Made by a program: the position numbers and the translations under genes
Shown here: positions 1-64,000 of the stretch, piece after piece
How the letters are laid out: each line of letters starts with the position of its first letter
Position numbering within the stretch: position 1 is the stretch's first letter
Source: Halobellus litoreus
GTDB taxonomy: Archaea > Halobacteriota > Halobacteria > Halobacteriales > Haloferacaceae
NCBI RefSeq assembly: GCF_024464595.1
Contig: NZ_JANHAW010000003.1
Span: 186,001 to 250,000, forward strand
Length of the DNA: 64,000 bases
Direction: 5' to 3'
The notes under the pieces: model-generated
Told to the model about the DNA's origin: nothing
Database searches by the model: none
What the model saw: the letters and a program-made list of their open reading frames with translations, nothing else

Positions 1-286
1 GATGTTTCGTCACGACGGCACGCCGATCCGCGCCCGGGCGGACGTGAGCTTCAGACGGTACCGCACCCCAGAGGAGCAGTCGAAGGAGACGCCGAAACAG
101 TCGGCAGACCGGCGCACCGTCTGGCAGGTGACGGCGAGCGACACGCTCCCGCTCATCGCCGACGCGGAGTACGGCGACCCGACGCGGTGGCGACCCATCG
201 CTGACGCGAACGACATCGAGAACCCCCGCGAGCTGCGCCCCGGAACGGAGCTCGTCGTCCCGAAACTGGAGGCAGACGCCCGATGA
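1..286 (+). CDS. eCIS LysM-domain tube/hub connector protein (5' truncated)
   Basis: Only the C-terminal 95 or so residues are in the window. The first visible residues (MFRHDGTPIRARADVSFRRY) resemble the interior of CIS tube-connector proteins, where a structural Gly-Thr-Pro-x-Arg-Ala-Arg segment precedes the LysM part, so the Met at position 2 is probably internal and the gene starts upstream. A LysM-like segment follows, with the typical order: aromatic and acidic start, DTLPLIA, YGDPTRWRPIADAN, and a final PGTELVVP. In eCIS and contractile phages this protein (Afp7 or gp53-like role) joins the inner tube to the baseplate hub. The stop overlaps the start of the next gene by four bases, so it belongs to the operon that follows. 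Family assignment is from motif reading only. Confidence 0.8.
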   Translation, partial: MFRHDGTPIRARADVSFRRYRTPEEQSKETPKQSADRRTVWQVTASDTLPLIADAEYGDPTRWRPIADANDIENPRELRPGTELVVPKLEADAR

Positions 287-1335
287 GCCTCACCCGCCTG
301 GAAGCCGACTACGATCACTTTTACAACCCCCGTTTCGAGCTGCAACTCGGCGGGCGGACGATTCGCGAGGCCGATGGTGCCGTCACGGGACTGTCGGTCG
401 AGACGGCCCTCGACCGGACGAATCGCGTTTCGTTCACGCTGAACGAGCCGTACGATCACGAGCAGGGTGGCTTCCCGGCGTTCGTCGACCGACCGGTGAC
501 GAAGGGGACGTCCGTCGTCGTCAGGATGGGCTACGGCACCACGCTCCGGCGGCTATTCTCGGGGACGGTCGAATCCGTGCAGCCGAACTTCCCGGCGTCG
601 GGCGGGCCGGCCGTCCAGGTGAGCGGGCGCGACAGCTCGTACGCGATGACGAAGAGCCGGAAGTCTCGATCATGGGACGACACGAGCCTCACCTCGATCG
701 TGACAGACGTCGCCTCCGACTACGGCTTCGAGGGGACGGCGGTCGACGTACTGTCGTCGGCCGACATCCAGTTCACGAAGCGCGTTCAGCAGGACCAGAC
801 GGACTACGCGTTCCTCGACGAGCGGATCGCCCGCCGGTTCGGACTCGAACTGTTCGTCCGGGACGGCACGTTCCACTGTCGGGAACCCGACCCGTTGGCG
901 TCGCCGGTGCTGACACTGACCTACGGACGGTCGCTCCGATCCTTCCGACCGAGTCGGGAGGACACCGACGTGCAGGTGGGCGAGGTCGAAGTGCGCGACT
1001 GGGACCCGTCGGGCAAGAGCGAGATCACCGCGAGGGCGACCGTTCCCGGCGGCACGGGCGAGACGAGCAGCCGGAGCATCGCCGTCGAATCGCAGGAAGA
1101 GGCCGACCGCGTGGCGACGGCTGCCGCGAACGAACTGGCGGCGGGCGTCAGCGGGCAGTGTGAGACCATCGGCCTCCCGGAGATCCGTGAGGGGAACGTG
1201 GTCCGTCTCGACGGTCTGAGCCAACCGTTCGACGGGCCGTACTACGTCGAACGGACGACGCACCGGATGGACGACTCCGGGTACACCACGTCGTTCGAGG
1301 CGCGCGATGCGACGGTCTTCGAGGGGGTTCTGTGA
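283..1335 (+). CDS. gpD-like baseplate hub protein (phage late control D / VgrG N-terminal half)
   Basis: This 350-residue protein has the length and layout of phage late control protein D / Afp8 hub proteins, which form the gp27-like trimeric hub at the tube end. The N-terminal part (about residues 10-110) reads as a beta-barrel, including NRVSFTLNEPYDHE. A middle section has TSIVTDVASDYGFEG and DQTDYAFLDERIARRFGLELFVRDG, typical of the gpD family. The C-terminal ring domain ends with FDGPYYVERTTHRMDDSGY. The ATG overlaps the stop of the LysM gene, and the spike gene overlaps or abuts its own stop. Splitting the VgrG hub and spike into two genes is usual for eCIS, unlike the fused VgrG of type VI secretion. 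Confidence 0.88.
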   Translation: MSLTRLEADYDHFYNPRFELQLGGRTIREADGAVTGLSVETALDRTNRVSFTLNEPYDHEQGGFPAFVDRPVTKGTSVVVRMGYGTTLRRLFSGTVESVQPNFPASGGPAVQVSGRDSSYAMTKSRKSRSWDDTSLTSIVTDVASDYGFEGTAVDVLSSADIQFTKRVQQDQTDYAFLDERIARRFGLELFVRDGTFHCREPDPLASPVLTLTYGRSLRSFRPSREDTDVQVGEVEVRDWDPSGKSEITARATVPGGTGETSSRSIAVESQEEADRVATAAANELAAGVSGQCETIGLPEIREGNVVRLDGLSQPFDGPYYVERTTHRMDDSGYTTSFEARDATVFEGVL

Positions 1336-1337
1336 AT

Positions 1338-1988
1338 ATGAGTCAATCGAACGACGAGAACACGACGGGCGGACGAGGCGCATCGGTTCCGGGCGTCGCC
1401 GTTGGCATCGTCACGGACAACGAAGATCCCGAGGGGATGGGACGGGTGAAGCTGTCGTTCCCGTGGCGCAGCGCCGACGACGAGAGCCACTGGGCCCGGA
1501 TGGCGGTCCCGATGGCAGGGCCCGACCGGGGGACGTACTTCCTGCCGGAAGTCGACGACGAGGTGCTCGTCGGTTTTGCCGGCGGCGACGTCCGCCATCC
1601 GTACGTGTTGGGCGCGCTCTGGAACGGCCAGGACTCACCACCCGAGACGAACAGCGACGGGAACAACGACGTGCGGAAAGTCCACTCCCGCAGCGGTCAC
1701 GAACTCGTCTTCGACGACGCCGATCAGTCGGGGAAGCTGGAACTCACGAGTAGCAGTGGCCACACGGTCACTCTCGACGATTCGACCGGGTCCGAGAAGA
1801 TTACCATCGAGGACAAGACGGGGCAGAACCGGATCGAGTTCGACGCCACGGCGAACTCCCTCACTATCGAGAGCGGCGCGAAGCTGAGCATCGAGGCACC
1901 GACGGTCGAGATCGCCGGCGACGGCAGCCTGAAACTCGAGTCGAACGGTATCCTAACCATTAAAGGATCCTTAGTGAAAATTAATTAA
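1338..1988 (+). CDS. gpV/gp5-like baseplate spike protein (VgrG C-terminal half)
   Basis: This 216-residue protein is the puncturing spike that sits on the hub and carries the PAAR tip. An OB-fold gp5 domain occupies about residues 18-105 (GIVTDNEDPEGMGRVKLSFP, then WARMAVPMAGPDRGTYFLPE and EVDDEVLVGF). A repetitive beta-helix tail follows, with short units such as KLELTSSSGHTVTLDD, KITIEDKTGQ and LTIKGSLVKIN. A GTG at 1332 overlaps the previous stop and is an alternative start; the ATG at 1338 is preferred because the conserved fold begins well after it. Neighbours are the hub upstream and the PAAR protein nine bases downstream. Confidence 0.9.
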   Translation: MSQSNDENTTGGRGASVPGVAVGIVTDNEDPEGMGRVKLSFPWRSADDESHWARMAVPMAGPDRGTYFLPEVDDEVLVGFAGGDVRHPYVLGALWNGQDSPPETNSDGNNDVRKVHSRSGHELVFDDADQSGKLELTSSSGHTVTLDDSTGSEKITIEDKTGQNRIEFDATANSLTIESGAKLSIEAPTVEIAGDGSLKLESNGILTIKGSLVKIN

Positions 1989-1997
1989 CGATCCACG

Positions 1998-2288
1998 ATG
2001 CCACCAGCAGCACGTGCGCTCGACCAGACCGCACACGGGACGCCACTGTCCGGACCGGGTAGTCCGAACGTCTTGATCGGCGGCCAGCCCGCCTGGCGGG
2101 CGACGGTCGACTTTCACCCCTGTCCGCTCGTCACCGGCGTCGTCCCGCACGTCGGCGGCGTGGTGGTGCCCGGGAGTTCGAGCGTCCTCATCAACGGGTT
2201 CCCGGCCGCCAGACAGGGCGACAGCATCGTAGAGAGCGGGCCGCCGAACAGCATCGCCGCCGGCTGTCCAACCGTCATCATCGGGTGA
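1998..2288 (+). CDS. PAAR-domain spike-tip protein
   Basis: This 96-residue protein matches PAAR tip proteins in length and repeat pattern. Three repeat-like turns are visible (GPGSPNVLIGGQPAWR, PGSSSVLINGFPAARQGD, PNSIAAGCPTVIIG). Histidines in DFHPCP and VPHVGG, together with cysteines, are suitable for the single metal ion that sharpens the cone. The protein should cap the gpV spike. It carries no extra C-terminal effector domain, so any cargo must be loaded elsewhere, for example in the tube lumen. Confidence 0.93.
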   Translation: MPPAARALDQTAHGTPLSGPGSPNVLIGGQPAWRATVDFHPCPLVTGVVPHVGGVVVPGSSSVLINGFPAARQGDSIVESGPPNSIAAGCPTVIIG

Positions 2289-2304
2289 CGAGGGAGGAGA
2301 CGTA

Positions 2305-2706
2305 ATGACCGACGAACCCGGTGACTTCCTCGGCCGCGGGTGGCAGTTCCCGGTGACGACCGACCGGGGAGGGCGGATCGAACTCTCCTCGGATGTGACC
2401 GACATCGAGGAGTCCATCAGGCTGATTCTCGCGACTGCGAAGGGCGAGCGCGCGCTGCGCCCGGCCTTCGGCTGTGGCATCCACGACTACGCGTTCACGA
2501 CGGTCGACCAGTCCACGCTGACGATGATCGAGACGAGCGTCCGGGACGCCCTGCGCGAGTGGGAACCCCGGATCGAGGTGCTCTCTGTCGACGTCTCGAC
2601 CGCCGAACTCGACGCGGGCCGCCTTCTCATCGAGGTGTCGTACCGCGTCAGAGAGACGAACAACGAGTTCAACCTGGTGTACCCGTTCTACTTGGAGGGT
2701 GGGTGA
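2305..2706 (+). CDS. GPW/gp25 family baseplate wedge protein
   Basis: This 133-residue protein is gp25-like and forms part of the inner baseplate wedge that initiates the sheath. The family's Glu-Pro-Arg motif is present in REWEPRIEVLSV, preceded by the characteristic AKGERALRPAFGCGIHDYAF. Length is normal for the family. It is followed by the large gpJ-like gene, whose ATG begins three bases after this stop. Confidence 0.93.
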   Translation: MTDEPGDFLGRGWQFPVTTDRGGRIELSSDVTDIEESIRLILATAKGERALRPAFGCGIHDYAFTTVDQSTLTMIETSVRDALREWEPRIEVLSVDVSTAELDAGRLLIEVSYRVRETNNEFNLVYPFYLEGG

Positions 2707-2708
2707 CG

Positions 2709-5700
2709 ATGACAGACCCGCCCGAGGTGGACGGCCGTCGACGCGAGGGACTCCGCGATCACGTCCGGCGCATCGCCCCCGCGTACACCGAGGAGTGGGA
2801 CCCGACGTCACGCGGCCCCGGGACGGCCCTGGTCGCCCTGTTCGCGGAGCTGACCGAGGACGTGGTCGAACGCCTCGATCGCGTGCCGGCGAAGCACCGG
2901 ACCGCGTTCTTCGACCGGCTGGACTTCGACCGACGACCGCCCCAGCCCGCACGGGTGCCGGTCACCTTCCGTGTCGCCGACGGTGCCGGGCGGAACGTCG
3001 TCGTCGACGCGGGGACGCAGGCAGTGGCGAAGGCGGCGAACGGCCGGTCCGAACAGGTGTTCGAGGTAGCCCCCGACAACCGGTTCGAGGCGACGCCGGC
3101 GAACCTCAGTGCCGCCTACGGCATCGACCCCGCCGTCGATGCCGTCTACGACCACTGGAGCCCACCGGACGGCGATGGCCTCGAACAGGGAGGCGAAGCC
3201 ACGCTGTTCGACGGGACGAACGTGCAGGCACACCGCCTCTACATCGGCCACGCGAGCCAGCTCACAGTCACCTCCGACGGCGGGGGTGAGGACGGGAACG
3301 GAGGCGGGGGTGCGACGATCCGGGTCCGGATCGAGACCGACGAGCCGGCGTCGACTGTCAGGCACGAACTCGGCTGGCAGTACTACGGGGAGCGCGTGGC
3401 GGAAAACGGCGAGAAGCGTGAGGGATGGCACACGTTCCCCGGGCGGACGCCCTCGCTGCGGGTCGCGCGGCTCCGCTCCTCGCCGATACGAACCCGAGAG
3501 ACGGAGTCCGAGGTGGTGACCGTCGACCTCACGCTCGACGGGACGCTCACTGAGACGACGGTAAACGGCGTCGAGAGCCTGTGGATCCGGGCGGTGGTTC
3601 CCGCACAGGCATCGCCGTCGGACCTGCTCGACGCCGAGATCGGTCCGGCGGTCGAGGTCGGCCCGGGGCCAGATCGGCGAACGGACGAACAGGGCGGAGG
3701 GGCCGACCGATCCGCCGACGAAGGAATCGGATGGGCGGAGCACGACGACACGGAGCGGACACTCGCCCCGGACCGACTTCTCTACAACGACGTTCCGCTG
3801 CCGTTCGCCACCGAGAAGACGGAGGACGGCACCGAGGACCGCTACTACCCGCTCGGGACCGCCCCGCAGGCTCAGGACACCTTCTACGTCGCCTCCGACG
3901 AGGCCTTCACCAAGGCGGGCGCGCGGCTGAAACTGTCGTTCTCCGACCTCGACGGGGCGGTCACGTCGACGGACACACCACCGGAACTCTCCTGGGAGTA
4001 CTACGACGGGAACGGTTGGGCGAAGCTCCCGTCGCTCACGGACAACACGAACAAATTCACCGGCGGTGCGAGTAGCACGACGGAGCCAGCCGGCACCGCC
4101 GTGGTGACGGTCCCGAAGGACCTCTCGAAGACGGCGGTCGCCGGACACGAACACCACTGGATCCGCGTCCGAGTGGCTGGCGGCACGTACGGGAAACGAA
4201 CGGCGACTGAAACGTCGGACTCGTCGGACTCGTCGAACTCGTCGAAAAGCTGGGAGACGACACACGAGGTGAATCCGCCGGTGTTCACCGAACTCACGCT
4301 CGGCTACCTCCCACCGAAAACCGACGGCAAAGACGGGACGGGGAGCGGCGAGAACGGAATCGGGGGGGACGGCGAAGGGACCGACGGATCGGCCCTACCG
4401 AGCGCACCGGCGACCCACCTGTTCGCCGAGAACAACCTCGCGTTCGGCGACAACCTGGCGACCGCCGAGACGGAGCGCGTCACGCCGTTCGAGCGACTGC
4501 CCGACGACGACCAAGGGCTGTACCTCGGCTTCGACGCGCGACTCCACGGCGGCCCGCTCACGCTCTTCTTCGACATCGCCGACCGCGCCTTCCCCGAGTT
4601 CTTCCACTCGCGCGTGCGCTGGGAGTACTGTGCGGACCCGGCGACCGACGAGTGGGTCCGACTCGACACTCGGGACGGGACCGAGGGCCTGACGGAGCAG
4701 GGCATCGTCAGCCTGGTCTTCCCGGGCGAAAGCGAGGCCCGCCGCCGGTTGGGGGAGACACGGCACTGGCTCCGGGCCCGGGTGACCGGGGACTCGTTCG
4801 TCCCCGAAGGCCGGGAGTCGACCGACACTGGCGACGTCGACCTCGGACGGTGGTTCGACGATTTCGGCGACGGGTTCGACCTCCCGCTCCTCCCCGAACC
4901 GGGGCCGTTCACTCGCCCGGGACCCTTCGTCGGCGTCGAGCCGGGCGGGGGGCTCGCCGGGACCGGCGCGTTCGACGCTGAGGGATTCCAGTTACACCCG
5001 CGGGCGGGAGACGCCGTTACGGGGGGCGCTCGCGGCTACTTCACCGGCGGTGAGTCCGTCCGCGGGATAGCGGATCTCCTCTCCGACGGCTCCGGGGTCG
5101 ACGACGTACGGCGTCGCCTGGTCGCCGCCGATCGAGCGCGGGCCTACCGGTTCGACACCGATGTCATCTCCGCAGCGGCCGTCGGCGCGTACTCCACCAA
5201 CGCGGCCGACGCCGGACGCGACGTCGACACGTCCGACACCGACGCAACCGACATCACCGCCGAACGCGTCGTCGACGTCGCTTCCGAGGCCCTCGACGTC
5301 GTCGCCGCACCCCCCGTCGACATCGTCACTGCGGGTCTGGATCTCCCCGAATTCGACGACCCTTGGATACCGCTCGACCCCGGAGACGACGGCTTCCGGG
5401 TGCCGACGGTTCCGCGGCTCCCGACTGTGCCCGTCTCGCCGGCGACGGACGTCGGCCCGTGCGATCGGACGCTCCCGACGGAGCCGCCGACGGGTGACGC
5501 GACGGCGCGGCCGCCGACGGTCGCGACGCTCGCGCCGAACACAACGTGGCTGGACAACGTCCGGAGCGTCGCCGACGAGACGCTCGGGTCGAGCGACGGA
5601 TCCCAGTCGCAGACGTTCCAGGTCACGTCCCCGCCCGTCGTCGAAGAGACGGTCTGGGTCGACGAGGCGGCGACGCTGTCGGCGGGCCGCCGTCAGTCGC

Positions 5701-6734
5701 TGAGCGCGGCCGAAACCCCGGCGACCGAGGAAGTCACCGCGCCGGACGGGAGCCTCCAGTCGTTCTGGGTGCGCTGGCGGCGCGTGTCGGACCTCCCCGA
5801 CTCCGGCGAGGAGGAGCGACACTACACCGTCGACCGGGTGGCCGGGCGAATCGGATTCGGCGACGGCGTTGCCGGGCGCATCCCACCACGCGGGGAGAAC
5901 AACGTGCGGGTCGACTATCGGACCGGCGGAGGGACGGACGGCAACGTCGAATCTGGTGCGGTCGCCGGGCTGAAGAGTTCGCTCCCGTTCGTCGACGGCG
6001 TCGAGAACCCCGCCCCGGGGACCGGCGGAGCCGACGCGGAGTCGACCGACGGGGTGCTCGCGCGAGCCCCACGCGAACTGCGGGACCGCGGGCGTGCGGT
6101 CACCGAGGCCGACTTCGAGCGCGTCGCGCTGGACGCCGCCCGGAAGCTCGCTCGCGTCAACTGCGTCCCGGAACTGAACCGCAACGGGGAGTTCGAGCCG
6201 GGGTGGGTGACGCTCGTCCTGGTGCCGAACGCTCCGCAGCCGAAGCCGGTTCCCTCGACAGGGTTGAAAACGCAGGTCGAGACGGCCGTGAGCGAACGGG
6301 CCCCGGTGACGCTCGTCGCCGCCGACAACCTCGTGGTCCGTGGGCCGAGCTACGTTGCGGTGTCCGTCGAGGCGACGCTGGCCGCGGTCGGGAGCGGAAG
6401 CGTCGCGACCCTCGAAGAACGGGTGGTCGACTCCCTCGGGTCGTTCCTCCACCCGCTCTCGGGCGGCCCGATCGATCGCGACGAACCGGGGTGGCCCTTC
6501 GGCGACCTTCCCACGGTCTCCGACCTGTACGCGCTCGTCGAAGGCGTCGCGGGCGTCGACTACGTCGAGCGCCTCGCGGTCCACTACGACGTGAACGGGT
6601 CCACGGCCACGGTGACGGCGGGCGAGGAGCCGCCGAGCGTCTCGCCTGACGCCCTGGTCCACAGCGGCACGCACGACGTCACGGTCACACTCGGAGCCGA
6701 CACCGGAGGCGACGACGCCTCGGGGGGGAGCTGA
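2709..6734 (+). CDS. Large gpJ-like putative baseplate assembly protein
   Basis: The reading frame is open from 2340, but the stretch before 2709 lies on top of the gp25 gene, and the ATG at 2709 begins sequence typical of the family (IAPAYTEEWDPTSRGPGTALVALFAELTEDV), giving 1341 residues. This is the Afp11/gpJ-like wedge protein that surrounds the hub. The N-terminal anchor is followed by several beta modules of the type WEYYDGNGW...WIRVRV and VRWEYCADPATDEW...HWLRARV, a Ser/Asp-rich linker (DSSDSSNSSKSW, near 4217-4252), a long variable part rich in Asp and Pro, and a conserved C-terminal baseplate_J region (YTVDRVAGRIGFGDGVAG, VDYRTGGGTDGNV, ELRDRGRAVTEADFERVA). It is longer than many homologues because of the variable centre. 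It abuts the next gpJ-like gene with no gap. Confidence 0.88.
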   Translation: MTDPPEVDGRRREGLRDHVRRIAPAYTEEWDPTSRGPGTALVALFAELTEDVVERLDRVPAKHRTAFFDRLDFDRRPPQPARVPVTFRVADGAGRNVVVDAGTQAVAKAANGRSEQVFEVAPDNRFEATPANLSAAYGIDPAVDAVYDHWSPPDGDGLEQGGEATLFDGTNVQAHRLYIGHASQLTVTSDGGGEDGNGGGGATIRVRIETDEPASTVRHELGWQYYGERVAENGEKREGWHTFPGRTPSLRVARLRSSPIRTRETESEVVTVDLTLDGTLTETTVNGVESLWIRAVVPAQASPSDLLDAEIGPAVEVGPGPDRRTDEQGGGADRSADEGIGWAEHDDTERTLAPDRLLYNDVPLPFATEKTEDGTEDRYYPLGTAPQAQDTFYVASDEAFTKAGARLKLSFSDLDGAVTSTDTPPELSWEYYDGNGWAKLPSLTDNTNKFTGGASSTTEPAGTAVVTVPKDLSKTAVAGHEHHWIRVRVAGGTYGKRTATETSDSSDSSNSSKSWETTHEVNPPVFTELTLGYLPPKTDGKDGTGSGENGIGGDGEGTDGSALPSAPATHLFAENNLAFGDNLATAETERVTPFERLPDDDQGLYLGFDARLHGGPLTLFFDIADRAFPEFFHSRVRWEYCADPATDEWVRLDTRDGTEGLTEQGIVSLVFPGESEARRRLGETRHWLRARVTGDSFVPEGRESTDTGDVDLGRWFDDFGDGFDLPLLPEPGPFTRPGPFVGVEPGGGLAGTGAFDAEGFQLHPRAGDAVTGGARGYFTGGESVRGIADLLSDGSGVDDVRRRLVAADRARAYRFDTDVISAAAVGAYSTNAADAGRDVDTSDTDATDITAERVVDVASEALDVVAAPPVDIVTAGLDLPEFDDPWIPLDPGDDGFRVPTVPRLPTVPVSPATDVGPCDRTLPTEPPTGDATARPPTVATLAPNTTWLDNVRSVADETLGSSDGSQSQTFQVTSPPVVEETVWVDEAATLSAGRRQSLSAAETPATEEVTAPDGSLQSFWVRWRRVSDLPDSGEEERHYTVDRVAGRIGFGDGVAGRIPPRGENNVRVDYRTGGGTDGNVESGAVAGLKSSLPFVDGVENPAPGTGGADAESTDGVLARAPRELRDRGRAVTEADFERVALDAARKLARVNCVPELNRNGEFEPGWVTLVLVPNAPQPKPVPSTGLKTQVETAVSERAPVTLVAADNLVVRGPSYVAVSVEATLAAVGSGSVATLEERVVDSLGSFLHPLSGGPIDRDEPGWPFGDLPTVSDLYALVEGVAGVDYVERLAVHYDVNGSTATVTAGEEPPSVSPDALVHSGTHDVTVTLGADTGGDDASGGS

Positions 6735-8804
6735 ATGGGACTCGACGTGCCCGACCTCGACGACCGCGAGTTCGAGGCGCTCGTCGAGGACGTCCGCAAG
6801 CGGATTCCGGTCCACTCCGAGGAGTGGACGGATCACAACGTTCACGACCCCGGTATCACTATCCTGGAGCTGCTCGCGTGGATCGCCGAGACTGACATCT
6901 ATCGCCTCGACCGGATCACCGACGCACACGTCGAACAGTATCTCCGACTCGTCGGCATCGAGCGGAAGCCGCCGCGACCGGCGACGGTCCGACTCGAACT
7001 CGATCCTCCACCGGCGATCGCGGGAACACGGATCGAGTCGGGGACGCAGCTGCGCGCGGGCGTGACGCGGGAGCCGACTGAGCAGGAACCCTTCCGGACG
7101 ACGGACGGCGTCACCCTCACCCGGGCCGACGTCGAGGCAGTCGTCTCACAGCACCGCGACGGTCGGACCGACAACACCGACGCGAACGACACCGAGGGGA
7201 TGTTCTTCCTCCCGTTCGGCGACGACCCGACGGCTGGGGACGCGATGTACCTCGGCTTCGACGCCGACCCGTTCGCCGACGCCGACCGCCTCGATCTCAC
7301 GGTCGACTTCCACGAGACGAACCTGCCCGATCCGGCTTCGCACGGCGACGAACCCGTCGAGTTCGTCCCGTCACACCGGGTGGCGTGGGAGTTCTACGCG
7401 GACCCCGACGGGACGGACGACCGGCCGTACGAGCAGTGGTACGACGACGACCGGTGGGTCGAATTCACCGTGCGCCGCGATGGAACGGCCGCGTTCTACG
7501 AGGGCGGGAGGGTATCGTTGCTGGCCGACGCCGACGATCAGGCCGCCTGGACCGGCCAGGAGGGGTCGATTCTGGGGCTGGAGCGGGAGTCCGTCTGGCT
7601 CCGGTGTCGCCTTGTGCGACGCGAGCCTGAGCCGGAACCAGCGGTGTCGGCGTGCGAGGACGCGCCGTCGTCGCCAGCGGTGCCCCGGTACGAGGTTCCG
7701 CCGCAGTTCGACGCCGTTCGAGTGAACGTCGTGGAGGCCGAACACTGCGCGGCCGTGTCCGACGAGGAGCTCGAACGCCGGGAGGGCGCGCGGACGACGG
7801 CCCGTCCCGACCAGACCTTCTTCTTCCCGCACGCCCCGGTGCAGTCGGCGACGGTCACGGTCGGCGGGACCGAGTGGAAGGAGGTCCCGGACTTCGCCGG
7901 CTCCGGTCCCGACGACCGCCACTACGTCCTCGACCGCGCCGAGGGCGCGGTCCGTTTCGGCGACGGCGTCCAGGGGACGGTTCCGGCGGCCGATCAGTCC
8001 GTCGTCGCCACGTCGTTCGTCCACGGCGGAGGGCCGGACGGGAACCTGCCGGCGACGGCCCGCTGGCGGTTCCCGGACGACGGGCTGTCGTCCGTCGACG
8101 TGACCCCGCTCGGTCCGGCGACGGGGGGCACGGACGCGGAGTCGGTCGAGGAAGCCCTGGTCCGAGCCAAGGCGGACCGGTCGATACCGTACCGCGCGGT
8201 GACGCGCGAGGACTATCGATATCTGGCGACGCACACGCCCGGTCTCCGGTTCGGCCGGGCGGCCGTCGTCGACGGTGCGGGAGCTGGATCGGATGGGCCG
8301 ACGTCCGAGGCAGACGAACGCAACGGCCAGGGCGACGTGACCGTCCGGGTCGTCGTCGTCCCGTTCAGCCCGCCCGACACTCGACCCGCCCCCAGCGACG
8401 GCTTCCTCGACGCGGTCGACTGTCACCTGCGGCGCCACGCCCTGCTGTCCGACGACGTGACGGCCGTCGCCCCGACCTACGTGGGGGTCGACGTCGTCGC
8501 GGAGGTTCGGATCACGCCGGGGCACGGCCGGCGGGAGCGAGCGGTCGCCGCCGAGTCGGCCGTCGAGGCGTTTCTCGACCCGCTCCGGGGCTTCGAGGGC
8601 GACGGGTGGCCCTTTGGCCGCGGTGTGCACGTCTCGGAGCTCTACCAGGTGCTGGAGACGACCGACGGCATCGACACGGTGGTCGACGTGACAGTGACCA
8701 CGGACCGGGGGGCGGAACTAGAAGGAGAGACGGCGCTGCCGTATCCCGAGTCCGTGGACGTCGTCGTGCTGGACAGCCCCGACCAGTGCGGGAGGGAGGA
8801 CTGA
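6735..8804 (+). CDS. Second gpJ-like putative baseplate assembly protein
   Basis: This 689-residue protein has the same plan as its upstream neighbour but is shorter. The N-terminus (VHSEEWTDHNVHDPGITILELLAWIAETDIYRLDRI) is a hallmark of the family. One WEFYADPDG...WLRCRL beta module is followed by the baseplate_J core (YVLDRAEGAVRFGDGVQGTVP, VHGGGPDGNLPATA, PYRAVTREDYRYLA) and a C-terminal segment with DPLRGFEGDGWPFGRGVHVSELYQVLE. Two paralogous J proteins in tandem are common in eCIS operons, where they form a heterodimeric wedge. The ATG directly follows the stop of the previous gene. Confidence 0.88.
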   Translation: MGLDVPDLDDREFEALVEDVRKRIPVHSEEWTDHNVHDPGITILELLAWIAETDIYRLDRITDAHVEQYLRLVGIERKPPRPATVRLELDPPPAIAGTRIESGTQLRAGVTREPTEQEPFRTTDGVTLTRADVEAVVSQHRDGRTDNTDANDTEGMFFLPFGDDPTAGDAMYLGFDADPFADADRLDLTVDFHETNLPDPASHGDEPVEFVPSHRVAWEFYADPDGTDDRPYEQWYDDDRWVEFTVRRDGTAAFYEGGRVSLLADADDQAAWTGQEGSILGLERESVWLRCRLVRREPEPEPAVSACEDAPSSPAVPRYEVPPQFDAVRVNVVEAEHCAAVSDEELERREGARTTARPDQTFFFPHAPVQSATVTVGGTEWKEVPDFAGSGPDDRHYVLDRAEGAVRFGDGVQGTVPAADQSVVATSFVHGGGPDGNLPATARWRFPDDGLSSVDVTPLGPATGGTDAESVEEALVRAKADRSIPYRAVTREDYRYLATHTPGLRFGRAAVVDGAGAGSDGPTSEADERNGQGDVTVRVVVVPFSPPDTRPAPSDGFLDAVDCHLRRHALLSDDVTAVAPTYVGVDVVAEVRITPGHGRRERAVAAESAVEAFLDPLRGFEGDGWPFGRGVHVSELYQVLETTDGIDTVVDVTVTTDRGAELEGETALPYPESVDVVVLDSPDQCGRED

Positions 8805-8805
8805 G

Positions 8806-11415
8806 ATGTCGTTCGCCTTCGTCGGGACGCACACGCCGGCCCGCTGGGCGGAGTGGTACCGCACCAACGTCGCGGTGAGCGAGCGCGGCGTGGCGGTGGC
8901 GACCGATCCCGTCCCGACGTACGTCTCGCCGTCCCGGCTCACGGAACCACAGCCGTTCGACGCGGTCGACGTCGCCGTCGACCGCTGTGCGGTGGTGTTC
9001 GTCCTCGCAGCAGACGGCGACATCTACCAGTACCGTTCGGACCGCGAGTCGATGACGCGACTCGCGTGCGTCTGGACGTCGTCCGAGTCGGACGACGGCG
9101 GCGACACCGGCGACGCGACCACCGAGGAACCCGTCGGAATCGCAGCGACCGACGACAGCCTGTACGTCGCCGACGCCGACGGCCGGGTTCAAGCCATCTC
9201 GCGACACCTGTTTCAGACCCGGTGGCTGACGGACGGCTTCGCGTCGCCGGTGGGGGTCGTCGCGACGACGGGAGCGGTGTACGTTCTCGACGCCGGCTCG
9301 CCGGGGGCCAGCGAAGCGAACGCGGGTGCGGAGAACGCGACAGTGGGAGATGCCTCGGGTGCCGGAAACGGACCCGATTCGGCCGGTCGGCTGGTCGAAC
9401 TGGCCGCCGGCGGCGAGTCGCGGACGGTCGTGACTGGGCTGTCGGAACCGGTCGACGTCGCCACCGACACCGCTGGCAACGTCTCCATCCTCTGTCGAAC
9501 GGCCGACGGGCCGGCCGTTTTCCTGTTCCCGCCCGCGACCCTGGGAGGCGCGGCGACGACGCCCGGCGAGCCGCTGGTCTCGCCCGACGAGTTCCGTACC
9601 CGTGCGACGGGCGACGAGGTCGTCCCCTCGTGTCTGGAGAGCGTCGATGCGGCCGAACTCGTCGTCGGCGTCGGGTCCGACGCGCCGGGGGAACGGACCC
9701 TGTTCCGCTACCGGGCACACGACACGGCGTTCGAGCGCATCCCGAGTTTCACCACGGACAGCGTCGCCCTCCAGACCGGCCGGTCGGGCCCCGACGGCGG
9801 TCCACCGGACCTCTACGTCGTCGACGGGTCGCGTCGGGTTCACCGGCTCGACGCCGCTCGCCAGTCGAGACGTAACGACGGTACCGGACGATACGACGCG
9901 ACGCTCGTCGGACGGTTCGACGCGGCTGAGTTGGGGACCGAGTGGCACCGGGTGACGATGGATATCGACCCTGGTGATTCGCGGACGCAGGTCCGACTGC
10001 GGTACGCGGCGACCGACGACGAGTGGCAGCCCACTGAGGGGGCGTCCCCGACCGCGGCGCTCGAAACCGCCGATGGCATCGACGCGACAGACGCCGAACG
10101 CCTCCGCGACGCGGGCGTGACGACGCTCGGTGAACTGGCCAGTACCGAGCCGGGGACACTCGCCGCCGCCCTCGCTGCCAGCGGCCGTTCGACGTCGATG
10201 TCGACGTTGGCGAGACTCCTCGAACACGCGCGGGACGCGCTCCGAGTCGACGTCGACACGAGCCGACTGGACTGGCGCGACCTGGAGCAGGCCAACCCGA
10301 CGGACGCGCTCCTCGACGACGCCGAGGGACGGTATCTGTGGGTGCGACTCGAACTGGTCGGCAACGAGTTCGCCTCACCCTGGGTGCGGCGGTTCCGGGC
10401 ATACTTCCCCCGGCAGTCGTACCTCCGCTACCTGCCCGACGTCTACCGGAACGACGAGCGGAGCGCGGCGTTCCTCGAGCGCTACCTCTCGCTGTTCGAA
10501 AGCACGTTCGTCGACATCGAGGAGGAGATCGGGCGGGCGAATCGGTACGTCGACCCCGCGGGCGTCCCCGCGGCGCACCTCCCGTGGCTCGGCGAGTGGC
10601 TGGCCACCGAAGCCGACGACACCTGGCCGACGGCGGCCAGACGCGAACTCGTCGCTCACGCGCCGGCGCTGTACAAGAAGCGCGGAACGGCCGAAGGGCT
10701 GCTGGCGATGATTCGGCTCTACCTCGCCAACAGCGGATCGGCGACGGCCGACGAACCGACGCGCACTCGCGCCGACGGTATCGGCCGTCGGCGGACGGCG
10801 GACGAGGCGGCCCGGTTCGACGTCACGGGTTCGAGTGCCGATCCGAACGATTCGGACCCGCCCGTCGCCGCCGAGCCCGGAGCGACCTCGCGGGCGGCAG
10901 TGGGTGGTGAGCGGGGGAGTGATAGCGGGCCGCCCGACAGCCAGGGACGAAACATCGGCGACCCCCTCGCCGCCGACAGGCAGGGAACGACGGCGCGGAA
11001 GTCCGTCTACCTGGTCGAGCACGGCGACCTGCGGTGTATCGACTCGCCGCCGGTCGAGGCGCTGTACTCGCGGCTTCTCGGCTGCCCCGAGGGATTCCTG
11101 GTGCTCCTCCGCCCGGGGATCGACGACGAGCGGGCTCGGACGGTCGAGCGGATCGTCGATACACAGCAGCCGGCACACGCGACCGGGCGGGCGGTCCACC
11201 TCCGGCCCTGGGTGCGGCTGGCTGGCGGCGAACAGGACGACGACCCGCCGACGCGAGGGTACCACACGTATCTGGGGATCAACACCACCCTCGCCGAGCG
11301 CGACTTCACCGTCGAGGAGGCGACGCTCGGGCAGAACGCGATGCTGACGGAACGCGAGGCGACCGGCCAGTTCGACGTGAAAGCCCGCCTCGACCGCGAC
11401 GCACGAATCGACTGA
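8806..11415 (+). CDS. gpI-like phage tail protein with propeller-like N-terminus and HhH insert
   Basis: This 869-residue protein has several parts. Residues about 1-380 contain repeated short units of the kind GIAATDDSLYVADADGRV, GVVATTGAVYVLDAG and VDVATDTAGNVSILCR, suggesting an NHL-type beta-propeller. Residues about 420-470 contain a helix-hairpin-helix-like unit (GIDATDAERLRDAGVTTLGE). The gpI-like core follows from about residue 537 (YLRYLPDVYRNDERSAAFLERYLSLFEST, LPWLGEWLATE, YKKRGTAEGLLAMIRLYL). The core is interrupted by a low-complexity insert of about 85 residues (near 10736-10990) before VYLVEHGDLR. In phages gpI links baseplate wedge and fibres. The propeller and HhH could be binding modules, which is inference. 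Confidence 0.82.
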   Translation: MSFAFVGTHTPARWAEWYRTNVAVSERGVAVATDPVPTYVSPSRLTEPQPFDAVDVAVDRCAVVFVLAADGDIYQYRSDRESMTRLACVWTSSESDDGGDTGDATTEEPVGIAATDDSLYVADADGRVQAISRHLFQTRWLTDGFASPVGVVATTGAVYVLDAGSPGASEANAGAENATVGDASGAGNGPDSAGRLVELAAGGESRTVVTGLSEPVDVATDTAGNVSILCRTADGPAVFLFPPATLGGAATTPGEPLVSPDEFRTRATGDEVVPSCLESVDAAELVVGVGSDAPGERTLFRYRAHDTAFERIPSFTTDSVALQTGRSGPDGGPPDLYVVDGSRRVHRLDAARQSRRNDGTGRYDATLVGRFDAAELGTEWHRVTMDIDPGDSRTQVRLRYAATDDEWQPTEGASPTAALETADGIDATDAERLRDAGVTTLGELASTEPGTLAAALAASGRSTSMSTLARLLEHARDALRVDVDTSRLDWRDLEQANPTDALLDDAEGRYLWVRLELVGNEFASPWVRRFRAYFPRQSYLRYLPDVYRNDERSAAFLERYLSLFESTFVDIEEEIGRANRYVDPAGVPAAHLPWLGEWLATEADDTWPTAARRELVAHAPALYKKRGTAEGLLAMIRLYLANSGSATADEPTRTRADGIGRRRTADEAARFDVTGSSADPNDSDPPVAAEPGATSRAAVGGERGSDSGPPDSQGRNIGDPLAADRQGTTARKSVYLVEHGDLRCIDSPPVEALYSRLLGCPEGFLVLLRPGIDDERARTVERIVDTQQPAHATGRAVHLRPWVRLAGGEQDDDPPTRGYHTYLGINTTLAERDFTVEEATLGQNAMLTEREATGQFDVKARLDRDARID

Positions 11416-11442
11416 ACAGCACGACCACGCGGGAGATCCACG

Positions 11443-14019
11443 ATGAACGACTCAGACACCACGAAGGCGAGGGGAATGGACCGGTTCAACTGCGGGCTCC
11501 GTCAGTTCGAGCGGAACCGATACTTCCACGGGAAGCTGATGACCGCCCGTGATATGCAGACCGAACAGCAGTACCACGCGGGACGGCTGCACACCCACAA
11601 CCGGTACGTCACGGGCTCCGGCATCGTCTGCGGACTCGAGGTCGACGTCGAGGCGGCATCCGACGACGCCGGCTCGCCCACCGCCGTCGTCGAGCAGGGG
11701 GTCGCCATCGACGCCTGTGGGCGACAGATCGTCGTCGAAGACCGAGACCGGATCGAGATCCCCCCGAGCATCGCGGGTAACGGGCGGGTCTCCGTCTACA
11801 TCGCCTACGCGACGTGCAAGAAAGAGTCCGTCCCGGTGACCGGCTCCGAGGAGGCCTGCGGAGACGAGTGTGAGTACAACCGGCTCCAGCAGACGTATCA
11901 GGTGACGTTCGAGGCGTCTCCGCCGGCGACACAGAAACCCGTCCCCGTCGACCGCGTGGAACTGCCGACCCTCGACAAGGTCCGGGAGACCGGCGGCGAC
12001 GACGGGGTCGCCCCCGGCGACGACGTCCTGCACGAACTTTCGCGGTCGTACCACGAGGCCGCCAACGGCGACGGACGGATTCTGTCGTGTCAGTCCGTGG
12101 TAGCAGCTCAGAACGCGACCGACGATCGGCTCTTCCTCGGATCGTTCACCGAGCGGAGTGACGGCAGTTGGGCGCCGGCGACGCAGGACACGGAGCCGCG
12201 ACCGCAGGTGTACACCAACGATATGCTTCACGCGGGGCTGATCGACCACGCGACGGACTTCGGCAATCCGCACGACGTCGTTGCGACGGTCGACGAGGTC
12301 GCGCCGGTGGAGGGCAACGTCGACCTCCGATCGAGCGACGGTAGCATCGTGAGCGAGCCGCTTTCGGAATCGGGTGCCGTCGACCTCCGGGTGGGGGCGA
12401 GCCTCCAGGAGTACGTTCGTGACAAGTGTCTGAAATACACTATCGAGGCGTTCTACGACGTCGCCGAGACGTACGCCGAGGTTTCCACCGATGCCGCTGA
12501 CGAGGTCGTCGGGCGCGCAGTCGAGATCATCCTTCGGGCGCGTGACGCGCTCGACGCACGCGAATTCGCCGAGCCTCGGGCGTTCGCTGCCGCCGTCCTC
12601 GACCTCGCGCGTATGGAGCGACAACTGCTGTCGATACTGCGCGAATACGGAAGCGAGCTGGTGACCGATCGGAGTTTCGCCGACTACCAGCAGGCGATGG
12701 AGCGACTGCTGGGACTGCTCCCGCGGACCGACGGCGGACGCCTCCGCGACGACCTCCCCGAGGAGTTCGTGCCGCCCGCGGAACTGAGTGTCGCCCAGGA
12801 TCAACTCTGCGAGACGGCCAAGTGGCTCGAACGGTCGACCGAGGAGACGATGACCCTGCCAGGCGGCAGAAAGGTAGACGCCCGCATCATCGAGGACGCC
12901 ATCGAGCCGCGCGGCGGCGCCCAGTCGGTCGATCCGACTCTCGACCCGGACGAGGTACGCGTCGACGGCGGCGCGACGGCGTCGTTCGAGGTCGGCTTCG
13001 GCGACGCCGACAGCGTCGGCCTGGAAGTCGAGGACGAGGACGGGCTCCGGCTCATCGAAGCAACGGTGACGAAGGGGGCCGCGCCGACTACGACGCTACA
13101 ACTCGACACGGGCCCAGTCGAGTCGGCCGCGGAGCGACTCACCGTTACCGGCGACGCGAGTTCGACTATGAGCCAGCAGCCCGGGGGATCCGCACTCGAG
13201 ACCGGCGGCTACACAGTGTCGCTCAGCCGCGGCGACCCGTCCGGGGAGTTCGTGGAATCAGTGACGCTGGAGATTCTGGGCACCGCGGACGCCTCGCTCG
13301 GCCAGGTTTCCGACGTCGTCAACGGCAGCACGATGGCGTTCGACGTGAAATTCGGTGACGCCGCCAGCGTCGGTATCCGTATCGGCGGGACGGAGGGGTA
13401 CCGCCTCGACGCGGAGCTGACGCGGGACACCGATGCGACGGTGACACTCCAGTTCGACACCGGTGCGGTCGGCTCTCGCTCGACGCCCACCCTGACCGTG
13501 GCGGGTGGCTCGAATCCGGAAGTCGTCGAGGAGAGCGTCGTCGAGGTACTCACACCTGGAGAGTTCACCGTGTCGCTGTTCCAACCCGACCTGAACGGAC
13601 GGCAAGTCGATCGAGCGGCGTTCACCGTCGATCCGATCACGGACTTCGAGGAGTTCAATCCGGAGGACTTCGTCGGCCGCTCGGCCGGTTCAGTCGCCGG
13701 CGAACTATTCTCCCGGTACGAGGACGTCACGGTGAACTACCGTCCGCTCTCGGAGGTCGATGCCGAACCCGGGACCGTCGTCGGAGCAGACCCGCCCCGT
13801 GGTGACGACCCGACGCCGACCCTGACTGTGGCCGGCACCGGCTTCGAGAGCGTCAGCGGCATCGGGACAAGCAACCGTCGGCGGCTGTTCGAGAACGGCA
13901 TCTTCACCGCCGAGGAGTTCAGCACCGCCAACCCCGATTCGCTGGAAACCATCCTGTCGAGCAACGTCAACCTCGACTCCCTCTTGGAGAACGTGAACGA
14001 CGAGATCGAGTTCCCCTGA
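11443..14019 (+). CDS. eCIS-associated protein with duplicated beta domains, PASTA-like and HhH C-terminus
   Basis: This 858-residue protein begins with a conserved segment (FNCGLRQFERNRYFHGKLMT, then GSGIVCGLEV and GVAIDACGRQIVVED) that I associate with proteins at the end of CIS operons. A cysteine-bearing segment (CKKESV...EEACGDECEYN) and a mostly helical middle follow. Residues about 500-733 hold two tandem beta domains, each with (S/T)xFxVxFGDAxSVG and a later QxDTGxV. They resemble the surface-glycoprotein-type beta repeats of haloarchaea. Residues about 735-790 are PASTA-like (ending AEPGTVVGADPP), and residues about 797-850 form a helix-hairpin-helix-like end (GIGTSNRRRLFENGIFTAEE). 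No signal peptide is visible. It could be a fibre, an envelope anchor or cargo; function is not established. Confidence 0.72.
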   Translation: MNDSDTTKARGMDRFNCGLRQFERNRYFHGKLMTARDMQTEQQYHAGRLHTHNRYVTGSGIVCGLEVDVEAASDDAGSPTAVVEQGVAIDACGRQIVVEDRDRIEIPPSIAGNGRVSVYIAYATCKKESVPVTGSEEACGDECEYNRLQQTYQVTFEASPPATQKPVPVDRVELPTLDKVRETGGDDGVAPGDDVLHELSRSYHEAANGDGRILSCQSVVAAQNATDDRLFLGSFTERSDGSWAPATQDTEPRPQVYTNDMLHAGLIDHATDFGNPHDVVATVDEVAPVEGNVDLRSSDGSIVSEPLSESGAVDLRVGASLQEYVRDKCLKYTIEAFYDVAETYAEVSTDAADEVVGRAVEIILRARDALDAREFAEPRAFAAAVLDLARMERQLLSILREYGSELVTDRSFADYQQAMERLLGLLPRTDGGRLRDDLPEEFVPPAELSVAQDQLCETAKWLERSTEETMTLPGGRKVDARIIEDAIEPRGGAQSVDPTLDPDEVRVDGGATASFEVGFGDADSVGLEVEDEDGLRLIEATVTKGAAPTTTLQLDTGPVESAAERLTVTGDASSTMSQQPGGSALETGGYTVSLSRGDPSGEFVESVTLEILGTADASLGQVSDVVNGSTMAFDVKFGDAASVGIRIGGTEGYRLDAELTRDTDATVTLQFDTGAVGSRSTPTLTVAGGSNPEVVEESVVEVLTPGEFTVSLFQPDLNGRQVDRAAFTVDPITDFEEFNPEDFVGRSAGSVAGELFSRYEDVTVNYRPLSEVDAEPGTVVGADPPRGDDPTPTLTVAGTGFESVSGIGTSNRRRLFENGIFTAEEFSTANPDSLETILSSNVNLDSLLENVNDEIEFP

Positions 14020-14453
14020 GGCTGTCGTTGTTCGATATTCGACGGGGCGAAACCCCCAATTATGCCCGAGGACGACTGAACCGTACATTCGGTCGCGTTG
14101 GCGACCCTGATGAACCCTTACCGAGGGCCGTGTTGTGGCATTTCAGAATAACCGCCAAACTATATTTTGATAGAAATATTAGAAAAACTATAATAGATTT
14201 AGTGAGAGAATACCTATAAGTATCCGACAAAATCCTAATACTAGCGTTAACTGATAATTAACATAATCAATCAGATATACAATTTTAATAATATATTCAT
14301 CCTCGAATGACGGCCACTGGCGATGCTATCATCCTGCAGAGCGGGCCAGACGCGACCGGGTCGGTACCGGGGATTCTGCCGAGCGTTTCAGTTCTCCGGC
14401 GACCGGCGACGTACCCCGATGACTTTTGCTCACGGCGCGAAAACCCCGAGGAT
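14020..14453. other. Gene-poor spacer after the eCIS operon
   Basis: Most of this stretch has no supportable gene. From about 14150 to 14300 it is strongly AT-rich, in contrast to the GC-rich flanks. It contains several T-rich runs that could end eCIS transcription and TATA-like elements just before the cyclase gene. A 63-codon frame at 14028-14219 has poor codon use and no family resemblance and is not called. Positions 14307-14453 are open in frame with the cyclase but are probably leader. Confidence 0.6.
14283..14298 (+). promoter_or_regulatory. TATA-like element before the cyclase-methyltransferase gene
   Basis: The AT-only run TTTTAATAATATAT lies here. An archaeal TATA box predicts a transcription start near 14315-14325, downstream of the ATG at 14307. 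This argues that the upstream ATG at 14307 is not the translation start. Confidence 0.45.
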
Positions 14454-16019
14454 ATGTCTGCGAACTCGCTGTCTGACGACGACGACGGGAACCCCGTCTC
14501 GGTGCTCTTTCTCGACGTGCGGAACTTCACGCTGCTCCTGGACAATTACGGGGACGAAGAGATCAGCGAGATGCTCGACACCCTCTTTGGCCGGGTCCGC
14601 GAGGTGGTCGAGGGCCACGGCGGCGTGATCGACAAACTCGTCGGCGACGGAATTATGGCCGTGTTCCGCGGCGAGGCGCCCGGCCAGCACGCACTGGACG
14701 CGGCAACGGCGGTTCACCAGCACACGAACGGCGGGGGCGACGTGGACCCGCGGTTCGGTTCGGTCAACGTCGGTATCGGCATCGCGACGGGGCCGGTCAA
14801 CGAGACCACGATCGCCGACATCGACTCGACAGTCATCGGCCGGAGCGTGAACATCGCGGCCCGTCTGGAGGGACTGTGCAAGGAGTACGACGCGTCTATC
14901 CTGGTCGACGAGGCGACGTACCAGTCGAGCTCGGTCCACGATCTCCCGGACGGGTACATCGCTCGGCGGATCCCCGATCAGAGCCTCCGGGGGATCCGCC
15001 GCGACCTCGACGTGTTCCACCTCTGCGATACGACGAAGTTCAGCGAGAAGTACATCCACCTGTTCAACGAGGGGACCCGCGAGTTCGCGAACCAGAACTA
15101 CGAGGACGCGCTCAACGCCTTCACCCAGGCGTACACCCAGGACGAGCGCTATATGGACGGCGCGCTTCTCAACCACTTCACGAACGCCTGCCTAGAGCGG
15201 ATCAACGACGACCGGGCGCTGTTCCGTAACCCGGACCGCTACGAGGAGCACTCGACGATCCAGGAACAGCAGTCGGTGCAACTGCTCGGATTCATCCAGT
15301 CCGCCACGATGACCCGGGCGTTCGATCCCGATCACATCCTCGACGTCGGGTGCGGGACCGGCAAGGTGACGGAGCGACTGGCGGAGCGATATCCCGACGC
15401 ATCGATCCTGGGAATCGACTCCTCCCGCTCTGCCATAGCGAAGGCCCGCACCGAACACAGCCCCGAACACCTCGACATCGAGTACAAACACGAGAAGATC
15501 GAGAAGTACTGCCCCGACGACGAGATCGGCCGCTACGACCTGATCTTCTCGAACACGGCGATGCACTGGGTCGAGGGCCAACACGAGGCCTACGCCAACC
15601 TCCGGAAACTGATCGACGCCGACGGTCTCCTGGCCGTCCACCAGGGCCACGAGGGCACGTACAAGGAACTCCACCAGGTCGCGGTGGAGGTGCTCAACGA
15701 CTTCGACTACGACACCTACTTCGAGAACCTCAATCCCCCACAGGATCTCATCTATTACAACGCCGAGGAGATGGCCGACCTGCTGAAACAGCACGGGTTC
15801 GATCCGATACAGGTGAACGACGACACCGGCACCGCCCCCGACACCATCGTCGACGATTTCGCGGAGGCGAGTCTAAACGCCTACTGCGAGCGCCTGCAGA
15901 GCGAGTCCCAGCGGGAGATCTTCCGCGAGCAGTTCAAACAGCGATCCCACAAACGGCTCGACCCCGACGACGTCACAGTCCACCGGATATACGTGATCGC
16001 GGTTCCAACCGAGGCGTAA
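14454..16019 (+). CDS. Class III nucleotide cyclase - TPR-like linker - SAM methyltransferase fusion
   Basis: From the ATG at 14454 the protein has 521 residues; an in-frame ATG at 14307 would add 49 residues of non-acidic sequence. A class III cyclase domain fills about residues 14-175. Both metal-binding Asp motifs are present (VLFLDVRNFT and DKLVGDGIMAVF), along with the VIGRSVNIAARLE segment that carries the transition-state Asn and Arg, so it looks catalytically competent. A TPR-like helical pair follows (FNEGTREFANQNYEDALNAF). From about residue 290 a class I methyltransferase has motif I (ILDVGCGTGKVTERLAERYP), LGIDSS and YDLIFSNTAMHWV, resembling trans-aconitate-type methyltransferases. 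The next gene, a GNAT, starts three bases after the stop. Its role, and any link to the eCIS upstream, are inference. Confidence 0.82.
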   Translation: MSANSLSDDDDGNPVSVLFLDVRNFTLLLDNYGDEEISEMLDTLFGRVREVVEGHGGVIDKLVGDGIMAVFRGEAPGQHALDAATAVHQHTNGGGDVDPRFGSVNVGIGIATGPVNETTIADIDSTVIGRSVNIAARLEGLCKEYDASILVDEATYQSSSVHDLPDGYIARRIPDQSLRGIRRDLDVFHLCDTTKFSEKYIHLFNEGTREFANQNYEDALNAFTQAYTQDERYMDGALLNHFTNACLERINDDRALFRNPDRYEEHSTIQEQQSVQLLGFIQSATMTRAFDPDHILDVGCGTGKVTERLAERYPDASILGIDSSRSAIAKARTEHSPEHLDIEYKHEKIEKYCPDDEIGRYDLIFSNTAMHWVEGQHEAYANLRKLIDADGLLAVHQGHEGTYKELHQVAVEVLNDFDYDTYFENLNPPQDLIYYNAEEMADLLKQHGFDPIQVNDDTGTAPDTIVDDFAEASLNAYCERLQSESQREIFREQFKQRSHKRLDPDDVTVHRIYVIAVPTEA

Positions 16020-16021
16020 CG

Positions 16022-16564
16022 ATGACGACTGTCGAATACGTGGACGACCCGCGGTCGTACGCAGACGGCATCCGCCGCTTGCTCGCCGCGGCCGAAGACG
16101 AGTTCGTGCCGCCGCTCTCGGCCCGGCAGGGCACGACACAGACGGACGGCCTCGACGAGCAGCGAAACGACGCGCTCGACGAGTACTACGAGCAGTGCAT
16201 CGACCAGTCGTTCGTCCTGGCTCACGACGGCGACGAGGTCGTCGGCTTCCTCTCGTTCCGCCCCGACTACGCGATCGACGAACTCGGCGCGTGCACTCCC
16301 TCCGATTACGTGTCGACGATCATCGTCGCCCCCGAACACCGGCGGAAGGGCTACGCCCGGAAACTGTATCGCGAACTGCTGACGGACCTGCCCGAGGGTC
16401 TCCGAGAGCCGTACGTGACCACCCGCACGTGGGATTCGAACGACCGCCACCTCGACCTGCTCGAGGAACTCGGCTTCGAACTCCTCACCCGGATCGAAGA
16501 CGACAGGGGCGAGGGAATCGACACGGTGTACTACGGGATCGCCGTCGAGGAGTTCGAGCGATGA
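16022..16564 (+). CDS. GNAT family N-acetyltransferase
   Basis: This 180-residue protein has the GNAT acetyl-CoA binding motif A (VSTIIVAPEHRRKGYARKLY, the R/Q-x-x-G-x-G/A element) after the beta strand EVVGFLSFRPDYA. A C-terminal strand and helix (TRTWDSNDRHLDLLEELGFELL) complete the fold. The ATG at 16022 follows the cyclase-methyltransferase stop by two bases, indicating co-transcription. The substrate cannot be read from the sequence. Metallophosphoesterase follows 25 bases downstream. Confidence 0.85.
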   Translation: MTTVEYVDDPRSYADGIRRLLAAAEDEFVPPLSARQGTTQTDGLDEQRNDALDEYYEQCIDQSFVLAHDGDEVVGFLSFRPDYAIDELGACTPSDYVSTIIVAPEHRRKGYARKLYRELLTDLPEGLREPYVTTRTWDSNDRHLDLLEELGFELLTRIEDDRGEGIDTVYYGIAVEEFER

Positions 16565-16589
16565 CCGACTCCGGTTTCGAGGCCGACAG

Positions 16590-17357
16590 ATGACCGACGA
16601 AACCGTCGCCCTCGTCTCGGATCTCCACCTCGGCCCCGACAGCGCCGACCCGCTGTTCGACGCGTTCGAGGAGACGGCAGAACGGTTCCTCGCACGCGAT
16701 CCGGACGAACTGATCGTCATGGGCGATGTCGTCGCGGGCGCGGGGCCGACGGCGGACCGCCGCCTGCTCGCTCGGTTCGTCGACCGACTCGACGACCTGC
16801 CGATCCCGTACCGCGTCCTCCCGGGGAACCACGACGTCGACCACCTGGACCTCGACGCCTTCGAGGACCTCGTCGGGACCGACCGCTGGCGGGTCGACGC
16901 CGGCGAGGACCGCGTGTACCTCGATTCCTCGGCCCCGCGGCTCTCCGGGAGTCGCGGCGAGGTCGACACCGCCCAACTCGACGCGCTCGCGGACGCGGTC
17001 TCGGACCTCCGCGACGCCGTCGTCTTCGTCCACCACCCCGTTCACTACCGCCCGGTGGACGACAACTACTGGTTCGGCGAGCACCCCGAAGAGGCCTTCT
17101 GCGGCAACAAGCGAGAAGTCAGAGCGATCCTCGAACCCGCCACCGATCGGATCGCGGCCGTCGTGAACGGCCACCTCCACGCCTGGCACTACGACGACGC
17201 CGACGGCCTCGGGCACTTCACGGTCGACTCGTTCAACAAGCGACGCAATCCCCGGGGGGAGACGGGAGCGTTCGCGCTGCTCCGGACCGGCGAGGCGACC
17301 GTTCTCGAACACCGCGCCGGCGACGGTACCGAACATCGGGTTCGCCTGTCCGCCTGA
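16590..17357 (+). CDS. Calcineurin-like metallophosphoesterase
   Basis: This 255-residue protein carries the dinuclear metal motifs in order: DLHLG (D-x-H), VMGDVV (G-D-x-x), PGNHDVDH (G-N-H-D), VHHP and NGHLHAWHY (G-H-x-H). It is cytoplasmic, with no signal peptide. It is probably a phosphodiesterase or phosphatase. Sitting behind a nucleotide cyclase makes cyclic-nucleotide hydrolysis attractive, but the sequence does not prove it. Confidence 0.86.
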   Translation: MTDETVALVSDLHLGPDSADPLFDAFEETAERFLARDPDELIVMGDVVAGAGPTADRRLLARFVDRLDDLPIPYRVLPGNHDVDHLDLDAFEDLVGTDRWRVDAGEDRVYLDSSAPRLSGSRGEVDTAQLDALADAVSDLRDAVVFVHHPVHYRPVDDNYWFGEHPEEAFCGNKREVRAILEPATDRIAAVVNGHLHAWHYDDADGLGHFTVDSFNKRRNPRGETGAFALLRTGEATVLEHRAGDGTEHRVRLSA

Positions 17358-17449
17358 GCGGTCCGGCCCCCTTCGGTCGACCCGCACCGGGAGAGAGACC
17401 GACCGCGAGAGCCGAAAGGAGTATTTCAACCGCCACCCTGGTAGCGACT

Positions 17450-17662
17450 ATGTGGAACCCCGGATGGAAGGAGGTGGGTGAGCCCCCCGTCAGCATCGGG
17501 GAGGTCGAGTGGAACGACGCCGCCGTCGCGTCCGCGATCAGCCGGTCGTCGACCCAGGTCGCTGTCGGGTCTCTGACTCGCCAGTCGTCGCTCCAGACAA
17601 CCCGCTCCGTCTGCACTTTCGGAATCGTCGAGGACGTGGCATCCGGGGGGACCGTAGCGTGA
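17450..17662 (+). CDS. Possible small protein, translationally coupled to the JAMM protease gene
   Basis: I recognise no family in this 70-residue frame (MWNPGWKEVGEPPVSIGEVE and on). Third codon positions are mostly G or C, as in neighbouring genes. Its TGA overlaps the GTG start of the JAMM gene in the GTGA arrangement common in this window. It is less acidic than typical haloarchaeal proteins, so it may be only a fortuitous open frame. Confidence 0.35.
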   Translation: MWNPGWKEVGEPPVSIGEVEWNDAAVASAISRSSTQVAVGSLTRQSSLQTTRSVCTFGIVEDVASGGTVA

Positions 17663-18099
17663 CCGAGACGACGCTCACTCTTCGGAGGGAGCTCTACGAC
17701 GAGATCGTTCACCAGGGCTACGAAGGCGGCGACGAGGAGATCTGTGGCGTCCTCGCCGGCGCATACGGGGACGACGAGAGCGTCGTCCGTGCGATCCGGC
17801 AGGTCGACAACGTGGCCGAGACGCCGCAGATCCGGTACGCGATGGACTCCGAAACCCAGTTGGCGGCGATCGAGTCCGTCGAAGCTGACGGTCACGATGT
17901 CGTCGGATTCTATCACACCCATCCGACGGGACCGCCTCGACCGAGCGAAACGGACGCCGCCCGGGCGACGTGGCCCGGGTACTCGTACGCCATTTTCGCC
18001 TTCGACGGATACCCGTTCCTGGGTTCGTGGCGCTGGACCGACGACGGGTTCCGCCGCGAGTCTGTCCGGCTCACGACGGCGTCGACGGACGACACCTAG
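17659..18099 (+). CDS. JAMM/MPN-domain metallopeptidase (possible SAMP desampylase)
   Basis: From the GTG at 17659 this is a 146-residue single-domain JAMM protein. The catalytic Glu lies in EEICGVLAG, and the metal ligands are in HTHPTGPPRPSETDAA (H-x-H, nine residues, then the S-x-x-D type motif). Stand-alone JAMM proteins of this size in haloarchaea, such as HvJAMM1, remove ubiquitin-like SAMPs from target proteins. A role in sulfur-carrier processing is an alternative. The frame stays open further 5' but the N-terminal strand (TETTLTLRRELYDEIVHQGY) fits the GTG start. Confidence 0.82.
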   Translation: MTETTLTLRRELYDEIVHQGYEGGDEEICGVLAGAYGDDESVVRAIRQVDNVAETPQIRYAMDSETQLAAIESVEADGHDVVGFYHTHPTGPPRPSETDAARATWPGYSYAIFAFDGYPFLGSWRWTDDGFRRESVRLTTASTDDT

Positions 18100-18197
18100 C
18101 GATCGTCTCTCGTCGACCTCAGCTCCGTTTCTTCGCGTGTCGAATCTGTCGCCTCGACCAGTGAACCAGACAGCTAAATCGGCACGTTTTTATATTT

Positions 18198-18211
18198 TTA
18201 GGTCGGCCTAA
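18198..18211. promoter_or_regulatory. DtxR-like operator (TTAGG-N4-CCTAA)
   Basis: TTAGGTCGGCCTAA is a palindrome with perfect five-base arms, placed immediately after a TATA-like run. The arms match the other sites near this cassette and the general DtxR/IdeR half-site TTAGG. No annotated gene follows directly. Confidence 0.6.
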
Positions 18212-18338
18212 TCCGCACTGACTCGTACCTGTGGTCCGAAGCGGCACCTGGTGGCCACCGACGCGTGTCGATATCGACGGCTGACTGGGGCGGCTGGTAA
18301 CTGACAGATGTCTATCTAGCCGTCGCGATTTCCGCACG

Positions 18339-18355
18339 TTTTGGCTGACCTAAAA
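18339..18355. promoter_or_regulatory. Imperfect DtxR-like operator
   Basis: TTTTGGCTGACCTAAAA is an imperfect palindrome sharing the CCTAAAA half-site with the neighbouring perfect site. It lies about 35 bp upstream of that site, as expected for tandem binding of a dimeric metal-dependent repressor. Confidence 0.5.
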
Positions 18356-18372
18356 CAAGAACAATTATATAT

Positions 18373-18390
18373 TTTTAGGCTAGCCTAAAA
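18373..18390. promoter_or_regulatory. Perfect DtxR-like operator overlapping the cassette start
   Basis: TTTTAGGCTAGCCTAAAA is a perfect 18-base palindrome. It starts right after the AT-rich TATA-like run at 18363-18374 and ends two bases before the ATG at 18393, so a bound repressor would block initiation. This is the strongest operator candidate in the window. Confidence 0.75.
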
Positions 18391-18392
18391 TT

Positions 18393-18590
18393 ATGGGTAG
18401 CGACACGCCGAGACAGGCAAGAGCGACCCCCCGCGACGAGGATATCGACATCGCCGAGCGTACGGCGGTCCAGCGCGACTCGACGAACCGACGGGCGATC
18501 GGCTATCAGCGACCGCGGCTGACGCGTTCGGTCACGGAACTGGCGGCCGACCGTCCGCGTATCGCGGGAGCAGGCCGAGGAGGTCGCTGA
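18393..18590 (+). CDS. Small protein, first gene of the metal-response cassette
   Basis: This 65-residue protein is unrecognised, rich in Arg and Asp, with no membrane segment. A promoter with a perfect DtxR-like operator lies immediately upstream, and another small gene begins two bases after its stop, which supports it being real. Function unknown; a regulated small protein is the most that can be said. Confidence 0.55.
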   Translation: MGSDTPRQARATPRDEDIDIAERTAVQRDSTNRRAIGYQRPRLTRSVTELAADRPRIAGAGRGGR

Positions 18591-18592
18591 CG

Positions 18593-18766
18593 ATGCGGGC
18601 GCGAACGTGGCTGATCGCGGCTCGATACGGGACGCCGGACGAGTACGGGATTCCGGAACTGCCCGCCTGGCGCGTGTGTCGATCTGACTGCGGGGGACTC
18701 GCGTTCGCCGCCGACGGTGAAGAACCGTTCATCGCCGCCGAGCGGCCGGTGACGGTCAGACGGTGA
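18593..18766 (+). CDS. Small protein with Cys pair, second gene of the cassette
   Basis: This 57-residue protein begins MRARTWLIAARYGTPDEYGI and contains a CRSDC pair. The N-terminal style (aromatic, AARYGTP) resembles the ARYGDPP segment of the 312-residue protein two genes down, so the two may share a small domain. The start follows the previous stop by two bases. Function is unknown; the cysteines could bind metal. Confidence 0.5.
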   Translation: MRARTWLIAARYGTPDEYGIPELPAWRVCRSDCGGLAFAADGEEPFIAAERPVTVRR

Positions 18767-18914
18767 ACTGAGAGCCGATGGACCACGAAACAACCGAGAC
18801 GGAACGGGGCGAATCGACGCGATGCGATCCGTGGCGTTTGACGTTTTCCCCGAGACCGTGCTCTCCCAATACGCGGATATGGCGCCGATCGCTCTCCGTC
18901 GGTGACTCGCGAAG
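18767..18914 (+). other. Short gap with overlapping tiny frames
   Basis: Two very short frames compete here: a 46-codon frame from ATG 18778 whose TGA overlaps the next ATG as ATGA, and a 27-codon frame from ATG 18822 (including FDVFPETVLSQYADMAPIAL) with better codon use. Either might be a coupled leader peptide or small protein; neither is secure. Confidence 0.3.
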
Positions 18915-19853
18915 ATGATCGGGACCACGCTGCGCGACATCCGGAAACGAATCACCGAACTGGCGAGCGAGACCGGCGAGTACTACCTCGTGTGTGCACG
19001 CTACGGCGACCCACCCGTCCCCTCGACCGGGCTGCGGTTCGAGAGCCGCGAGACGGCGCGCGTGGCCGCACGGATGACGGAGCGCTACCGGGCCGCGCTC
19101 CGGCGGTACGATCCGCGACTCCCATACTACGACGTCGTCGTCTGTCAAGAACGCTCGGTGGAATGCGGGGCCGGGTCACGGAGCGGCGAGCACTCCCGCT
19201 GTCGCGATAGCGGAGCGACCGAGTGGACGCTCACGGAGCCGATAGTCACCCGGACGACCGGTTCGGACCGCACGCTCGTCGAGTTCTGTCACTGCGTCGC
19301 GGCGACCGTGTTCGAGACGCTCTCCGCCCGCGGCCACGAGGCGGTCGAGTCGGCCGTGATGGACGCGTACTTCGAGTTCGCAGAGCGGTGTTCGAGTCCA
19401 GACGGCCTCTGTCTCCGCCTGCTGGAGTGTATGGCCGCCGAAATCGCCACCGGCCTACCTCCGGTCGATCAGGCGCGGGTCCTGTCGGCGGCGGCGGATC
19501 GACTGGACGCAGACGGCGACGGTTTCCGGACTGCGGGACAGACCCCCGTCGACGGGGCGTTCTCGCGGCTCCGGGCGCTCGGGATCATCGAGAGGTACCG
19601 AAACCGTCGCACAGAGGACTCTGGAACCGCCCTTCGTCAGGTCGAACTGACCGAGTACGCGCTCGCACGACACGCCGATCGCCTCCCGTTGCTTCCCGTG
19701 GTCGTCGAACTCCACCGTCGCGGCCGCGAGTGGATTCCGGTCTCGGCCGCTCCGATCGATCGAGAGCGCGGATGGTCCGTCGAGTTCGCTCCCGTCAGGG
19801 AGGCGATCCGAACCGACGCGCGGGCGTGCTCGGTCGCGCCCGAGGTGGTCTGA
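18915..19853 (+). CDS. Haloarchaeal hypothetical protein linked to the DtxR-type regulator
   Basis: This 312-residue protein belongs to no family I can name. An N-terminal domain (about residues 1-75; IRKRITELASETGEYYLVCA, PRLPYYDVVVCQE) is followed by a long helical domain (FCHCVAATVFETLSARGHEAVESAVMDAYFEF) with several Cys residues, and a C-terminal part that reads like a winged-helix segment (GAFSRLRALGIIERYRNR). It lies 16 bases before the DtxR-type regulator, inside the cassette with DtxR-like operators. A role in metal-dependent regulation is inference from context. Confidence 0.7.
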   Translation: MIGTTLRDIRKRITELASETGEYYLVCARYGDPPVPSTGLRFESRETARVAARMTERYRAALRRYDPRLPYYDVVVCQERSVECGAGSRSGEHSRCRDSGATEWTLTEPIVTRTTGSDRTLVEFCHCVAATVFETLSARGHEAVESAVMDAYFEFAERCSSPDGLCLRLLECMAAEIATGLPPVDQARVLSAAADRLDADGDGFRTAGQTPVDGAFSRLRALGIIERYRNRRTEDSGTALRQVELTEYALARHADRLPLLPVVVELHRRGREWIPVSAAPIDRERGWSVEFAPVREAIRTDARACSVAPEVV

Positions 19854-19869
19854 CTCCTCGTCGAGACCC

Positions 19870-20286
19870 GTGACGCGAAAGGCCCAGTACCTCCTCGCGC
19901 TGTACATCGAAGGACACCGTTCGTCGTCGCCGGTTTCGCCCGGCCGCCTCGCGGAGCGGCTCGACCGGTCTCCCTCGGCGGCCACCGAGATGCTCCAACG
20001 GTTGGCAGCCGATGATCTGCTCACGCACGAACCGTACGAGGGATCCACACTCACCGAGGCCGGTCGGGAACGGGCGCGGGAGCTTCACGAGACCTACGTC
20101 GTGCTCTCGTGGTTCTTTCGCACTGTCCTCGAACTCGACGAGCACGAGCGGGAGGCGATGGAAATCGCGCCCCTGCTCCGGCCCGCGGTGGCCGAACGGC
20201 TCCTCGAACTGGTGTCCGAGGATCTCGACGACGTTGATGCGGACGGCGCTTCGATCCTCCCGCTCCAGCGGAACGAGCGCGAATAG
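19870..20286 (+). CDS. DtxR/SirR-type metal-dependent transcriptional regulator
   Basis: From a GTG start this is a 138-residue protein. An N-terminal winged helix (QYLLALYIEGHRSSSPVSPG, then RLAERLDRSPSAATEMLQRL with wing EPYEGSTLTEAGRERA) is followed by the DtxR dimerisation and metal-binding helix pair (LHETYVVLSWFFRTVLELDE). There is no SH3-like or FeoA domain, so it is a short form. It probably senses Fe(II) or Mn(II) and binds the TTAGG/CCTAA palindromes located in front of this cassette and of the gene directly downstream. Confidence 0.85.
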   Translation: MTRKAQYLLALYIEGHRSSSPVSPGRLAERLDRSPSAATEMLQRLAADDLLTHEPYEGSTLTEAGRERARELHETYVVLSWFFRTVLELDEHEREAMEIAPLLRPAVAERLLELVSEDLDDVDADGASILPLQRNERE

Positions 20287-20326
20287 CGGTCGTCAGCGAC
20301 CCGGAGCACGGACCGCACCATTTTTA

Positions 20327-20342
20327 TTTAGGCCCACCTAAA
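20327..20342. promoter_or_regulatory. DtxR-like operator before the 55-residue gene
   Basis: TTTAGG-CCCA-CCTAAA has perfect six-base arms. It follows a T-rich TATA-like run (20320-20328) and ends eight bases before the ATG at 20351, the same geometry as the site at 18373. It implies a second metal-regulated transcript for the two small genes that follow. Confidence 0.7.
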
Positions 20343-20350
20343 TCAAACTA

Positions 20351-20518
20351 ATGCCCGCAAGCACCCAGTCACGCACGGATTCGCTTTCGGCGTCCGAAGC
20401 CGATCGCACACCGTCGATAACCGTCTGTGAAAGCCACCCGAGTCGGTCCGTCTTCATCGAGGCCGACAACACGGACGGATGGATCGCCAGCGACCTGGCC
20501 GTCGACGTCTGTCGGTGA
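20351..20518 (+). CDS. Small protein under a DtxR-like operator
   Basis: This 55-residue protein (MPASTQSRTDSLSASEADRT and on) has a Ser/Thr/Asp-rich start and two Cys (TVCESH and DVCR). It is too short for assignment. A dedicated operator and promoter sit just upstream, and the amphi-Trp gene begins five bases downstream. The terminal residues around the cysteines suggest a small fold or metal site; function unknown. Confidence 0.5.
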   Translation: MPASTQSRTDSLSASEADRTPSITVCESHPSRSVFIEADNTDGWIASDLAVDVCR

Positions 20519-20523
20519 CGACT

Positions 20524-20910
20524 ATGACTGACACACCAGACCACTCCGAGACGGGCGCGGACCCAGAGCGGGAATCGGAATCCGACGTCGAGACGGAATC
20601 GGAACAAACGGTCGAGGCGGAATCGGATTCATCACCGGACGCGGACCGGACGACGATCCGTCCCGGGCGTAATTTCGAGGAGGAGTACCGCCTCGACGCG
20701 AGCGAGGCTGGGGCGTTTTTGATCGATCTCGGTGAACAGCTCCGCGACGGCGACGACCTCCGGCTCGTGACCGACGAGTGGGAACTGCCGTTCGCGTTCG
20801 GCGAGCCGATCGACCTCGAAATCGACTTCGACGGCACCGGCGAACCGGAACTCGAAATAGAACTGGAACTGCCCGGACGCACGGACGAAACGGCACCCGA
20901 CGTCCGCTAG
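20524..20910 (+). CDS. Amphi-Trp domain protein
   Basis: This 128-residue protein has a very acidic N-terminal tail (about residues 1-50). A compact alpha/beta domain follows (FEEEYRLDASEAGAFLIDLG, LVTDEWELPFAFGEPIDLEI), ending in an alternating Glu/Leu strand (ELEIELELPGR) typical of the amphi-Trp family. The family is common in haloarchaea and of unknown function. Here it is probably co-transcribed with the 55-residue gene from the DtxR-like operator. Confidence 0.72.
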   Translation: MTDTPDHSETGADPERESESDVETESEQTVEAESDSSPDADRTTIRPGRNFEEEYRLDASEAGAFLIDLGEQLRDGDDLRLVTDEWELPFAFGEPIDLEIDFDGTGEPELEIELELPGRTDETAPDVR

Positions 20911-20938
20911 ATCGCCGCAGCGGCAGGGGCCGACGGGG

Positions 20939-21484
20939 TTATTTCGTCGCCGAGTCGACGACGAGCGTGTCGTCTTCGAGGTAGTGTTCGACGTGGTGGG
21001 CGTGTTCCTCGATCGTCTCAAGTTGCTCGCGGAGTATCTGGGCGGTCGCGTGGTCCCCGAGCCCGGCGGCCAGTTCGATGTGCTGCCGGTAGCTCTCGAT
21101 GATGTCGCCCATCATCTCGAGGTCGTTCGAGAGCGACGTTCGAACGTCGTAGACGTCCTCGTCCTCGGGTTCGACCGTCGCGTTCTCCGCGAGTGCCGTC
21201 ATCCCCGCATGCGGAACGCCGCCGAGCGCCTGGAGCCGCTCGGCGAGTTCGTCAGCGGCGTCCTCGACGTCCTCGTAGATCTCTTGGAGGAACTCGTGGA
21301 TCGGGAGGTACTCCGCCCCCTCGACGTTCCAGTGGTGCTTGTGGAGCTGATGGTACAGGACGTACGCGTCCGCGAGATCGGTGTTCAGCGCGTCGACGAT
21401 CTGTTCGGCCTTTTCGGTCTCGAGGCGCAGCGAGTTCTCTTCGACCGTTCCCGCCTGTTGCTGGATCTGCTTTTCTGTGTTCAT
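20939..21484 (-). CDS. dpsA: DpsA-type ferritin (DNA starvation protein)
   Basis: From the ATG at 21484 (MNTEKQIQQQ) the protein has 181 residues, close to the 182 or so of Halobacterium DpsA. An ATG at 21508 would add eight residues, but a TATA-like TTATAAGT at 21511-21518 sits right beside it and points to the 21484 start. The Dps ferroxidase segment is clear (YVLYHQLHKHHWNVEGAE), followed by ALGGVPHAGM and a terminal HHVEHYLEDDTLVV. The dodecamer would oxidise and store iron and protect DNA. It lies tail to tail with the amphi-Trp gene, next to the DtxR cassette, consistent with iron control. Confidence 0.93.
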   Translation of the reverse strand: MNTEKQIQQQAGTVEENSLRLETEKAEQIVDALNTDLADAYVLYHQLHKHHWNVEGAEYLPIHEFLQEIYEDVEDAADELAERLQALGGVPHAGMTALAENATVEPEDEDVYDVRTSLSNDLEMMGDIIESYRQHIELAAGLGDHATAQILREQLETIEEHAHHVEHYLEDDTLVVDSATK

Positions 21485-21510
21485 CTCAGCTTCTCCTACG
21501 TGCGCCATTC

Positions 21511-21518
21511 ACTTATAA
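21511..21518 (-). promoter_or_regulatory. TATA box of dpsA
   Basis: On the minus strand TTATAAGT lies about 30 bases before the ATG at 21484, the spacing of a leaderless or near-leaderless archaeal transcript. A CCTAAAA half-site resembling the DtxR-like boxes lies further upstream at about 21550-21556, without a good second arm. Confidence 0.55.
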
Positions 21519-21839
21519 TTTATCAATACCAAAACAATTTTTCGCACCGCCTAAAAATCGTTTCGTCAATGGCCTAATACTCGCGGTAGCCGTCTCAGAC
21601 GAAAGCATATGGGATTTCTGACGAACGGTTTCTCCGCCGCCGTGAGACGAATTACTATCAGAACTCGGACTCGTCTTGCGGCGTCGCCTGAACCGGGTGA
21701 CTGCCCGGGCTAGCACCACCGGGGCGAGCCGTCGAGGACTCACGACGCACCGGTGGTGCGGAACCCGCGGGCGGACCTTCGGCAGCACGGCGACTGGATT
21801 TTCGACGGGCCCCGTCCGAGGGACCGTTCGGTCGGCGGA
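21519..21839. other. Gene-free spacer between dpsA and the aldolase gene
   Basis: No supportable gene is visible. The dpsA-proximal end holds the dpsA upstream region. The rest has open frames on both strands with basic, Ser/Arg-rich translations typical of antisense GC-rich DNA, and no recognisable motif. Confidence 0.5.
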
Positions 21840-22493
21840 TCACTCCCGCGCGCTCTCGACCGCTTCCCGGAACGCCGCCGCTCGGTCGGTCAACACCTCG
21901 TAGTCGCCGGCGGCGACGGCGTCGCTATCGACGAGCGAACTCCCGACGCCGACGCCGTCGGCCCCGGCCTCGACGAACGCCTCGACGTTGTCGAGCGAGA
22001 CTCCGCCGGTCGGGAGCAGCGGAAGGTGTTCGAGCGGTCCCTTCAGACTCCCGATGTGCCCGGGACCGAGCGTCGAAGCCGGGAATACTTTCAGGACGTC
22101 AGCTCCCGCTTCGTACGCGTTGACGGCCTCGGTCGGCGTCATAACGCCGGGGGCGACGACGGCCCCGTACCGGTTGCACGTGCGGACGACCTCGGCGTCG
22201 AAACTGGGTGTGACCACGAACTCCGCGCCCGCCCGCAGCGCCGCACCCGCGGTCTCGCTGTCGAGCACCGTTCCCGCTCCGACGAGCACCTCCGAGCGGT
22301 CGAACGCGGCGGAGAGACGAGCGACGGTATCGAGCGCGCCGTCCGTGTCGGCCGTCACCTCGATCACGTCGACGCCGCCATCGGCGAGCGCCCCGGCGAC
22401 CTCGACGGTCTTTTCAGCGGGCACCCCCCGGAGAATGCCGACGATGCCCGTGTCCAGCATTCGTTCGAGGTCCGCGTGTCGCTGTGAACTCAT
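21840..22493 (-). CDS. KDPG/KDPGal aldolase (2-keto-3-deoxy-6-phospho-sugar acid aldolase)
   Basis: This 217-residue class I aldolase has the normal length for the Eda/DgoA family. Visible motifs include the start IVGILRGVPAEKTVEVAGAL, EVTADTDGAL, VGAGTV, FVVTPSFD, GVMTPTEA, and the Schiff-base lysine in ADVLKVFPAS, followed by PLLPTGGVSLDNVE. It cleaves 2-keto-3-deoxy-6-phosphogluconate or -galactonate to pyruvate and glyceraldehyde 3-phosphate. Its location beside a galactonate dehydratase locus favours KDPGal use in vivo. The downstream kinase step is not encoded here. Two repeated operator-like sites lie just upstream. Confidence 0.9.
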   Translation of the reverse strand: MSSQRHADLERMLDTGIVGILRGVPAEKTVEVAGALADGGVDVIEVTADTDGALDTVARLSAAFDRSEVLVGAGTVLDSETAGAALRAGAEFVVTPSFDAEVVRTCNRYGAVVAPGVMTPTEAVNAYEAGADVLKVFPASTLGPGHIGSLKGPLEHLPLLPTGGVSLDNVEAFVEAGADGVGVGSSLVDSDAVAAGDYEVLTDRAAAFREAVESARE

Positions 22494-22558
22494 ACGGGAC
22501 CACTATCGGGAGACGCTGATAAACTGACCGACGAACGGTTCGAGCGCGCCGAAAGCTG

Positions 22559-22577
22559 TTTGCTATCACCGAACAAA
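22559..22577. promoter_or_regulatory. Operator-like site A before the aldolase gene
   Basis: TTTGCTATCACCGAACAAA has TTTG/CAAA ends and shares 15 of 19 bases with site B at 22597. It lies between the iclR stop and the aldolase start, so it is a candidate binding site for the adjacent IclR regulator. Confidence 0.5.
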
Positions 22578-22596
22578 AAATCCTCGGACCAAACTG

Positions 22597-22615
22597 TTTG
22601 GTAATAGCGAACAAA
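22597..22615. promoter_or_regulatory. Operator-like site B before the aldolase gene
   Basis: TTTGGTAATAGCGAACAAA is the second copy, 38 bases from site A. It overlaps a perfect palindrome CCAAACTGTTTGG at 22589-22601. The paired arrangement fits cooperative binding of an IclR-type tetramer. Confidence 0.5.
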
Positions 22616-22627
22616 GAACCGACAGCG

Positions 22628-23383
22628 TCACTCCGCGAGGTCGAGTTCGATTCGCTTGGCCGCACTGAGAACCAGCCCGGGGAGGTCCTCCTCGAGGCGC
22701 TTTCCGGACAGTCGCTCCGCGGGTCCTAACACCGCGAGCGCGCCCGCGAGTGCCTCAGTTCGGTCTTCGCGTCTAATGGGAGCGGCAACCGCACGCATAT
22801 CCTCGAACACTTCTCCCCGGTCGAACGCCAGGCCGCGGTCGGTGATCGAGCGGAGTTCGGTGCGAAGGTCGGGCCGTGATTGGATCGTCCGATCGGTCAG
22901 GCGGTCGAGGCCGTGCGTCTCCACGTAGTCTTCGACCGCCTCCCGCGACCGGTAAGCGAGGAGTAACTTCCCCGACGCGGTCGCGTGTAGCGGCAGTCGA
23001 CTCCCGAGTCGAACCCGTCGGTCGTTCCGGTCGGCGTCCTCCACGGCGGCGTAGACCGCCTGTCCGCGTTCGGCCACGACCAGCGCCGTCGACTCGCCGG
23101 TCGATTCTGCGAGCCCCGTGAGTTCGGATCGGGCGACTCGGTACAGGGGCATCCCCTCCCGGACGTTCATCCCGAGGTCGAGAAACCGCAGTCCGAGACG
23201 GTATCGACCGTCCGTGGAGACGACCACCCCCAACCGTTTCAGCGTGACGAGGTGATTGTGCACCGACGCCTTCGACAGGTCCAACTCCTCGGCGAGTTCC
23301 GTGACGCCGGCCTCCCGCCCGTCGTCCAGTGCGTGGACGATGCGACCGGTCGTGTAGGTCGCACCGACTGGATACTCGGTCAC
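22628..23383 (-). CDS. IclR family transcriptional regulator of the galactoside/galactonate locus
   Basis: This 251-residue protein has an N-terminal winged helix (residues about 8-70; ALDDGREAGVTELAEELDLS, ASVHNHLVTLKRLGVV) and the C-terminal IclR effector domain (LGSRLPLHATASGKLLLAYR and YAAVEDADR). It is divergent from the ABC transporter and upstream of the aldolase on the same strand. It probably senses a sugar acid or galactose-derived intermediate and controls both directions. Confidence 0.9.
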   Translation of the reverse strand: MTEYPVGATYTTGRIVHALDDGREAGVTELAEELDLSKASVHNHLVTLKRLGVVVSTDGRYRLGLRFLDLGMNVREGMPLYRVARSELTGLAESTGESTALVVAERGQAVYAAVEDADRNDRRVRLGSRLPLHATASGKLLLAYRSREAVEDYVETHGLDRLTDRTIQSRPDLRTELRSITDRGLAFDRGEVFEDMRAVAAPIRREDRTEALAGALAVLGPAERLSGKRLEEDLPGLVLSAAKRIELDLAE

Positions 23384-23696
23384 AATCTGCTGTCTGGGCC
23401 GGATCCACTTAAATACTGTTCAGTATGGAAAAACGAAATTTGTTAGTGGTGATAAATGATGACGGTCTCGTGGACGACTATTCATCGAACCGAAACCAAC
23501 TCATTGAGGGGTTCAAAGAGTCGATATTGGCTGTTTTGATGAGCCTACTCTTGTTCACTATCGATAAACGGATTTGTTATGAATACACATCCACTATCTA
23601 CTGAAAACGCGTCTAGAGGGCTTGTGAAGCCCTTTTACGATGATTTATTCCAAAGATTTAAGTTTACAATTTCGTATGTTGTACGTGAGCTTCGGT
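23384..23696. other. Divergent promoter region of iclR and the ABC transporter
   Basis: No gene is visible in the 313 bases. It is locally AT-rich. It contains one fair match (23550-23568) and one weaker match (TTTGTTAGTGGTGATAAA, 23439-23456) to the operator-like sites in front of the aldolase gene, and a TATA-like TTTAAGTTTA at 23657-23666 about 30-40 bases before the substrate-binding protein ATG. Confidence 0.5.
23550..23568. promoter_or_regulatory. Operator-like site C before the transporter operon
   Basis: CTTGTTCACTATCGATAAA matches the reverse complement of site B at 13 of 19 positions, including TTGTTC and CTAT. It lies about 90 bases upstream of the transporter TATA element. Confidence 0.42.
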
Positions 23697-25073
23697 ATGA
23701 CAAATAATGATGGACGCTCGGTCGGACGGCGAACGGTTCTCAAAGGTGCTGGAATCGCGGGTCTCGCGGGACTGGCAGGGTGTGTCGGCACGGGTGACCC
23801 CGAGCCGACGGAGACGACGCAGTCGGGCGGTGGCAGTACCGACTCCGGCGGTTCGACGTCGACGTCGACGCCGCAGTCGCAGCTCGCGGGATCGGCGGAA
23901 GTGTGGGGCTGGGACGTGGCGGCGCGGGCGATGGACCTCATCGACGACCCCTACGAGGAGGCCAACGGCGGCGACGTCTCGATCAACCAGATCGGCCGCT
24001 CAGACCTGAAAGACCGGTTCAAATCGCGGCTGCTCTCGGGGACCGGCGCCCCGGCCGCGTCGATGATGGAGAGCGTCGACGCCGCCTCCTGGGTCGACAC
24101 GGGCGGCCTCCGCGACATCTCCGGGTGGCTGGAAGACTCCGGAATCAAGGGCGACTTCGTCGAGGGCAAGTGGGGACCGCTCGAGAAGGACGGCGGCACG
24201 TACGCGCTCCCGTGGGACATCGGCCCCGTGGTGACCTTCTACCGACGCGACGTGCTCGACGAGTACGACATCGACGTCAGCAGCGTCGAGACCTGGGACC
24301 AGTACATCGAGGAGGGGCAGAAACTCCCCGACGACCAGTACCTCCTCAACCTCCCCTCGAACGACTACGACGGGCTCTGGCGGATGATGTACCGACAGAT
24401 CGGCGGCCAGCCGTTCACCGCGAACGGCGCGGTCAACATCGCCTCCGACAAGAGCCTCCAGGTCGCGCGCATCCTGAAGGAGATCCGCGATTCCGGCATC
24501 GCGAACGACCTCGCGTCGTGGTCTTCGGGCTGGTTCACCGCGTTCGGCGACGGCACCACCGCGAGCCTCACGGCGGGCGCGTGGATGGAAGGCACCCTGA
24601 AGGCCGAACTCGGCGACACGTCCGGCCAGTGGGGCGTCTTCAAGCCGCCGGCAGTCGAGTCCGGCGGACCGCGCGCCACGAACTGGGGCGGTTCGAACCT
24701 GACGATCCCGGCGCAGATCTCCGACGAGAAGGCCAAGCGCGCGTGGGACTTTATGTCCTACGCCCTGGGCCGCGAGGAGAGTCAGCTCACGATGTACCGC
24801 GAGTACGGGCTGTTCCCGGCGCTGGAGACGACGTACGACTCCGAGGCCTACGACCAGCCCAACGAGTTCCTGGGCGGACAGGAGGCGGGTCGCATTTACG
24901 CGGAGATCGCACCGAACATCGAGCCGTACCGGTACACCGTCGACACGCCGGAGGTCACGCAGGCGATCAACACCCACTTCCGCGATATGATGGCCGGCGA
25001 CAAGACGCCGAAAGAGGCGGTCGACGCGGCCGCACAACAGGTGGTCGATCGAACCGACCGCGATCTGGCCTGA
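23697..25073 (+). CDS. ABC transporter substrate-binding lipoprotein (sugar type)
   Basis: From the ATG at 23697 the protein has 458 residues. It starts with a Tat signal (VGRRTVLKGAGIAGLAGLAG) ending in a lipobox Cys (LAGC), then a Ser/Thr/Gly-rich linker, as in haloarchaeal lipoproteins. The mature part is a type 1 sugar-binding protein (AEVWGWDVAARAMD, YALPWDIGPVVTFYRRDVL, NLTIPAQISDEKAKRAWDFM). A 19-residue upstream extension from 23640 would precede the Tat signal and sits over the TATA element, so it is rejected. It is the first gene of an operon with two permeases and an ATPase; substrates are likely galactosides or galactose-derived sugars. Confidence 0.9.
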   Translation: MTNNDGRSVGRRTVLKGAGIAGLAGLAGCVGTGDPEPTETTQSGGGSTDSGGSTSTSTPQSQLAGSAEVWGWDVAARAMDLIDDPYEEANGGDVSINQIGRSDLKDRFKSRLLSGTGAPAASMMESVDAASWVDTGGLRDISGWLEDSGIKGDFVEGKWGPLEKDGGTYALPWDIGPVVTFYRRDVLDEYDIDVSSVETWDQYIEEGQKLPDDQYLLNLPSNDYDGLWRMMYRQIGGQPFTANGAVNIASDKSLQVARILKEIRDSGIANDLASWSSGWFTAFGDGTTASLTAGAWMEGTLKAELGDTSGQWGVFKPPAVESGGPRATNWGGSNLTIPAQISDEKAKRAWDFMSYALGREESQLTMYREYGLFPALETTYDSEAYDQPNEFLGGQEAGRIYAEIAPNIEPYRYTVDTPEVTQAINTHFRDMMAGDKTPKEAVDAAAQQVVDRTDRDLA

Positions 25074-25082
25074 GGACGACCG

Positions 25083-26096
25083 ATGGCCACTCACGACTCT
25101 CTCTCGGGACCGGATCCGTCGCTCCGGGACCGCCTGCGCTTCGCGCGACAGGCGGTCGGCGAGCGGCTGCCGACACCCGGGGAGGGCATCGTCGGCTACG
25201 TGTTCCTGCTGCCGGCGTTTCTCCTCTTCGGCGTGTTCCTGGCGTTCCCGATCGTCTACACGTTCTACCTCTCGTTCTTCAGATTCGAGGGGGTCGGCGG
25301 CGAGACGTTACTGTGGATCGACACCGGCTTTTTCAGTTACCGACTGACGAGTATCGCGGACCTGCAGTTCGTCGGTCTCGAAAACTACGTTCGGATGTTC
25401 ACGGACACGCTGTTCCACCAGGCGATGTTCAACACGACGTTTATCCTCCTGGTGCAGGTGCCGCTGATGGTGGCGCTCGCGCTGCTTTTCGCCGTCGCGC
25501 TCGACGCGTCGTTCGTGAAGCTTCGCGGCGTCTTCCGGACCGTCCTCGCGCTCCCCGTCTCCGCGAACCTCGTCGCCTACTCGACGGTGTTTCTCCTGAT
25601 GATGCAGGACGCCGGGCTGGTCAACTACGTGTTGACCTCGCTGGGACTGCCCGCGATCCCCTGGCTGACCAGTTCGTTCTGGTCGCGGATGACCATCGTC
25701 GGGGCCGTCACCTGGCGGTGGACGGGCTACAATATGATCATCCTGCTCGCGGGGCTTCAGAACATTCCCCAGCAGCTCTACGAGGCAGCCGAGATCGACG
25801 GGGCGAACCGGATCGAGAAGTTCCGATACGTCACGATACCGCAGCTCCGACCCGTGCTGCTGTTCGTGTTCGTCACCTCGACGATCGGGACGTTCAAACT
25901 GTTCAGCGAGCCCGTCATCATCAACGGCGGCGGCGCGCCGCTGGACTCGACGATCACCATCGTGCAGTACATCTACCAGACGGCCTTCATCGACTTCCGG
26001 CTCGGGTACGCGAGCGCGCTCACGTACGTCCTCATCGCCATCGTGAGCGTCTTTTCGGCCGTTCAGCTCAACGTCGGGGGTGAGAGCGATGCGTGA
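25083..26096 (+). CDS. Sugar ABC transporter permease (MalF/UgpA type)
   Basis: This 337-residue membrane protein has six or so hydrophobic segments (for example IVGYVFLLPAFLLFGVFLAF and LLVQVPLMVALALLFAVAL) and the permease EAA loop (YEAAEIDGANRIEKFRYVTI) that docks on the ATPase. It begins nine bases after the binding-protein stop and overlaps the second permease by eight bases. An ordinary MalF-like import subunit. Confidence 0.93.
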   Translation: MATHDSLSGPDPSLRDRLRFARQAVGERLPTPGEGIVGYVFLLPAFLLFGVFLAFPIVYTFYLSFFRFEGVGGETLLWIDTGFFSYRLTSIADLQFVGLENYVRMFTDTLFHQAMFNTTFILLVQVPLMVALALLFAVALDASFVKLRGVFRTVLALPVSANLVAYSTVFLLMMQDAGLVNYVLTSLGLPAIPWLTSSFWSRMTIVGAVTWRWTGYNMIILLAGLQNIPQQLYEAAEIDGANRIEKFRYVTIPQLRPVLLFVFVTSTIGTFKLFSEPVIINGGGAPLDSTITIVQYIYQTAFIDFRLGYASALTYVLIAIVSVFSAVQLNVGGESDA

Positions 26097-27012
26097 GGAA
26101 ACCCGGCGGGAGGCCGTCTGGCAGTTCCTCACCTACGGCTTCATCCTACTCGGCGCCGTGGTGACGCTCGTCCCGCTGTACTGGATCTTCGTCGCCTCGA
26201 CGCTCAAGGAATCGGAGTTCCTCTCGTCGACGGATCCGACGCTGATCCCGGGCGACAGCTTCCTCGGTAACTTCGGGGCGCTGCAGGCCCGCGAGAACGT
26301 CCAGTTCGTCGGGCACGTCGGCGAGATGACGCAGTACATCGAACTCGGCCCAATCTACATCGCCTACGACTTCTGGAACCTCTGGAACATGGGCGCGATC
26401 GAGAGCAGCATCTTCGTCGCCGGCGTGTACACGATCCTGTCGCTGCTGCTGTGCTCGATGGCCGGCTTCGCCTTCGCGAAGTACGAGTTCCGGTTCAAGA
26501 AACCGATCTTCTACGCCATCCTGGCGACGCTGATTCTCCCGATTCAACTGCTCGTCATTCCGCTGTTCCTACTGATGAGTCAGATCGGGCTGACCAACAG
26601 CTACTGGGCGATCATCCTCCCGTGGCTGGCGAACCCGCTCGGGATCTTCCTGATGCGACAGAATATGCGCTCGATCCCCGACGCGCTCTTGGAGTCCGCG
26701 CGGATGGACGGTGCGACGGAGTTCCAACTGTACTACAAGATCGCGCTGCCGACGATGAAGTCGTCGCTGGCGGCCCTCTCGATCATCCTCTTTCTGTTCC
26801 AGTGGAACCTCTTTCTGTTCCCGCTGGTCATCCTCGATCAGGGCAAGTACACGATCCCCGTCGCGATCAACCAGCTCGTCGGCGCACAGCGCGTCTACTA
26901 CGACCAGATTATGGTCGCCGCAACGCTTTCGATCATCCCGATCTTCGTGCTGTTCCTGTTCTTGCAGAAACAGTTCGTCAGCGGGATCCTCGCGGGCTCT
27001 GTCAAGGAGTAA
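26089..27012 (+). CDS. Sugar ABC transporter permease (MalG/UgpE type)
   Basis: This 307-residue protein has a MalG-like N-terminus (LLGAVVTLVPLYWIFVASTL), several further membrane segments, and the EAA loop (LESARMDGATEFQLYYKIAL). The insert between the first two membrane segments is longer than in typical MalG. A GTG at 26080 in frame would overlap the preceding gene more deeply; the ATG at 26089 is preferred. The ATPase gene begins three bases after the stop. Confidence 0.93.
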   Translation: MREETRREAVWQFLTYGFILLGAVVTLVPLYWIFVASTLKESEFLSSTDPTLIPGDSFLGNFGALQARENVQFVGHVGEMTQYIELGPIYIAYDFWNLWNMGAIESSIFVAGVYTILSLLLCSMAGFAFAKYEFRFKKPIFYAILATLILPIQLLVIPLFLLMSQIGLTNSYWAIILPWLANPLGIFLMRQNMRSIPDALLESARMDGATEFQLYYKIALPTMKSSLAALSIILFLFQWNLFLFPLVILDQGKYTIPVAINQLVGAQRVYYDQIMVAATLSIIPIFVLFLFLQKQFVSGILAGSVKE

Positions 27013-27015
27013 CTT

Positions 27016-28206
27016 ATGTCAGGAATAACACTCGATACGGTACGAAAGGAGTTCGGCGACAGCGAGGGGAAAATCGTCGCGGTCGAAGACGTCGATCTGG
27101 AGATCCAAGACGGCGAGTTCCTCGTTCTGGTCGGCCCCTCGGGCTGTGGGAAGACGACCACGCTCCGCTGCATCGCCGGGTTGGAAGACGTCACGAGCGG
27201 TACGATCACGTTCGGCGATCGCGACGTGACGGACCTCCGCGCCCGCGACCGCGACGTAGCGATGGTGTTCCAGAACTACGCGCTCTACCCGCACATGAAC
27301 GTCCGAAAGAACATCGGATTCGGGCTGAAGCTCTCGACGCAGCAGACCGCGGCGGCGATCGACGAGCAGGTCGAAGACGTCGCCGAGATGCTGGGCATCG
27401 AGGACCTGCTCAGTCAGAAGCCGAAGGAGCTCTCCGGCGGCCAGCAACAGCGGGTCGCGCTCGGGCGGGCGATCGTCCGCGATCCCGAGGTGTTCCTGAT
27501 GGACGAACCGCTGTCGAACCTCGACGCGAAGCTCCGCTCGCAGATGCGGACGGAGCTGCAGACGCTGCAGCACGACCTCGACGTGACCACGGTGTACGTG
27601 ACACACGACCAGACCGAAGCGATGGCGATGGGCGACAGAATCGCCGTGATGGACGGCGGGACGCTCCAGCAGGTCGGCAGCGCCGAAGAGGTGTACCGCA
27701 CGCCCGTCAACGAGTTCGTCGCCGACTTCATCGGATCGCCGAGCATCAACGTCTTCGACGCGACGGTCGACGGCGCGCGACTCGACGGCCCCGGTGCGTT
27801 CACGTATCACCTCTCGGACGCCTCCCCCGTGGACGGTCTCGACAGCGTCCGCGTCGGGATCCGCCCCGAGGACATCACCCTCGTCGACGAGGGCATCGAG
27901 ATGACGGCGAACGTCCTCGAACCGATGGGCAACGAGAACTTCCTGTACGCTACACTCGGCGACCAGGAGATCACGGCTCGGATCGACCCGACGAAGCGCC
28001 CCGGGACCGACGAGACGGTGTCGTTCTCCTTCGCGGAGTCCGCGCTGTACCTCTTTGACCCCGAGACGGGCGCGTCGCTCAAGACGAAGCGCGACGGCGA
28101 TGTCCCGGACCAAGACGGAGCGATTCCGAACCGCGAGGGCGCGACGTCCGGGACGGACTCGGGATCGAGCGCCGACGGCGACCAGGTCGAGGAGGTGGTC
28201 GAGTAA
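27016..28206 (+). CDS. Sugar ABC transporter ATP-binding protein (MalK/UgpC type)
   Basis: This 396-residue protein has Walker A GPSGCGKTT (residues 40-48), Q-loop VFQNYALYPHMN, signature LSGGQQQRVALGRAI, Walker B VFLMDEPLSNLDAK and the switch His in YVTHDQ. A C-terminal regulatory OB-fold follows (VRVGIRPEDITLVDEG), then an acidic tail of about 40 residues that is unlikely to be structured. Its stop overlaps the dgoD ATG as TAATG, joining transport and catabolism in one transcript. Confidence 0.94.
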   Translation: MSGITLDTVRKEFGDSEGKIVAVEDVDLEIQDGEFLVLVGPSGCGKTTTLRCIAGLEDVTSGTITFGDRDVTDLRARDRDVAMVFQNYALYPHMNVRKNIGFGLKLSTQQTAAAIDEQVEDVAEMLGIEDLLSQKPKELSGGQQQRVALGRAIVRDPEVFLMDEPLSNLDAKLRSQMRTELQTLQHDLDVTTVYVTHDQTEAMAMGDRIAVMDGGTLQQVGSAEEVYRTPVNEFVADFIGSPSINVFDATVDGARLDGPGAFTYHLSDASPVDGLDSVRVGIRPEDITLVDEGIEMTANVLEPMGNENFLYATLGDQEITARIDPTKRPGTDETVSFSFAESALYLFDPETGASLKTKRDGDVPDQDGAIPNREGATSGTDSGSSADGDQVEEVVE

Positions 28207-29354
28207 TGCGGATCGTCGACTACGACCTCTATCAGGTGCCCCCGCGCTGGCTGTTCCTCCGGATCGAAACGAGCGACGGCCGCGTCGGCTGGGGCGAGCC
28301 CGTCGTCGAGGGGCGCGCCCGAACGGTCGAAGCCGCCGTCGAGGAACTGCTCGACACCTACCTCCTCGGCGAAGACCCGACGCCGATCGAGGACCACTGG
28401 CAGACGATGTACCGCGGCGGGTTCTACCGCGGCGGGCCGGTCCTGATGTCGGCCATCGCCGGCATCGATCAGGCGCTGTGGGACCTCAAGGGGAAGCAGT
28501 TCGGCGCGCCGATCTACGAACTGCTCGGCGGACGGGCGCGGAACCGCGTCCGCGTCTATCAGTGGGTCGGCGGCGACCGCCCCGAGGGCGTCGCCCAGGC
28601 CGCCCAGGAGAAGGTCGACGAGGGGTTCAGCGCCCTGAAGATGAACGCGACGGCCGAACTCCGGCGGATCGACAACCCGGGCGCGGTCGACGCCGCGCGC
28701 GAGCGCCTCGCGACGGTCAGAGAGACCGTGGGCCCGGAGGTCGACATCGGCGTCGACTTCCACGGTCGCGTCTCGAAGTCGATGGCCAAACGCCTCGCGA
28801 AGGCGCTGGAACCGTACGACCCGATGTTCATCGAGGAGCCCGTGTTGCCCGAACACAACGACTGCCTCCCGGAACTGGCGGAACACACCACGACGCCCAT
28901 CGCGACGGGCGAGCGGATGTACTCCCGCTGGGACTTCAAGGAGGTCTTCGAGGACGGCGCGGTCGACGTCATTCAGCCGGACCTCTCTCACGCCGGCGGC
29001 ATCACGGAGGTCAAGAAGATCGTCGGGATGGCCGAGGCCTACGACGTCGCGATGGCCCCGCACTGCCCGCTCGGGCCGATCGCGCTGGCGTCGTGCGTGC
29101 AGGTCGACGCCTGTTCGCCGAACGTTCTCATCCAGGAGCAGAGCCTCGACATCCACTACAACGAGGGGAGCGACGTCCTCGACTACCTCGCTGACCCCTC
29201 GGTCTTCGAGTACCGCGACGGGTACGTCGAACTGCCGACCGATCCCGGACTGGGGATCGAGATCGACGAGCGGCGCGTCCGCGAAGTCACCGACGAGGTC
29301 GACTGGCACAACCCCGTCTGGCGACACGAGGACGGCAGCGTCGCGGAGTGGTGA
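28206..29354 (+). CDS. dgoD: D-galactonate dehydratase (enolase superfamily)
   Basis: This 382-residue protein closely parallels bacterial DgoD along its whole length, including YQVPPRWLFLRIETSDGRVG, GWGEPVVEGRARTVEAAVEE, FYRGGPVLMSAIAGIDQALW, the metal-ligand segments VDFHGRVS and FIEEPVLPEHN, AHCPLGPIALAS-type end (APHCPLGPIALASC), and the terminal NPVWRHEDGSVAEW. It dehydrates D-galactonate to 2-keto-3-deoxygalactonate. Mandelate-racemase-type chemistry with other sugar acids is possible, but the resemblance to DgoD is specific. It sits between the transporter and a sugar dehydrogenase-like SDR. Confidence 0.9.
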   Translation: MRIVDYDLYQVPPRWLFLRIETSDGRVGWGEPVVEGRARTVEAAVEELLDTYLLGEDPTPIEDHWQTMYRGGFYRGGPVLMSAIAGIDQALWDLKGKQFGAPIYELLGGRARNRVRVYQWVGGDRPEGVAQAAQEKVDEGFSALKMNATAELRRIDNPGAVDAARERLATVRETVGPEVDIGVDFHGRVSKSMAKRLAKALEPYDPMFIEEPVLPEHNDCLPELAEHTTTPIATGERMYSRWDFKEVFEDGAVDVIQPDLSHAGGITEVKKIVGMAEAYDVAMAPHCPLGPIALASCVQVDACSPNVLIQEQSLDIHYNEGSDVLDYLADPSVFEYRDGYVELPTDPGLGIEIDERRVREVTDEVDWHNPVWRHEDGSVAEW

Positions 29355-29362
29355 CCGTGCCG

Positions 29363-30181
29363 ATGGAGCGATTCGCCGACAGCGTGGCCGTCGTCACCGG
29401 ATCCACGCGCGGCATCGGCGCGGGAGTCGCGAAGCGACTCGCCCGCGAGGGCGCGAGCCTCGTCGTCACGGGACGCACCCGCGAGGCCGGCGAGGCGACC
29501 GTCGCCGACATCGAAGACGAGGGCGGCGAGGCCGTCTTCGTCCGCGCGGACATGCGGGACCCGGACGACATCGCCGCCCTGTTCGAGGCGACCGTCGACG
29601 CCTACGACGGCCTCGACGTGCTCGTGAACAACGCCGGCGTCGAGACGAACACCGGCGTCGCGGAGGCGACGATGGAGGACTGGGAGTTCGTCGTCGAGAC
29701 GGACTTCCGGGCCTTCTGGCTCTGCGCGAAGGAGGCCGCGGCGCGGATGGACGAGGGCGCGATCGTCAACACCTCCTCGAACCACGCGTTCCTGACGATG
29801 CCGGAGATGTTCCCGTACAACGCCGTCAAGTCGGGCATCAACGGGATGACGCGGGCGATGGCGCTGGATTTAGGTCCACGAATCCGAGTCAACACGGTCA
29901 ATCCGGGTTGGGTCGCCATCGAGCGCACGCTCGCGGAGATGAGCGAGGCCGAGCGCCGCGAGACCGAGTCGATCCACCCGGTCGGCCGTCTCGGGAAACC
30001 GGAAGACATCGCCGCGGCGGTCGCCTTCCTCGCGAGCGACGAGGCCGGGTTCGTCACGGGCGCGAACCTCCTCGTCGACGGCGGCCGCTCGGCCGTGATG
30101 CAGGACGGGACGCTCCCGGACTACCGGGCGCGGCGGCAGACTGACTCAGGCGTTGGAAGCGGGCCGGAGGAGTCGGAGTGA
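29363..30181 (+). CDS. SDR family oxidoreductase (possible sugar dehydrogenase)
   Basis: This 272-residue classical SDR has the cofactor motif TGSTRGIGAGVAKRLA, NNAG (VLVNNAGVETN), a catalytic Ser in NTSSNHAF, and Y-x-x-x-K (YNAVKSGINGM), with NPGWVAIE and a GGRS end. Short GTG starts at 29348-29357 also exist; the ATG at 29363 puts the first beta strand at the usual place. Within a galactonate locus it could oxidise galactose to galactonolactone or act on another sugar. The substrate is not fixed by sequence. Confidence 0.85.
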   Translation: MERFADSVAVVTGSTRGIGAGVAKRLAREGASLVVTGRTREAGEATVADIEDEGGEAVFVRADMRDPDDIAALFEATVDAYDGLDVLVNNAGVETNTGVAEATMEDWEFVVETDFRAFWLCAKEAAARMDEGAIVNTSSNHAFLTMPEMFPYNAVKSGINGMTRAMALDLGPRIRVNTVNPGWVAIERTLAEMSEAERRETESIHPVGRLGKPEDIAAAVAFLASDEAGFVTGANLLVDGGRSAVMQDGTLPDYRARRQTDSGVGSGPEESE

Positions 30182-32319
30182 CGCGAGTCGCCACCGACGC
30201 GACGGTCGTCGAGCACGACGACGAAACCGATCGGCTCGGGGTCGAAACCGTCGACGAGGAGGGATCGACCGCGCTCTTTTCGGGGCGTGTCGGCGTCCGT
30301 CTCGCAGGCGGAGCGGACGCGAGCGACGCTCTCGACGTCGACGTGTCGCTCTCGGCTGTCGGTGCCGGATTCGACGACAGAGACCACGGCGCCGTAGACG
30401 TAACCGTTACCATCGAGAACTGCTCGACGGACCCGATTCGACTCCAGGCGATCGACGTCCTCGACGGGACGACGCCGTTCGGCCCAGCCGACCGGGCGTT
30501 CGTCCACGGCTATCAGTCGTGGACGCCGACCGCGACGCTGCGCCTCGACGAGTCCTTCCCCGACGAGAAGCAGGCTGACAGACCCCAGATGGTCGATCTC
30601 GCCGCGCCGGGCGACGCGACGACGAGCCACGCCGTCACGGCGCTGGCGGGTGCCCCCGGCGAATTGACGCTCGGCTTCTTGGAACACGACGCCTCCCTGA
30701 CGCGGTTCGATCTGCGGACCGACACCGCGTCCGGAGAGACAGCAATCACCGCGATATGCCCGCTCGACGGCGTCGAACTCGCGCCGGGCGACCGCCGCGA
30801 GAGCGCGACGCTCCGAATCGATGCGGGGCGACCGGTCTCGGACGCCTTGACCGACCTCGCCGACGCCGTCGGCGACCGGATGGACGCGCGTGTCCCCGAG
30901 TCGGTTCCGACCGGGTGGTGCTCGTGGTACCACTACTTCACGGACGTCACCGCCGACGACGTGCGCGAAAACGCGGCCGACCTCGACGACTGGGGCGTCG
31001 ACATCGACCACGTGCAGATCGACGACGGCTACGAGACGGCGTTCGGCGACTGGCGCACGCTCGCGGCGGGGTTCGAGTCGATGGCGGACCTGCGCGCGGA
31101 CGTCGAGGCCGCGGGCTACGAGCCGGGTCTCTGGCTCGCGCCGTTCTACGTCCAGGCCGACTCCCGCCTCGCCGGCGAGCACCCCGAGTGGCTCGTCACC
31201 GAGGACGGTGAGCCGGTGGACGCCGGCGCACGCCACGGGCCGATGTACGCGCTCGACGCGACGCACCCCGAGGTCGCCGCCTGGCTCACCGAGACGTTCG
31301 AGACCGTCGTCGAGGAGTGGGGCTTCGAGTACCTCAAACTCGACTTCCTCTACGCCGCGGCGCTGCCCGGCGACCGCTACGCCGACGTGACGCGCGCGGA
31401 GGCGTATCGGCGGGGGCTCGAAACGGTCCGGGACGCCGTCGGCGACGCGTTCGTCCTCGGTTGCGGCGCGCCCGGCTTCCCGAGCGTCGGCCTCGTCGAC
31501 GCGATGCGCGTCGGGCCCGACACCGCGCCGTACTGGCGGCGCGAGGGCGACAGCGCCAGCCAGCCGGCGCACGAGAACGCCGTCCGGAACGTCCTCAACC
31601 GGCAGTTCTGCCACCGGCGGCTCTGGGCGAACGACCCCGACTGCCAACTCGTCCGCGAGACGACCGAGCTCACCGCCGCCGAACGTGAATCCTTCGCGGC
31701 GCTGGTCGCGCTCACGGGCGGCTCGAACTTTCTCAGCGACGCCGTGAGCGAGATCGACGAGGGAGGCCGACGGCTGTTCGAACGCTCACTGCCGCCCGTC
31801 GCGGACGGCCGAGTCGACGACTTCGGAGAGCGTGAGTTCCCCGAACGAGTCGTCTGCGAGCGCGCCGCCGACGGGGCGGCCGCCGTCGCGGCATTCAACT
31901 GGGAAGACGAGGCGCGTCGGGTGCGCGTCGATCCCGCCGCGTACGTCGATATCGACGGTGCTGGCGACGGGCTGGCGTGGGAGGCGCTCGCGCCCGACGA
32001 CGGCTCGCGGCGGCTCCACGCCGGGCCGGTCGAGCGCGAGGTCGACCCGCACGGCTGCCTCCTGGTCCACTGCGCGCCCGCGCCGACCGAGTCCCGGCCG
32101 ACGCTCGTCGGCGCGGCCCACCTCGCGAACGGGGCGTCGCAGGTGACCGCCGCGAACTGGGCCGACGGAACGCTCTCGGTGATGCTCGACGCCGACGAAC
32201 CGATGACGCTCTACGCCTCGACCCCCGGCACGTGGCGGACTGACGAGCCGTCCGCGGACGACCGCACCCTGCGACTGACGGCGTCGCCGGGAGCCAACGA
32301 ATTCGAGTTTCGACGCTGA
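30178..32319 (+). CDS. GH36-type alpha-galactosidase
   Basis: This 713-residue protein starts with a GTG that overlaps the SDR stop as GTGA. An N-terminal beta-sandwich (FVHGYQSWTPTATLRLDE) precedes the GH36/GH27 barrel: TGWCSWYHYFTDVT, HVQIDDGYETAFGDW, GLWLAPFYVQADSRL. The nucleophile is probably Asp389 in YLKLDFLYAA and the acid/base Asp448 in MRVGPDTAPYW. It lacks a signal peptide, so it acts on imported alpha-galactosides. Specificity for alpha-galactose is the family norm, and other alpha-linked sugars are possible. Confidence 0.85.
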   Translation: MTRVATDATVVEHDDETDRLGVETVDEEGSTALFSGRVGVRLAGGADASDALDVDVSLSAVGAGFDDRDHGAVDVTVTIENCSTDPIRLQAIDVLDGTTPFGPADRAFVHGYQSWTPTATLRLDESFPDEKQADRPQMVDLAAPGDATTSHAVTALAGAPGELTLGFLEHDASLTRFDLRTDTASGETAITAICPLDGVELAPGDRRESATLRIDAGRPVSDALTDLADAVGDRMDARVPESVPTGWCSWYHYFTDVTADDVRENAADLDDWGVDIDHVQIDDGYETAFGDWRTLAAGFESMADLRADVEAAGYEPGLWLAPFYVQADSRLAGEHPEWLVTEDGEPVDAGARHGPMYALDATHPEVAAWLTETFETVVEEWGFEYLKLDFLYAAALPGDRYADVTRAEAYRRGLETVRDAVGDAFVLGCGAPGFPSVGLVDAMRVGPDTAPYWRREGDSASQPAHENAVRNVLNRQFCHRRLWANDPDCQLVRETTELTAAERESFAALVALTGGSNFLSDAVSEIDEGGRRLFERSLPPVADGRVDDFGEREFPERVVCERAADGAAAVAAFNWEDEARRVRVDPAAYVDIDGAGDGLAWEALAPDDGSRRLHAGPVEREVDPHGCLLVHCAPAPTESRPTLVGAAHLANGASQVTAANWADGTLSVMLDADEPMTLYASTPGTWRTDEPSADDRTLRLTASPGANEFEFRR

Positions 32320-32322
32320 TCT

Positions 32323-34389
32323 ATGACTGACGACATCGACACCGACGACGGAACGAATCGCGCGCCCGCTACAGCCGCGGCGACCCCGCGGATCGGGGTC
32401 TGTTACTTCCCCGAACACTGGCCGCGCGAGCGCTGGGAGACCGACGTCCGGCAGATGGCCGAGGTGGGCATCGACGTGGTCCGGATGGCCGAGTTCTCGT
32501 GGGGTCGGCTCGAACCCGAGCGCGGCGAGTTCGACTTCGAGTGGCTCGACACCGCGATTTCGCTGCTCTCTGACGCCGGCATCGACGTGGTACTCTGCAC
32601 GCCGACGGCGACGCCGCCGAAGTGGCTGGTCGACGAACACCCCGAGATCCTCCAGGTCGAACCCGACGGGACGACCCGCGAGTTCGGAAGCCGCCGTCAC
32701 TACTGCTTCAACTCCGACGTCTACCGCGAGGAGTCGGCGCGAATCGCCCGGGAGATGGCCGAGCGCTACGCCGACGTCGACGCGGTGGTCGGCTGGCAGA
32801 CCGACAACGAGTACGGCTGTCACGAGACCGTCCGCTGCTACTGCGAGGACTGCGCGGGGGCGTTCCGCGAGTGGTGCCGCGAGCGGTACGGGGACGTCGA
32901 GTCGCTCAACGAGACGTGGGGGACGACGTTCTGGAGCCAGCAGCACGGCTCCTTTGCGGAACTCGACCCGCCGCGGCACACCGCCGCCGAGCACCACCCC
33001 TCGCGCCTGCTGGAGTACGCCCGCTTCGCGAACGAGAGCGTCGTCGAGTACAACCGACTGCAGGCCGACATCCTGCGCGACGCGAACGACGAGTGGTTCG
33101 TGACGCACAACTTTATGGGCCACTTCGACACGCTCGATTCCTTCAGCGTCGGCGACGCGCTCGACTTCGCCACCTGGGACTCCTATCCGACCGGCTTCGC
33201 GCAGGACCGGAACACCGAGGCGGTGACCGAGGACAGACTCCGAGCCGGCGATCCGGACCAGGTGAGCCTCAATCACGACCTCTACCGCGGCCCGAACGGT
33301 TTCTGGGTGATGGAGCAACAGCCCGGCGACGTCAACTGGCCGCCGCGCTGTCCGCAGCCCGGCGAGGGCGCGATGCGGCTGTGGGCGCACCAGGCCGTCG
33401 CCCACGGCGCGAACGTCGTCTCCTACTTCCGGTGGCGTCGCTGCCGGCAGGGGCAGGAGCAGTACCACGCGGGCCTGCGGAAGCACGACGGCTCGCCCGA
33501 CCGCGGGTACGCGGACGCCGCCCGCGCGGCCGCGGAGTTCGAGGAACTCGGCGAACTCGACGGCGTCGACGCGCCCGTGGCGCTGTGTTTCTCCTACGAG
33601 GACCTGTGGGCGCTCGCAGAACAGCCGCACGCCCCCGAATTCGACTACTGGGGGCTCGTCGGCGCCTTCTACCGGGCGCTCCGCGCCCGCGGACTGTCGG
33701 TCGACGTGATCGACGTCTCGCCCGGTGCCGACATAGAGCTCGACGGCTACGACGCCGTCGTCGCGCCGACGCTCCACCTCGCCGAGGAGTCGCTCGCGAG
33801 TCGCTTCGAGGCGTACGTCGCCGACGGCGGTCACCTGCTCGTCGGTCCGCGAACCGGGTACAAGCGGCCTGGGAACCAACTACAGCCGGACCTCGCGCCC
33901 GGTCCGTTCGCGGACCTCGTCGGGGGGCGCGTCGACCAGCACGAGAGCCTCCCCGAGTCGGTTGAGACCCGCCTCACCTACCGCGGCGAGACGTACGACT
34001 TCCGGACCTGGGCCGAGTGGCTCGACCCCGACGACGCGACGGCGGTGGGGGCGTACACCGCCGGCGTCGCGGCCGACCGGTCCGCCGTTCTCGACCACTC
34101 CTTCGGTGACGGTACAGTCACGTACTGCGGCGTCTGGCCCGAGGCGGACCTCGCCGACGCGCTCGTCGTCGACCTCCTCGAACGGGCGGCCGTCCCCCAC
34201 GCCGAGCGGTTCCCCGCCACCGTCCGCGTCACCGAACGCGACGACTACGTGTGGGTTCTCAACTTCGGCGGCGACCCCGTCGCGGTCGACGCGCCGGAGG
34301 ACGCGAAATGGCGGGTCGGCGAGGCCTCCATCCCCGGGTTCGGCGTCGGCGTCGTCGACGCAGAATTGCCCGACGTGTCGATTCGATAG
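32323..34389 (+). CDS. bgaH: GH42 beta-galactosidase, BgaH type
   Basis: This 688-residue protein matches haloarchaeal BgaH in plan. An N-terminal extension of about 20 residues precedes IGVCYFPEHWPRERWETDVR. CTPTATPPKWLVDEHPEI, the acid/base Glu163 in WQTDNEYGCHET, a Cys cluster CYCEDCAGAFREWC (the GH42 zinc site), and the nucleophile Glu331 in FWVMEQQPGD follow. It is cytoplasmic and hydrolyses beta-galactosides. It follows the GH36 gene by three bases, so both galactosidases, transporter, dehydrogenase and dehydratase are one transcription unit. Confidence 0.93.
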   Translation: MTDDIDTDDGTNRAPATAAATPRIGVCYFPEHWPRERWETDVRQMAEVGIDVVRMAEFSWGRLEPERGEFDFEWLDTAISLLSDAGIDVVLCTPTATPPKWLVDEHPEILQVEPDGTTREFGSRRHYCFNSDVYREESARIAREMAERYADVDAVVGWQTDNEYGCHETVRCYCEDCAGAFREWCRERYGDVESLNETWGTTFWSQQHGSFAELDPPRHTAAEHHPSRLLEYARFANESVVEYNRLQADILRDANDEWFVTHNFMGHFDTLDSFSVGDALDFATWDSYPTGFAQDRNTEAVTEDRLRAGDPDQVSLNHDLYRGPNGFWVMEQQPGDVNWPPRCPQPGEGAMRLWAHQAVAHGANVVSYFRWRRCRQGQEQYHAGLRKHDGSPDRGYADAARAAAEFEELGELDGVDAPVALCFSYEDLWALAEQPHAPEFDYWGLVGAFYRALRARGLSVDVIDVSPGADIELDGYDAVVAPTLHLAEESLASRFEAYVADGGHLLVGPRTGYKRPGNQLQPDLAPGPFADLVGGRVDQHESLPESVETRLTYRGETYDFRTWAEWLDPDDATAVGAYTAGVAADRSAVLDHSFGDGTVTYCGVWPEADLADALVVDLLERAAVPHAERFPATVRVTERDDYVWVLNFGGDPVAVDAPEDAKWRVGEASIPGFGVGVVDAELPDVSIR

Positions 34390-34501
34390 CGGCGGTTTCT
34401 CTCCTGTTTCACGGGACTGCGGCGGCGACGCTGTCGTTCTCACTCGCCGGGAACCGACCGCGTTCCTTATAGCCGTGCAAACCTGACACAATACATCCAG
34501 A

Positions 34502-35167
34502 ATGCAACGACGGACCTTCCTCCAGGGGACGGCGGCCGCGGGCGTCGTCGGCACCGCGGGCTGTCTCGGCTTCGGGGACTCGAACCCCGACGTCGCACTC
34601 GCGGAACCGGACCGAGAGTACACGAGCGAGGAACTGCCCTACCCTGCCTGGGGTGAACGCGTCCCGGCGGTGACGCTTCCGGACCCGATCGGCGGCGGGG
34701 AGGTGTCGACCCGCTCGGTCGAGCGGCCGGCGCTCTACACGTTCTTCTACAGCCACTGTAACACGGTCTGCCCGGTCCTGATCCAGTCGATGCGCAACGT
34801 CCAGACGCACTCGATCGAGTCGGAGTACGCCGACGAAGTGGCGTTCTTCCCGGTGACCTTCGACCCCGAGCGCGACGACGCCGACCGCCTCGAAACCTAC
34901 GCCGGCGAGATGAACGTCGCGCTCGACGCCGGCAACTGGCACTTCCTGCGTCCGGCGTCGGTCGAGCGCGCCAAGGCGACCGTCGAAGAGCAGTTCGGCG
35001 TCACCTTCGAGCGGACGCATCCCGACGAGATGGATATGTATATGTTCGCCCACTCGGCGATGACCTACCTCGTGAACGCCGACGGCTACGTCGAGCGGGC
35101 CTACCGGACTGACTCCCCGGACCCGGAACGGGTGATCGACGACCTCGAAACGGTCCGGAACGGGTAG
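34502..35167 (+). CDS. SCO1/SenC family copper/thiol lipoprotein
   Basis: This 221-residue protein has a Tat signal with lipobox (MQRRTFLQGT...GTAGC). A thioredoxin-like SCO domain has the copper-binding C-x-x-x-C-P (SHCNTVCPVLIQSM) and the distal His (MFAHSAMTYLVNADGYVE). SCO proteins deliver copper to, or reduce thiols of, the CuA centre of terminal oxidases outside the membrane. A TATA-like CCTTATAG at 34466-34473 gives near-leaderless spacing to the ATG. It is followed by a TlpA-like protein and a CcdA-like membrane protein. Confidence 0.92.
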   Translation: MQRRTFLQGTAAAGVVGTAGCLGFGDSNPDVALAEPDREYTSEELPYPAWGERVPAVTLPDPIGGGEVSTRSVERPALYTFFYSHCNTVCPVLIQSMRNVQTHSIESEYADEVAFFPVTFDPERDDADRLETYAGEMNVALDAGNWHFLRPASVERAKATVEEQFGVTFERTHPDEMDMYMFAHSAMTYLVNADGYVERAYRTDSPDPERVIDDLETVRNG

Positions 35168-35187
35168 TCGTCTCACCGCTCTGATCA

Positions 35188-35727
35188 ATGAACCGACGAC
35201 AACTCCTGACGGCGATCGGCGGGCTCGGACTCACGGGCGGGAGCGTCCTCGCCGTCCGCGGCGACCTCCCGGTCACGACGGGTGGGGACTCCTCGGGGCT
35301 TCCGCTCACGTTCGAGACGATCGACGCGCCAGGCTCGGAGGCGGGCGACGTTAGCGTTCCGCAGGCGGACAGGCCGACGTTCATCGACCTCTTCGCGACG
35401 TGGTGTGCGCCCTGTGAGGAACAGATGAACGTGCTCTCGACGCTCCACGAGGAGTACGGCGACCGCGTCCGGTTCGTCTCGATCACGAACCAACGCCTGG
35501 GCGGGACGTTCACGGAGCGGGATCTCCGGTCCTGGTGGCGACGCCACCACGGCGCGTGGACCGTCGGCACCGACCCCGACGGCGACCTGATGGCGGCGCT
35601 CGGGGCGGGCGGCATCCCGTATCACGCTATCGCCGACGCTTCCGGCTCGATCCGCTGGCAGAAGGCCGGCTTGACGCTTTCAGACACGCTCAGGACCGAA
35701 CTGGACCGGGTGCTCGAGGAGTCGTGA
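35188..35727 (+). CDS. TlpA-like membrane-anchored thioredoxin
   Basis: This 179-residue protein has an N-terminal RR segment and hydrophobic stretch (MNRRQLLTAIGGLGLTGGSV) without a lipobox Cys, so it is probably a Tat-exported or anchored protein. A thioredoxin fold follows with the active site FATWCAPCEEQM and cis-Pro segment GGIPYHAIAD. It probably keeps extracytoplasmic thiols (SCO, CuA, cytochrome c) reduced, fed by the CcdA protein encoded next, whose GTG overlaps its stop. Confidence 0.9.
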   Translation: MNRRQLLTAIGGLGLTGGSVLAVRGDLPVTTGGDSSGLPLTFETIDAPGSEAGDVSVPQADRPTFIDLFATWCAPCEEQMNVLSTLHEEYGDRVRFVSITNQRLGGTFTERDLRSWWRRHHGAWTVGTDPDGDLMAALGAGGIPYHAIADASGSIRWQKAGLTLSDTLRTELDRVLEES

Positions 35728-36377
35728 GTTCCGCAGCCTTCCTCGGAACGGTCGCTTTCGCCGCCAGCGCGGGGCTCACGACGTTCTTCGCCCCCTGTGC
35801 GTTTCCGCTGCTCCCGGGGTACGTCGGCTTCTATCTCCAACAGGACAGTCGACCGCCGGCGCTCGTCGCCGGCCTCACGGCGGCGGCGGGCGCGATCCTC
35901 TCGCTCGGCGGGATCGCCGCGCTGGTGTTCGCCGTCGGACAGCGACTCACCTCGGTGCTCCCGCTTTTTGAGCCGGTCATCGGCGGCCTTCTCGTCGTCT
36001 TCGGACTGCTCGTGCTCTCGGGCCGCGCGTCGCCGACGGTCCCGCTTCCGAAGCGGCCGGAGTCGCTCCTCGGCTTCGGCGTCTTCGGTGCCGTTTATGC
36101 TCTCGCCGCCGCGGGCTGCGTCGTGCCGCTGTTCCTCGGCGTCGTCGCGCAGGCGTCCTCGCTCTCTCCGATGCGGGGGGCCACCGTCCTCGGAGCCTAC
36201 GCCGCGACGGTCGCCGTCCCGTTACTCGGCGTGACGCTGCTCTCGGACGCGGGCGTCGACGCCTGGCGCTCGCTCGGCGGCTACTCGGGGCGACTGAAAC
36301 AGGCCGCTGGCGTGATCCTCGTCGTCGCCGGCCTGGGACAGATCTACCTCTCCGTCGTCGTCCTCGACGTCCTCTGA
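35724..36377 (+). CDS. CcdA-like thiol-disulfide transmembrane transporter
   Basis: From the GTG at 35724 (GTGA overlap) this is a 217-residue protein with about six hydrophobic segments. The two CcdA cysteines are in FFAPCAFPLLPGYVGF and ALAAAGCVVPLFLGV, at the ends of the two inverted halves. It moves reducing equivalents across the membrane to the TlpA and SCO proteins encoded upstream. Start placement rests on the overlap and on the conserved first helix. Confidence 0.92.
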   Translation: MSSAAFLGTVAFAASAGLTTFFAPCAFPLLPGYVGFYLQQDSRPPALVAGLTAAAGAILSLGGIAALVFAVGQRLTSVLPLFEPVIGGLLVVFGLLVLSGRASPTVPLPKRPESLLGFGVFGAVYALAAAGCVVPLFLGVVAQASSLSPMRGATVLGAYAATVAVPLLGVTLLSDAGVDAWRSLGGYSGRLKQAAGVILVVAGLGQIYLSVVVLDVL

Positions 36378-36440
36378 CCCGGGACGGAGTCTCCCTCCGG
36401 ATCGAAATGGCTTCCCAGCCAGGAGACGTCTGTGTGGCCA

Positions 36441-37289
36441 ATGACAGGCTCCGAAGATTCTCCGTCGCTCCCTCCGGAGACGCGACTCGGCCGCACCGCG
36501 CTCTCCGTGCACGACCTCGATGCGACGACCGAGTTCTATCGGACGGTCGTCGGCCTCGCGATTCTGGAGCGGAATGCCGACACCGCGACGCTCGGCGTCG
36601 ACGGCACGCCGCTTCTCGTCCTGCGCCGCGACGCTGACGCCTCCCCCCGCGGCCGCGACCAGGCCGGTCTGTTCCACAACGCGTTCCTGCTCCCATCCCG
36701 CGGGGCGCTCGGCGCGGCGCTGGAACGGATCAGGGAGCACTGGACGCTCGACGGTGCGTCCGACCACGACGTGAGCGAGGCGCTCTACCTCTCGGATCCT
36801 GAAGGCAACGGGGTCGAACTCTACCGCGATCGGCCGCCCGAAGAGTGGCCCCGGACCCCCGACGGTGGCGTGGCGATGGCGACGCGTCCGCTCGACCTCG
36901 ACGGTGTCGCAGCCGAGTCCGGCGGCGGACCGAACGCGCCCGCGGGAACCTCTCTCGGACACGTCCATCTGGAGGTTACGTCGGTGCCGACCGCCCGCGA
37001 GTTCTACGTCGAGACGCTCGGATTCGACGTGCGGATGGACGCCGGTTCGGCGCTGTTCGTCGCTGCCGACGGGTACCACCACCATCTCGGACTCAACGCC
37101 TGGAACGGGCGGTCCTCCCCGGCGGGCGGTCGCGGCCTGGCATGGTTCGAGGTGCTCGTCCCCACGGAGGCGGCGCTGCGAGCGGTCGGGGAGCGTCTGA
37201 ACGACGCCGGAGTCCCTGCCGACGAACGCGACGGCGGAATCGAGACGAGGGACCCGGACGGGATTCGGATCCGGATCCGTGCCGAATAG
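36441..37289 (+). CDS. VOC/glyoxalase-fold protein, CatE-like
   Basis: This 282-residue protein has two VOC modules: LGRTALSVHDLDATTEFYRT...LGVDGTPLLVLR...ALYLSDPEGNGVELY and LGHVHLEVTSVPTAREFYVE...GYHHHLGLNAW. The metal-binding residues (His in HVHLEV and HHHLG, Glu in GVELY) are present, as in CatE-type ring-cleavage dioxygenases. A GTG at 36432 is possible but the ATG at 36441 fits better. The substrate cannot be inferred. Confidence 0.85.
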   Translation: MTGSEDSPSLPPETRLGRTALSVHDLDATTEFYRTVVGLAILERNADTATLGVDGTPLLVLRRDADASPRGRDQAGLFHNAFLLPSRGALGAALERIREHWTLDGASDHDVSEALYLSDPEGNGVELYRDRPPEEWPRTPDGGVAMATRPLDLDGVAAESGGGPNAPAGTSLGHVHLEVTSVPTAREFYVETLGFDVRMDAGSALFVAADGYHHHLGLNAWNGRSSPAGGRGLAWFEVLVPTEAALRAVGERLNDAGVPADERDGGIETRDPDGIRIRIRAE

Positions 37290-37355
37290 GCGCGGCCCCC
37301 GACCGATTCGGACCTCGACACTCCACGAATGGCGAACGAGCAGAAACGAGACGCG

Positions 37356-38072
37356 TCAGTCCCCGTTAGCGGGTGTCACGTCTGCGAGCCGTACGTCCAG
37401 GTTCGGTTCGACGCCGACGCGATGGCACAGGTCCCAGACTGTGGCCGCGTTGCTCGACACGACCGGGACGCCGAAATCGCGTTCCAGCGACGCCAGGGCG
37501 GGCATAGACCGATAGTTCGTACACGAGACGAACAACGCGTCGGCGTCCGGTGCGTCCGCGAGCACCGACCGACCCTGACGCTCTGCTTCGTCTGGGGTCA
37601 ATGCCCCGATGGCGACGTTCTCGACGAGTCCGCGGCCGTCGAGCGCCACCACCTCGAACCCGTTGTCGGCCAGATACTCGCGTTCCAGTTCGTCCAGATC
37701 CGCCGCGTACGGCGTCGCGACGGCGACCCGCTCGACGTCGAGCGCGTGCAGCGCCCGGACGACCGAGAGCGCGGTCGCGACCGCCGGCGCGCCGGCGGCT
37801 TCGGAGAGCCGAGATTCCAGCCGCGAATCGAACCCCGACCCGTGCAGGAGGCTCCCGGTGGTACAGGCGTACGCGACGCCGTGGACCGAGGCGTGCGACA
37901 GCAGCGCTGCCGCCCGTTCGGCGCCGTCGGCCATCGCGTCGAGTTCGTCGGCCGTCACGTCCTCCAGCGGCATCCGCGCCGCGTGGATCGTGGCATCCGG
38001 GGGCAGCGCGCCGCGGAACTCCGGTTCGGCCGTCGTGTTCGAGGAGGGAACGACCAAGCCCAGTCGCGTCAC
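37356..38072 (-). CDS. Asp/Glu racemase superfamily protein (maleate isomerase / hydantoin racemase type)
   Basis: This 238-residue protein begins with the family signature LGLVVPSSNTTAEPEF and has two catalytic Cys segments (AYACTTGSLLHGSGF and FVSCTNYRSMPALASLE) plus VATPYAADLDELEREYL. Two cysteines favour a racemase or cis-trans isomerase over a decarboxylase. It is the last gene of the Nramp-HyuA-HyuB operon, overlapping hyuB by four bases. In that context hydantoin racemisation or acting on a related acid is likely; sequence alone cannot choose. Confidence 0.85.
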   Translation of the reverse strand: MTRLGLVVPSSNTTAEPEFRGALPPDATIHAARMPLEDVTADELDAMADGAERAAALLSHASVHGVAYACTTGSLLHGSGFDSRLESRLSEAAGAPAVATALSVVRALHALDVERVAVATPYAADLDELEREYLADNGFEVVALDGRGLVENVAIGALTPDEAERQGRSVLADAPDADALFVSCTNYRSMPALASLERDFGVPVVSSNAATVWDLCHRVGVEPNLDVRLADVTPANGD

Positions 38073-39751
38073 TGGCCGTCCACCTTCCCGTCGCGGCGGT
38101 CGCCTTCTCTCGCGGCCGGGTCCCGATCGTCCGGGTCGCCGTGCCCGCCGCCGCCGGGCGTCCGGATGGAGACGGTCGTCCCCGCCTCCACGTCGATGGA
38201 GGCCTTCGCGGGCACCGCCTCGCCGTCGACGAGGTTCTCGCCGGTCGCACCGTCCTCGCCACCGTTCACGCCGGCGGGGGCCGTCCGCCGACGCTCGGTC
38301 AGAAGCGACACGGTCGCGTCGGTCTCGACGGTCACGGTCCGTTCGAGCCCCAGTCCGCCCCGATAGCGGCCGTCGCCGCCGCTGGACGGTCGGAGCGCGT
38401 ACCGCTCCACGCGGAGCGGGTACTCGGTCTCCATCGCCTCGACGGGCGTGTTGAGGGTGTTGGTCATCCCGACCTGCACGCCGTCCATCCCGTCCCGCTC
38501 GGGGCGGGCACCGAACCCGCCGCCAATCGTCTCGTAGTAGGTGAACTCCCCGGTTCGGTCCCCGATGATGAGGTTGTTCATCGTCCCTTGCCCGCCGGCG
38601 GGGACCTCTTCCGGGACCGCCTCGGCCAACGCCGCCAGCGTGACGTCCGTGACCCGCTGGCTCGTCTCGACGTTGCCGCCGACGACCGCCGCCGGCGGTT
38701 CGGGGTTGAGAACCGACCCCGCCGGCGCCGACACCGAAACGGGCTCGTAACAGCCGTGGTTCGGCGGGATCTCCGGGTCGGTGATCGCGCGGACGACGAA
38801 GTAGACCGCGCTCTTGGCCACCGAGAGCGGCGCGTTCAGGTTCCCCGCTACCTGGTCGGCCGTCCCTGCGAAATCGACCTCGATCGACCTGCCGTCGACG
38901 GTGACGGCCGCGTTCACTGGGATGTCTTCGTCGGTGACGCCGTCGCCTTCGAGCACGTCCCGCGCTCGGTACGTCCCGTCGGGGATATCGGCGAGTTCGG
39001 CCTCGACGCGCTCGCGCGAGTAGTCGATGACGGCGTCGAACGCGTCGAGCAGCGTCTCGCCGTGTTCGTCCAGTAACTCTCCGATGCGCTGCTCTGCCCG
39101 GTCGTTGGCGGCGCGCTGCGCCCGGAGGTCCGCCTCGCGCTCGTCCGGCGTCCGGACGTTGGCGCGGATCAGCTCGTAGACCGACTCGTTCGGCTCGCCG
39201 CCGTCGACGAGCTTGACCGCCGGCAGGCGGAGCCCCTCCTCGTACACTTCCTGGGCCCCCGGCGGCATACTCCCGGGCGAACTGCCGCCGACGTCCGCGT
39301 GGTGCGCCCGCGTCACCGCGAAGCCGATCACCTCGTCGTCGGGCGCCACCGTCGAGACCAGCGTGATGTCGGGCAGGTGCGTCCCCCCGGCGAAGGGGTC
39401 GTTGACGATGAAGACGTCGCCCGGCTTCGGATCCTTTTCGAGGACGATGTCGACCGCGTCGGGCATCGCGCCGAGATGGACCGGGATGTGCTCGGCCTGG
39501 GCGATCATCCGTCCCGACGCGTCGAAGAGCGCGGTCGAGCAGTCCTGCCGCTCCTTGATGTTCGGGGAGTAGGCGCCGCGGATGAGCACGTGGCCCATCT
39601 CCGTGGCGACGCTCTCCAGTTGGTTCCGGAGGATTTCGAGCGTCACGGGGTCGATCTCCGTGTTCGTGCCGGACGCCTCGCTGCCGGAGTCCGATCCTTC
39701 TCCGTCGTCCGGCTCGACGGGCCCGCCCGTGGTCTCGCGTTCGTCGCTCAT
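38069..39751 (-). CDS. hyuB: Hydantoinase B / 5-oxoprolinase beta-type subunit
   Basis: This 560-residue protein has the HyuB N-terminus (EIDPVTLEILRNQLESVATE, MGHVLIRGAYSPNIKERQDC), VNDPFAGGTHLPDITLV, and the glycine-rich C-terminal TPGGGGHGDP. With HyuA it forms an ATP-dependent amidohydrolase or carboxylase for hydantoins, 5-oxoproline or acetophenone. The N-terminal 25 or so residues are acidic and probably disordered. It overlaps hyuA by four bases and the racemase gene by four. Confidence 0.92.
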   Translation of the reverse strand: MSDERETTGGPVEPDDGEGSDSGSEASGTNTEIDPVTLEILRNQLESVATEMGHVLIRGAYSPNIKERQDCSTALFDASGRMIAQAEHIPVHLGAMPDAVDIVLEKDPKPGDVFIVNDPFAGGTHLPDITLVSTVAPDDEVIGFAVTRAHHADVGGSSPGSMPPGAQEVYEEGLRLPAVKLVDGGEPNESVYELIRANVRTPDEREADLRAQRAANDRAEQRIGELLDEHGETLLDAFDAVIDYSRERVEAELADIPDGTYRARDVLEGDGVTDEDIPVNAAVTVDGRSIEVDFAGTADQVAGNLNAPLSVAKSAVYFVVRAITDPEIPPNHGCYEPVSVSAPAGSVLNPEPPAAVVGGNVETSQRVTDVTLAALAEAVPEEVPAGGQGTMNNLIIGDRTGEFTYYETIGGGFGARPERDGMDGVQVGMTNTLNTPVEAMETEYPLRVERYALRPSSGGDGRYRGGLGLERTVTVETDATVSLLTERRRTAPAGVNGGEDGATGENLVDGEAVPAKASIDVEAGTTVSIRTPGGGGHGDPDDRDPAAREGDRRDGKVDGQ

Positions 39752-41766
39752 TCTCTCACCTCCGCGATCAGTGCCCCGTCGTCGCGCACTCGTACGTCCC
39801 AGTTCGGGGGGACGACGACCGTGCTCTCGTCGCCCTCGACGACCGCCGGCCCCTCGAACGTCCCGCCGGGTGCCAACCGCTCGCGTGCGTACACCGGCGT
39901 CTCGTGGAGCCCGTCGGCGAACGCCGCCTCGCGGGTCCCCGTCTGCGGATCCTCGCCGCCGACGTACTCGATCGACGGGGCGTTCCGGGGGACCGTGGTC
40001 GTCACGCGGCAGTTGACCAGTTCGACCGGTTCGTCCGCTCGGTAGCCGTACGCCGACTCGTGCGCAGCCGCGAACCGTTCGCCCGCCTCCTCGGCGTCGA
40101 ACGGCCGGTCGACGTCCACGGTGAGCTCGAAGCTCTGTCCGGCGTATCTGAGGTCTGCGGAGTATCTCACGTCTGCCCGCTCCCGGTCGCTGACCTCCAG
40201 CAGTAGCTCCTCAGCCAGTTCGTCGTACAGCGCGTCGACTTCGTCGGGATCGACCGACGCGAGCGAGCGCTGGTACGTCCGCACCGCGTCGCGCTTCTCG
40301 TCGGCCGCGAGCAGCCCGTAGGCCGAAAGGACGCCGGAGGCCCGCGGGATCACTACCCGGTCGATGTCGAGGCCGTCGGCGATCGAGACCGCGTGCATCG
40401 GTCCCGCGCCGCCGAACGCGACGAGGCCGAACTTCCGCGGATCGTACCCCCGCTCGACGGTCACAGAGCGGATCGCTCTGGTCATGTTCGCGTTCGCGAC
40501 GCGGTAGACGCCGCGGGCGGCCTCCTGGGGACCGTCCATCCCCGCCTCGTCGGCGAGGTCGGCGAGGACGTCGTAGGCGGCTTCGACGTCGAGCGACATC
40601 TCGCCACCGAGGCTGGTGCTCTCCCCGATGTAGCCGAGCACGAGGTTCGCGTCCGTCACCGTCGGCTCCGTGCCGCCTTTTCCGTAGCAGGCCGGACCGG
40701 GTTCGGCCCCGGCCGAGCGCGGTCCGATCCGGAGCGCGCCGCCGGCGTCGACCCAGGCGATCGACCCGCCGCCCGCGCCCACGGTCTCGATGTCGACCAT
40801 CGGCGTCTTGATCGGCCGGTCGTTGATGACGCCCTCGGTCGTCCGCGCGGCCTCGCCGTCCCGGACGAGGCTCACGTCGCTCGAAGTCCCGCCCATGTCG
40901 AAGGTGACGAGCCCCGAGTGTTCGTCGCCGTCGCCGGCCGAGCGGTCGCCGTCGGCCGCCATCGCGCTCGCGCCCACGACGCCCGCAGCGGGCCCCGAGA
41001 GGACGGTCGAGACGGCGTTCCGTCTGACCGTGTCGGCGTCGGTGATCCCGCCGTTGGCCTGCATAATCCGGGGCTGGGGAACGCCACGCTCCCGCGCGCG
41101 GTCGGTGAGGTGGCTCACGTATCGGTCGATCGCCGGGCGGACGTACGCGTCGACGGCGGTCGTCGACGTCCGCTCGTACTCCCGGAACTCCGCGAGGACC
41201 TCGTGGGAGGCCGACACGGGCACGTCGAGTTCCTCCCGCAACACCGACGCCACGCGCTCCTCGTTCTCCGGATGCGCGTAGGCGTGCAGCAGCGAGACCG
41301 CGACGGCCTCGACGTCGGCGTCGCGGATCGACGCCGCTATGGCGCTGACCTCGTCGTCGTCGACGGGGCGTTCGATGCCCTCCGTCGTCGCGCGTTCCGC
41401 GACCTCGAACCGGCGGCGCCGCGGGATAAGCGGCGACGGTTTCTCGGCGTCGAGGTCGTACAGCGACGGCCGGTCCTGGCGACCGATCTCCAGGACGTCG
41501 CGGAAGCCGTCGGTCGTGACGAGGGCGGTCTTCGCGCCGTCCTCCTCGAGGAGCGCGTTGACGGAGACCGTCATCGCGTGTGAGAACTCGCTCAGGGTCT
41601 CGGGGTCGATTCCGGCCTCCTCGCAGGCCTTCTCGATGCCGGCCATCACGCCCTCGCTCTGGTCTTCGGTGCTCGGGACCTTCGCGGTCACGAGGTCCCC
41701 GTCGAGCGCCAGGGTCACGTCGGTGAACGTGCCGCCGACGTCGACGCCGATCCGCCTACCGGCCAT
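39748..41766 (-). CDS. hyuA: Hydantoinase A / 5-oxoprolinase alpha-type subunit
   Basis: This 672-residue protein shows the ASKHA-type start RRIGVDVGGTFTDVTLAL, the DMGGTSSDVSLVRDGEAAR segment of the ATPase fold, and MVDIETVGAGGGSIAWVD with RSAGAEPGPACYGKGG, all HyuA hallmarks. It provides the ATP-dependent activation half of the HyuAB complex. The ATG directly abuts the Nramp stop. The exact substrate within hydantoin, 5-oxoproline or related compounds is unresolved. Confidence 0.93.
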   Translation of the reverse strand: MAGRRIGVDVGGTFTDVTLALDGDLVTAKVPSTEDQSEGVMAGIEKACEEAGIDPETLSEFSHAMTVSVNALLEEDGAKTALVTTDGFRDVLEIGRQDRPSLYDLDAEKPSPLIPRRRRFEVAERATTEGIERPVDDDEVSAIAASIRDADVEAVAVSLLHAYAHPENEERVASVLREELDVPVSASHEVLAEFREYERTSTTAVDAYVRPAIDRYVSHLTDRARERGVPQPRIMQANGGITDADTVRRNAVSTVLSGPAAGVVGASAMAADGDRSAGDGDEHSGLVTFDMGGTSSDVSLVRDGEAARTTEGVINDRPIKTPMVDIETVGAGGGSIAWVDAGGALRIGPRSAGAEPGPACYGKGGTEPTVTDANLVLGYIGESTSLGGEMSLDVEAAYDVLADLADEAGMDGPQEAARGVYRVANANMTRAIRSVTVERGYDPRKFGLVAFGGAGPMHAVSIADGLDIDRVVIPRASGVLSAYGLLAADEKRDAVRTYQRSLASVDPDEVDALYDELAEELLLEVSDRERADVRYSADLRYAGQSFELTVDVDRPFDAEEAGERFAAAHESAYGYRADEPVELVNCRVTTTVPRNAPSIEYVGGEDPQTGTREAAFADGLHETPVYARERLAPGGTFEGPAVVEGDESTVVVPPNWDVRVRDDGALIAEVRE

Positions 41767-42975
41767 CTACAACACCCCGGCCACGTCGAGGAGCGTCCGG
41801 ACGCCGAGCCACACGACGATGATCGTCACGACCGCGCCGAGCGCGTTCGCGACCGGACCGTTCGTGTACTCGCCGAGCAGGTCGTCTTGGTTCATCGCGT
41901 AGATCAGGAATATCGCGACGATCGGAAGTAAGATTCCGTTGACGACCTGGGCGAACACGATGATCTCGACGGGACTGCCGCCGAGGAGGACCGAGAGGAC
42001 GCCGACCCCGACGATCGTGCCCCAGATCGCCCGGAATCGCGTGCTCTTCATGTCCGAGTCCCAGCCGAGCGCGCCGGTGGTCGCCCAGGCGCCGGCCAGC
42101 GGCGCCGTCGTCGCGCTGGTGAACCCGGCCGCGAACAGCCCGATGCTGAAGAACAGTTCCGCGTAGGGACCCGCAAGTGGCCTGAGCTGCTCGGCCATCC
42201 GGCCGACGTCGCTGATCTGCGTCCCCGGCTCGAATGCCGCGGCCGCGGTGATCATGATCGTTATCGTGATCACGCCGCCGACGAGGATCGAGAGGATCGT
42301 GTCGGTCCGCGAGTGCCCGATGTCGTCGGGGCCGCTCCACCGCTCCTGGACGTTGCTCGCGTGCAGGAACAGGTTGTAGCCGACGATCGTCGTCCCGATG
42401 AGGCCCGTGATGAGATACAGCGATCCGGAGGGGACGCCCGGGACGAAGCCCGTCGCGATCGCGCCGAAGTCGGGGCCGATGAGGACCGCCGACGCCACGA
42501 ACGAGAGCGCCATCACGACGACGAGGCCGACGAGCGCCCGCTCGATGAGTTTGTACCGACCGGTGTACAGCAGGGCCGCGGCCACGAGCCCCATCAGGAT
42601 CCCCCACACCGTCGAATCGATGCCCGTGATCGTCGCGAGGCCCGCCGCGCCGCCGAGGATGTTCCCGGCCTCGTAGGCGGCGGTCCCGATCCCGATCGCG
42701 CCCACGACGAGGAAGATGCTCACGTACTCCACGGCCTGGCTGTCGAACCGCTCGCGGAGGGCCTCGCCGAGTCCCTCCCCGGAGACCAGTCCGAGTCGCG
42801 CGCTCATCTCCTGCAGGACGATCGTCGCGATGATCGAGAACGCGATCGTCCAGAGGAGCGCGTAGCCGAACTGTGCGCCCGTTACGCTCGCAGTCGTGAC
42901 CGTCCCGGGGCCGATGAACGCCGCTGCGACCATCGCACCCGGACCGATGGATTTGAGTCGTTGAATGAGATTCAT
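41767..42975 (-). CDS. Nramp-superfamily permease lacking the canonical metal-site motifs
   Basis: This 402-residue protein has about eleven membrane segments. The Nramp fold is clear from the first helix (IGPGAMVAAAFIGPGTVTTA, GAQFGYALLW) and from FLHASNVQERW. However, the canonical Asp-Pro-Gly-Asn metal-binding motif in helix 1 reads Gly-Pro-Gly-Thr, and the helix 6 Met-Pro-His-Asn reads Val-Gly-Tyr-Asn. True manganese/iron transport is therefore doubtful. Being first in the Nramp-hyuA-hyuB-racemase operon suggests it imports the organic substrate of that pathway. That is inference; sequence alone supports only Nramp-superfamily membership. Confidence 0.85.
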   Translation of the reverse strand: MNLIQRLKSIGPGAMVAAAFIGPGTVTTASVTGAQFGYALLWTIAFSIIATIVLQEMSARLGLVSGEGLGEALRERFDSQAVEYVSIFLVVGAIGIGTAAYEAGNILGGAAGLATITGIDSTVWGILMGLVAAALLYTGRYKLIERALVGLVVVMALSFVASAVLIGPDFGAIATGFVPGVPSGSLYLITGLIGTTIVGYNLFLHASNVQERWSGPDDIGHSRTDTILSILVGGVITITIMITAAAAFEPGTQISDVGRMAEQLRPLAGPYAELFFSIGLFAAGFTSATTAPLAGAWATTGALGWDSDMKSTRFRAIWGTIVGVGVLSVLLGGSPVEIIVFAQVVNGILLPIVAIFLIYAMNQDDLLGEYTNGPVANALGAVVTIIVVWLGVRTLLDVAGVL

Positions 42976-43133
42976 TGTCGATGGACTTGATATCCAGTGT
43001 CACGGTGCGAATAATCGGAAAAAAGCCTTGTTGAGAGGCCTGTGCAACCGAATCATCAGCAGTGTGAGCCACCGACGCGCAGTTCATCGATCGTGTGAAC
43101 GCACGGCCGGCGGGTGGAAACGTGTGGCGGCTG

Positions 43134-43679
43134 TCACTTCTCACGCGCCGTGAACAGGACCTTCGAGACGCTCTCTTCGATCTCGACCTCGAACGGGAGG
43201 TCGGCGACGCTCCCGCGGATGAACCGGACCATGAACCACCGCAACTCCTCGGAGGGAAAGACGACGTGGTAGCTCCCTTCCTCCGCGCGACGGACTGTCA
43301 GAAACCCGCACAGCGAGAGCCACTCGAGGACGTCGCCGAGCGAGTCGAACCGCTCTGCGTACTCGGCGGCGTGGTACTGCGCCACCTGATCGATCGTCTC
43401 CAGGAACTCGTCGCTGCGCGTCGCGGGATCCGCTACCTGACTCAGGAACGCGTGCAACAGATCCACGTCCAAGAGCACGTGTTCCCCCGTCGAGAGCATC
43501 TCGTAGTAGGTCTGTAGATGGTCGCTGTCGCTCGCCTTCGCGGAGTCGAAGTTCGCCGCGTAGAACCCGATGGCCTCTCGAATCAGTTCGCTGCGGCTCC
43601 CGTCGGTCCGTTCGGTCAATCCTTCGAGCGCGCTCTTGGCGTCCTCGTCGAGCGACACCGTGACCCGGTCACCTGGCAT
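43134..43679 (-). CDS. Ribbon-helix-helix regulator with C-terminal sensor-like domain
   Basis: This 181-residue protein has an N-terminal CopG/RHH segment (RVTVSLDEDAKSALEGLTER, GSRSELIREAIGFYAA). A longer C-terminal domain includes EHVLLDVDLLHAFLSQVAD, LEWLSLCGFLTVRRAEEGSY and ELRWFMVRFIRG. It lies 34 bases downstream of the P1B ATPase on the same strand and probably regulates that gene or a nearby promoter. The C-terminal fold is unknown to me; it may bind a metal or small ligand. Confidence 0.78.
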   Translation of the reverse strand: MPGDRVTVSLDEDAKSALEGLTERTDGSRSELIREAIGFYAANFDSAKASDSDHLQTYYEMLSTGEHVLLDVDLLHAFLSQVADPATRSDEFLETIDQVAQYHAAEYAERFDSLGDVLEWLSLCGFLTVRRAEEGSYHVVFPSEELRWFMVRFIRGSVADLPFEVEIEESVSKVLFTAREK

Positions 43680-43713
43680 AGTCCGTGTCGCCGCCGGACG
43701 GACTTATACTATG

Positions 43714-46308
43714 CTACGCGTCGTCGGGGCGCAATCGGGAGAGCCGCATCGCGTTCCCCGTCACGCCGACCGTCATCCCCGCGTCGCCGGCGAGGACGGC
43801 CAACCAGATGGGGACGTACCCGAACGGGACGCCGAGGGCGAGCAGCGCCTTGATCCCCAGGCTCGCCCAGATGTTCTGTCTGATCACGCCGTTGGCGTCG
43901 TTGGCGAGTTCGTAGAGGTACGGGAGCTTCGAGAGGTCGTCGGCCAGCAGCGCCACGTCGGCCGTTTCGAGCGCGGTATCCGTCCCCGCCGCGCCCATCG
44001 CGATCCCGACCGTCGCCGTGGCCAGCGCCGGGGCGTCGTTGATCCCGTCGCCGACCATCGCGACCCCGCCTGTGTCACCGTCTCCGCCGGCCTCCCCGGT
44101 GAGTTCGCGGATCGCGGCGACCTTCTCGTCGGGGAGCAACTCCGCGCGGTACTCGTCGACGCCGACCGTCTCGGCGATCGCGCGGGCGGTCCGCTCGTTG
44201 TCGCCGGTCAGCATCACGGTTCGGCCGACGCCCAGTTCCTTCAACCGCTCGACCGTCCGCCTGGCCTCGGGCCTGACCTCGTCGGCGACGGCGACGACCC
44301 CCTCCAGTTCGTCCGCGGTTCCGACGAGCACCACCGTCTTCCCCTCGGCCTGGAGCTCCGGGACCGTCTCTTCGAGGAGGTCGAGACAGTCGTTGCGCTC
44401 GCAGATGTCCCGGGCCGTCCGCGTCACGACGCCGCCGTCGGTCGTCGCGTGGACGTGCGAGAGATCGAACCCGAGTTCCTCGAACAGCGCCGGCTTGCCG
44501 GCCACGTGCGGCGTCCCGTCGAGCGTCGCGCGGACGCCTTTCCCGGTGAGGCTCTCGAACTCCTCGATCGACCCGGCCTCCTCGGAATCGACGCCGACTT
44601 CGCCCGCCGCCGCGACGATGGCCTCACCGATCGGGTGCTCGCTCCGCTGTTCGAGGCCGCGAGCGCAGCGGAGGACGTCCTCCTCGGTGTTGCCGTTGAG
44701 CGCGATCACGTCGGTCACGGCGAGTTCGCCGCTGGTGAGCGTCCCGGTCTTGTCGAAGGCGACGACGTCGACCGCGCCCATCGCCTCCAGGTGGCTCCCG
44801 CCCTTGATCAGCACCCCGTTCTTCGCGGCGCTCGTGATCCCCGAGACGACCGAGACGGGCGTCGAGATGACGAACGCGCACGGACACGCCAGCACCAGAA
44901 GCGTCAGTCCGTAGACGATGGCCGTGGGCCACGCGACGCCGAAGACGAACGGCGTCCCGAGCGTGACAAGCACCGCGAACGCGACGACGACGGGCGTGTA
45001 GTAGGCCGAGAACCGCTCGACGAACTGCTCGCGCTCGGTCTTCTTCGACTGAGCGTCCTCCACCATCTCGACGATCCGCGAGAGCGTGTTGTCCTCGGCG
45101 CCGCCCGTGACGCGGACTTCGAGGTATCCGCCCTCGTTGATCGTTCCCGCGTAGACCTCGTCGCCGACGGTCTTGTCGACGGGGACGCTCTCGCCGGTGA
45201 TCGGGGCCTGGTTCACCGCGCTCTCGCCGTCGACGACCTCGCCGTCCATCGGCAGTTTCTCCCCCGGTCGGACCACGACGATCTCGCCCGGTTCCACCGC
45301 TTTCACGGGGACCGTCTCCTCGCCGCCGCCCCGCTTCACCGTCGCCTCGTTCGGCGAGAGGTCCATCAGTTCCCTGAGGGAGTCGCGGGCGCGGTCCATC
45401 GAGTACCGCTCCAGCAACTCGGCGACGCTGAAGAGGAACGCGAGCGTCGCCGCCTCGAAGTACAGCGCCTCGCCGAACGCGAGGCTCGCCGACAGCGCGC
45501 CGAGGATCGCCACCGACATCAGGAAGTCGATGTCGAGGTTCAGGTTTCGTGCCGAGTAGTACCCGTTTCGGAGTATCGCCTGCCCGCCGGTCGCGACGGC
45601 CAAGAGGAAGAGGAGGTCGGCTAGCAACAGTTCGTTCCCGACGAGGCTCCCGATCCGGACGTTCGCGCCGACGAGGAGGAACTCGAACCCCAGCCCCATC
45701 GCCACGAACACGCCGCTCGCCCACGTTTTGAGCGCTCGGCTGCTCGTCCAGATCGAATCGCGATCCGCACCGGAACCGTCCGCTTCGCCCTCCCCGCCCG
45801 TCGCCCCGGTGACCTCGTAGCCCGCGCGTTCGACGGCCGCGACGAGATCGGCCTCCGAGACGCGTTCCCCGTCGTAGGTGACGCTGACGCTCCCGGTCGT
45901 CGGTCTCGTCTGGTACGACGTCACCCCTTCGACGCGGTCGAGCGCGGTCTCGACTTTGCCCGCGCAGGACGCGCAGTCCATCTCGGGGACGTCGAACGTC
46001 ACGCGTGCCGTCGTCCCCTCCTCGACGGAGTATCCTGCTTTCTCGACGCGCTCAGCGATATCGCCTTCGCTCGCGACGTCCGCGTCGTACGTGACGCTCA
46101 GCCGCCCGCTCGCGACCTGTGGATCGATCTCCTCGACGCCGTCGAGCGAGGAGACGCTCGACTCGACTTTCCCCGCGCAGGACGGGCAGTCCATATCCGG
46201 CACGCCGAACGTCGCCGTCTCCGCTCGGTCCTGTCGGTTCGGCGGGTCACCGTCCACGCGATCCGACTCGGGACGCCGATCCGACTCGTTCCGACTCGGT
46301 TCTGCCAT
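43714..46308 (-). CDS. P1B-type heavy-metal ATPase, Zn/Cd class
   Basis: From the ATG at 46308 this is an 864-residue protein; an ATG at 46332 is embedded in a TATA-like element and is rejected. Two N-terminal HMA domains carry MDCPSCAGKVE and MDCASCAGKVE. Then come a CPC membrane motif (LACPCAFVIST), AFDKTGTLTSGE, SEHPIGEAIV, and a hinge GINDAPALA. The Lys in LGIKALLALGVP and Asp in VLAGDAGMT match the Zn/Cd/Pb-selective group (ZntA/CadA), not the copper group. It exports the metal from the cytoplasm. An acidic linker between the HMAs and membrane part is typical of haloarchaea. Confidence 0.9.
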   Translation of the reverse strand: MAEPSRNESDRRPESDRVDGDPPNRQDRAETATFGVPDMDCPSCAGKVESSVSSLDGVEEIDPQVASGRLSVTYDADVASEGDIAERVEKAGYSVEEGTTARVTFDVPEMDCASCAGKVETALDRVEGVTSYQTRPTTGSVSVTYDGERVSEADLVAAVERAGYEVTGATGGEGEADGSGADRDSIWTSSRALKTWASGVFVAMGLGFEFLLVGANVRIGSLVGNELLLADLLFLLAVATGGQAILRNGYYSARNLNLDIDFLMSVAILGALSASLAFGEALYFEAATLAFLFSVAELLERYSMDRARDSLRELMDLSPNEATVKRGGGEETVPVKAVEPGEIVVVRPGEKLPMDGEVVDGESAVNQAPITGESVPVDKTVGDEVYAGTINEGGYLEVRVTGGAEDNTLSRIVEMVEDAQSKKTEREQFVERFSAYYTPVVVAFAVLVTLGTPFVFGVAWPTAIVYGLTLLVLACPCAFVISTPVSVVSGITSAAKNGVLIKGGSHLEAMGAVDVVAFDKTGTLTSGELAVTDVIALNGNTEEDVLRCARGLEQRSEHPIGEAIVAAAGEVGVDSEEAGSIEEFESLTGKGVRATLDGTPHVAGKPALFEELGFDLSHVHATTDGGVVTRTARDICERNDCLDLLEETVPELQAEGKTVVLVGTADELEGVVAVADEVRPEARRTVERLKELGVGRTVMLTGDNERTARAIAETVGVDEYRAELLPDEKVAAIRELTGEAGGDGDTGGVAMVGDGINDAPALATATVGIAMGAAGTDTALETADVALLADDLSKLPYLYELANDANGVIRQNIWASLGIKALLALGVPFGYVPIWLAVLAGDAGMTVGVTGNAMRLSRLRPDDA

Positions 46309-46330
46309 TACTCGCCCGTAGCCGGTCGCC

Positions 46331-46345
46331 ATTTATTAACTTCAC
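46331..46345 (-). promoter_or_regulatory. TATA box of the P1B ATPase gene
   Basis: On the minus strand GTTAATAAATG lies about 28-30 bases before the ATG at 46308, giving leaderless spacing. The overlapping ATG at 46332 is part of this element, supporting the shorter protein. Confidence 0.55.
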
Positions 46346-46658
46346 TGCTATCGAACCGGCCTAAATTCGCATAAATTATTAACTATATCTGATTGAGTTG
46401 TTAAAATTCGGTATTCGGGTATCGTCGGTCCGATATGGGGACGTCCCTTAACGGAACTCGACCGCGGTTGCCGGGGTCTCCACCGATAGCCTGCCAGGCC
46501 GCGACGGCCGACAGTATGAATACCACGTAGTTCGACCAAGAACGTATCATCCGACTTGCTATGCGCACTGTCTCGTTCGACCGGGGCGGGGACGGAGACT
46601 CCGCGTCCGTTCGAGTGTCCGGTCCGCAACGATTCCCGCGTCTAAGCGTCACTGGCTG
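46346..46658. other. Divergent intergenic region without a gene
   Basis: The first half (46360-46420) is AT-rich and likely carries upstream promoter elements for the divergent ATPase and dehydrogenase genes. The rest has only basic, low-complexity open frames and no recognisable product. Confidence 0.5.
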
Positions 46659-47687
46659 ATGGAACGGCAGTCGCTGTACTTCACCGGCCCGTTCGAAACC
46701 GAGGTCAGGCCGACAGACGTCGAGACGAGCGAGGAGGAGGTGCTCGTCGAGACGCGCGTTTCGGGTATCAGCGCCGGAACCGAACTGCTCATCTACCGAG
46801 GGGAAGCCCCCACGGACCTGCCGGCCGACGAGACGTTCGAGACGATCGACGGCGACCTGTCGTTCCCGCTGCGGTACGGCTATGCTGCCGTGGGCGAGGT
46901 CGTCGACGTCGGCGACGCGGTCGACGACGAGTGGCTCGGACGGTCGGTGTTCGCGTTCGACCCCCACGAAACCCGCTTTTCGATCGCCCCGGAGAACCTC
47001 CTTCGGGTCCCGCAGGACGCGACGCCGGAGTCGATGACGCTGTTCCCGTCGGTCGAGACCGCGACGTCCCTCGTGCTCGACGGCCGGCCGCGGGTGGGCG
47101 AGGAGGTCGTCGTCTTCGGGGCGGGCGTGGTCGGTCTCTGCACCATCGGTATCCTCTCGTCATTTCCGCTGGACAGGCTGGTCGCGGTCGAACCCATCCC
47201 CGAGCGGCGGGAGCGCGCCCGGTCGATGGGAGCCGACGTCGCCGTCGCTCCCGATCGGTTGTCCGAATTCCTACCCGACGGGAGCGACGGCCGTCCCCCG
47301 AACGCGGCTCCCGGCGGCGTCGACCTCGCGTACGAACTGTCGGGCTGTCCGTCCGCGCTCGACGACGCCGTCGACGCGGTGGGCTACGACGGGCGCGTGA
47401 TCGTCGGCTCGTGGTACGGCGAGAAGCCGGCCACGCTCGACCTCGGCGCGTCGTTTCACCGAGACCGCATCTCCGTCGAGTCGAGCCAGGTGAGCACGCT
47501 CGCGCCGGAGACCCGCGGTCGGTGGACGAAGCAGCGCCGGGCCGAGACGGCGCTCGATCGGCTCTGCGACCTCGACGTCTCCTCGCTCATCACCCACCGA
47601 GTCCCGTTCTCCGACGCGCCCGAGGCGTATCGCCTCCTCGACGACCGTCGAGACGGGGTGCTGCAGGTACTGCTCACGTACCCGTGA
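46659..47687 (+). CDS. MDR-superfamily zinc-type dehydrogenase
   Basis: This 342-residue protein has the MDR GroES-like half (ETRVSGISAGTELLIYRGEA, YGYAAVGEVVDVGDAVDD) and the Rossmann half (VVVFGAGVVGLCTIGILSSF). The usual first zinc ligand Cys is replaced in the SGISAGTE segment, so it may be zinc-independent or use another ligand set. It is first in a cluster with a PTPS/QueD-like enzyme and a methyltransferase, suggesting a pterin or related small-molecule pathway. The substrate is unknown. Confidence 0.82.
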   Translation: MERQSLYFTGPFETEVRPTDVETSEEEVLVETRVSGISAGTELLIYRGEAPTDLPADETFETIDGDLSFPLRYGYAAVGEVVDVGDAVDDEWLGRSVFAFDPHETRFSIAPENLLRVPQDATPESMTLFPSVETATSLVLDGRPRVGEEVVVFGAGVVGLCTIGILSSFPLDRLVAVEPIPERRERARSMGADVAVAPDRLSEFLPDGSDGRPPNAAPGGVDLAYELSGCPSALDDAVDAVGYDGRVIVGSWYGEKPATLDLGASFHRDRISVESSQVSTLAPETRGRWTKQRRAETALDRLCDLDVSSLITHRVPFSDAPEAYRLLDDRRDGVLQVLLTYP

Positions 47688-47763
47688 TTCACCACACCCA
47701 GACAGCCGAGTCACGCCACGCCGAGAGAGACGATTTATCATAATCCAACCGAGACGATTCACT

Positions 47764-48171
47764 ATGACACGGAGCGACACAGACGACGCCTACGAACTGA
47801 CCGTCACGAGATCGTTCATCGCACAGCATTACCTGACCGTGCCCGACCCCGGTCCCGAGGGCGACGTGCACAGCCACCACTTCACGGTCGAACTCAGATT
47901 CTCGGGTCCGAGCCTCGGCGAGTACGGGTACCTGGTCGATATCGACGCCGTCGACGCGATCCTGGACGACCTCGAAGACCGCTACCGCGACGAACTGCTG
48001 AACGACCTCCCCGAGTTCGAGGGCCGCAACCCGAGTATCGAGCACTTCGCGCGACTGTTCGGCGACCGCGTCGCCGAGGCGCTGGCCGATCCCACGCCGA
48101 CGGGGCTGACCGTCCGGATCTGGGAAGACGACGTCTCCTGGGCGAGCCACAGCCGTCGCCTGCACGGATGA
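47764..48171 (+). CDS. 6-pyruvoyl-tetrahydropterin synthase / QueD-like enzyme
   Basis: This 135-residue protein has the family zinc histidines: one in RSFIAQHYL and two in VHSHHFTVELRFSG. A conserved Glu sits in the terminal VRIWEDDVSWASH. The length is typical. It acts on dihydroneopterin triphosphate, making a pterin or carboxy-tetrahydropterin; the latter leads to archaeosine. The usual Cys proton donor of QueD is not evident (RSFIAQHY rather than Cys), so archaeosine synthesis should not be assumed. A TATA-like GATTTATCA at 47730-47738 gives it its own near-leaderless start. Methyltransferase follows. Confidence 0.88.
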   Translation: MTRSDTDDAYELTVTRSFIAQHYLTVPDPGPEGDVHSHHFTVELRFSGPSLGEYGYLVDIDAVDAILDDLEDRYRDELLNDLPEFEGRNPSIEHFARLFGDRVAEALADPTPTGLTVRIWEDDVSWASHSRRLHG

Positions 48172-48190
48172 CAGTCTCCCGGGAAGATCG

Positions 48191-49102
48191 ATGAATCACG
48201 CTCGACCCAGATACCTGGAGTCGAAGCGCTCGATCGACGACCGAGCGCTCTCGCGACGCGTCCGGGAACGGCTGTTGACCGAACTCCCACACGACCCGCA
48301 GATCGTCGAAGCGGGGTGCGGGACCGGCGTTACGGTCTCTCGGCTCCGCTCGTGGGGTATCGATTCGGGCCGGTACCGCGGTGTCGACACCGACGAGCGG
48401 ATCGTCTCGTTCGCCCGCGACGTCCGGCCCAAAACCCTCCGTCGTCGGGGCTATCGCGTGAGCAACGCTGGGAGGGCTCACCGAGAAGAGATGGCGGCTC
48501 GATCCACCGACGGCGACGCCCTCGGGACCGACTTCGCGGTCGGGGACCTCGGCGTTCGCTTCGAGGTCGGAGACGCCCTGGAGGTCCTCGACGCCACCAC
48601 CGGCCGCGACCTGGTCGTCGCCCAGGCGTTCGCCGACCTCGTTTCGCTTCCCCGGTTCGTCTCGGCGGTCGAGTCCGCCCTCCGGCCGGCCGGGCTTGCC
48701 TACCTCCCGATCACGTTCGACGGGGGGACCATCTTTCAGCCGGACCATCCGGCCGACGACGCGGTCGAGCGGGCCTACCACGCGGCGATCGACGCGCGGC
48801 CGGGACGGGACGTTCGCGCGGGTCGCCACCTCGTCGATCTGTGCCGCCGACGCGAGGGGACGCTCCTGACGGTCGGGAGTTCGGACTGGGTCGTCCGCCC
48901 GCGGGGTCGGCGGTACCCGGGCGACGAACGCTACTTCCTGTCTCGGATCCTCGGATTCGTCGAGGAGGCCGTCGGCTCCGCTTCCCAGTCGGTCGAGGAC
49001 CTCGACTCGTGGCTCCGGACCCGTCGCCGGCAACTCGAACGGGGGGAACTCACCTACGTCGCCCACCAGTACGACCTGCTGTACCGCGCGCCACCCGGCT
49101 GA
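48191..49102 (+). CDS. Class I SAM-dependent methyltransferase-like protein
   Basis: This 303-residue protein has motif I (QIVEAGCGTGVTVSRLRSWG) and an acidic loop (YRGVDTDERIVSFARDVRP), and later GRDLVVAQAFADLVSLPRF. A C-terminal region with WVVRPRGRRYPGDERYFLSR is less typical. It begins 19 bases after the PTPS-like gene, so the two are probably co-transcribed. The acceptor molecule is unknown; a pterin- or lipid-like product is possible. Confidence 0.82.
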   Translation: MNHARPRYLESKRSIDDRALSRRVRERLLTELPHDPQIVEAGCGTGVTVSRLRSWGIDSGRYRGVDTDERIVSFARDVRPKTLRRRGYRVSNAGRAHREEMAARSTDGDALGTDFAVGDLGVRFEVGDALEVLDATTGRDLVVAQAFADLVSLPRFVSAVESALRPAGLAYLPITFDGGTIFQPDHPADDAVERAYHAAIDARPGRDVRAGRHLVDLCRRREGTLLTVGSSDWVVRPRGRRYPGDERYFLSRILGFVEEAVGSASQSVEDLDSWLRTRRRQLERGELTYVAHQYDLLYRAPPG

Positions 49103-49164
49103 CCCCCTCGGCCCCGGCTGCCGACCGATACGTTCTTTCCCCTACTTCGAGACGTTCCGGAGAG

Positions 49165-50193
49165 ATGGCGTTGTTTGGACTGCTCCCCCACACGCCGGTC
49201 GTCGACGCCTTCGTGATACTCGTCACGACCGGGCTGATCTGGATCGGTAGCGGATGGCTCGAAGAGAGCGCGGAGGGGCTGGCCGCCCACTACGGGCTTC
49301 CCGCGGTGGTCCAGGGGTCGATCATCGTCGCGATCGGGTCGAGTTTTCCCGAACTCGCGAGCGTCGTGTTCGCGGCGCTCTCGGGCGTGTTCGACATCGG
49401 CGTGGGGGCCGTCGTCGGCTCCGCTATCTTCAACATCCTGGTGATCCCCTCGCTGTCGGGACTCGCCGCCGCGGAGTCGCTGGAGACGAACCGGACGCTG
49501 GTGTACAAGGAAGCGCAGTTCTACATGATCGCGGTCTCGGCGCTGATCATCACGTTCGCGTTCGCGGTCATCTACGTACCGGTCCCGGGCCAACCCCCGC
49601 TCGTCGGCCGGATCACGCGCCCCCTCGCGGTGGTGCCGCTGCTCCTGTACGGGCTCTACGTCTTCATCCAGTGGCAGGACGTCTCCGACTTCGGGCAGGC
49701 GGGCGTCGAGGACGCGAACATTCGGCGGCAGTGGCTGACGCTCGCCGCCGGACTCGCGCTGATCCTCGTCGCCGTCGAACAGCTCGTCGGCAGCGTCGAG
49801 TCGCTGTCGCAGACGTTCGGCGTCCCGGAATTGCTCGCCGGCGTGACGATCGTCGCCGCTGCGACGAGTCTCCCGGACCTGCTCGTGAGCGTTCGTTCGG
49901 CCCGCGATGGCAACAGCGTCACGAGCCTCGCCAACGTCCTCGGGTCGAACACGTTCGACCTCTTGGTCGCCATTCCGGCCGGCGTCCTCATCGCCGGGAG
50001 CGTGACGATTGACTTCGCGACAGCCGTCCCGATGTTCGCGATTCTCACGCTCGCGACGGTGGTCCTGTTCGCGATGATTCGAACGGACCTGCGGCTCACG
50101 ACCGGCGAAGCGTACGGTCTGCTGGCGGGCTACCTCGTGTTCGTCCTGTGGCTCATCACCGAGACACTGGGCGTAACGACCGTCCTCCGGTGA
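49165..50193 (+). CDS. CaCA-family sodium/calcium exchanger-like antiporter
   Basis: This 342-residue membrane protein has about ten hydrophobic segments and both alpha repeats: GSSFPELASVVFAALSGVFD followed by GSAIFNILVIPSL, and AATSLPDLLVSVRSARDGN followed by VLGSNTFDLLVAIP. The acidic residues in the two repeats (Glu in FPELA, Asp in LPDLL) bind the cation. The frame is open further upstream through the methyltransferase gene; the ATG at 49165 with a hydrophobic first helix is the start. Confidence 0.9.
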   Translation: MALFGLLPHTPVVDAFVILVTTGLIWIGSGWLEESAEGLAAHYGLPAVVQGSIIVAIGSSFPELASVVFAALSGVFDIGVGAVVGSAIFNILVIPSLSGLAAAESLETNRTLVYKEAQFYMIAVSALIITFAFAVIYVPVPGQPPLVGRITRPLAVVPLLLYGLYVFIQWQDVSDFGQAGVEDANIRRQWLTLAAGLALILVAVEQLVGSVESLSQTFGVPELLAGVTIVAAATSLPDLLVSVRSARDGNSVTSLANVLGSNTFDLLVAIPAGVLIAGSVTIDFATAVPMFAILTLATVVLFAMIRTDLRLTTGEAYGLLAGYLVFVLWLITETLGVTTVLR

Positions 50194-50454
50194 CGAACCG
50201 ACAGCAGAAAGTATAGAATTCAGAAAGTAAATAAAATATATAGCACATACGACAAACAAATTTTCTGTGCTAACCCGATTAATCGGGTGTATGATTCTAT
50301 TTGCTGGATACTTCTCTTAGATCGATTTATTTTTGAAGGAAATACAGATATATAAGTAAAATTATAGCACGTTCTCTCACTCTATATTTATACTATATAA
50401 AATATCCATTACCGTTAAGTGTTACCGCGTTCAGGGTTGTCACGGAGGTTCAAG
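50194..50454. other. AT-rich promoter region before the APC permease
   Basis: No gene is present. The stretch 50220-50405 is strongly AT-rich, with several TATA-like runs, the last at about 50382-50404 (TATATTTATACTATATAAAA), giving a predicted start near 50420-50430. The first TATA-rich part may also help end upstream transcription. Confidence 0.5.
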
Positions 50455-52041
50455 ATGTCAGGGGACGATACCTTATTCGTCCGAGAAGCGACCGGATTGG
50501 TCCGAGACTGGTCGTCGTACGATGCAGGAATATACGCGTTCCTGTCGGTAAACATCGTCACGTTGGGCTTCTACATCTGGACGTTCAACGCGTTCATTCC
50601 GCAGGGGAGCCCGATCCTGGCGACGCTGATCGCCGTCGTCGCGATCACGTTGCAGAACGTGGTGTACGCGACGCTGGTGGCGTCGATGCCCCGCGTCGGC
50701 GGCGACTACGTCTGGCAGAGTCGGCTGTTGAGCGGCTTCTGGGGGTTCTTCCTCTCGTGGCCCGGGTGGGTGTTCATCCTCTGGCTCTGGGTCCCGATCT
50801 ACGGGTCGATCCTGTCGTGGCTCGTGTTGGGACCGGTTTCGGCCCTGTTCGGATTCGTCGAACTGGCGAACTTCTGGAACTCGAGTCTGGGGCTTTTCGC
50901 CTCCTCGATGATCGTCGTCGCCTTCGTGTTCATCTACGTCAGCCTCGGGATGAAGTGGTACGCGAGAATCCAGCAGGCACTGTTCTACGTCGGCGTCGTC
51001 GGGTTGCTCCTCTTCGTCGGGGGACTGCTCACGACGAACCCCTCGCAGTTCCAGTCGGCTTTCGACTCCCAGATGGCCGCGTGGGGGATGGGTCAGACCT
51101 ACAACGGTATCATCGAGGGAACGTCGGTGAGCTTCGCCTCGGCCTGGAACCTCAACTGGGGCGCGTCGTACAAGCTGTTCCCGATGCTGTTGTTCTGGAT
51201 TATGTGGACGGTCTGGGGGTCGACGCTGTTCGGTGAGGTCCGGGAAGCGGGCGAGTTCAAGAAGATGTTCGGCGTCTTCGAGGGCGCGCTGCTCGCCGCC
51301 GCGGGGCTGGCGATCGTCCTGTGGCCGCTCTTCGACTCCGCGATCGGATACACGTTCTACCAGGCGCTGAACTACAACTACTTCGTCGGCGCGGGCGCGC
51401 AGCAGTGGCTCTCCTCGCCGACGACGCTGGCCGCCATCGCGATGGGGAACGGCGTCCTCGCGAAGCTTATGGCGATCCTGATGGCCGGGTGGTTCTTCGC
51501 CTGGTCGGGGACGGTCTTCCTCTCTTCGACGCGGGTCATCTTCGCGACGGCGTTCGACCGGACGATCCCCGAGGTCTTCTCGGAGGTCAAGGGACGGTAC
51601 AACACCCCGATATACGCCATCCTGCTGATGGCGATTCCGGCCGCGATCCTCACGGTGATTTACTTCTTCGCGCCCGGCTTCCAGACGCTGACCTTGGCGG
51701 CCACGTTCGCGATCGCCGTCACGTTCCTCGGCTCGACGATCGCGTGTATGCTGTTCCCGTGGCGGCGTCCGGAACTGTTCTCGAAGAACCCCGTCTCGAA
51801 GTACGAAATCGCCGGCGTCCCGGTGGTCTCGATCGTCGCGGGCGTGTACGTGTTGATCCTCCTGTCGGTGTTCTACCTCTGGGCGACCGAGAGCGTCTAC
51901 GGCCTCAACAATATGCGTTCGATGGGGTTCCTCGGCGTGCTGTACCTCCTCTCGGCGATCATCTACCTCGGAATGAAGTCCTACCGCGCTCAGGAGGGCG
52001 TCGACCTCGACAATCTCCACTCGGAGATCCCCAAAGACTGA
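50455..52041 (+). CDS. APC-superfamily amino acid/amine permease
   Basis: This 528-residue membrane protein has twelve or so hydrophobic segments and a typical APC start (SSYDAGIYAFLSVNIVTLGF, SMPRVGGDYVWQSRLLSGFW, GFFLSWPGWVFILWLWVPIY). A GGAGG element about six bases upstream decides the ATG at 50455 over the GTG at 50419. No catabolic partner gene is nearby, so the substrate (amino acid, amine or similar) is unknown. Confidence 0.9.
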   Translation: MSGDDTLFVREATGLVRDWSSYDAGIYAFLSVNIVTLGFYIWTFNAFIPQGSPILATLIAVVAITLQNVVYATLVASMPRVGGDYVWQSRLLSGFWGFFLSWPGWVFILWLWVPIYGSILSWLVLGPVSALFGFVELANFWNSSLGLFASSMIVVAFVFIYVSLGMKWYARIQQALFYVGVVGLLLFVGGLLTTNPSQFQSAFDSQMAAWGMGQTYNGIIEGTSVSFASAWNLNWGASYKLFPMLLFWIMWTVWGSTLFGEVREAGEFKKMFGVFEGALLAAAGLAIVLWPLFDSAIGYTFYQALNYNYFVGAGAQQWLSSPTTLAAIAMGNGVLAKLMAILMAGWFFAWSGTVFLSSTRVIFATAFDRTIPEVFSEVKGRYNTPIYAILLMAIPAAILTVIYFFAPGFQTLTLAATFAIAVTFLGSTIACMLFPWRRPELFSKNPVSKYEIAGVPVVSIVAGVYVLILLSVFYLWATESVYGLNNMRSMGFLGVLYLLSAIIYLGMKSYRAQEGVDLDNLHSEIPKD

Positions 52042-52042
52042 T

Positions 52043-52089
52043 CGCGTCGACGACGCGACGTCGCCGCGTTTCGGTTTGTTTTTTGTTTT
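52043..52089 (+). terminator. Likely terminator of the APC permease gene
   Basis: A short stem CGCGTC-GAC-GACGCG at 52043-52057 is followed by a T-rich run (TTTGTTTTTTGTTTT, 52075-52089). T-rich runs are the main archaeal termination signal; it also faces the end of the convergent nucleotidyltransferase gene. Confidence 0.5.
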
Positions 52090-52147
52090 GACCCCACCTC
52101 GGTCCGACGGTCGACGAACAGTCGTCGACGCCGTCGCCGAACGACCG

Positions 52148-52900
52148 TCACCCGAGTTCCGGCCGTTTGTACCACTGCTTGTGCTCGCCGACGACCGATC
52201 TGAGCTTCCACTTGAGGCTCTTCGAGTGATCGTCGATCTCGCTTCGGAGGTCGTCGATACGCCCGAGAACCTCGGTCTCGTCGATCGGGAGATCGTTCCC
52301 GTCGACGTACTCGCGGACCCTGTCGAGACTGAACGTCACCGTCCGCCACAGCCCCCAATCCTCGGCGCAGAGGCCGGCGACGTACGCCGAATCGATCGTT
52401 TCGGTGTCGTCGCCTCCGGCCTCCACCGGGTGATCGCTGAGCATCGCGAGGATGTCGCGAACGTCGCGGTCGCTGACCTCGACGATCTGGAGCTTCGACA
52501 GCAGGAGATCCTCGATGGGGACCGTCGGGTGATCGATGTCGATCCGGTCGCGAAGCCCCCAGGCGTGACAGAAGTCGAACCGGTCGATGATGTAGTCGGC
52601 CTTGCGTTCGTTCACCGGATCGAAGAACTCCAGTCGGAACCGACGCATCGTGTTGAACCGCTCGTTCGCCTCGTAGCCGAGGTCGATCATCAGTTCGGTC
52701 ATCTCCTGTTCCTCCTCGCGCCGCCCGACGAAGTCCACGTCGCGATACCCTCGCTTGAACGGCTCTCGACGGGCCGTCTCGGCGTGGCGGTTGATTGCGG
52801 TCCCCCCGATCAGCCGGACTGTCAGGTCCCGTTCGTCGGCCCGATTGACCACTCGCTCGGCCTCCTCGATCGGATCGGATCGCGGCTGGCTCTGGCTCAC
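52148..52900 (-). CDS. Nucleotidyltransferase-fold protein (AbiEii-like)
   Basis: From a GTG start this is a 250-residue protein. The fold is suggested by VRLIGGTAINRHAETA (the G-G element) and YRDVDFVGRREEEQ (the D-x-D-type metal site reads D-V-D), followed by NERFNTMRRFRLEFFDPVN and PTVPIEDLLLSKLQIVEV, all common in minimal nucleotidyltransferases related to AbiEii. It stands alone, without an obvious antitoxin gene beside it. A hairpin with repeated GTAGCA units lies in its leader. Toxin-type activity is possible but unproven. Confidence 0.72.
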   Translation of the reverse strand: MSQSQPRSDPIEEAERVVNRADERDLTVRLIGGTAINRHAETARREPFKRGYRDVDFVGRREEEQEMTELMIDLGYEANERFNTMRRFRLEFFDPVNERKADYIIDRFDFCHAWGLRDRIDIDHPTVPIEDLLLSKLQIVEVSDRDVRDILAMLSDHPVEAGGDDTETIDSAYVAGLCAEDWGLWRTVTFSLDRVREYVDGNDLPIDETEVLGRIDDLRSEIDDHSKSLKWKLRSVVGEHKQWYKRPELG

Positions 52901-52903
52901 GGC

Positions 52904-52928
52904 GGTAGCACCTTGCTACCGTGTAGCA
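52904..52928 (-). promoter_or_regulatory. Inverted-repeat operator or leader hairpin before the nucleotidyltransferase gene
   Basis: GGTAGC-ACCTT-GCTACC (52904-52920) is a perfect six-base inverted repeat, directly followed by a further GTAGCA copy. It lies between an AT-rich TATA-like element (52939-52950, minus strand) and the GTG at 52900, so it is either an operator at the transcription start or a leader hairpin. Confidence 0.5.
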
Positions 52929-52948
52929 CTCCGTGACGATAATTAAAT

Positions 52949-53971
52949 TTACCCCCGCACGAGGCCAACGACGTCGACCTCCGGTTTGAGGTCGATGACC
53001 GCCCCTTGCAGCGATCCTTCCGAATAGACGCTCCCGGGATTGATCGCGGTCGTCTCGCCGATCTCCGTCTGTCCGCGGGACTCGTGAATGTGTCCGTGCA
53101 GCGACAGCGGCGGCTGGTAGTCCTCGATGATCTCTCGCACCGCTTCGCTCCCCACGGGTTCCGTCGACTGCGCGCCGAACTTCGGTCGGAGGTCCTCGTC
53201 CAACTCCGGCGCTTCGTCGAGCCCCGAATCGTACGGCGGTTCGTGGAAGTTGAAAATCGCGCGGTCGTAGTCGTCGACAGACCCGACGACGGCCTCGAGG
53301 CGCTCTCTGAGTTCCGCCTCGGTCTCCTCGCGGTCGGTGTCCCACGGCGTCGGATGCGTCCACCCCGAACTGGCCATCTGATACCCCTGGCCGATGTCGA
53401 CGACCTCGCCCTCGACGAGGCGGACGAGATCGGACGACTCCCACACCTCGTCTATCTCGAAGGGGTCGTCGTTCCCGGGACTGGCGTAGACCGGCGTGTC
53501 GTCGAGTCGCTCCTCGCCGAACTCGATCCACTCCTCGATTCGGGACTTCATCTCCGCGATGAAAATCTCGTCCTGACGGTCGTCGGCGTCGTCGGCCTCC
53601 TGTAACCGCTCGTACTCCGCCTGCTCCATTACGTAGGGGTAATAGCCCGTGTTTTCGAGCGACTCCAGGAGGTCGTCGAGTTCGTCCCCGTCGGTGATCG
53701 TGTGCTCGTCGCCCTGTCGAGTGTACGTGTACTGCTCTCCTTCGTCGACGATGGGAAAAATCGCCTTGCCGGTGGTGTCGCCGCCGAGAATCAGCACGTC
53801 GGCCTCGTAGAAGTCCGCACTGTTGATGAACTTCCGCCAACAGGCCGTCGATCCGTGGATATCCGTCGCGAAGAATATCCGCGTCACCCCCGACTCCTTG
53901 TCCATCCCGGCGCTCTCTCTGGAGGCGTTCTCCTGATTGAGCTTCCGCTTTAGCGTGTCGATAACTCCCAT
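52949..53971 (-). CDS. Metallophosphoesterase family protein
   Basis: From the ATG at 53971 (MGVIDTLKRKLNQENASRES) this is a 340-residue protein; an in-frame ATG at 54019 would add 16 residues. Metal motifs appear in order: FFATDIHGS, LGGDTTGKAI, SPGNDD, NFHEPPYDSG and LSLHGHIHES. A 120-residue insert rich in Asp/Glu separates the first metal motifs from the rest, unlike the short metallophosphoesterase at 16590. It ends near VEVDVVGLVRG-type sequence (PEVDVVGLVRG). Substrate unknown. Confidence 0.85.
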   Translation of the reverse strand: MGVIDTLKRKLNQENASRESAGMDKESGVTRIFFATDIHGSTACWRKFINSADFYEADVLILGGDTTGKAIFPIVDEGEQYTYTRQGDEHTITDGDELDDLLESLENTGYYPYVMEQAEYERLQEADDADDRQDEIFIAEMKSRIEEWIEFGEERLDDTPVYASPGNDDPFEIDEVWESSDLVRLVEGEVVDIGQGYQMASSGWTHPTPWDTDREETEAELRERLEAVVGSVDDYDRAIFNFHEPPYDSGLDEAPELDEDLRPKFGAQSTEPVGSEAVREIIEDYQPPLSLHGHIHESRGQTEIGETTAINPGSVYSEGSLQGAVIDLKPEVDVVGLVRG

Positions 53972-54061
53972 GGTTCTCCCTCTCAACAAATCCGTTTGTT
54001 TCCAAAAAAGGTTTGGCACGCTCCGGAACAGGGGGTTCGGTCCCGGACTCTTCGAGCGGCC

Positions 54062-54898
54062 TTATTTCGCCATCAGCCCCGCATCGACGGCCACTGCGGT
54101 TCCGGTGACGTACCGGGCGGCGTCGCTCGACAGCCACAGGTAGGCCTCGGTCACGTCCTGGGACTCGACTGGTCCCTCGTCTATCACGTTCCAACTGCCG
54201 GTGTATTCGTTGAGTTCGGCGATGGCTTCCTGTCCGTATTTCTCCGTCAGACCTCGGGTCATCGGCGAATCGATACCCGTCGGCGACACGCAGTTGACGT
54301 TGATGTCGTACTGGCCAAGTTCGATGGCAAACGACTTCGTCAAGCCCACGACGCCGTGTTTTGCGGCCGTGTAGTGCCCACCGCGGTAGCTCGCACCGTG
54401 ACCGGCGGTCGAGGCGGTGCTGACGATTTTCCCGCCCTCACCGCGCTCGATCATGTGCTGGGCGACGTGTTTCGAGCAGAGCCAGACCCCTTTGAGATCC
54501 GTGTCGAGCATCTCGTCCCACTGCTGTTCGCTCATCTCGTGGAGGTATTCCAGGTTCCAGATGCCGGCGTTGTTCGCGAGCACGTCGATCCGGCCGAACT
54601 CCTCGACCGCCCGCTCGACGGCGGCCTGCACCTGTGCCTCGTCGCGAACGTCCATCTCGAGGGGCAGTGCCTCCTGTCCTTCGCGTTCGATCAGTTCGGC
54701 CGTTTCTTCGAGGTCCGCCGTCGTTCCGAGCGGGTAGTCGGCGGTCGCCAGGGAATCACAGATGTCCGTTACCACGACGTCCGCGCCGTGTTCCGCGTAG
54801 GCGACCGCGTGCGATCGCCCCTGGCCGCGAGCAGCGCCCGTGACGAACGCTACCTGACCGCTGAAGTCGTACTCCGGGATGTTCTCTCCTGAGGTCAT
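54062..54898 (-). CDS. SDR oxidoreductase of the alcohol/aldehyde operon
   Basis: From the ATG at 54898 this is a 278-residue classical SDR: cofactor motif VTGAARGQGRSHAVAYAEHG, NNAG (VLANNAGIWNL), catalytic Ser in STASTAGHG, Y-x-x-x-K in YTAAKHGVVG, and a C-terminal VTGTAVAVDAGLMAK. The GARGQGRSHA variant is seen in SDRs that keep a tightly bound NAD cofactor. It overlaps the aldehyde dehydrogenase by four bases (ATGA). The substrate is probably an alcohol handled by the same pathway. Confidence 0.85.
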   Translation of the reverse strand: MTSGENIPEYDFSGQVAFVTGAARGQGRSHAVAYAEHGADVVVTDICDSLATADYPLGTTADLEETAELIEREGQEALPLEMDVRDEAQVQAAVERAVEEFGRIDVLANNAGIWNLEYLHEMSEQQWDEMLDTDLKGVWLCSKHVAQHMIERGEGGKIVSTASTAGHGASYRGGHYTAAKHGVVGLTKSFAIELGQYDINVNCVSPTGIDSPMTRGLTEKYGQEAIAELNEYTGSWNVIDEGPVESQDVTEAYLWLSSDAARYVTGTAVAVDAGLMAK

Positions 54899-56421
54899 AG
54901 GTTCGGGTTCTCCGATGGATCGTCGAGGTTGACGTAGACCGTCTTCGTCTGTCGGTAGTGTTCGATCGCTTCTTCTCCGAGGTCGCGGCCGATGCCGGAC
55001 TGCTTGAACCCGCCGTAGGGCCCCTCTGGACGGATCGGCCCGTAGGCGTTGACGTAGACGATTCCGGCCTCCAGATCGGCCGCCGCCCCGTGTGCCAGAT
55101 CTGTGGACTCCGTCGCGATGCCGGCAGCGAGACCGTAGTCGGTGTCGTTCGCCAGCGCGATGGCCTCCTCGTACGTCTCGAACGACTGAATCGTCTGCAC
55201 CGGCCCGAAGATCTCGTCGCGGGCGATCCGCATCTCGTTGTCGACGCCCGTGAACGCGGTGGGTTCGACGTAGTGCCCGTCCGCGAGCGCCGGGTCGTCG
55301 GGAACGCCGCCGCCGACTGCGAGGGTCGCGCCCTCGGACTTCCCCACATCGATGTACTCCCGGACGGTCTCGAACTGCTCGCCGTTCGTGAGTGGGCCCA
55401 TCGTCGTGGCCTCGTCGAGCGGATCGCCGAGTACGTACGATTCGGCTCTCTCGACGAACCGATCGACGAACTCGTCGTGGACGTCCTCGTGGACGAGCAC
55501 GCGCGACAGCGCGTCGCAGATTTCGCCCGCGCTGTAGTAGACGCCGTCGGCCGCGGCGTCGACGGCGGTGTCGAGGTCCGCGTCGGGGAAGACGACGAGC
55601 GGTGACTTGCCTCCGAGTTCGAGCGTCACGGGAGCGATACGGGCGGCGGCAGCCCGCATTACGCCTTTGCCGACGGCCTCGCTCCCCGTGAACGACACTT
55701 TCCGCACGTCGTCGTGTTCGACCAGTTCCGAACCGACCGTCGAACCCCGTCCCGTGAGCACGTTCACGACGCCGTCCGGAAAGATCCCTTTCGAGAGTTG
55801 GACCATCCGAAGGGTGCTCAGCGGCGCGTGCGCGGACGGCTTGAGCACGGCGCAGTTGCCGGCGGCGAGCGCCGGCCCGAGTTTCCAGGCGGTCGCCCAC
55901 GCCGGGAAGTTCCACGGCGTCACCTGCCCGACGACGCCGTACGGTTCCGAGCGCGTGTAGAGATGCAGTTCACTCCCAGTAGGAATCTGCTCGCCCGTCT
56001 GCGCCCGCGTGACCGAAGCGTAGTATCGAAGGGTCCCGATCGCGCCCTCGACCTCCCCGCGCGCCTCCTGCAGCGTCTTCCCCGTGTCGAGTGACTCCAA
56101 CCGCGTCAGTTCGTCGACCCGGTCTTCGAGCGCGTCGACCCACTCCGAGAGGCGTTTCGAGCGCGTTTCCGGCGTCGCCTCGCTCCACGTGCGGTCGTAG
56201 GCGTCCCACGCGGTCTCGACGGCGCGGTCGACCGCGTCCGCGTCACAGGCCGGCACCGCCACGATCGGTTCGTCGATCGCCGGGTCGGTGGTCGCGACGG
56301 TCGTGCCGGCCGTCTCGGTCTCGCCGTCGATCCAGGGTCCGACCTCGACCGTCAGAAGCGCCTCGGTGTGTGCGCTGCGGTGTCGCTCCCGAATCGCGTC
56401 TTGGGTTTCGTTTCGGGACAT
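54895..56421 (-). CDS. NAD(P)-dependent aldehyde dehydrogenase
   Basis: This 508-residue ALDH has the cofactor segment GVVGQVTPWNFPAWATAWKL, LKPSAHAPLSTLRMV, the catalytic Glu in TLELGGKSPLVVF, and the catalytic Cys in SAGEICDALSRVLV, with EIFGPVQTIQSFETYEEAIA and YGGFKQSGIGRDLGEEAI. It oxidises an aldehyde to the acid in the cytoplasm. Gene order on this strand is IclR, ADH, ALDH, SDR, fitting stepwise oxidation of one alcohol. Confidence 0.93.
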   Translation of the reverse strand: MSRNETQDAIRERHRSAHTEALLTVEVGPWIDGETETAGTTVATTDPAIDEPIVAVPACDADAVDRAVETAWDAYDRTWSEATPETRSKRLSEWVDALEDRVDELTRLESLDTGKTLQEARGEVEGAIGTLRYYASVTRAQTGEQIPTGSELHLYTRSEPYGVVGQVTPWNFPAWATAWKLGPALAAGNCAVLKPSAHAPLSTLRMVQLSKGIFPDGVVNVLTGRGSTVGSELVEHDDVRKVSFTGSEAVGKGVMRAAAARIAPVTLELGGKSPLVVFPDADLDTAVDAAADGVYYSAGEICDALSRVLVHEDVHDEFVDRFVERAESYVLGDPLDEATTMGPLTNGEQFETVREYIDVGKSEGATLAVGGGVPDDPALADGHYVEPTAFTGVDNEMRIARDEIFGPVQTIQSFETYEEAIALANDTDYGLAAGIATESTDLAHGAAADLEAGIVYVNAYGPIRPEGPYGGFKQSGIGRDLGEEAIEHYRQTKTVYVNLDDPSENPNL

Positions 56422-56424
56422 CGC

Positions 56425-57489
56425 TCACGCAAACTCGCTGACGACGGGGATACCGACCGTCTGGTAGTCGGTCATCGCTTCGAGTTCCTCGCTGACTCCG
56501 TCCAGGCCGATCTCGTCGGTGATCACCGCACCCGGGTCTAACTTTCCGTGTTCCACCATTCGGAACATCTCGCCGTATTTCGACGGCGGGAGACCGCTCG
56601 ACCCGTTGATCTCGATCTCGTTCATGACGATCGTGTCGGTCGGCAGGGGATTGTAGCCGTGTTGCTCCTTCGTCGTGAGCCCGATCTGCACGTGGCGTCC
56701 GCGGGTCCGCAGGGAATTTATGGCGTTCTTACACGTTTCCTCGATCCCGAGGGCGTCCAGCGAGACGTGCGCCCCGCCGTCTGTGATGTCTTGCACTTCG
56801 TTCACCGGGTCGTCGACGTCCGCTCCGTCGACTGTCGCAATCGCGCCGAGCTCCTCGGCCAGGTCCAGTTTCTCCTCCATCAAGTCGACCCCGATCACGT
56901 TGGCGCCCAGCGCATCGGCGATCTGGACGGCAGAGAGCCCGATGCCGCCGAGTCCGTAGACGACGACGTACTCGCCGCGGCTGACGTCCGCCTGGTGCGC
57001 CATCCCGCGGTAGGCGGTCATATACCGACAGCCCATTCCGGCGACTTCGACTTGATCGACTCCGTCGGGAAGGGGGACGGCGTTGATGTCCGCGTGCGGA
57101 ATGGGGACTTCCTCGGCGAACGCGCCGGGTGCGCCCTCCTGGAAGCCCAGACCGAGGTGGTTCTCACAGAGGTTCTCGTAGCCCACGCGGCACTCGTGGC
57201 AGTGCCCGCAGGCGAAATTGAACGGAATTGCCACCTCGTCGCCTTCGCTGACCGATTCGACCTCCTCGCCGACTTCGATGACGGTTCCGGACGGTTCGTG
57301 GCCCAGGATGTGTCCCCGTGGCGGCTTGTAGTCGAACCACTCCCAGTTACCGACCCACCCGTGCCAGTCACTTCGGCAGACGCCACAGGCGTCGACACGT
57401 GCGACGACGCCGTCGGGATCCGGCGTCGGTCGCTCGACGTCCCTGATGGCCAACGGCTCTTCATACTCTTCGAGTACTGCTGCTCGCAT
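56425..57489 (-). CDS. Zinc-dependent alcohol dehydrogenase (MDR)
   Basis: From the ATG at 57489 (MRAAVLEEYEEPLAIRD) this is a 354-residue protein; upstream in-frame codons to 57621 give non-acidic sequence and are rejected. Zinc motifs: catalytic GVCRSDWHGW and GHEPSGTVIEVGEEVE; structural CGHCHECRVGYENLCEN. The Rossmann motif is VVYGLGGIGLSAVQIADALG. It oxidises an alcohol with NAD(P). ALDH follows three bases after its stop. Confidence 0.93.
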   Translation of the reverse strand: MRAAVLEEYEEPLAIRDVERPTPDPDGVVARVDACGVCRSDWHGWVGNWEWFDYKPPRGHILGHEPSGTVIEVGEEVESVSEGDEVAIPFNFACGHCHECRVGYENLCENHLGLGFQEGAPGAFAEEVPIPHADINAVPLPDGVDQVEVAGMGCRYMTAYRGMAHQADVSRGEYVVVYGLGGIGLSAVQIADALGANVIGVDLMEEKLDLAEELGAIATVDGADVDDPVNEVQDITDGGAHVSLDALGIEETCKNAINSLRTRGRHVQIGLTTKEQHGYNPLPTDTIVMNEIEINGSSGLPPSKYGEMFRMVEHGKLDPGAVITDEIGLDGVSEELEAMTDYQTVGIPVVSEFA

Positions 57490-57633
57490 ACGGATTGAGG
57501 TGTGTGACCTCCTGACAAAAAACTTCCCCTGGACCTGACCGATTCGCGCTAACCGCCGCGTAGCTGCTCCGAAGATTCCAAAAGACGCCACCTTCGAGTC
57601 GCTCTCGGGCGAGATGACCACCGACGTGGGCGT

Positions 57634-58431
57634 TCACACCGGGGGCAGAATGGATTCCAGTTCGGATTCGAGCGAGTCGACGACGGCCGAGAGGGAGCGC
57701 GGGATTTCCGTGTCGAGCACCGATCCGTCGATGCGATACGTCGGTCCCGACACGCTGAGCGCGCCCAGTGCGGATCCGTCGACGCCGGTCACCACCATAC
57801 CGACGCTCCGGAGTCCTTCGGTGTAGTACCTGTCACCGATGGCGTATCCCCGCTCGGAGATCCGGTCGAGTTCGTCGAACAGTTCCTCCCGCGACGTGAT
57901 GGTGTGGTCCGTGAGCGCGGGGAGTCTGTGTTCGTCGATGATCGAATCGACGCGCTCTCTGGGGTAGGACGACAGGATCGCGAGGCCCGACCCGGTCGCG
58001 TGCATCGGATAGTACGTTCCGATGTTCGCTCGGTAGCGTTTCGTGCCGTCGTCGCTTCCGTACTTGGCCCACTTGTGGTACGATTCGACGATGGTAATGA
58101 CTCGGCCGTGGTCGTCGACCACGAAATCGCATTCCTCTTCGGTGCGTTCTGAGAGTTCCTCGACGGCCGATTTGACGGCCGAGAACCACGACCACTGCTC
58201 CCGAGCGTACTCGCCGAGGTTCAAGAACCGGTAGCCGATGTAGTACCGCTCGCCGACCTTCCGGAGGTATCCCGCCCGCTCGAGAGTCGTGAGGTGTTTG
58301 TGTGCAGTACTTTTTGCGATGTCGTGGGCCTCGACGATCTCGTTCGTCCGCGCGCCGCCACGATCTCGTATCGTGGAGACGATTTCTAGTGAGGTTTGCG
58401 TGGTCTTTACAATCGTTTCATTGTCAGACAT
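57634..58431 (-). CDS. IclR family regulator of the ADH/ALDH/SDR operon
   Basis: This 265-residue protein has an N-terminal winged helix (RGGARTNEIVEAHDIAKSTA, HKHLTTLERAGYLRK) and the IclR effector domain (YYPMHATGSGLAILSSYPRE, YTEGLRSVGMVVTGVDGSAL). A TATA box (TTTATACC, minus strand, near 58454-58463) lies about 28 bases upstream, so the transcript is leaderless. It is the first gene before ADH, ALDH and SDR on the same strand and is their likely regulator. Confidence 0.9.
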   Translation of the reverse strand: MSDNETIVKTTQTSLEIVSTIRDRGGARTNEIVEAHDIAKSTAHKHLTTLERAGYLRKVGERYYIGYRFLNLGEYAREQWSWFSAVKSAVEELSERTEEECDFVVDDHGRVITIVESYHKWAKYGSDDGTKRYRANIGTYYPMHATGSGLAILSSYPRERVDSIIDEHRLPALTDHTITSREELFDELDRISERGYAIGDRYYTEGLRSVGMVVTGVDGSALGALSVSGPTYRIDGSVLDTEIPRSLSAVVDSLESELESILPPV

Positions 58432-58453
58432 TAATTATCAAACTATAGCACGG

Positions 58454-58463
58454 TGGTATAAAG
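58454..58463 (-). promoter_or_regulatory. TATA box of the second iclR gene
   Basis: TCTTTATACC on the minus strand, about 28 bases before the ATG at 58431, gives a leaderless start typical of haloarchaea. Confidence 0.6.
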
Positions 58464-59069
58464 ATTTCGTATATTCGAATTAGTCGGGCTCGTATGCTGA
58501 TACCGTCGCTCGGCTGATTTGGATTATGCCCCGAGCAGTCACTGATACAGATCCGAAAGTGGGCAAATAGGACCGATTTAGCGGTGGTCTTACGCGAATC
58601 TGGCGGCCGGCCAGGTGACCCGCTACAGCTCCGTGCGCCTTTCCAAAATTATAAAATGTGAAATAACACGAGCAAACCGGCTGGCCGGACCTGCGATATT
58701 CCCGAACCTCCTGTCTGGAACTATTCAGAATTGTATTATATATCTTATTATCATTATATTTTCGGTTACACGCTGTCTACGAGTTGAGTTCGGTTTAATC
58801 GAACTGGGATGATACAAGTAACAAACGTACATATGTTAGAAACCGCTAGCGCCCGCTGAGAGAAGTCAGCGATATTCACCGGTGGGTCTCGGGGGGATTG
58901 TTCTTTTTATAACTCCGCTGCGGAAACAGAACTCTGTTCGCCGGCGTCCCGGAGTGGTTTATATCGCTCCGAATATATAGTATACCATAGATAAATTATA
59001 TTATTGTACAAATAATATTATGAATATCCGTCTCTTGATCAGGCCACCTGTTTTTTCCGCAGGGATCGG

Positions 59070-59118
59070 CCGATTTGACGGGAGTCGAACCCACGAGATA
59101 CCGCTCTCGAACAGATTC
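59070..59118 (-). other. tRNA 3'-end-like fragment (possible att remnant)
   Basis: On the minus strand a hairpin CGAGA-GCGGTA-TCTCG, shaped like the long variable arm of tRNA-Ser or tRNA-Leu, is followed by TGGGTTCGACTCCC, a canonical T-arm with TTCGA loop. No matching 5' half (acceptor, D-arm, anticodon arm) is visible upstream, so it is not a full tRNA gene. Such tRNA 3' fragments often mark the attachment site left by an integrated element. Confidence 0.42.
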
Positions 59119-59201
59119 AGTCGGTAACAGCTATTCATCTCCTTCGATATATTTATCAGATATCTCGTGAACGTCCGTCGCGATCGTCGGGACGAATAGT
59201 A

Positions 59202-59576
59202 TCACCAGCCCCCGGGAAGTTCGTCGGAATTGTCTCTGAGTAGTTCTACGACCGGTCGTACATCGTCGAAGGACGGCCCCCGAGCGATCGCGTTCGCCTC
59301 TTCGTCCCAGTCGATCACGTCTCGCTCTTCCAACTGGGGCAGGTGGTTGTGTCGGAGTTCGACTGCGAGTCGTTCGATCGCGTCATCGGTTCCGGACTCC
59401 CGATTCCCTTCCCCCAGAGTGGTTTCTGCGAGGCGTTCGAGCATCGCTTCCACACGGTATTGGTCGTCTGGGTCGCATTCACAGAGCGTCAGCAGGACAC
59501 GGTACCGGTTCTCGTCTGCGAGCAGTCTGAGGGCCTGTTCGGTCGACAATCGATCGCCGCTTCGGGTCGGACTCAT
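59202..59576 (-). CDS. Small HTH-type regulator
   Basis: This 124-residue acidic protein begins with a winged-helix-like segment (ALRLLADENRYRVLLTLCEC, LAVELRHNHLPQLEERDVID) resembling ArsR-like haloarchaeal regulators; it lacks Cys metal sites. It is transcribed alone from a gene-poor area. The target is unknown. Confidence 0.72.
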   Translation of the reverse strand: MSPTRSGDRLSTEQALRLLADENRYRVLLTLCECDPDDQYRVEAMLERLAETTLGEGNRESGTDDAIERLAVELRHNHLPQLEERDVIDWDEEANAIARGPSFDDVRPVVELLRDNSDELPGGW

Positions 59577-60105
59577 CGCACTATCCCGGCGGAAATTGGA
59601 CTGGAATGGACCACGCCACGGCCAGCTCGCAGCGGCCTCTCGCTTCGAGGCCCGCGGGTTCGGTTGAGTGACATACTATCTGATAGACATTTTTCACACA
59701 TTGGTATTAGTAACAGCCCTTTACTCGGCTCTTTTCGACCGCCCCGTGTCGATAGCGGGGATATAACGAGCGTATGGACTCGGTGTGGGTTTGGACGCAC
59801 TGCCGGCGAAGCGCGGACTACGAAGCAAAGTGGTCATAGTTGATCACGACTCCTCCCGGGCAGTGCTCGCTACCAACGGGACTGTCCGGCTCAGTGGATT
59901 GAATTGGTCGGGAGGTACTTCGTATGCCTCCGTATGTACACCGAACCGGCTGTAGGAACGCGGTAGCAGATCGGCTTCAGTGACCGAAACAACAAAATAT
60001 CAGCCTACGCTACAGAAAACGAATAATGCACAAATATTACTTCACTGCAAATATCCGATCGTCGGGTCGTCGTCCGGCGACTCAACGACCGCACGGTGTC
60101 TCGGA
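59577..60105. other. Intergenic region without a convincing gene
   Basis: No family-like frame is visible on either strand. The frames present give basic, Ser/Arg-rich translations. The segment separates the HTH gene from the frameshifted HalOD1 gene and probably carries the upstream region of both. Confidence 0.45.
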
Positions 60106-60431
60106 ATGAGTGGTGAAGTTGAACAGACTATGTACCGTACGACTGGGCGGACGTTACCCCGTCCGTCGCCGTCGTTGCGGCCCTCGGCCGAGTTACCGGG
60201 CGGGAACCAACCGATCTCCCGCGGTTGAACGAGCCGGTCGACCCCGACGCGCTCGACGCGCTATCCTCGAATCTGACGTTCGACCAGGGATCCGTGACGG
60301 TGTCGTTCGCCTCCGCCGACCGTTTGGTGACCGTCACGGGCGACGGCACAGTTGTGGTGAGCTGCGATTCTGAAACGTTCAGACCTGATCAGTACGGGGT
60401 CAACTCGAGGCTCGTTTGGATCGGCCGATAA
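60106..60431 (+). pseudogene. HalOD1-domain gene broken by a single-base frameshift
   Basis: An ATG at 60106 opens MSGEVEQTMYRT, then runs out of the family. One base out of phase, from about 60135, the sequence reads YDWADVTPSVAVVAALGRVT and REPTDLPRLNEPVDPDALDA, then LTFDQGSVTVSFASADRLVT and a terminal GDGTVVVS, which is a clear HalOD1 output domain. Joining them needs one extra base near 60139-60142, so one base seems to be deleted. The downstream frame alone has only a TTG start (60225) inside the domain. A sequencing error is the alternative. Confidence 0.65.
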
Positions 60432-60695
60432 AAATAGCGCCCGTCGATCCGACGGATCGTGTATGGTTGTAGAGGGGGTGGGTGGGGGGGACGTCGGATG
60501 TCGGGGCACAAGGAACGTGCGTCGCCATCCCCTTGGTTAGCATCTCGTTATCGCCCGTTTCGGACGAATTATATCCCCGTGTTACCCGTCAGGCGACAAT
60601 CAGTCCCGGTAATCCGTCCGTCTGTTCGGGTTTTCCAGCCTTATCGCTCGATAGCTCCTGTATAACCAAGAGTGCATTGTGATATCGAGAGACGT

Positions 60696-60923
60696 ATGTC
60701 AGACCGAACCGCTTCGACTTCGACGACTCGACAGTGTACACGGTGTGGATCGGCGGTCAGCAAACAGTTCATCCGCGTGTTCGGCGTCGACAATACGGTT
60801 CACGGGTGCCTCAACTGCCTCACTCGAACGCAGTTGGCCGTCGGTGAGGCGGCGACGCGTGGTGACCGAAGCGACGAGACGCACGATCAAAAGATCCGGT
60901 GGCCGACCAGTGACTTGCCGTAG
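60696..60923 (+). CDS. Small Cys4 zinc-finger-like protein
   Basis: From the ATG at 60696 this 75-residue protein has two Cys pairs, CTRCGSAVSKQF and GCLNCLTRTQ, separated by about 25 residues (IRVFGVDNTVH between), suited to one zinc ribbon. Small haloarchaeal proteins of this type are common and uncharacterised. An in-frame ATG at 60672 would add eight residues but is less likely. It stands between the broken and the intact HalOD1 genes. Confidence 0.62.
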   Translation: MSDRTASTSTTRQCTRCGSAVSKQFIRVFGVDNTVHGCLNCLTRTQLAVGEAATRGDRSDETHDQKIRWPTSDLP

Positions 60924-61917
60924 GAAACGAGACCCGCCTCGCCTGCACGACGCGCGGCGGATAGCGTCGCTGCGCCTCTTTCCGATGGAGCCCTCGCGTT
61001 CGAGTCAGTGGCCAGGAACCGGTTTCGAACGCCACTATCGGTACGCGACAGTACGGCGGCGTGCCGTCCTGGGGATTCTTCTGATGCGGTTCGACACCAC
61101 GCTATCGACGACTCGCGCTCTTCGTTTGCTGACTTCCGGACCTTACCGGCGAGGGGTATCCAGAGCCGACGCGGATGAGATGGGCGCAGAGCTCCTGCCG
61201 ACACTCTGAGACCGGAAGGCGCCGCCCGTCGGTCGACCCGTTCGACCTCTCGAAACCAACCTGTTCTGGTGCGAACGTCCCACTGTGAACCGAGCGTGCC
61301 CCGATCGAGACTGGAATCGCCACCCGATGTCGCCAGCCGGCGGCTTTCAGGTCGGGGAAACGCACTCGGGGACGTGCGCGGAGGACGGCTCGACCTGACC
61401 GTCGGCCAGGGCTACGGCGTCAGCGACGTCCACTGGTTCGAACACCTGTCGTCCGAGAGTCCCGTGGAAGAAGCGCCCGCCAGCCGATGGTTCGACTGTT
61501 AGCTCGATCGTCTCTGAGAGCAACCCCGTCGATGTCGGCGACTTCACTCGTACTGATTCGAAGAATTCGGGGGGAGGCCCCCGAAATTCGGGGTCGAAGA
61601 TCCAAACGCAGAGACCGTACCGCAACTGCGGCGGGATGTCCGGGGTCAAGGGACGCTCGCAGACAGCCGCGGTACGCTTGCAGTTTCGGCGATCCCGATA
61701 TTTACTATAAATCATCTAAATCCGATAAGGAGAACTTATTCTTTCCCGTAATTAGGCCACTACACGCCGGTATGCGACGACGTTTACTCTCCTCCTCTCG
61801 GCTGCGTTCGGACGCGGGCGACGCGGAATGACGACTGAACCGATCGCTGACACGACTGTGAGAGCAGGATCGACACTGTTTATACCGCCCGGTCGGTACG
61901 CCCGACAAGCACTCAGT
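60924..61917. other. Long gene-poor stretch with a possible gene fragment
   Basis: About 1 kb has no recognisable gene. A segment at 61380-61502 (+) has coding-like third positions and reads RLDLTVGQGYGVSDVHWFEH then WFDC-stop, with no credible 5' part, so it may be the tail of a lost gene. A TATA-like GTTTATACC at about 61878-61886 lies 30-40 bases before the HalOD1 ATG at 61918. Confidence 0.4.
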
Positions 61918-62220
61918 ATGAACTCGTCACAAGTGACACCTTCGGGCACGGTCGCGAATGCTGACTCCTCGATCATTTACCGATCTCGGCGAGAACCCGA
62001 CGCGTCGGCCACCGTCTCCGTAATCAGAGCGGTCGCCGAAGTCGAAGACGTGACGCCGGGCGATTTACCGGTCTTAGGCGACGTAATCGATCCAGAGGCG
62101 CTCGACGGCGTGTTCGAGGGAGGTCAGCGCGTCGGGCGGTCGAACGCGCGGCTATCGTTCGACTACTGTGGGTACACCGTCACCGTCACCGAGGACGTCG
62201 TGACGCTCAGCGTTCGATAA
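61918..62220 (+). CDS. HalOD1-domain protein (intact)
   Basis: From the ATG at 61918 this is a 100-residue protein, normal for single-domain HalOD1 proteins. The domain spans about residues 30-100 (VSVIRAVAEVEDVTPGDLPV, DPEALDGVFE, LSFDYCGYTVTVTEDVVTLS). Haloarchaeal HalOD1 domains are proposed signalling output modules of unknown activity. The frame is open to 61828 but the TATA-like element at 61878 favours 61918. Confidence 0.8.
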   Translation: MNSSQVTPSGTVANADSSIIYRSRREPDASATVSVIRAVAEVEDVTPGDLPVLGDVIDPEALDGVFEGGQRVGRSNARLSFDYCGYTVTVTEDVVTLSVR

Positions 62221-62557
62221 CCAAGTCTCGGGGAGCTTCCTAACGGGAGCGGTGGGGACTCTATATCGTGCCTTCTGAGGCGGTTATCACGCCAATTACG
62301 GATCGAAATCGACCGTTTTTCCGACAGGAGCGATCGACTATTTTTGTCAGCCAGTAGGAATCACTTAACGAACAATCGGCTATTATGGTTCTTTTGACCG
62401 TCCGTCGACTTTCTCCAAGGCTATTCATTACAATACTTTAATCCGGTGTCAGGCCGGATATGCATAGCTCCGGCCAGAGAACACACGCGTTGCTCCGGAC
62501 GATTGATGCCCTCGGTGGGACTGTTCCGCCTCGTTCGACGCTGGTTGCGTCTCACGT
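62221..62557. other. Intergenic region before the sugar-nucleotide gene
   Basis: No gene is seen. A T-rich region near 62330-62390 could end HalOD1 transcription. TATA-like bases near 62435-62442 (ACTTTAAT) are well upstream of the ATG at 62558, implying a leader of about 90 bases if used. Confidence 0.4.
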
Positions 62558-63736
62558 ATGACTTCGATCGATCAAGCGGTGGTACTCGCTGCGGGCGAAG
62601 GTCGTCGGATCCGTCCGCTGACTCGGTATCAACCCAAACCGATGCTTCGAATCGCCGGTCGTCCGATACTCGAATACCCCCTGGACGCGCTCGCAGACAA
62701 CGACGTCGAGTCCGTCGTCCTCGTGGTCGGCCACGCGAAAAACCGGATTCAAAACCACTTCGAGAGTAGCTATCGGGACCTCGAAATCACGTACGTCACG
62801 CAATCGACGCAGTTGGGAAGCGGTCACGCGCTCCAGACCGCCGAGGAGTACACCGACGAGGAGTTCCTCGTCGTCAACGGCGACAACGTCATCGACGCGG
62901 CGATGGTACGGGAAACCGTCGATCGATACGTCGATTCCGCCGCCGCCGCGTGTCTCGCCGTCGCGGCCTCGAAGCGGACGGCGGAGTACGGGACGGTCGG
63001 GATCCGCGACGGCGTCGTCGAGCGGATCGACGAGGACGGGCACGGCGGATCCGCCCGCGTGAATACGGGCGTGTACGCGTTCGATCGGCAGATATTCCAC
63101 GCCCTCGACCGCACTGACTTCGAGGACGGCGAACGCCCGCTCACCGGTGCGATCGACGAGCTCGCGGGCGACGTCGTCGCGGCGACGCCCAACGGCGTCT
63201 GGTTCGATCCGTCGTACCCGTGGGATCTCCTGTCGACGAACCGGACGCTGATTTACTCGCACTCCGAGCTCGTCGCGGCCGACTCTCCCGTCGACGAGTC
63301 CGCCAGGGTGCACGATTCGGCGGTCGTCGGCGAGAACGTGCTCATCGGTCCGGACTGCAAGGTGTCCGCCGGTGCGGTCGTCAGTGACGGGACGTGCCTC
63401 CACGCGAGTACGATCGTCGGGGAGAACACGGTCCTGGAAGGGTCCATCGTCGGGCCCGATTCGCGCGTCGGGTCCAACGCCGTCCTCCGGGACACGATCG
63501 TCGGCGGCGGCGCGACGATCGGCGACGGCACGGTCTCGCCGGGGCGATCCGCGACGCTCGTCGTCGACGGCACCGAGTACGTCGATCGACGGCTCGGCGG
63601 GGTGGTCGCCGACCGCGCGACGGTCGGATCGAACGTCACGGTCAGGCCCGGGTGTCGAATCGGACCGCGAGGGATGATCGCTTCCGGAGTCGATCTCAGA
63701 AACGACGTTTCCGAGGGCGCGGAGGTGCTGGGATAA
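62558..63736 (+). CDS. Sugar-phosphate nucleotidyltransferase, bifunctional GlmU-like
   Basis: This 392-residue protein has an N-terminal nucleotidyltransferase domain (VVLAAGEGRRIRPLTRYQPK, PMLRIAGRPILEYPLDAL, EFLVVNGDNVID) and a C-terminal left-handed beta-helix of hexapeptide repeats (SAVVGENVLIGPDCKVSAGA, STIVGENTVLEGSIVGPDSR). Archaeal enzymes with this layout transfer UMP or dTMP to sugar 1-phosphates, and many also acetylate glucosamine 1-phosphate. The stop overlaps the glmS ATG (TAATG), which favours GlmU-type UDP-GlcNAc synthesis over a dTDP-sugar role. Confidence 0.9.
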   Translation: MTSIDQAVVLAAGEGRRIRPLTRYQPKPMLRIAGRPILEYPLDALADNDVESVVLVVGHAKNRIQNHFESSYRDLEITYVTQSTQLGSGHALQTAEEYTDEEFLVVNGDNVIDAAMVRETVDRYVDSAAAACLAVAASKRTAEYGTVGIRDGVVERIDEDGHGGSARVNTGVYAFDRQIFHALDRTDFEDGERPLTGAIDELAGDVVAATPNGVWFDPSYPWDLLSTNRTLIYSHSELVAADSPVDESARVHDSAVVGENVLIGPDCKVSAGAVVSDGTCLHASTIVGENTVLEGSIVGPDSRVGSNAVLRDTIVGGGATIGDGTVSPGRSATLVVDGTEYVDRRLGGVVADRATVGSNVTVRPGCRIGPRGMIASGVDLRNDVSEGAEVLG

Positions 63737-64000
63737 TGTGCGGTATCACCGCCCGGGTCGGGCGCGGCGACGCGGTCGAGGAACTGGTTTCGGGACTCCG
63801 TAACCTCGAGTACAGAGGATATGACTCCGCCGGCATCGCCACCGCAAACGCCGACGGCCTCGACGTCGTCAAGCGGGAAGGCGAGATCGACGCTCTGTGC
63901 GACGCGGTCGAGACGGCTTCGATTCACGGGACGATCGGCATCGGTCACACGCGTTGGTCGACCCACGGTCCGCCGACTGACGCGAACGCGCACCCACACA
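63736..64000 (+). CDS. glmS: Glutamine-fructose-6-phosphate aminotransferase, N-terminal part (3' cut by window)
   Basis: The ATG overlaps the preceding stop. The first 88 residues show the Ntn glutaminase domain: catalytic Cys2 in MCGITARVGRG, LRNLEYRGYDSAGIA, and the GHTRWSTHGPPTD segment, all GlmS hallmarks. GlmS makes glucosamine 6-phosphate, the precursor of UDP-GlcNAc, in step with the nucleotidyltransferase upstream. The isomerase half lies beyond the window. Confidence 0.93.
   Translation, partial: MCGITARVGRGDAVEELVSGLRNLEYRGYDSAGIATANADGLDVVKREGEIDALCDAVETASIHGTIGIGHTRWSTHGPPTDANAHPH

Follow-up and report, generated by a model that had tools for sequence, protein, structure and literature searches.

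The window (the whole stretch of 64,000 nucleotides of Halobellus litoreus DNA that was analysed) encodes a permease of the Nramp superfamily whose metal-site residues are replaced, and which very probably carries some organic substrate. Gene order and co-occurrence link the clade of this permease to two unrelated kinds of 5-oxoprolinase-type enzyme, and the protein itself probably takes up 5-oxoproline for HyuAB, which would act as an ATP-dependent 5-oxoprolinase. A large family automatically named 'divalent metal transporter' probably carries no metals. If this reading is true, a function can be given to the group published as closest to the Nramp metal transporters, an independent lineage becomes available for testing the disputed question of whether PxpT/YcsG carries 5-oxoproline or Mn, and haloarchaea acquire a likely way of using 5-oxoproline.

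The permease gene and its product

The gene and the codons of its motif residues are located as follows.

41767..42975, minus strand: Nramp-fold permease without metal-site residues, 402 amino acids (PF01566, 347.7 bits; AlphaFold2 model)
42901..42912, minus strand: codons of the helix-1 motif G22-P-G-T25 (D-P-G-N in canonical Nramp; invariant in 54 haloarchaeal members)
42661..42675, minus strand: codons of helix-3 residues Y101 to N105, the 'orphan outgroup' signature (alignment and column counts; PMC10606218)
42373..42384, minus strand: codons of the helix-6 motif V198-G-Y-N201 (M-P-H-N in canonical Nramp)

The open reading frame runs on the minus strand, which the earlier note had left unmentioned, from 42975 to 41767. 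A frame artefact was discarded, as the plus-strand frame of the same interval contains an in-frame stop and translation of the minus strand yields a complete protein that is conserved. The product is the sole Nramp of the H. litoreus genome and matches the Pfam Nramp family over nearly its whole length, its score lying far above the cut-off of 29.8 bits. It also passes the NCBIfam equivalog NF037982, 'Nramp family divalent metal transporter' (108.6 bits, cut-off 50), so that the naming of the family as metal transporters is automatic.

The AlphaFold2 model (pLDDT 93.3) had DraNramp as its closest solved structure (Z 49.2, 2.5 A, 386 residues), with EleNRMT (Z about 46) and BfraNramp (Z 45.4) close behind; the first protein outside Nramp was the alanine symporter AgcS (Z 30.3), and YcsG appeared as an integrative model only. 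Such a fold match is uninformative on the substrate. The permease resembles canonical Nramp/MntH proteins (DraNramp and BfraNramp) in fold, length and 25-28% identity, but it differs from them in lacking DPGN, MPH and the canonical metal ligand set. With EleNRMT it shares the Nramp fold and the lack of a canonical motif, whereas EleNRMT has a helix 1 (NDAGG) and a helix 6 (APWM) of its own.

Residues at the metal-motif positions

Helix 1 of the permease presents G22-P-G-T25 opposite the D-P-G-N of DraNramp, Asp and Asn being replaced, which bears out what the earlier note had read from the sequence. In helix 6, V198-G-Y-N201 lies opposite the M-P-H-N of metal transporters; the note had described this core as missing, which held for Met, Pro and His but not for Asn, since N201 is kept, as is a later histidine (His205). 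Its general statement that the metal-binding residues are gone therefore applies to all key residues of the metal motifs except N201, the sole survivor.

Residues G22, P23, G24, T25, T195, V198, Y200 and N201 were invariant across the 54 haloarchaeal sequences, and the same positions were invariant in 78 bacterial sequences with the exception of T25 (72 Thr, 6 Ser). Bacterial helix 1 was GPG(T/S) in 78/78 cases and helix 6 was VPYN in 77/78, with VTYN in the other one; position 101 was occupied by Tyr in 40 haloarchaeal sequences and by Phe in 14. Neither the permease nor its clade (54 haloarchaeal and 78 bacterial sequences) has the canonical DPGN of helix 1 or the MPH(N) of helix 6. The motif changes are fixed in the whole clade, and chance is excluded. 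Alignment with EleNRMT and NRMT-like sequences found the NRMT-type residues of helices 1 and 6 (N-D-A-G-G; APWM) absent from the permease as well.

An orphan outgroup of Slc11/Nramp within PF01566 has been described by Cellier, with Tyr and Asn four residues apart in helix 3 and the changes A to T, M to V and H to Y in helix 6 (PMC10606218, PMC9606685). All these substitutions are present in the permease (Y101, N105, T195, V198, Y200), and neither has a canonical metal site. The outgroup differs in having no function assigned, and a link to 5-oxoprolinase or HyuAB is absent from the papers found. From the residues described in those papers, rather than from the author's sequences, we infer that the permease clade is this orphan outgroup. 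The earlier note had suggested that the permease may have been recruited to move an organic substrate, which would mean a loss of metal binding; as the clade matches the outgroup residue by residue, this direction is probably wrong, and the ability to bind metal may have arisen later (PMC10606218, PMC9606685). In a 2026 preprint Nramp-related proteins, which lack the motifs, are treated as paraphyletic (PMC12873925).

Gene neighborhood in the window

The genes accompanying the permease are listed below.

43134..43679, minus strand: ribbon-helix-helix (CopG-type) regulator (PF01402), present in most haloarchaeal loci
39748..41766, minus strand: hyuA-type subunit of an ATP-dependent lactamase/hydantoinase, 672 amino acids (PF01968 and PF05378)
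38069..39751, minus strand: hyuB-type subunit, 560 amino acids (PF02538, 684 bits)
37356..38072, minus strand: enzyme of the Amdase/Asp-Glu-racemase superfamily, 238 amino acids, with two invariant cysteines (PF17645)

The operon with hyuA, hyuB and an Asp/Glu racemase-type gene proposed in the earlier note was found: the stop codon of the permease is followed by the hyuA start without a gap (TAG ATG), and hyuB and the racemase-type gene each overlap their predecessor by 4 bases. The regulator gene lies upstream of the permease on the same strand, across a 158-base gap. The C-terminal domain of its product (GEHVLLDvDfLH, LS.CGFL) is conserved, has no Pfam entry and contains invariant His and Cys; a metal or redox role is conceivable.

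Among solved chains, the nearest to HyuA was the N-methylhydantoinase 7hk5, followed by entry 6yra. Alignments to 7hk5 and 6yra_B indicated that HyuB retains the metal-site positions of the caprolactamase CapB (site from PMC8453981); the pair in the window thus has HyuA and HyuB domains plus the HyuB metal site, as in ATP-dependent HyuAB lactamases/hydantoinases. Neither subunit reached the cut-off of any NCBIfam model for a named enzyme, and their sequences point to no single substrate. In the racemase-type enzyme both cysteines match those of maleate isomerase and were invariant in 26 relatives, as in the isomerases and racemases of its superfamily.

Distribution of the clade in Halobacteria

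Permeases of the clade, with at least 53% identity, were found in 84/292 Halobacteria genomes, against about 34% for the Nramps that come next, and a lone oddity of H. litoreus is thereby ruled out. The hyuA gene was directly downstream of the permease in 63/66 haloarchaeal loci (some genomes being counted twice), the exceptions being L035, L038 and L056. Nine haloarchaeal Nramp paralogues (about 30% identity) had no hyuA, hyuB, racemase or ribbon-helix-helix gene as neighbor. A glutamate dehydrogenase gene appeared near the permease in just 2/35 haloarchaeal loci and was rejected as a regular neighbor.

PxpA and the permease occurred together in 20 genomes among the 292 Halobacteria, more than expected by chance, and the haloarchaeal PxpA loci had no Nramp, hyu or ribbon-helix-helix gene nearby. 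Because of this coexistence HyuAB is no simple substitute for PxpABC, and a strict replacement of one by the other in haloarchaea was rejected. No PxpA was found in the genome of H. litoreus.

Bacterial relatives and 5-oxoprolinase genes

A scan of the collection gave more than 590 relatives of the permease, of which the best 80 were read; 78 of these were bacterial and about 45-50% identical to the permease of the window. Within this set, pxpA, pxpB or pxpC was located near the permease in 33/78 bacterial loci; in 31/78 the pxp genes were in a cluster on the same strand, usually arranged as permease-pxpA-pxpB-pxpC and only a few bases apart, whereas the partner in the window is HyuAB, a putative 5-oxoprolinase. 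No pxp genes adjoined the permease in over half of the bacterial members retrieved. In one locus (L132) NCBIfam names PxpA and PxpB, and the third gene belongs to the 5-oxoprolinase/urea-amidolyase-related family, PxpC remaining below its own cut-off. The operon of Natroniella (L167) also has a gene of the D-glutamate-cyclase family.

The second kind of partner was found in two Bacteroidetes MAGs (L113 and L115), where a fused HyuA-HyuB of 1252 amino acids is encoded about 20 bases downstream of the permease; since their permeases are 83% identical, both count as one lineage.

L113, 6422-10180: fused HyuA-HyuB
L115, 2229-5987: fused HyuA-HyuB

In architecture the fusion resembles the eukaryotic 5-oxoprolinases described in PMC8453981. 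A stretch HHA(D/E)(V/I)GG..PGSMPPGA is common to the HyuB of the window and the fused enzyme of L113, and the second HyuB of the H. litoreus genome is without it. The best Pfam N-terminal domain of the fused proteins starts only at residue 134, after unusual sequence.

In order to avoid the bias of reading the best 80, 197 evenly sampled genomes of the order holding Pseudoalteromonas were searched. PxpA was present in 17/18 genomes with the permease vs. 94/179 without it (Fisher p = 3e-4), and in 10/18 the permease adjoined the PxpA gene by coordinates. PxpA was likewise present in 23/24 genomes chosen mainly for having the permease outside a pxp operon.

Phylogeny and comparison with PxpT and YcsG

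A phylogeny of Nramp-related proteins, suggested in the earlier note as a check, was run and agrees with it. The haloarchaeal permeases formed a single clade (support 100/100), which grouped with the pxp-linked Bacillota Alkalihalobacillus (L138) and Natroniella (support 97/89). A constrained tree holding all pxp-linked rows apart from the haloarchaeal ones was not rejected (p-AU 0.42). On the topology obtained, the haloarchaeal clade likely descends from within the pxp-linked clade.

Literature searches on Nramp together with hydantoinase found no paper, and for Nramp with oxoproline or pyroglutamate only the reports on PxpT (PMC13274462) and YcsG (PMC10448178) concern the role of the family. 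PxpT of C. glutamicum is required for growth on 5-oxoproline, its authors leaving metal transport open (PMC13274462). For its homologue in B. subtilis, YcsG, import of Mn was reported from genetics and from cellular Mn, and an earlier 5-oxoproline result for YcsG was questioned for possible polarity (PMC10448178). The permease shares with PxpT/YcsG the family PF01566 and, if HyuAB is the 5-oxoprolinase that it is here presumed to be, an operon with such an enzyme, and the three members of pxp operons that were read (from Bacillus badius, Lactiplantibacillus and Klebsiella) are also without the metal motif (GPGF; GGY). These PxpT-type proteins differ in being only 23-28% identical to the permease of the window and in standing outside its clade on a separate long branch, whose exact place is unsure owing to the branch lengths; the permease clade pairs with PxpABC, HyuAB or the fused HyuA-HyuB.

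Proposed function and alternatives

The replacement of the metal residues and the two unrelated kinds of lactam-opening enzyme adjoining the clade make import of 5-oxoproline more likely than that of Mn or Fe. The substrate imported by the LeuT-fold permease would be a small organic lactam rather than a metal ion, 5-oxoproline (pyroglutamate) being the likeliest, with both the inward direction and a coupling ion being presumed; HyuA-HyuB would then open the 5-oxoproline ring at the expense of ATP, giving glutamate. The D-form may enter the pathway through the two-cysteine racemase-type enzyme, and control of the cluster may lie with the ribbon-helix-helix protein encoded upstream. An organic substrate such as 5-oxoproline or a hydantoin had already been suggested in the earlier note; an organic substrate, and 5-oxoproline in particular, is now well supported by the linkage to pxpABC and to fused HyuA-HyuB, by the co-occurrence with PxpA and by the precedent of PxpT. 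5-Oxoproline is accumulated as a compatible solute by some halophilic bacteria (PMC13274462). More tentatively, the whole orphan sister group of the metal Nramps might consist of widespread 5-oxoproline permeases, partnered by PxpABC in bacteria and by HyuAB in haloarchaea, so that metal transport may derive from a carrier of organic substrates; we consider this wider proposal somewhat less likely than not.

An organic-substrate permease could instead serve another lactam or cyclic amide opened by HyuAB, such as hydantoin, N-methylhydantoin or D-5-oxoproline, which we consider unlikely. Several cyclic amides are opened by HyuAB-type enzymes (PMC8453981), N-methylhydantoinase is the closest solved chain to both HyuA and HyuB, and the racemase-type gene, present in 25/35 long haloarchaeal loci, suggests a chiral substrate; moreover, PxpA and the cluster would be redundant in the 20 genomes having both if both served L-5-oxoproline. 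Against this, the bacterial relatives are linked with the 5-oxoprolinase PxpABC, and a gene for a HyuC-like N-carbamoylase was found in none of the long haloarchaeal loci carrying hyuAB, the one match being in L056, a locus without hyuAB. The genome also has a second hyuA/hyuB cluster (L186, contig C4 56500-69500) with genes for an M20 amidase, an amidohydrolase and an ABC permease, which by its gene content is probably a hydantoin-type pathway and would be a better candidate for hydantoin than the cluster in the window. Hydantoin, the other substrate named in the earlier note, is less likely for these last two reasons.

Import of a divalent metal (Mn, Zn or Mg) through a reorganised site, beside enzymes such as HyuB and PxpA that need a metal cofactor, appears improbable. 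YcsG was reported to raise cellular Mn, with MntR bound at the promoter of its operon, and HyuB-type enzymes do hold metal (PMC10448178 and PMC8453981, respectively). EleNRMT carries Mg without the canonical motif (PMC12873925, PMC8806188), but the permease is without the helix-1 pattern N-D-A-G-G of NRMTs, and Gly, Thr, Val and Tyr invariantly stand in place of its side-chain ligands. A gene for an HMA-type heavy-metal P-type ATPase (43714-46332) does end 34 bases before the regulator gene on the same strand, just upstream of the cluster; however, no such gene was beside the cluster in the annotated relatives viewed, and two ZnuA-type and several ZIP proteins of the genome are further candidates for metal import. 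A sensor or an exporter, for instance of glutamate or 5-oxoproline, is very improbable, for while the sequence gives no indication of which way transport runs, the precedent of PxpT is uptake (PMC13274462) and import fits an operon with a catabolic enzyme.

Other Nramp-related proteins

Helix-1 motifs GPGS, GPGA and GPGN were observed in other Nramp-related proteins (L070 4503-6466, L071 2699-3622 and L078 3810-6197), whose genes had as neighbors GFO/IDH/MocA oxidoreductases, regulators (LacI in L078) and genes of the dihydrodipicolinate-synthase family. These contexts suggest that PF01566 may contain further lineages with organic substrates.
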